From positions 4,898,001-4,962,000 of the forward strand of contig NC_088786.1 in the NCBI RefSeq assembly GCF_949628265.1: a stretch of 64,000 nucleotides of DNA, written 5' to 3'. Shown one piece after another: positions 1 through 64,000 of this stretch. This stretch comes from Cloeon dipterum. Taxonomy: Eukaryota; Arthropoda; Insecta; Ephemeroptera; Baetidae. The notes beneath the pieces are model-generated. The model was not told where the DNA came from. It did not search any database and saw only the letters and a program-made list of their open reading frames with translations. Both the position numbers and the translations under genes were made by a program. How positions within the stretch are numbered: position 1 is the first letter of the stretch; the number at the start of each line of letters is the position of its first letter.

Positions 1-4526
<4,526 letters not shown>

Positions 4527-6088
4527 AAGTGCGGAGCCTCGGCCCCTCCTGCGCCGCTCTACAACATCAGCAACTGCAGGATCTAGACGCGACTAAAAGC
4601 AATACGCGTCGGCCCTTGAGCTTTTTCTCATTTGTTTCTTTTTCTACCCCAAAAGTGTTTGCTGTAGTTTCTCCCCTGGTAGTTGATGTAGGCTTTGTTT
4701 AGGAACAGGCACTACAGAAAACTAAACACATGTGGATTAATGTAAACGAAAAGTGAAAGGTATTTTGTGATATTTGAAAACGGGCATAAGATTTTGGAAA
4801 ATTTAAAAGGCCATTTTTACAATGTAGTCGCTGCAAGTTCAGTAACAAAGTTTGCCAAATCATTTTTTGTAGGATAGGTGGCTCTACTAAAGTGTGAGAA
4901 AATATGTGATAAAATACCACAATAGAATGGAAGTGATCGTATTTTTTGGAATTTTCCTTTTCAATTCATTTTTTGACGTTTATATTTAGACATTTTTACT
5001 ATTTTCATTTTTGCTTGATGGGTAATTTATATTTAGTTTTTGAAGTAGATATCTCTCTGAAGTACTCTTGAAATTCAAACTTCATAAATGACACGTACTT
5101 ACACGCAACAAATTGGTACAGCTCAAAAACGGCGGACCATGTATCATACATCATTTAACAATGAACAATTTAACGATCCTTTTCAATGCCATCCACATTC
5201 GTGTAGGTAGCACAATTGCGTACTTGCAATTAAAAAATAAATGCAATGTTGTTTTAAATTCATGTTTTCATTCGCATAGCAAAAAATAGAACCATAGAAT
5301 CGATTATTCTTGTAACCTCTTTAGATCAATGTTATATGAAATGATATAAAAATGTTAGATGGGAACTCGACTCCCAGTTATTCTTAAACAAAATTGATTT
5401 TAGCTCTTTAAAATGTTTCAAATCTGTTTTAAAATGTATATCAATACTTGTTGGTGAGCAAATTAAAAAAAATGAAATATATCAACAAAAACCTTTATTA
5501 TTTATTTGTTCTATTATATCCATCCAACAATTAACGCCAATCAAACCTAATTCACCTTGCTTGACGACAACAAAATTGGAAGACATTCAGCACGAATTTC
5601 ACGGTTAAAAACTCTTAGTTCCCAATATTTGTGTAAAGCCAAATACTTCTGGCTAAAAGGCATCATTGTCAAGCTATTTTAAAGCGAAAATTTGAAATGA
5701 GTGATTTCAAAAAATAACTAGCCACGTTCTCCAGAAGCAAACCAACTTCAGCCAGGCAGAAAAAGTGAAAGAATCTTTTTGAATGAGATCAATCAAAAGA
5801 CAAAATCTTTTCGTTGTTGAAACAATTATTTGCAACCATAAAAAAAAATTTTGGGCTTGATTATATGACCGGAGCTGACACTGGCGACAAGAAGGATAGC
5901 TGTGTGACTCTTGGCTTACTAAAAAACTTGGTTTTCATGGACCAGTTTCTCAAGGCAGTGGTGGAAAGGTACACAAGGCAGGTAACTATGTTGAGCAAAA
6001 CATAGCGAACTCTGCTGCTGACAGTTAGTGGGCTACATCACAGACAAAATTACATATCAACAACTCACACAAAACATCTTTGAAAATT
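4527..6088. other. Convergent 3' untranslated region between AMPD and ALG12
   Basis: There is no supported coding gene here. For the + strand AMPD transcript the first clear AATAAA is at 5236-5241. For the - strand ALG12 transcript, TTTATT (AATAAA on the - strand) occurs at 5494-5499 and 5501-5506. The rest is AT-rich with only short chance reading frames, for example 5814-6005. Confidence 0.6.
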
Positions 6089-9000
6089 TTAGAGTTCCAA
6101 TTTCTCGACGACAATCTCATCCTCATTCTTCAGCTTTTCTTCCTCGCTTTCAGCTGCATCTTTCTTACTCTTTTTACGTTTTTTCTTCTCAGTCTGCATA
6201 GCTTCAGTTTTGACATCGTCAATCTTTTCCTCGGAAGGCTCCTCCGAGCTGTTGACCAGTCGATCAAGCTTTTCAAGCCCTTCCTTTTCTCGCTGCAGTA
6301 CGGAACTGTAGTCATCGTTCCTTTTCAAGATGAAGACCTGCGGCCGCGTCTTGATTTCCATCGGCGGAAAGCGGTTGTAGTTAAAGGACACGTGCCAAAA
6401 TCCTTCAACAAAATCCAGGGTGGTGTGCGTGTACGTGAAGGGACGCAAACTAAGCGAGTACTTGCTCCGCGCCTCCACCAGCAAGTGAGAAAACTGCATC
6501 AAACCGTCTCGGCCCATATTCTCTGTTTTGTCATACCTAAAATAATAATTCTCAACGTAACAAACGGGGAAGTAGAGAACTTAAAACTTAAACGTTTGAT
6601 TCTGAAAAATTGTTGCATTTTAAACAAAGTTGCGCTTCTAAGATTAAAGTCACCTTTATCAGCCTTTTACGACATTCCGATTTTTCAGGGTTATTGCCCC
6701 CTCCAATTTTATTGAGTTAATTTTCTAAAATATGGCCAGTGAAATTCTGTAAAAGCACACCAAGTTTAATTGGTGCCCTCGCAGTAATACCGCTGCGCTT
6801 TCGGTTTGAAATTTGAAATCTGGCCACTTTTATCTGGAATGTCGTTGAATTTGACTTCTGTAAGTTTTATTTACTGTGGGACACTTAACAGTATCTTTAT
6901 GGAACCTGTTAAGGTCAGGACAATGCTTCCTGAGGGTCAAAACATGGAAATTTTCCCAAAACACAAACAATGTGTCACTTTTAGGGATTTTGGGACCTTT
7001 TTTTGTTCAAATTTGATCCCTAAATATTTTCCAAAATAATTACTAAATAATCAGTTTTTAAACGTGGTGAAATGAAATAACATTCCCACTGAATTTTCGG
7101 TTAGAATATCTTTGAAGAACAAAACTGTCTTAAGGAATTGGAAAAGGGATCCTAATTTTCCTAAACTAATGGAAAAATGGAGGGGAAAGAATGCAGTGAG
7201 TTCTACAGATTGTAATATTATGATCTTTGATTTGAATAGTCAGTTTTTTTATAGCTATCAAACTCTAGAAATGATGAAAAAATATTCAGCTGATTAGGCA
7301 AGACCTACCTCCAGGCTGTGGACAATTGTGTGAACCTGGACACTCCGGTTTGAGCAGCAAGATTGTCAATGTGAAGCGTAAAATTAGTAGAGTGATCTTC
7401 CAGCTGGTGAATCCTGGCCATGGCAGCTCCTCCAGGATAGTTGGTCCTAGCGATGCTCAGCATGAACAAACTGAAGAGCAGGTTTAGGATGATATGGCAC
7501 ACTGAGCCAACAGCCAGCACATTTTGCCACCAAGACTTGTCTTTGTTGTTCCAACTGAATTGCTCAAGTTTAGAAACAATATTAACAACATAATGAGATC
7601 CTACATTCTCTGGGCGGCGGAGGCGACTGCCAGGTTCAAAGCTGGAAAAACGTAAATGATAAAGCGAAGCTCCTTGTGGGGTAGAAATGAGTAGAGGAAG
7701 ACAAAGAGAAGCGCGGGGACGGCCAAGGCTCGGCAGCGCGGCTCAAGCCACAGACCAATCGGCAGCAGCAGCAGGGAGGACGCCAAGCCCCTTGGGATTG
7801 CGGAGTAAAAGTACCAAAAGAACGGCGAAGTCTGAAAAGTCATAGTGATTTATAGGAATGTGGCTTCTACGGCTCCTTTTCTAAATTATAATTTAGGCTT
7901 TGGCTCAAAATCATTCAAAACATTTTATTTTAAGATGGTGAATTGATGTCAATATACCAATCTTACCCGTTCAAGCAGGAGTTTCTGGAATTTTGCCTGA
8001 CAACAATTTGAAATAAAAAAGGAATTAAATTATAAAAATTCCCAAGATAGAAGTAGAAAATTTTAAAATGGTGCTAGGACAACAATAATTACGGAGTCAA
8101 TCAGAGTATGTACTGATTTGTATTGCTGTTTTTGCTAATCTCGAGCCTCGTCCGCAAACCTGGATATTGAAATCAGTCCATGGCACATTCACACCCCCTG
8201 CCGATTGCCTCTGTTTCTGTTTCCTTTGCATCAGTATATTAAATTTCTCTTTTTGACGACGAGTTGCCAACCGCATTAAAAAAAACAGCTTAACACATGC
8301 AAGGCATATTTCTGGCCCTGGTCGCAAACGGGTTTCTGAATCAGTCTGGACCTTAAACAGCAAACATTGCTGCAGAGACTAAAAAGTCAATCGGTGGGGG
8401 TGTGAACCAGCCACGCTCTACCCTTAGAAAATGTTCACGAATGCACATGTGCCTGGTGGATAATTCAATAGCCAGGTGTGCCGAAATAAATACAAACTAG
8501 TTGATTCTGAGATTGTTCTCCTTTGCACAACTTTTAAAATTCCTTGTCCTGGCCATACAAGCAAAAGTAGGAAATTTCCACTTCCATCTTAGGAATTTTT
8601 ACAATTTTAACATTTCTTTCAGCTGTGCTCTACAAATAATGTAAGTTCCAAAATCGAACTTTTTTAATTAAATAAAAGGCGAAATATATCTTCAGAACTT
8701 ACCCCATATTCATTGCTTCGGTTGAGTATAGTGTTAAACCACAACACCTCACCCTCAGGCCACAAAACCCTGCCCCAGAAGATGGAGTCGACAACAACGC
8801 TTAATGCAAGGCATATCAACCCACTCACAGCTCCTTTTTTGATCAATCTGTAAAAACAATCAATTACTGTTTGAAATTACTATCCAAAACCCGATGACGT
8901 ACTCGGCAAAAGTGATTCTTTTAATATACAGGTCAATAAGTGCTAAGATGCCAAGAAGGAGAGCGAGCTCTGCCCTGAAAATTATTACTGCAGCCGCAGA

Positions 9001-9718
9001 CACCGGAATAAACCTTTTGGGTTGCTTGCTGAGGTAATAATGGTACGCCAGAAGCACTGGAATAAAAAGTCTAATAATTAACCTAAATTACACCTTAAAA
9101 AAAAGACTAACCTAATGGTAACGCCATAATGTTTGGCAAAGGTCTGCTGAGGTAGTACATAAAATGATATTGCGAGGCACACACCATGGTGAACCAAGCA
9201 GCCATCGCAGGGCCAAACTCCTTTTTGACGGTGCCGAGTAGCTTTCCAAAGGCAGTTAGCGTGACCAAAGCGAGGACAATCCTTACTGAATTTACAAGTC
9301 ACTTATTTGAGCTCGTTTCATTAGAATTGACATCAATACCAATATACTGCATTAAGAATTTTTCCAAGCCGAGCAGGTTGATCAGAATAAGTGCAGGACT
9401 AGAGAGAAATGAAATAAACAAAGGTCCCAGGAAAGTTCTTGGAACAACTCCAGGAAACTCTTGATGGTCATACTGAGAAAAAAAGATAGTTGTCAGTTGA
9501 AAGTTGGATTTAGAAATAGCTGTGCATACTTCTGACAAGTTGAACCTGTGGTATAGAATGTCGTGCATTGCCTGCAGGTTAAAACTCTCTTCGACTTTGG
9601 TGTAAGGACACACATAGAGGTGGACAAGGGCAACTAAGGCCATCCATTTAATGCCCTATATTAAATCAAATTATTAAGCATCAATTTAAACAATTTACCA
9701 ACCAGTTACCCCAATCAT
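6089..9718 (-). CDS. Alg12: ALG12, dolichyl-P-Man alpha-1,6-mannosyltransferase
   Basis: This ER membrane enzyme of the GT22 family adds the eighth mannose to the lumenal Man7GlcNAc2-PP-dolichol precursor for N-glycosylation. Coding exons in gene order are 9718-9710, 9655-9530, 9472-9340, 9285-9112, 9056-8903, 8847-8703, 7831-7605, 7554-7309 and 6536-6089, giving 553 aa. Family hallmarks are [19 protein letters not shown] near the N-terminus, [13 protein letters not shown], and [20 protein letters not shown]. Many hydrophobic segments fit a multipass protein. The start is uncertain: ATG at 9718 followed by a donor at GGG/gtaact joins in frame, but the methionine at 9643 is closer to the human start. 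The C-terminal tail is long, acidic and lysine-rich, beyond the usual 490 residues. Intron 6 (7832-8702) is the largest and holds nothing recognisable. Confidence 0.93.
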
Positions 9719-10482
9719 TGTGACGGAAGAAATCACGAAATTCTAAAATAAATGGTGTGTTGGACGAGGGTGAGTTTCTTTTTGTTCTTTCGCAATCTAA
9801 AACAAAAGAAAACAACATAATAACAAGTTTTTGTCAGGGACACCGTGACGAGATAACGATTATAATATTCGTATGTAAAGCAAACATATATTTACCAGGC
9901 AAAATTCTCGACTTTACGGTACCTGAAAAAATTCTGTCATCCTTTCTCATTCAGGCAAATTTTTGACTCAGCCGCAGCAGCAGTCAGCAGTCACCGCTGG
10001 CCGCTGCTGTGATGATTTTAGCTGCTGATGCCGGTTCCGGTACATTTCAGCGGTGAGTGTGTTCGGTAGTATTGTGACGTGATCTAGTATAAAATGCGTA
10101 AAATTAACCGGTTTTATGTGTAACCGGTAAACCTACGCGGTTAAGAAGCCTCGGCAACGTTGCATTTTTTGTTTGGGAAAATAGCGAATGGCTCGACCCG
10201 CTACTCACTGCCGCTGATTTTCTCTTTCAATTTTGTGTTCCACGCTGAATTTTAAGTTCCACAGAACGGGTTGGAGGTGTACCCGAGGTTTTTGAAAATA
10301 CTGTGCAAATGAGTACGTAAGTCTGCATTGTGCTAAGCCACCAGCAAGGATTCTAAAAGGCGTTCATTTATTGATTTTGTCTCCCACTTTTTTCGTAGAC
10401 ACTTTTGTACCATTATCAACTTTATTTTCAGGTGATCTAAAAGAAAAACACAAAGAGATGGTTTAAAATCAGACAGAAAATC
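9719..10482. promoter_or_regulatory. Divergent promoter region of ALG12 (-) and MED1 (+)
   Basis: The two genes are head to head with 764 bp between start codons. A probable MED1 5'UTR intron runs from a GTAAGT donor at about 10315 to a TTTTCAG acceptor at about 10433, just before the ATG at 10483. No TATA box is evident near either likely start. The 69-codon open frame at 9757-9966 shows no family features. Confidence 0.5.
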
Positions 10483-13400
10483 ATGATGGCTGCGCCTTTC
10501 GCTGGAAAAGTGGAGGCAGGAGGTGCTCCGCCGCCGCCTAAGCCACCAGTTCCTGCGGGGTCGAGTAAGCCGCATGCAGCATTAAAACCTCTGCTTCAAC
10601 AAAATTTATTTGAACTTTGCCTTCCAGGCAGTGGCGAGGCACGCAGCAAAAAATGGCAGATGGAAATGCTGATGGAGAAGCTCCGCTCAAAATCAAATCA
10701 GTACAAATCCTTCTCGGACAACGCCAAGGCCCTAAAACTGTGTTTGCTGGACAAGAGGTATCCAATGGACCTGATAGAGCGGCAGCAGATGCAAAAGTGC
10801 CTGGACACCTTACAGCATTCTTTCAAGGTCACCTCTTTACAGTCGATGGTGGAGAGGCTGGGCAGTGTTACCAGACAGCTCGGGTTAGAAGCGCACAAGG
10901 ATGAAGGCTTCTTACGACTTTTTCAACTATGAATTATTTTTCAGACTAAAATTTATGTCCGGACTGTCTGGAACTGACTGGTTTATATCTTCGGACATGT
11001 TCTACATGGAGGTTGTGTTGGAGCCCAATGGTTCTGTGAAAGACGTGAAAATCCATCACGAAGGGACGGTCGAACAGCAGGTATGAAAAAGACTTATGTT
11101 CTTGCTCATTTACTGAAATTTGGAACCTCAGAGTTGTGAAGAGGTAGTCAATTGTCTGGCACGTGGAGATTTTGCTGATTTTGCTAAGCAACTGGAGAGC
11201 TTGGCGGCAATTTATCAGCTGAATGCTGATAAAAAGCAGAAGGGAAAGGTCTTCCAGGCGTTGCAGAGTCTGGAAACCGACCTGATGACCCTGGCTGAAA
11301 TCCAGTCTTTTATCAAAGAGCCCCACAACCTGGTACACAAGTCTCCAGTAGGAATTTTGGAGAAGAGGAAAGGAGGTGAGTTTTTCAGGCACTAACTCGC
11401 TGGCTCTATATAAATTGTTTTTTCGCAGGGCACGCAATGAGACTGACGTACTTTGTTTCACCTTATGATTTGTTGGACGAAAAGACTCGCACCTCTATTC
11501 ACATGTCTGTGGAAAATGTAATTTCGAAAAAGCTCGGACAGAGCGTTGAAGTTTGCAACGAAGCGAGCGCACACTCTACTTACCACAAGTTGCCAGTAAA
11601 CCCGCTCATCACCATAACAACCTCTGCAAATGGCAAAAGGTGGTTAAAATTCCTGATTGTCGAGCAAGTACTGAAACCTGTGTTCCAGGTCGCCTGCCTA
11701 CGCCAATTTAGGAAGTCAAAATTCAGCCTCTCTGCCAGCCACGTTGGTTCTTAGGCTGTGCAAGCCAATGCCCATGTGTGCCACTTTGGTCAAGAATCTG
11801 CAGCAGATCACTGAAGTCGAATGTGGCGATCTTTCGACTCAGCATCCAGTGCTGTCTCAAATCACCAAAAGCTGCTCCTCCGGGTCTTTGGACAGTGCCA
11901 ACAACAAAGGCCTTTTTGTGGTCAGCCCTGCAAAATAATTACTCTCTTGTTTGATTTATTTTCAACGTGAATTATTTAGACCCTGCCTGACCAGAATCAC
12001 TGCTACTTCCTCACCGAGAGCAAGGGATTGAATGCTGTCATGGTGCAGAACATTCCGTTCACTCATCCAACGCATGTTCCTCAGATTCTGTCCCTTCTGA
12101 GACAACAAGCTCTCTTCAACACCCTGGTTGAAAGTTGCGTTCGTCCGTCGAGCAAAAGCGGTTAGAAACTCTCTAGCGTTTTTATACCTAGTCGTCATTC
12201 ACACATTTTTCACAGACCTCAAAGACCTGCACATATTCGAGGTCTCGGCGCTTTCTAATCAGCAGCTGTCGGTCACTTTTGAGCACCCCGTGGAGGAAGC
12301 AATGGCCACTGTTGAGATGGACCTGAGTGACATCTGCAACGTCCGGTGTCGCCTCTATGGACCACTTTCTGATGACCTCAACATTGCTGATTTTGCCAGT
12401 AAAGTTATGCAAAGGTGTGTATGCTACTTCTACATTGTTTCAGTTGATTGTCAAACTGAACAAACTATTTTATCCAAATTATGTACTAAAGATTGCAATA
12501 TTGTTTTTTTTTAAAGATTTACAAAGCAAGAATTTTCTCTTGATATTTTGCTGCCGAGTAAATCTTGCAAGGAAATGTTAGGGTGATGCTTTTTGTCCAG
12601 CAGCAAACTTATTGAACTTGAGTACTTTCCAATGATGTTCAGCATGAAAATTAAAAATTTGGATTTAATTTATTTTTGAGTTATGGAGCCATTAGGGATT
12701 TAAGCATCACTGACGAGCTGAACAAATCAAATTAGATCACTGCCTATCAAAAATTGTAATCATCGTCATGTTCTTTAAAAGAATTTCCAAATTTATTTAG
12801 ATTTTCTAAAGAATTAAAAAAAAATTATATTTGTCCTGCTAGGAGCCTCTCGATTCCCATTACGATGCGCGCGCTCATCCAAAAGTGGCAGCACCAGGCC
12901 GCCGAGTCTTCTAACTCAAACTTTGGTCTGAGCATCGGAAACTTCAGCACTGATTCCATGCAGAGCAAATTGCTGCCGGATTTTGAGTGCAAGCCTGTGG
13001 CCAGGTCGAGCGATTCTACGTCAGCAGGAGGCTCGCACAGCCACATGATTGGCCACCTTGGCTACCAGGCGGGCATGAGCACTTCACCGGAGTCGTTTTT
13101 TCCATCGCAGATTACAGTGGAGCCCATCGTGGGGCCGCCCAAGACCTCTCCGCTGCTGCTCAACATGATGGGTGACCAAAAGAGCAAAAAGAGGCGCCGG
13201 TCCAAGGTGGGGGACGCAGGCTGGACGGGAAGAAGTCCAAAGCGCAAACTTAGCACCGAGGAGGATGCCAGCGAGGACACGCAGGGCAGTTACGACTCAA
13301 TGGGCGTCACGCCAGCAGAAGCCATGGACTTCTTGGACGACGCTCTTGGCGACTCAAATGCTGCCGAAGCGTTTGTTTTTGAAGACGAGTCCCAGGCATC

Positions 13401-15852
13401 TGCGGACAGCAGCGATGAGCTGCGGCGCAAGATGAAACGCGCCCGACTCGAGGGCAGGAAGAACTCGGCCTCCTCGTCGGATTCAAAAAACTCGTCAGAT
13501 AACCACCAGGCTTTCGACATCAGTGTGGAGGGAAAATCGAGCCTGGTGGGTCCCTCCGTGAGCATCACTCCCATCGCGACGCCCACTGAGCCGCCCATTT
13601 CCACCGTTTTGGGCAACATCGGGGGCTCTCTGGACAAGCGATCGGGCATTGAGATAATTCCGCTAGGCACTGGAACGCCGACGCTCCCTAGTTCCATCAC
13701 CATCACGCCGATCAAAACTGAGGAACGGCAGAAGGAGAGGAGCAGGGACGAAAAGTCGAAGAGCAGGGACAAGCGACCGGACGATAAAAAGTCGGAGAAG
13801 AAGAAAAAACGACACCGTGATGAAGACGGCAGTGTTGACGCAGGCAAGTTGATGGGGCCGCCGCAAGTGCCTGGCAAGGAGAAGCCCAGATCTGAGAGCA
13901 AATCTCCCAAGCCGTTGGTGTCGCCCTCCAACTCACCGCCTCTGCAGCGCAAGTACCCGACATCGCCGACACCTCATCTGCCGCCAAGCAGCGGCAGCTC
14001 GTCGCTCAAGCCCCAAATATCTCTGGTGAAAACTCCGACGAGTCCCACTCACAAGATCAAGTCGCACAGCAACAGCCCCAAACACTCAGGCAGCAGCTCA
14101 AGCTCATCGTCACCCATCTACGGAAGCCCAAAGCACTCGGCCGTCAGCCCGAAACACTCAAGCCCATCCCCGAAATCGAGTTCGGGAAAGCCGAGCATGT
14201 CCACTCTCAAGGGAAGTCTTACAAAGTCTAGCAGTAGCAGTGGAAGCAGCAGCAGCAGCAGCAGCAGTGACCCCAACAGAGTAAAAAAGGACAAAGATAA
14301 AAAGTCTTCGTCTTCTTCCTCGTCGAGCAGCAGCTCGTCGAGTCCAAAGACGAAATCCTCATCATCCTCCTCCTCGTCCTCGTCTTCCTCATCCAAGGGG
14401 AAGCAGGATTTTGGGTTGAGCGGAGGGGATGCACCCCCGTCAGCGGGGCAACCACCGACGACATCTTCTCAGAAGGTGGTGCCCTCGCTGCTGGACTTGG
14501 ACCCAGCAGTGGTGGTGACATCCATGCACAGCAAGCAAGGGACGCTGGCGTCCGACTACTCGGCGGGGTCTCCGCCTCCTCAGTCGGGCCCTGGAGCAGC
14601 CAGCCTCTCAGCAACCTCCGCGCAGGACCCACAGAGCTCCTCCAAGTGCCCCCTGCAGGCACGCAGCCGCAAGGGCTCGCTCTCGGCTGTGATCGACAAA
14701 TTGAAGTCGGCGCAAACGTCGCCGCCGCCGGACCTCGAGAGAGCCCATTCTGACAAGCCCAAGAGCTCGAGCTCGTCGCAGAAGTCCTCCTCGGAGAGCA
14801 AGAACGGAATCAAGAATTCGGAGTACATGGTCAAGTCTAGTTCGGAAGGCATCAAGATCACGATCAACAAGACCAAGAAGGAGTCCAAGTCGTCGTCATC
14901 CTCAAAATCCTCCTCGTTGCCTTCCTCTCCAAAACACACTGGTCTCAAACCAGGCGTCATCAGCGGCCCCGCATCCAAGAAGCCCCTGCACAAGTCCAAC
15001 TCGTCGTCTTCTTCCTCCTCATCCAACCGCACCTCCAGTCCATCCAGCAAGTCCAAAGACAGCCTCAGTCCAAGCACTTCCAAGTCATCCTCCTCGTCGT
15101 CAAAGTCGAGCTCGCCTAAACCCAACAGCAGCTCGTCAGACAAGCAGCGCTCCAAGGACAAAAGCCGCCTCTCCAGCCCTTCCACCTTCAAGGAAGACTC
15201 TGACGCCGAGAGGGCTTTCCGCTTGCTCGCCACGCACTCAAAGCTGGACATCGAGATGCCGAAGCTGGACCCCAAGTTTCAAATCCCGAAACTGTCTCGC
15301 TCAGAGAGTAAAGAGGAGAAAAAGGAGAAGGTGCTCGAGCCCAAGGTGGAGCTCAAGAAGCTGGACGACAAACCACCCACGATCGTGCCCAACAACATCA
15401 AGATGGTTCCCGTGGTTGCCCTGCCGATGCTCTCGTGCGCCGACACACCTCCCAAGATCCTGCCAGACAGGGACGGCCCGAAATCCGGAGAGCAGGAAAT
15501 GCCAGACCTCAGCGAGCCGAGTCCTCCGCCACCGAAACTGCCCGTCGAGGTGCCCAAGGACTGCGACTCGGACGACAGCTCGCCCGGCCTACTCATCGAT
15601 TTCTCAGTGGACAAGAAGGGCGCGATCAAGGGCTCACCTCCGCCGCCTCCCTTGCCGCCTATGGTGGCCAAATCGCCTTTGCCAGTGCACTTACCGCCTG
15701 TTCTGTCACCCTCAGTGTCGGTGCACATCGTCAAGTCACCTGCCCCAGTGTCCTCTCCGCTCATCCTCCCTTCGCCCCACTCTTCGCAACCCTCACCCTG
15801 CATCACAGACGACGAACTGATGGACGAAGCTCTTCTTGGGCTTAAAAATTAA
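10483..15852 (+). CDS. MED1: Mediator complex subunit 1 (MED1/TRAP220)
   Basis: This nuclear coactivator links DNA-bound activators to RNA polymerase II in the Mediator middle module. Exons are 10483-10883, 10945-11080, 11132-11375, 11429-11639, about 11716-11920, 11980-12160, 12216-12414 and 12843-15852, giving 1528 aa. The N-terminal MED1 domain shows [46 protein letters not shown] and [14 protein letters not shown]. The last exon alone encodes about 1000 residues of disordered, Ser/Lys/Pro-rich sequence with long serine runs. Within it is the conserved [10 protein letters not shown], and the end [14 protein letters not shown] matches the vertebrate MED1 C-terminus. The fifth exon start is inferred: using AAG/ at 11715 keeps the frame, whereas the nearby CAG acceptor would hit a stop. 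I see no LxxLL nuclear-receptor box. Confidence 0.94.
14091..15141 (+). repeat. Serine-codon low-complexity tract in MED1
   Basis: Within the last MED1 exon, runs of AGC, TCG, TCC and TCA codons encode serine stretches of up to about 14 residues, for example at 14308-14345 and 14359-14392. Codon choice is mixed, so this is not a simple expanded microsatellite but a selected serine-rich segment. It produces long mirror-image open frames rich in Asp/Glu/Leu on the other strand. Confidence 0.8.
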
Positions 15853-15892
15853 GCCTATGTTGTCTTGTTTTAACCAGTAATTATATTATTAT

Positions 15893-15898
15893 TTTATT
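15893..15898 (-). terminator. MyD88 polyadenylation signal
   Basis: TTTATT on the + strand reads AATAAA on the - strand, about 60 bp after the MyD88 stop codon at 15957-15959. The MED1 stop codon is only 104 bp from the MyD88 stop. Confidence 0.55.
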
Positions 15899-15913
15899 AT
15901 GTACACAAGCGTC

Positions 15914-15919
15914 AATAAA
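15914..15919 (+). terminator. MED1 polyadenylation signal
   Basis: AATAAA lies 62 bp after the MED1 stop codon. It is past the opposing signal for MyD88 (TTTATT at 15893-15898), so the two mature mRNAs probably overlap at their 3' ends. Confidence 0.6.
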
Positions 15920-15956
15920 TCGATTTGAAAGTATCACAAATATCGCTTCTTTCCCT

Positions 15957-17343
15957 TCACGAAGCTACAGACTGCCCTACTTTCTTTTTGCCCTTGTTGA
16001 ATATCTTCAAAAACTTCAATTTTTTATTCTTGGTCCGTTTCGCCTCCTCCAGAGGCGTGGACCAAGGGGGTGACTCGCTCAAGTATGCCGAATCTAGGGA
16101 AGTCGATGTGGCACTTTTCATGGGTTCTATTTCCTCTGACAGAGACGGCTTTGTTGCCCTGAAAATCAAATATGTTGCAAGATATTAAATTAAAATATTT
16201 GAAACACTAACCTTGGCATCAGCTGCGTTGATGGAGGCAAATGACTAGGTCTGACCGAGTTGTAGAGTTTGTCATAAAAATTCCAGTGTTGGTTGTTGGA
16301 GTAGTCCACTCTGTAGATGAAGCGCAGTTTGCTTGGGATGTTGCACATCTCAAATGTGACTGGTATTATTTTTCTCTTGTCCGTTTCTGTTTTTGAAACA
16401 GCAAAGAGTTAGTTAATTTAATTAAACTGGAAAAATTTGACTCACCTATGCCAACCACTTGAGCGTATGATACCAGGAAACTATTTAATTTGTCATTTTG
16501 AAAGAGAGGATCAGAAAATATGACCACTATCTTGTTGCACCTGTTGGCAATCATTTCTAAGACGGCATCAAATTCGAAAACTCCTGGGATCAGGTCACGG
16601 TTTTTAATAAAAACCTAGAACGTGGTAAATATTATAAAAAAAAAACGGCAAAAACCTTTGACAAAGAGCTTCACCTTAATATTCCTTTCCTCTAGTCGCT
16701 CTAGAATTTCATTTGCTCTGGCATAGTCTTCATCAGCATACAAAAGCATGACATCATACTGCTGGGGTGGAAGACCCTTCTCAACAAGTACTGTGTCGTC
16801 TATAAAAATCATTACATAACCATGCAAATGTAGTTTGCAGGGCATTTCTATCCTTACCAATAGTAATTATTTCTCTATCGCTAGAATTTTGCTGCTTTTT
16901 CCTGTCAATTTGTGACTGCTCCACAGGCTGCCTGTACTTTTCAGCGTCCAATTCGAACTGAGGCGCCAAGTCATCGTGGATGTCCCACCTGTCGATTTCC
17001 TCCAGCAAGTCCTGAAGAGTTCCGATATTTGGAGGCAACTTGGGATCCTTCAGCGTTTGCCACAGTTTCAGCACTTCCTCGGTGAAGAGGCAATTTGCTT
17101 TTCCGTTCAACGCACTCTGCTGGACAGCACTCAATCCGACCATCTCTGCAAGGCCTCTCCAGTCTCTAAAAAGGGAGAAATTTTAGATTCCTCAGGAATG
17201 CAGTTTTTAAGTTACTGACGCAACCTTAAGTGGCCTTTGGATGTGGGAATCACCTTCCTAGAGTCAAGCATCATTCCTAGTTGTTCAATTGTTGCTGGTG
17301 TCAAGGCAGACAGCGGAGTTAGGTACATGTTTTGATTTACCAT
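15957..17343 (-). CDS. Myd88: MyD88, Toll/IL-1 receptor adaptor (death domain + TIR)
   Basis: This adaptor links activated Toll to Tube/Pelle (IRAK) kinases in NF-kB signalling. Exons in gene order are 17343-17225, 17165-16858, 16799-16675, 16614-16446, 16386-16212 and 16158-15957, giving 365 aa. The death domain occupies roughly residues 10-100, with DWRGLAEMVGLS and TLQDLLEEIDRWD. The TIR domain follows: box 1 YDVMLLYADEDYA, box 2 NRDLIPG, then NKIVVIFSDP and KRKIIPVTFEMCNIPSKLRF. Box 3 is diverged (HWNFYDKL where vertebrates have SWFWTRL). After the TIR there is an extension of about 75 residues ending in a lysine-rich block (KNKKLKFLKIFNKGKKKV). Drosophila MyD88 has a C-terminal phosphoinositide-binding region, so this tail may do the same. 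A 5'UTR exon probably ends at the GTAATA donor near 17411, with the acceptor near 17354. Confidence 0.95.
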
Positions 17344-17882
17344 GATCAAGCTAAAAAGATAATGCACATAACTTGTGGCATCGATTCAAACAATTTCAAG
17401 TTTGTATTACCTTCAAGTTTAAAGAGTAGGCATACACTCAAACCAAGAAACAGGAAATGCTCGTACTGAACAAGAATAAGCGCCAAACAAATTTTACAAA
17501 AAAAATGAGTGGTTAACAAATTTTAGTTGCCAACAAATGGAAAGTCCTGTGATAATATTTAGTGGCGGGGCTGAGACACTTGTTGCCTTTTACTTAAAGG
17601 CTGACTAATCGGCAACATTGTCTGATCTGGAGTAATGATTGGCCAACAGCACACGTATCGGCCAATGACAAGCTGGTTACGGTCAATAAAAGGGGCGGTG
17701 GCTGCTCCCAGCATATGATTCGTGTCCTTGAACCCTGAGGCTGGACCGGGACGGGAGGGTAGCGTTGCTGGATGATATCCACTAAACTTTCCACACTATT
17801 GAGAAGCAGATCAGCGAAAGCTGGTGCGACGTGGCTTGTCTCTATCCGCAACTTATCCAGCACACCAAAAAAGAAGTCTAAA
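17344..17882. promoter_or_regulatory. Divergent promoter region of MyD88 (-) and PCBD (+)
   Basis: The region contains an inverted CCAAT box (ATTGG at 17638-17642) and a direct CCAAT at 17662-17666, placed as expected upstream of the PCBD 5'UTR. The MyD88 5'UTR exon and intron occupy the left end. A 90-codon open frame on the - strand (17594-17863) overlaps the PCBD leader and has no recognised homology. Confidence 0.5.
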
Positions 17883-18297
17883 ATGGTATTTCATGTTAGA
17901 AACTTGTTTTTAAACTGAGAAAATCTCATTTCTGGCCCTGTTATAGACAAAGCTAACAGGTGATGAGAGGACAACTGCCCTTGCGCCTCTGAAGAGCTCT
18001 GGCTGGACAGAGGTCAAAGACAGAGATGCCATTTACAAAGAGTTCCTTTTCAAAGACTTCAATGAGGTTGACTTGACCACATTCTATACCTTAAACATTG
18101 TTGCGATTGTTTCATTTTCCCAGGCATTTGGTTTCATGAGCAGAGTTGCGTGCCTCGCAGAAAAAATGGACCACCATCCTGAGTGGTTCAATGTTTACAA
18201 CAAAGTGCAGGTTACTTTGGCGTCCCACGATGTAAGTGGCATCAGCGGCAGGGACGTCCGAATGGCCACCTTCATGGAGGAGATTCTCAAGAAGTAA
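17883..18297 (+). CDS. Pcd: Pterin-4a-carbinolamine dehydratase (PCBD/DCoH)
   Basis: This enzyme dehydrates 4a-hydroxytetrahydrobiopterin and so recycles BH4 for aromatic amino acid hydroxylases. Exons are 17883-17885, 17947-18066 and 18124-18297, giving 98 aa against about 104 in vertebrates. The first coding exon holds only the ATG, followed at once by a 61 bp intron; this gives an N-terminus [11 protein letters not shown] that aligns with the family. The core is highly conserved: [30 protein letters not shown], and the active-site block [14 protein letters not shown] further conserved His is in TLASHDVSG. The AATAAA signal at 18394-18399 lies about 97 bp after the stop. There is no visible mitochondrial leader. 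Confidence 0.94.
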
Positions 18298-18390
18298 CCA
18301 TGAAAATACTAATCATGGTTACAAATTAAGATTTGCACGTTGCTTTTTGTTATGAAAAACACGAAGGGTTAACGTCAAAATATATTTTTG

Positions 18391-18399
18391 TTTAATAAA
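18391..18399. terminator. Shared bidirectional polyadenylation signal TTTAATAAA
   Basis: On the + strand this contains AATAAA (18394-18399), serving PCBD. On the - strand its complement contains ATTAAA (18396-18391), the commonest variant signal, about 62 bp after the stop of the convergent unknown gene. The inter-stop gap is only 160 bp. Confidence 0.45.
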
Positions 18400-18457
18400 T
18401 GTAGTGGAAATTTTCGTTGAAAAATACGTCAGGCTTTTCTTACATCTATCACAAGAC

Positions 18458-20567
18458 TTAGATTAGTTCTTGGCAAATAATCTGCTCAATGATTGCAGCC
18501 ATTTTATCTTCACTGTTCCCGTCAGACACTTCGTTCAATACCTCCTGAGCTAGTTGATAAATATCACACCCCAAACTACAGGAGAAGACATGATTAATAT
18601 TTTTGTTTCACATACTATACAAGTGGAAATCACCTAGCAGTTTCCTCTAAAGGCATTGTCTGTCCATCTGTTTGAGTCTCTACCTCTGTTGTCCCACGTA
18701 AAGCTCGAGCAGATTGGATTTCAGTATGCGCGGCGTTATCAAGACTGTCATGTTTCATCATTAGGAGCTTGGCATTGGGGCCTTCTCTGGATTTTTCAGG
18801 TACTCTTAAATAATAAATTATTTGAACTCTTCAACATAAATAACACCGAGTATAAACACCTGATAGGGATTTGTAAATCCAGCTTTGCAGGTTGATCAGT
18901 TGGACTTTGTTTCTTGGATTTTAAAAGGGGCTGTTTCTTTCCAGGCACTCCTATTTGCTTCTTTACAAAACCAGGCCTTTTCTTTGCAACCTTCGGTATG
19001 ATTAAATTAAATATCATTTTCAATCACAGTTAATAAATAGACAAACTTGTTTAACTGCAGGCTTTGCGATTTTTAGGCTTGGCATTTGGGTATTTTCCCT
19101 CCGTAGTCTCTCAAGCTCGGCATCAACGTAAGCTTTGGAAAGTGCGCTGTACAAACTTTTCCTTGCTTGAATATACTCGTCGTCCAAGACATTCATCACT
19201 TCCAATGCTTCATCAAGGCCAGCCATTAGCTCCAGGATCTCTTGGAGCACATCCAACTTGAGGAGGAAGTCAACCCACAGAGCAGTTTGAATTTGAAAAG
19301 CCTGCAGGAAATCCAATAATTAATTTTTAAAGCCAAAAGGTCTTAATTACACACCTTCAAGGCTGAACGTGAGACGGCTAATGCTCGACTCAGGGTTCGG
19401 AGAGCTGCCTGCTTGGCAGCAGAGCTCTCATCTTGTCTCCGAATGAAGAGATTTGCACGCTCAGTCTAGTAGAGTCAATTAAATAAAATTAGCTATTTGA
19501 AAAGGGTTATTACAGTAGATTAAAGATCACCTCAAATTTCAAGGTGCACAAATAATTCCTCCTTAGTCTGGCAGTGAATTCAGACAGCCTGATCTTCCTC
19601 CTCTGTTCTGCGTCTTCGGACTCGTCTTCGTGCACCACTTGCTTGATTTCAAATTTCCTGAGAATCGTAATGAAGAGGTCTCTCAAATCTGTCTGGCACT
19701 TCTTGATGTTTGCAATGGTATGTCTGTGGGGCATAGGCTTCTGTACCACTTTAGCCTGGACTGATTTCTTCGATCTACGTGTTGGCTGCGGCTGTTCTGC
19801 TTCTTTAAAATTGGACGTGTCTTCAGAAGTGCTGCTGTTGTAACTACTGCTTTTAGAGGGGCTTTCGTTTTCACTCTCAGAACTGAAATCATTTTCAGAT
19901 GACTCTGTCTGATTTTCTTGTTCTTCTTTCACATCCACCACTTCTTTCAAGTGCGACGTTTGAAGTCTCTGAAGTCTGTCTCGCCATTTTTCATCTATCA
20001 GACTGTCCTGCCGCTTTTGTTGAACACTTTTCACCACTTGTTGTAACTCAACTGGAGAAATGTACTGGAACAAAAGTTTTTTATTAGTTTGGATCATGTA
20101 TATGGGGGACTCACACTTTCCGCTCACTCACACTTCTCGCTCTGATGGGAAGATTCAATGTTAATCCCTATCCTAGCGAGAAGTGTGAGTTGGGCGAAAA
20201 TGGTGAGTCTGCCATATTTAAATTTATAGACTATGACATACACCACCATATAATCCGAAAAATCGTTTAAAGCATTTCATAATTGCGTGTATAAATGTAT
20301 TGATACATATATGTTTGATTAAAAATCGTTCAATAATTGTGGCAATAAAATTTAATTGCTATGATTCTTATAATTTCAAATCTCGTCGTGCACTTTCAAA
20401 TTCTTGTTTCATCAATCCTTGACACGTCATGATTGTGTTAGGCATTCTTATGAATGGTAAAAACATTATAAGCATATTCTAATTATTGTAAGTGACCAAT
20501 TTGTGCAATTTTACAATGTATACATATATTATCATACCTTGAAGGTGAATAACTCTGCTTGGTCCAT
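18458..20567 (-). CDS. Unrecognised charged, probably coiled-coil protein (449 aa)
   Basis: I do not recognise the family. Exons in gene order are 20567-20538, 20064-19531, 19465-19355, 19301-19047, 18990-18860, 18804-18634 and 18575-18458, all GT-AG, and the joined frame is exactly 1350 nt. The start MDQAELFTFK runs into YISPVELQQVVKSVQQKRQ. Next come a Glu/Ser-rich acidic stretch (about residues 65-120), a basic segment, and then helical, heptad-like sequence with KIRLSEFTARLRRNYLCTL and LDVLQEILELMAGLDEALEV. After this is a Lys-rich linker (KVAKKRPGFVKKQIG) and a short helical C-terminus, LAQEVLNEVSDGNSEDKMAA. There is no signal peptide or membrane segment. The layout resembles centrosomal, kinetochore or scaffold proteins, but that is only an impression. 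The first intron (473 bp) holds a short inverted-repeat element. Confidence 0.75.
20110..20212. mobile_element. Short inverted-repeat element (about 103 bp) in intron 1 of the unknown gene
   Basis: The ends are imperfect inverted repeats of about 34 bp. The left end reads gactcacacttt..., continuing to CACTCACACTTCTCGCT; the right end contains AGCGAGAAGTGTGAG and closes with GGTGAGTC. The middle is about 35 bp and non-coding. No clear target duplication is visible. A related fragment (GGACTCACACTTT followed by AGGATAGGG) lies at 22863-22903 in a melted intron. Confidence 0.5.
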
Positions 20568-21518
20568 TATATTATGACTTGGAAATGCTTCGTCAAGATA
20601 ATCCTGCAGCCATCACTTCAGTTGCATACATTCTGGTCTTACAAACCTTTTGCGAGACGCAGGACAATCACATCCTACGCTTAAACCATTGTTGAATACA
20701 TAAATAATTCTTTATTGCCATACATAGCAACGCAAAAACGTTTGAAAATTTGCTGAATTGCCCGAATTGCCGGGCTTGTGAAGGAGTCAGAGATAGGCGT
20801 ACCCTTGTTGTTAATCAAACACCAACCGAAAAATTTCTACCGACCAATAACAAATTAGGAATCTCAGGTATTCCAATATGGGCGCGAAAATACCTTTGAG
20901 CTTTCTTTTTACCCCGCACATTTTGGCATTCACTGAACTTTTATCAACTTTTGGTTTGACATAAAACGTGACTAAACGGATATTAAAGAAAAAAAACTTC
21001 TTCACTCACCCATCTCACACATAATATCATATTTTGTGTCCTTATTGTTCGCTTTTGAAGGGGCTTACGCTTACATGATGTGTATAATTAATTAATCATT
21101 TTGGCAGCAGTGTGGAAGTGGTTATCAAGTCGTTATGGGGCAAGTTGCCCTGCCGGCACAAATTAAATCGAAATATGAACTATGAACGATCATTAATTTA
21201 ATACATACAAAATTATAAGACACTTGTGTATGGTTTCGATAATTTATCAGCATATTTATTTTGGAAACAACCAAGCCACATGTATTGAGAGCATATAACC
21301 AGTTCTTCACCATTCACATGATCCATTTAAAAATTTAAGCAATAACCAAAGGATAATCGTCATTCATTTATAGAATTTCGTTCAGTAAAATACTAACAGA
21401 GCAAAGAAATTACAGCAATAAATATTCAGTTTAAAGTACATTGGCACAATATGTAAAATGGATAGAAATTTTAAGTATTAAATATGTATCTAGACTTGAT
21501 TACAGTTGCTGATTTCAG
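20568..21518. other. Intergenic: 5' flank of the unknown gene and 3' UTR of melted
   Basis: No coding gene is supported. A - strand polyadenylation signal for melted (TTTATT on +) is at 21255-21260, about 260 bp past its stop. The remainder is AT-rich with only chance open frames. Confidence 0.5.
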
Positions 21519-24500
21519 TCAAACGGCGGTTCGGAAGCCGATGCCTCTGGCCGGAAGAGAGTAGCTTTTAGTTGGCACTTCCCTCGAGTGAGAATGGGCT
21601 ACAGCAATCGACAAGCATTGTACCCACTCCTCAGCATTTTTGCCATCCTTCGGTTTCAATATGAGAGAGCGGTCTCCAGTGAAAATCTCAAAAGCCTTGG
21701 GGATGTTCCTTGCTCCCCTGCTCACTTTCACGCTGCGGATTTGGTTGACCTCGATCGGGATCGCATCCTTGTCGTCCTGCAATCAGGAATTTTGGTCATA
21801 AAATATGGCCTTTTAGCACGCAGAATCAAACTCACAATTCCTCTGTAGCTGAGATGAGCGCCCGAGAGGGTAAAGTAGCGGGTCCGCCATCGTTTGAATA
21901 TTTTCCAGCGGCCCTTCTTTTCCTTCAGCTGGCCCTCGATCACCGGCTGGGTGGTCTGCAAGAAGCCAGACGCCCTCTCCGGGTGGTTGCACAAAAAGCA
22001 GCCCCAAATCTGTCGCGTGACGTTGTACTCGAACACATCAAAGTAGCCGCTGTTGCGGAGCTCATGCAGTAGCATGTCTTGATCCTGAAGTTAGTTTTAA
22101 AATCAAGTGTAAAAAGCAATTAACATTCCAAATAGGAAAAACTCACTTTTGAGCAGGGGAACGCTGAGGTGACCAGCGTGAGGAATGATTTAGTTTCACA
22201 CTTGAGAATATCCCAGCAGTTCTTGAGACTGGTCAACGAGTTCTCCCTTGAACTGAGCGCAGACTGAGACTTGGCCTGAAGGGCCAAAAACATGAGGTGG
22301 ATCCAAATGCGCGCGTTCCTCGTCCGCATGGTGAAGAAGCCTCTGCTGTACAGACAATGCTCTCCCTGACCTTGACAGGCAAAGTGCAGCTTTGCGAATT
22401 TCTTTGCCTTCCTCTCTGCTCATATTATGTTCAAATTAATAAAATGTGGTTACAATTTAAGCTAGACTCTTTACCTTCAATGGTGCACTTGGCAGGCGGT
22501 GGAATTTTCACGCAGACCTTATCCATGTACGATTTGATTTTGTCCAAATGCTTCTCGCAAAAATGCTGAATAGTGTCTCTAAAAGGATAGGGCTCAAACA
22601 CACTGATTCTCTGTAGGAAAAAAGACATTACGTTAATTAATTGAACTACAATACCTGCTCCCTCTCTAAGTTTAAGATCCTGAAGAGAAAAATGTGTAAA
22701 CTATGCTGGTATAGAGTTTTTATTAATGTGGAGAGTTTCCATAAATGCAACTTAGTGATGGCATAAAAAAGATGAAATGCAAACTAATCAATTTTATTTA
22801 AATTAAATTTCTTGCACCACTACAACACGTATTCTAAACCTGTTTTCCACAGTTAATTAATGGAGGACTCACACTTTATAATCTCATCAGGATAGGGTGC
22901 TCAATGTATATTTTAAGGAGAGAAAAAAAAAGGAATTTATTGTGAGTGTTCGGATACCACAAAGTGAAATAACACCAGCCAATGTTTCCCCTCAGGATTA
23001 GCTAAGCTTGTAAACCAACCTGAGCCGTCGCGATACCGGACATGCCCTGTCCGATGACCGTGACACTCGTGTTGGTCCTCCTGGTGGGCGCGGGCGCAGG
23101 CGCAGGCGCGGCCGTCTGCAGAGAGGTGATGGCCGTTTGGGACAGTGACGGAGGGAGGGAAATCTTGGTGTCTGGAAGCAGCGAGCTGACACCTGGGTGG
23201 AGGCCGGCCGTCGAGATCACCGAGGCGCATGATTGGTGCAACAGGCTGGTGGTGCCGGAATGGCTCTTGGTCAGGGCCACTGCAGGCTGAGACAGCTGGA
23301 AGGGCGAGTGCAGCCGTGTCCCTGACTGGGTCAGCTGAACGGCGCCAGACGACGTGATTACCGGGTACAGACAGACTATGACAATCAATTAGTCTCATAC
23401 AAATTTATGTATCAAGTTTTGCCTTACCAGTCTCTCGTCCATTTTGGATAAATGCTGGGGAGGTGGGCTGGATGTTGTAGCTGGCGGAGTATGGCGTGGA
23501 AATGGAAATGTACGGGTCCTCTCGGAGAGCAGTAATGCTTCCACTGAAACAAAAGTCGGATTTATTGTTGAAATTACTATTTAAGAATCTGAGTGGCTCT
23601 TCTGTGTGGAATATTGAATTTGGATCGTCAGCTAATAATGAAAAATTATAAGAGGAAAAATAAAATGACACGTTCTCGTACTGTACAGCAGCTGTTTCGG
23701 CCCTGCAGGCATCGGATCAGCAATATTTTATTTCCAAAGTAAAATTCGTAACCGCGACAAAATCACAGGGCGAGTAACTAGATGTACCCTTTTTTTGCCT
23801 TTTTAGTGTTTGCAAAAGACCTTAGCGGACTCAGCCAGCCACGCGCCAGTCGTCTTACTATGGATCACACAGCCACCAGCCGCCGTGAATTTTGCCGTGG
23901 GTCGAAAAAAAAACGAATATTACCGGTGTAAAAAATTGACCCCCTTCCGGCCGTAAAGCACTATCAAATTTCGCTTTTTAAATCTATTCAGCCATATTGA
24001 GTACATATATTATAGTTGTACGCCATTGGCATTTAATAAATCAATCTATCAAATCTATTCAGCCGCCGACCCGAAATTCGGCTACAGCTGGTTAATTTTA
24101 CTTTCAGATAAGGCGACATAAGTTTAAGCTAATATATTTAGTTCTTACCTTATGCTCTTCGTGGGGCTGACAGTTCCCGAGGTGGTGGTCACAGTTACCC
24201 CACCGCTTGAAATTCTCGAGTTGCTGATGAACCTGGGCATTGGCAATGGCGGATGCGGATGGATGGCCGTGACACTCTTGTTGACCAGCGGTGGCGGCAC
24301 CACATGCTGAATCTGTGGCACCGGCGTCAGGTTGATGTGCTGACTTGAGCTGAGTCTGGTCACACTGCGGTGAAGGCCCATTCGGCTGCCGTGACCGCCG
24401 TTCAGTTTGGTCATGCTGCGGTTCGTGTGCAGGGCTGATGTGAGCCGACCAGTGCTGCGACTGTCGCCGAGGCGCGGACGCCCTGTGAAAACTGCCCGAT

Positions 24501-26404
24501 TGGGAATGAAAGCTGTGGTGGTGGTGGTGGTGGTGTTTGGCACTGGTTCCTTTTCTGCAGGTGCATGCTTGCCGTTCTCCACTTTGATGATGGTCACACC
24601 GCTGGAGTTCGTCACAGACCTGATATTGATCACATTTACATTTTGATAATGGTTCTCAACTAAAAGATTGAATATTGGAGTGTTAAATGTTGCAGAAGTA
24701 TTTTACTGAAGTCTAGTAGCTGACTAAAAATTGAAATTGCTTCACAAAAATTAAAATTAGAAGAGCTTTGGGGACTAACCCTGTGTTGGAAATGGTGTTT
24801 GTTGTTGGAGTGTTCGACTGACTTGACGCCACTTTTGACTGGTTTTCACTGTTCTGCTGGTCGGACCTGTGTTTTACTTGGGCCAGCATCTTTTCGTTGA
24901 TAAGAACAGGATAGCTAGTGCAGAGAAGGGTCGCCTCCCTGAGCAACGTACCCTGGCTACCCCTATCAGCATGGCGGAGGCTCTTCAACACAAAATCTAA
25001 GGCATCTTGGGCACGGTCCTGGAAAAATAATTAGCATTTTGTAGCGCTTAATAAATTGTCCAACATGACGTAGCCGGATCTCTAATTTTCAGAGGTTGGA
25101 TGAAAAATGAGTCAAATTCACCTTTAACGACCAATAATTTTTTGTCAATGAATTGAGTTTCTAATTTAAAAAAACGCACCTTGCTGAGTTTTCCCACAGA
25201 CGATATGACTTGGGCTGCCAGTCCAAGTGTGTTCGGGTGAGACTGGGCAGCGTCCTTGATCCGTTGCAGGTGGTCTACCAGCAACTGCGGTCTGGTGGCC
25301 GCCATGGCTAAGAAGACCTGCATTGTTGCCGATGCTGTGGACGCTGGACCCAGGTATTCGCACAGTTGAGAAAGACAAGGTTCCAACAACTGAAATTAAT
25401 GAATCGAGTACTTAATGCCTGGCAAGATTTTTGCATTTTATTTATTTACAGACGGTTTATCTTTTGCGATGAGACCAAAGAGACTTAGCAGAGCCAGTTT
25501 GTCAGGGTTTTCACAGCGGGGTAAAAGGGCTGCCAGGGCCATTACATGCTCGTTTATGGGCTCTTTGTTCACCTCGTAGATTTGCGGCAAAACTCTGGCA
25601 AGTGGGTAGTTGCCTGGACAGTTGAGGTTGAGAGATAGATACATTAATGAGGATGAGAACTGACCTGAAATTATGGAGTCGATGATTGGCTGAATGTGGA
25701 GGGCAAGTAGGTCAGCATTCTCGATGGCTGCCAAGGACAAGTAGGAAGACATGTTGCGCGAAAGCTCTTGGTTTCCCTTGTGGAGAAATTTTACAGCTAC
25801 TGGCAAGGCACGTTTCATCACTTCTTTCTTGCTGTAATTCTGCAAACGCGTTCAAATATTGAGTTACTAAGAAATAATCCATTTTTGTAGGCAACTTTAT
25901 ATTTACCAAGAAGAGGCAAGCAATGATGTCTGAAGATATTTTGGCATGGGGTGGATCTTCATCCTTGATGGACGGCTTCAAGTTTTGGCTCAGGCACGAT
26001 TCAAGCAGTTTCACTAGAGCCTCAGCATGCTGCTCAATAGATCCGGTATCTCTGTTTTCAATTTTAAAATTAATTTTGATCCTCTTGTGAATAAAAGCGA
26101 AACTTACCTGATTGCGGAAGTGACCCTTGTAATGCAAATTTCAACAACACTCTGGTCGTTATTGTTGTTCAGGTAGTCAGGCATGGTGCTGATGCGGTTG
26201 ATGGTCTGAATGACTTCGGTCAGGTCATTTACGATCGCGTGGTCCAATACAGAGAACAGATCTCCCGCCTGTGAACGAAAAAATTAATTTACACTTCGTG
26301 TTTTTAATTGGCCACACTCTGATTGCGGCGGCTGGCAGAGCAGGAATGCAACAAACCTTGGAGAGGTCCTTCTTTCCCAGCACCTGAGTGAACAACTCGT
26401 GCAT
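21519..26404 (-). CDS. melt: Melted (VEPH1), PH-domain regulator of insulin/TOR and Hippo signalling
   Basis: Melted is a membrane-associated scaffold with an N-terminal ARM-like helical region and a C-terminal PH domain. In flies it modulates FOXO and TOR signalling and photoreceptor subtype choice. Exons in gene order are 26404-26357, 26268-26108, 26051-25907, 25839-25665, 25613-25450, 25389-25180, 25018-24780, 24619-24149, 23543-23428, 23375-23020, 22610-22475, 22415-22147, 22084-21836 and 21776-21519, giving 998 aa. The N-terminus reads [20 protein letters not shown]. The PH domain is near the end: [32 protein letters not shown], and [19 protein letters not shown]. The middle (about residues 430-690) is low-complexity Thr/Ser/Pro. 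A 5'UTR exon is likely at about 26455-26492. One intron is only 51 bp (25614-25664). Intron 10 holds a candidate poison exon. Confidence 0.94.
22655..22679 (-). other. Candidate 25 bp cassette (poison) exon in melted
   Basis: In the intron between melted exons 10 and 11, a strong acceptor (TTTCTCTTCAG) is followed by 25 bp and a GTATTG donor. The flanking exons join in frame without it (both phase 0). Including it shifts the frame and meets TGA within about six codons of the next exon. It may be a cryptic site only. Confidence 0.35.
23813..24100. mobile_element. Degraded relative of the 61666-61960 MITE, in a melted intron
   Basis: This intronic stretch repeats phrases of the element at 61666: CAGCCGCCGTGAATTTTG against CAGCCGTTGTGAATCTGG, and TTGACCCCCTTCCGGCCGTA against TTGACCCTTCGGGCCGTTAT. 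It starts with GACCTTAGCGGACTCAGCC, similar to the complement of that element's right end. The boundaries are approximate and no target duplication is clear. Confidence 0.4.
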
Positions 26405-27703
26405 TTTGCTCTATATCTCTCTACCCCACAGTACAAATCTCGCCGCTACTACCTGTAGAGCAGTCCATGTTACTGGCTCAACTGGTTTACTCTGAAAACA
26501 AAACGACACAATTTGTGGTTGACACACTTGCAGAAGCAAATCGTTTTTATTCAAAAGATATTAAACTTACACCAAATATTATTTCCAGAGGCGGAAGTTG
26601 ATGATAAAGTTGAGACATGGCCCAGTGATTCTCGCTATTGAGACTATACATATTTAAGGTATGCATACGTACTTAAAAGACAACAAGAGCAAAAAATGTT
26701 CCTGATGAGGAGACGCTCTCCTTTTTAGACACACTGGACGCACTACACTCTTCACTCAACAATGGGTTAGTTCAAGCCAATAGGCGAGTAGCACGCTTGA
26801 CCGTGCGCGGATTACAAAGCAAAGTATTAAGAGGTGCCCACCTGTTGCTCCCTCCGGAAGTGCGGATTATTCCAGGGTTGACCAGGGGTTCCTTTTGTTA
26901 GCTGATTCCTTCTCGTAAAGAGTGCCACATCCACTGTTGCTCGTTCGTCTCACTAATAACCTCTCTCCATCTTTCTGGCTGCTGCTGTCAAATTTCTCCT
27001 TCCTCTCCCACCTCCTCTTGGTTCAGTTCCATTCACCCTTCAAGCAGAAAAACACCTGCGAGCCTCAAGAGTCCTACGTATGTTGGCACAATTGGCAACA
27101 TTGCATGCACGCTTGATCAAATTTAAAGAAATTTCGTAAAGAGTGACTGGACTCGACCAGTATCTGGCAAAAACTTACCGGTTTTTAGAAATATCATACA
27201 TAAGCGATTTATTTCGAATGATAACTGTAATATTCGGGATTGTATCTGGAATGACGAAAGCAATAATTTGAGGGCAATTCCAATATAAACAAAATAAATT
27301 TATGGTTGGGCTCGCGGACTACGTATGTACATAAATTATGTTGTGTTTTTCATGCCAAAAGTTGGGAAAAAATTAATTACCGATAGCCAAGAGAGGGTAA
27401 AACGAACACCGGTTTTGAAACCGTTGACACGCCCCCTGGTTATCATGCCCGAGCCAGGCCCCAGTTTGAATGAATCTTGACTCTCGGGAAGAAAATAATG
27501 CGTACATATTCAATTTATATGAAAATTATTCATTTTTACATTTGAATGTTTAGCACCTCATCGTCTCATTAATGCTTTTCTGGTTCGTTTTTTTTATTTT
27601 TCCTTGTTGTCATTTAAATTATTTTATCCGATTGTTATACAGAGAATGAATGATCAGCTCGTGTGCAGCATCTTCTCGGTACAAATGATCGCGCCAGATT
27701 AAA
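26405..27703. promoter_or_regulatory. Divergent 5' region of melted (-) and PGAP3 (+)
   Basis: The two start codons are 1.3 kb apart, head to head. The left third probably holds melted 5'UTR exons: a segment at about 26455-26492 is bordered by a TTTTCAG acceptor and a GTAGTA donor on the - strand. I see no open frame with family features and no TATA box that I would rely on. Confidence 0.45.
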
Positions 27704-29256
27704 ATGCTCTGGACGAGGACAATTTTAGTGTTGTTAGCTGCCTTGGCATGTCTGCTTCCAGTCACTCAAGCCTCAATGGGAGATCATTCACTAATATTCC
27801 AGAAATGTTTGGCTAAATGTCTAAAAAGCAACTGTTCAACCGGTAAATAAATCCTAATTCCTTGACTCTATTTATATTAAAATAAATTTTGATCGAATTC
27901 AATAGAGAACTCTTCGGACGAGGGAAAAAATCCCGCAGTTGTCGAGCCATTCTACCTGCAGCTCTTCTGGTCCTGCAAGGATGAATGTGGCTACAACTGC
28001 ATGTGGGAGACAGTCAGCACGTTCGAGCAGAGAGGATGGGGCGTTCCTCAGTTCTACGGCCGAGTAAGCTGTGTGTTAGCAAATTTGAAATATTATTTTA
28101 ACAAGTGCACTTTTCTGCAGTGGCCTTTCATCAGGGTCCTCGGCCTTCAAGAGCCTGCCTCTGTTGTGTTCTCCCTGCTGAACCTAGTGGCCAACTTGGC
28201 CATGTTGAACAAGTTTCAGCTCAAAGTACCAAAGTTTGTTCCTGGCTATCACCTGTGGACCATTCACAGCTGGGTAATTTTAGTGACGAATTGACTGGGG
28301 TTTTATCTTAAATAATTAAAACTCTCAGGTGTGCATTAATGCCTGGTTTTGGTCCTCTGTGTTCCACTCTCGTGATAATGTGCTGACTGAAAAGATGGAC
28401 TATTTCTGTGCCTTCTCCATGGTTCTCTACTCCTTTTACTGCATGGCCATGAGGTAATCATCTGATATTTTCATACATCTTTTCATTGACCGTCATAAAT
28501 ATATTAACTCCTAAGAATTCTACACTGCCAAGTCAATTGGATGTCCATTTCCTTTTCAATTATCTGCGGTTGTCTAATGGTCTTCCATGTGACTTACCTC
28601 TCATTGCTGCCAAGATTTGACTACAGCTACAACATGACAGCAAACGTTGCCATTGGTAAGTGCTGCTAATTTCTTGATTCTTGGGTTCTTCAAATTAATT
28701 GTTAGCAAGTCCACGGCTGAAATAAAAATGCTAGGATTGAGCCCTAGTCTTTTGAATGTGCTTCTTACAACATATTTGCGTTGTCTATCTGGTTTCATAT
28801 TCTTTGATATTAGATGAGGTTATAAAAATGACAATTTTTTCCCAGAATATTCAGGTTTATTTAAAAATATAATTGAGAAAGGTTATCTGACGCTTTAGCA
28901 TCCTAACATGAAATTTGTTCCAGGAGTTCTGAATGGACTAGGTTGGCTGATTTTCTGTTTGATCAAGTGGCGCAAACATAGGTACGTGTGGCGGTGCGCA
29001 CTTTCGGTGGTTTTGGCACTTGCCTCAATGTCTCTGGAGATTCTGGACTTTCCGCCCTTGCTTTGGACCTTCGACGCTCACGCGCTTTGGCACCTAAGCA
29101 CCACAATGCTGCCGTTCCTATGGTGCAGGCAAGTGTTTGCAAGTTCATTTCCCAGTGCCATTATTGTTTCCCTGATGCGATTCCAGGTTCATCATTGACG
29201 ATTGCCTTCATCTCTTGGAGAAAAAAGAGAAAGATAAAAAACTTAAAATGCTATAA
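27704..29256 (+). CDS. PGAP3: PGAP3 (Per1-like), GPI-anchor lipid remodelling factor
   Basis: PGAP3 is a Golgi membrane hydrolase of the CREST superfamily, needed to remove the unsaturated sn-2 fatty acid of GPI anchors. Exons are 27704-27842, 27906-28063, 28121-28273, 28329-28453, 28516-28655, 28924-29128 and 29187-29256, giving 329 aa. An N-terminal signal peptide ([19 protein letters not shown]) precedes a Cys-rich lumenal domain ([24 protein letters not shown]). Seven hydrophobic segments follow, with the conserved [34 protein letters not shown] and [20 protein letters not shown]. The His and Asp residues in these blocks fit the CREST active site. The last intron uses a GC donor (CAG/gcaagt at 29129). 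The C-terminus is short and lysine-rich. AATAAA lies at 29572-29577. Confidence 0.95.
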
Positions 29257-29992
29257 CGAGCTTTTACTTCTGCTGAGTCGCTACAAAATATATAATTATG
29301 CATTTTTTGCAAACTTATTGTGATAGAAGTTGTTACAATTTAATTTTAATTGAAGGAGGTTCTTTCTGGTTGTGTTATGACTTATGACGCTAGACATTTT
29401 TAACGTAACAGGACGACTGAACTAAAATGCAGAGGCCTACACTATTTGTCAAGCAATCTTAGAATTCTAATCTATTGTTGGACGTTGTTTCTTGCGCATG
29501 TTGCAAATTTAAACACCTAACCTGTTTGATGTTCTTTGCAATATTTACACCATTTTTAAATTTGTGATACAAATAAAACTCTTAACAGCAATAGAATAGT
29601 ACACTTCTCAGCTTTTTCTTTTCTAAACCTAAATCATTGAAAATCCACTTTTTGTCTGGAGATATAAAATATAATTTTATTTACACACGAATACACGATC
29701 TAAATTGTCTCGAGGGTTTGGATGCACAAATTAAAAAAATTAAAATGACACAACATGGTTCATTAGGACAGAGAAAAAAAGAGATGAAGAGTAATTATCT
29801 CAAAGTTATTGCAGCTTTGACGAAGCTCTGTGGCTTTGAAAGTAAATTCGTCTCTAATTATTGCACTGGCACATGTGTAGGTTAATTAATTTTGTAAAAG
29901 CGACCATCGTGGAAGGCACAGGAGGACTTGAAATGTTCGTCATTGCTTGTCATCACAGAGTTGCAATTGTGGTAGTAACAAACTGCTTTTGG
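29257..29992. other. Convergent 3' UTRs of PGAP3 and bazooka
   Basis: The + strand signal AATAAA is at 29572-29577 (PGAP3). The - strand signal (TTTATT on +) is at 29676-29681 (bazooka). The + strand open frame at 29637-29885 has no recognisable features and lies in the bazooka 3'UTR. Confidence 0.55.
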
Positions 29993-61144
<31,152 letters not shown>

Positions 61145-63662
61145 TCACTTATTCACCTTGGCCGCATCCTGGTGAGTTTGGTAGCGAGGTTTGCTGTGTG
61201 TGAACGGAAGGTATCGATACCGAATCATGTGCTGCAACAGATAAATAAAATAATTAGTTAGTAAAAATCCAGGCATAGAAGAGAAAATAAATTAAAACGC
61301 GAAAACAAATTATTTCAATATAATGTTTATAAAAACTTTGTGGAAGCAAAATTGAGCTAGACATAGCAGGATCAAAATGGGTTTAACTGATAATATAGTA
61401 ATATTTGAAGACGCGAGTAAATGCCAATGACTCATCTGATTTCACGTCAGATTCAACTCACAACAGCATTCCAGATTTCTTAAGTGATAAAATGACTGAG
61501 CAGGAATTTTACAGCAAACATTTTGCAGCCATTCTAACCGCGATCTGATTATGCATCAAAAATAATTATGCTCATCAAAGAGCTTTCATGTCTAGAAAGC
61601 ACAGTACAGAAGCAGGATTGCCCAGCTCAGCGTTAAATAAAAATCCGGTTTTTGAACAGATTTAACCTAGAGGCCATAACCAGCCGCACTGCGCCTAGCC
61701 AGCCGGAAAATTTTGGGTCGCCAGCCGTTGTGAATCTGGCTAAGCTGCGCCAGCCGGCGGTGGTAAAGGTTCAAAAATTAAAAAAGCAGGAGAAAAAATT
61801 CCTTTGACCCTTCGGGCCGTTATGCACAATCACTCTTCATGTTTAAAATATTATGAGCTGTGCCAGCCACCTGTGAAAATAGCCCGGCCAAAAAAATTCG
61901 GCTGAGCCGGTCCCGCCAGCCACCGCTTTAATCTTACATCTCACGGCTAAGACCTCTAGTTTAACATGAAATCATAGTGACGCAATTTGCTTCATGCTCC
62001 AAGCGCTACCAACTTATGCAAAAGCATGAGTTTTTTGAAACTGTAAAAAAAAGATTCAAACCTTGATCTGTTTCTTCATCGTGATGCAGAACAAAGTGAT
62101 GAAGTACATGACAAGGATTGGCCAGAACACTGGGATGTTGAAGCAGTCGAACATGGTGCACACCATAGCAATCAGGGTGGACTTGCTCACCGAGTACCAG
62201 AATTTGAACTCGGGCAGCCGCCGGATGAAAGGTCTGAACTCCTCGTTATTACTTGTTGGCAGCTCAGGACCGTCATCTGCAAAGTTCAGTCGATTAATTG
62301 ATCTGTTCCCACTTTGCTGTTGTATACATTACCATCAAATTCTGATAAAGCTGGATCTATTTTTGGTGATAAGAATGCTATGAAGAGGTTGAGGTGGTAA
62401 ATTCCCAGTGCATAGGTCACAATGTACCATCCCTGACAAATCAAAGAAAGCAATATTAATACTCGATTCTCAACTCACATTGAAAAAACAATTGTGCGGT
62501 TAATGTGCTTTGTTATAATAACAGATCCAAATAAAAGTCGGATGCGTTAGTTGTGTTACCTGCAACCAAAAAACTCTAGCAAGGAAAAGGAGAATTAGGA
62601 TGATTGCGAAAATCCATCTGGCGTTTGTGTAGGGAGTAACATCATCCAGTTTCTTCTGGTACATCTGCCAACACAAAACACACAAGGGTAAACACGTGCA
62701 CATCTACCTGACATATCAACACCCTGAAGACCAGGGTGAACAAAAGAGCCCCAGTGATGGCCCAGCGAACTTTAGTGTGCGGCGTCCAATCGTCTAGTAG
62801 CAGTTGATGCCACTAAGAAATCAGCCACACCACAAAGAGAGACCATCATTCAGTAAGGTTGTCATTTTTGTCAATACAGACAATATTTTTCAAATTTGAA
62901 TGACATGATTGTTTCATTTTCTGATTTATTTATTAGTAGCCTACTTTCTTTTAATATTTTGCTGTTTCCATTTATTTCACGTAAGAGATTTTAATGGATA
63001 TTATGCGATGAAAAAACTTAAATGAAGATCCTTTCTATATAACAGAAGTGTGAAACAAATTTTTAGTAAGTTTATAGGTCAAAAGGAACTTTGAGCTCAA
63101 ATGCTCACAAAATTGACCGCCATACAAATTAAAATCATTAACTCTGCTCTACTTACGTTCCTTAGACTAAGAGTAAAACTTTTAAATTTTCATAGTTTAT
63201 AGTAGCTTCAAAATTATAAAACCCAAAATTCAAGCGAACCAAAAAAAATCGGTTTTATATTGGAAATCGTGTTTTTAAAGTCTTCAAGTGACAACAATTT
63301 ATTATGATTAATGATTCTCACTTAAAAAAATACATACATATGTGTTTGTCAATAATCACAAAAAATGACTTGTCGAAAGAGATTAAAAAGTGAGAAAGGG
63401 CACCACTTCTGGCATACACCGTGTTAAGACTTTACTCTGTGAAGAGCAAACCCGAAGTGGGCCCATAAATTTCTTGTTCAAGATATAATATCTCATGAAT
63501 ATAATGCTGACCTCTAACTGCTAATTTGGTGTCTAATTAACTTTGAATCTTTACGATAGGAACATATTATAACAAAAAATTTCATAATACCTGTTGAAGT
63601 CTTCTCCAAGCCAGGACGACCGCGCTTGGTCCTGAAGTCCCTTCTGCCGGTTCTTGCAACAT
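61145..63662 (-). CDS. Rer1: Rer1, ER/Golgi retrieval receptor, with two alternative exon 2 copies
   Basis: Rer1 is a four-pass Golgi protein that returns unassembled or escaped membrane proteins to the ER by reading polar residues in their transmembrane segments. Exons in gene order are 63662-63591, then either 62812-62708 (2a) or 62664-62560 (2b), then 62432-62333, 62276-62062 and 61231-61145. With one exon 2 the protein is 192 aa, close to the 196 of human. Strong family blocks are GWYIVTYALGIYHLNLFIAF, NNEEFRPFIRRLPEFKFW, NIPVFWPILVMYFITLFCIT, and HMIRYRYLPFTHSKPRYQ. The N-terminus is short (MLQEPAEGTSGPS). A 5'UTR exon boundary is at 63682. Including both exon 2 copies would add a supernumerary membrane segment, so they are presumably alternatives. 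Confidence 0.95.
61666..61960. mobile_element. TTAA-flanked MITE in Rer1 intron 4
   Basis: A 295 bp non-coding element has inverted ends: CCTAGAGGCCATA on the left and the complement of ACTAGAGGTCTTA on the right. It is flanked by TTAA on both sides (61662-61665 and 61961-61964). TTAA duplication and CCTAGA-like ends are typical of piggyBac-related elements. The interior is rich in CCAGCC/GCCGG motifs. A degraded relative lies in a melted intron near 23.8-24.1 kb. Confidence 0.65.
62560..62664 (-). CDS. Rer1: Rer1 alternative exon 2b
   Basis: This is a second 105 bp exon of the same phase, 43 bp downstream of 2a. The acceptor is TTTTGTGTTGGCAG and the donor CAG/gtaaca. It encodes MYQKKLDDVTPYTNARW, then a hydrophobic segment ending RVFWLQ. 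It contains the same LDD.TP.T..RW core as 2a. The methionine at its start is not needed as an initiator, because exon 1 joins in frame. Confidence 0.85.
62708..62812 (-). CDS. Rer1: Rer1 alternative exon 2a
   Basis: This is a 105 bp exon, phase 0 at both ends. The acceptor TGATTTCTTAG has a CTGAT branch-like site upstream; the donor is CAG/gtagat. It encodes WHQLLLDDWTPHTKVRW followed by a hydrophobic segment ending RVLICQ. It aligns without gaps to the family's first conserved block (human IYQSWLDKSTPYTAVRW) and to exon 2b, with 13 of 35 residues identical. Confidence 0.85.
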
Positions 63663-64000
63663 TGTGTTCTCTACACTGGGTCCTGAAACGAAATAAAATA
63701 TTGTTAATTTACTAGCTGGATTTCTCTAAATATTTTTCAAACGTGGAAAGTTTCTTTGTATTGCAAGTGGGAGTGTCCACATTCAATATTTTTAGTGTCA
63801 TTACATATTTCCCGGTGAATTATTCACACAAGGCATACCGCTGATTCGATTGATTTATCGACGCAAAGCCAGTAAAACGCTCAAGTCGCTCCACAAATTA
63901 ATTATCAGCGATAAAACGGTGGTCTTCCCCTCAATTTCCGACACAAAAATCGAACTAACACCTCTGTAGCATGACAAAGGCAGGGTTTCAACGGCAGGAA
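63663..64000. promoter_or_regulatory. Rer1: Rer1 5' UTR and upstream region
   Basis: A - strand acceptor (TTTCAG/GACC at 63683/63682) indicates that the coding start lies in an exon spliced to an upstream 5'UTR exon somewhere right of 63700. No core promoter motif is convincing, and the window ends here. Confidence 0.4.

Follow-up and report, generated by a model that had tools for sequence, protein, structure and literature searches.

Tandem 105-nt exons of the mayfly Rer1 gene, probable mutually exclusive alternatives for the first membrane span

Rer1 is a Golgi protein that returns stray membrane proteins to the ER. In the mayfly Cloeon dipterum its gene occupies the minus strand at the end of the window, the whole 64,000-nt stretch of DNA that was analysed and to which all coordinates refer. 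The features are listed here in the order of transcription:

63591..63682, minus strand: exon 1 (coding), with the ATG at 63662-63660, a phase 0 end and the donor CAG/GTATTA; the database protein P0003 begins here
62708..62812, minus strand: exon 2a, 35 residues (WHQLLLDDWTPHTKVRWAITGALLFTLVFRVLICQ), type A, encoding the approach and first membrane span
Splice borders of exon 2a, minus strand: weak acceptor TTCTTAG and donor CAG/GTAGAT
62665..62707, minus strand: spacer between 2a and 2b, 43 nt, with one yUnAy branch-point match, its A at spacer position 19 (window 62689)
62560..62664, minus strand: exon 2b, 35 residues (MYQKKLDDVTPYTNARWIFAIILILLFLARVFWLQ), type B, encoding the same segment as 2a; the copy found in P0003
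62333..62432, minus strand: exon 3, GWYIVTYALGIYHLN..., common to the 2a and 2b forms
62062..62276, minus strand: exon 4, common, preceded by a 56-nt intron (62332-62277)
61157..61231, minus strand: exon 5, common, spliced to exon 6 or read through to a stop (AAKVNK)
60425..60457, minus strand: last coding exon, PEAAPLVAEI and stop, as in P0003 and P0001

An acceptor preceding exon 1, read by eye, implies a putative untranslated exon upstream, and the gene has a second variable end between 61231 and 60425 (minus strand), where exon 5 can either run on to a stop (AAKVNK) or be spliced to the last exon, PEAAPLVAEI. P0003, annotated as "protein RER1 isoform X1 [Cloeon dipterum]", equals the 2b form of the window in every letter, with the last exon spliced on.

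Exons 2a and 2b are each 105 nt long, in phase 0 on both sides, bordered by AG and GT and separated by 43 nt. Their products align without gaps, with 13 of 35 residues identical and the pattern LDD.TP.T..RW common to both. A sequence-only reading of this DNA had reported the pair with these coordinates, length, phase, gap and alignment, all of which we recovered. It had also claimed that both exons match the same block of the Rer1 family, and this agrees with searches of the Pfam Rer1 profile with each block alone: 2b matches profile positions 9-43 (E 3.4e-07, 30.7 bits) and 2a positions 10-43 (E 5.3e-05, 23.6 bits, slightly below the family cut-off of 23.9). As whole proteins, the 2a and 2b forms match PF03248 at E 3.2e-73 (245.5 bits) and E 4e-75 (251.7 bits), respectively, against the same cut-off. 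The nucleotide identity of the two exons is just 48/105, which suggests an old duplication. That 2a is a chance pseudo-exon was rejected by 200,000 shuffles of its sequence, none of which attained either the ungapped BLOSUM62 score of 58 or the 13 identities. A DNA search of the genome with the block found one place, and a six-frame protein search, in which the best candidates only were scored, gave six matches, all within the Rer1 gene; a second Rer1 gene was rejected on this basis.

Two full-length protein searches retrieved 4,792 relatives each, of which the best 120 were compared per search; both lists, with two further matches of a region search, comprise 145 distinct proteins. Among the matches listed, nine species are represented by a pair of proteins identical letter for letter outside the 35-residue block: the stick insect Bacillus rossius, the caddisfly Arctopsyche, and seven beetles (Photinus, Brassicogethes, Harmonia, Rhynchophorus, Anoplophora, Onthophagus and Gonioctena). 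Nine of the ten same-species pairs compared show between 9 and 15 identities over the 35 residues of the block, and the tenth, a second Rhynchophorus pair (P0054/P0055), shares one block sequence and varies at the C-terminus only. Mutually exclusive exons would yield such pairs, which are annotated or predicted isoforms seen as proteins alone. Mutual exclusivity, which the sequence-only reading had proposed, thus appears strongly supported, and independently of the mayfly, because the paired proteins of nine other insects differ in this block alone. The same reading had pointed to other insects as the place to look for a second copy of the block, allowing that it might be absent in all related species; the pairs refute such an absence.

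We therefore read 2a and 2b as mutually exclusive alternatives of one Rer1 exon, encoding the cytosolic approach and first membrane span, and put the probability of this reading at roughly 0.82. Hydropathy analysis gives four peaks for the 2a form, four for the 2b form, five with both exons and three with neither. Exclusivity would matter for this reason: use of both exons or of neither is predicted to produce five or three spans in place of four, flipping the part that follows and directing the tail to the wrong side.

The annotated products of the Cloeon gene are 2b alone (P0003) and, in the gene model P0001 (261 aa), 2a followed by 2b, joined in frame. The Cloeon 2a block occurs in P0001 only of the 145 proteins, and is there joined to 2b. 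Taken at face value, P0001 would mean that both exons are constitutive and that Cloeon Rer1 carries two first spans in series. The Timema model P0017 likewise reads A and then B in one protein, in the Cloeon order; exons of 105 nt keep the frame when both are used, and frame is no bar to joining 2a with 2b. Judging from its label, P0001 probably belongs to the Cloeon gene set of 2020, the genes of which, in a passage of PMC7250882, are described as Augustus predictions guided by hints from transcripts and splice junctions, a further point in favour of constitutive use. Against this stand the five hydropathy peaks that would result, the exact agreement of P0003, bearing 2b alone, with the 2b form of the window, and the nine species carrying one block or the other. 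Moreover, a section of PMC3923563 reports that the annotations of Drosophila species apart from D. melanogaster label many potential exclusive exons constitutive, Mhc and Dscam exons among them. Since exclusive exons are known to be misannotated in this way, it would seem from P0001 that 2a is recognised as an exon, which falls short of showing 2a-2b joining in RNA; that the joined model is itself such an annotation fault is unproven. We consider constitutive use of both exons very improbable. The in-frame join from 62708 to 62664, which the sequence-only reading had set against exclusivity, exists as the gene-model prediction P0001 and not as reads.

A separate concern is whether 2a is a rare or decaying copy in the mayfly, while the swap operates in stick insects, beetles and caddisflies. 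Among the matches listed, none of the proteins labelled Cloeon, Neocloeon or Ephemera has 2a alone. A Cloeon protein of this kind, if present, would rank high enough for the best 120; clustering at 90% could conceal it, and the two Cloeon forms are 88.9% identical, while the Bacillus pair is 90.2% identical and yet kept as separate entries. The acceptor of 2a is weak (2.4 bits vs 8.0 bits for 2b), the exon is divergent, with an end branch of 2.65 in the block tree described below, and positions 26 and 51, which are Y and F in at least 90% of 91 aligned sequences, are H and L in 2a. Decay is countered by the open reading frame of 2a and the integrity of both its splice borders, by its retention, with 2b, of D31, P35, R40 and W41, invariant in the 91 aligned sequences, and by the acceptance of 2a as an exon by a gene-prediction pipeline. 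Between the window and P0001, 3 of 234 residues differ and none of these falls in 2a or 2b, which, from so small a sample, adds slightly to the same side. We regard a rare or decaying mayfly 2a as unlikely. Cloeon P0003 and Neocloeon P0004 have the same 35 residues in exon 2b, and their other 164 residues contain 15 differences; both proteins are named "isoform X1" and may have further isoforms.

The sequence-only reading had also proposed that spacing itself prevents splicing of 2a to 2b. The 43-nt spacer contains a single yUnAy match, TTTAC, whose A falls 18 nt after the first base of the 2a donor. PMC7969005, in the part that treats this arrangement, gives a steric limit of about 50 nt from donor to branch point and attributes the exclusivity of the OGDH exons to branch points at 25-41 nt; a passage in a human survey (PMC5740500) finds the <50 criterion satisfied by 57 clusters (9%). 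Enforcement of 2a/2b exclusivity by spacing is plausible because the lone branch-point match in the spacer, a motif match and hence a candidate, is situated 18 nt from the 2a donor and under the threshold of ~50 nt. Joining would be blocked if this site is too near the donor for both to be engaged simultaneously. A U12-type incompatibility of the two exons was rejected, as inspection by eye showed GT-AG borders and ordinary donors.

Exclusivity might instead be imposed by regulated repression or by pairing of intron RNA, mechanisms which, in passages of PMC3923563 and PMC7969005, are known from other insect exon clusters. On the same side, the 264 kb scanned contain 40 short-intron candidates of 38-49 nt, Rer1 among them. 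The layout of the spacer argues for the contrary: its adenines are confined to positions 3, 5, 11, 19 and 42, and both remaining branch-point matches for 2b fall within exon 2a, upstream of that exon's donor. Regulated exclusion is in our estimate possible, if doubtful, and a steric constraint by spacing is preferred.

The claim about spacing had been accompanied by the observation that the gap was shorter than any intron reconstructed in the window, the shortest being 51 bp. Scans of intron length over 264 kb were noisy and no lower limit of intron size is readable from them: in the first, bins of 50-59 nt held 10 candidates vs about 3.2 expected and the bin of 40-44 nt held 1 vs 1.6; in a further scan the 40-49 nt bins held 5 and 5 vs 3.0; and at the lowest threshold the bins of 50-64 nt held 13, 22 and 13, and those of 30-49 nt 11, 11, 12 and 8, each vs 4.8. 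Three short candidates were inspected closely, and two of them have longer alternatives, of 51 and 61 nt. The intron of 51 bp is, at a guess, probably that at 34625-34575 (minus strand), where a putative short intron has a choice of two donors separated by 9 nt, the second of which allows a reading of 42 nt at the same place. The proposal on spacing gains from the position of the branch-point match. Elsewhere in the window, at 9698-9302 (minus strand), the frame downstream of a possible 43-nt intron appears to encode the mannosyltransferase ALG12.

The age of the duplication was approached through the blocks themselves. A block tree was built from 63 rows, comprising 59 single blocks, the two blocks of P0017, and Cloeon 2a and 2b, and representing 60 of the 145 proteins. 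Copies tend to cluster by type across orders in this tree, with weak support (4 of 59 inner branches starred, from 35 columns). An A-versus-B block score trained on beetles, from which P0082, having no block before the motif, and P0110, a damaged gene model, had been excluded, was abandoned because it reflects beetle peculiarities.

Within the 11 pairs, four columns distinguish the types: W9 occurs in 10/11 A and 0/11 B blocks, L24 in 11/11 A and 1/11 B, A20 in 0/11 A and 11/11 B, and A29 in 0/11 A and 10/11 B, the columns having been chosen post hoc from a set in which 7 of 11 pairs are from beetles. Cloeon 2a and 2b agree with their type at all four. Beyond the pairs A20 lacks specificity: of 31 other insect rows, 29 carry it, irrespective of their type at column 29. 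Classified by column 29, and among the matches listed, flies, a flea, wasps, an ant, a bee and the dragonfly Ladona appear as type A, and Orthoptera, a termite, most Hemiptera, lice and thrips as type B; this one-type pattern could stem from loss of the other exon or from the cut of each list at the best 120.

Two accounts of this distribution were weighed, a single old duplication and separate duplications in several insect orders whose copies converged in character. Approximately unbiased (AU) tests of separate duplication rejected none of the five groupings (mayfly, p 0.355; Bacillus with Dryococelus, 0.223; stick insects, 0.116; caddisfly, 0.569; beetles, 0.141), and for the caddisfly the tree held to separate duplication scored higher. 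On the other side, besides the weak grouping by type across orders, a permutation test of label consistency over four orders (mayfly, stick insects, beetles and caddisfly) gave a joint p of 0.00055. Its single comparisons ranged from p 0.0026 for mayfly with stick insects, through 0.018 for stick insects with beetles and 0.050 for mayfly with caddisfly, to 0.11 for both beetles and stick insects with caddisfly and 0.46 for mayfly with beetles. An orientation score with one order left out of training was 50.4 bits for the mayfly (p 0.007), 44.1 for the stick insects (p 0.013), 21.9 for the beetles (p 0.17) and 21.0 for the caddisfly (p 0.19); unequal divergence of the copies could inflate both the permutation and the orientation tests. 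When the blocks are set against 10 non-insect rows, the changes of type A fall at columns 24 and 29 and those of type B at columns 9 and 20. Each copy thus has changed residues common across orders, which speaks against separate duplication and partly answers the caveat of unequal divergence.

Because the type-specific residues agree across four orders (the joint p given above), we favour one old duplication: the pair likely arose once, before mayflies diverged from the remaining winged insects. Repeated duplication with convergence is, by comparison, rather improbable.

Rer1 is regarded as a single generic receptor for polar residues in the membrane segments of its clients, and yeast work reportedly points to its fourth span as the client reader. 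Descriptions in PMC5383021 and PMC11335228 indicate that retrieval works through polar or charged residues within client membrane segments. The exchanged block includes R54, present in at least 90% of the 91 sequences and kept in both copies; the residue preceding this conserved arginine is bulky in type A and mostly alanine in type B. An exchange of 2a and 2b may possibly alter client choice, packing or localisation. That it changes client choice in particular, as the sequence-only reading had ventured, is a tentative suggestion, on the doubtful side. AlphaFold, run on P0003 with the 91-sequence alignment, returned a model too poor for spans to be counted (mean pLDDT 63.8, pTM 0.29), and we draw no argument from packing because of this; a search of solved structures gave one weak, unrelated-looking match (E 0.049).

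It may be speculated that the two spans tune, by tissue or stage, which client segments are held, or else the packing or localisation of the receptor. In its fullest form, which we offer as conjecture and think less probable than not by a clear distance, the ancestor of winged insects would have had one gene and two Rer1s, with type A and type B spans choosing clients by tissue or stage, and several orders would have kept one of them. Were an old exchange of the first span confirmed, insects would run two receptor versions off one gene, and it would be directly testable which part of Rer1 reads clients. The 43-nt spacer also offers a very compact natural case for testing whether exclusive splicing can be enforced by spacing.

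The sequence-only reading knew of no description of such exons for Rer1. This holds for the literature searched: among the matches listed, no paper was so titled, or so opened its abstract, as to treat exclusive exons or insect isoforms of Rer1, and the word Rer1 is absent from the main texts of PMC3303723, PMC3228551, PMC3923563 and PMC5740500. It does not extend to the protein databases, where isoform pairs are already present for other insects. In passages of two papers that mention it, RER1 figures just as a regulated gene and as a qPCR standard.

The arrangement can be compared with several systems. Human RER1 undergoes exon skipping or cryptic splicing after depletion of EJC factors or RNPS1, according to passages of PMC7470949 and PMC9178013; the likeness is that an orthologous gene is alternatively spliced, whereas those events are mis-splicing in depleted cells and the passages name no duplicated exon. 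The nine paired insects exchange these same 35 residues within an otherwise identical Rer1, as proposed for Cloeon, but there the exchange is known from proteins and not from DNA, and the mayfly has no listed 2a-only protein. Alpha-tropomyosin and OGDH 4a/4b resemble Cloeon Rer1 in that two alternative exons lie side by side and a branch point, a candidate in the case of Rer1, falls within ~50 nt of the upstream donor; the branch points of those genes are mapped, whereas the 43 nt of the whole Rer1 spacer provide a motif match. Like the Dscam, Mhc and N-cadherin clusters, the exclusive exons of which are conserved among insects (in part according to PMC3923563), the Rer1 pair appears to have been conserved among insects; in contrast to those clusters, which encode surface or muscle proteins, Rer1 is a general sorting receptor and the part exchanged is a membrane span.
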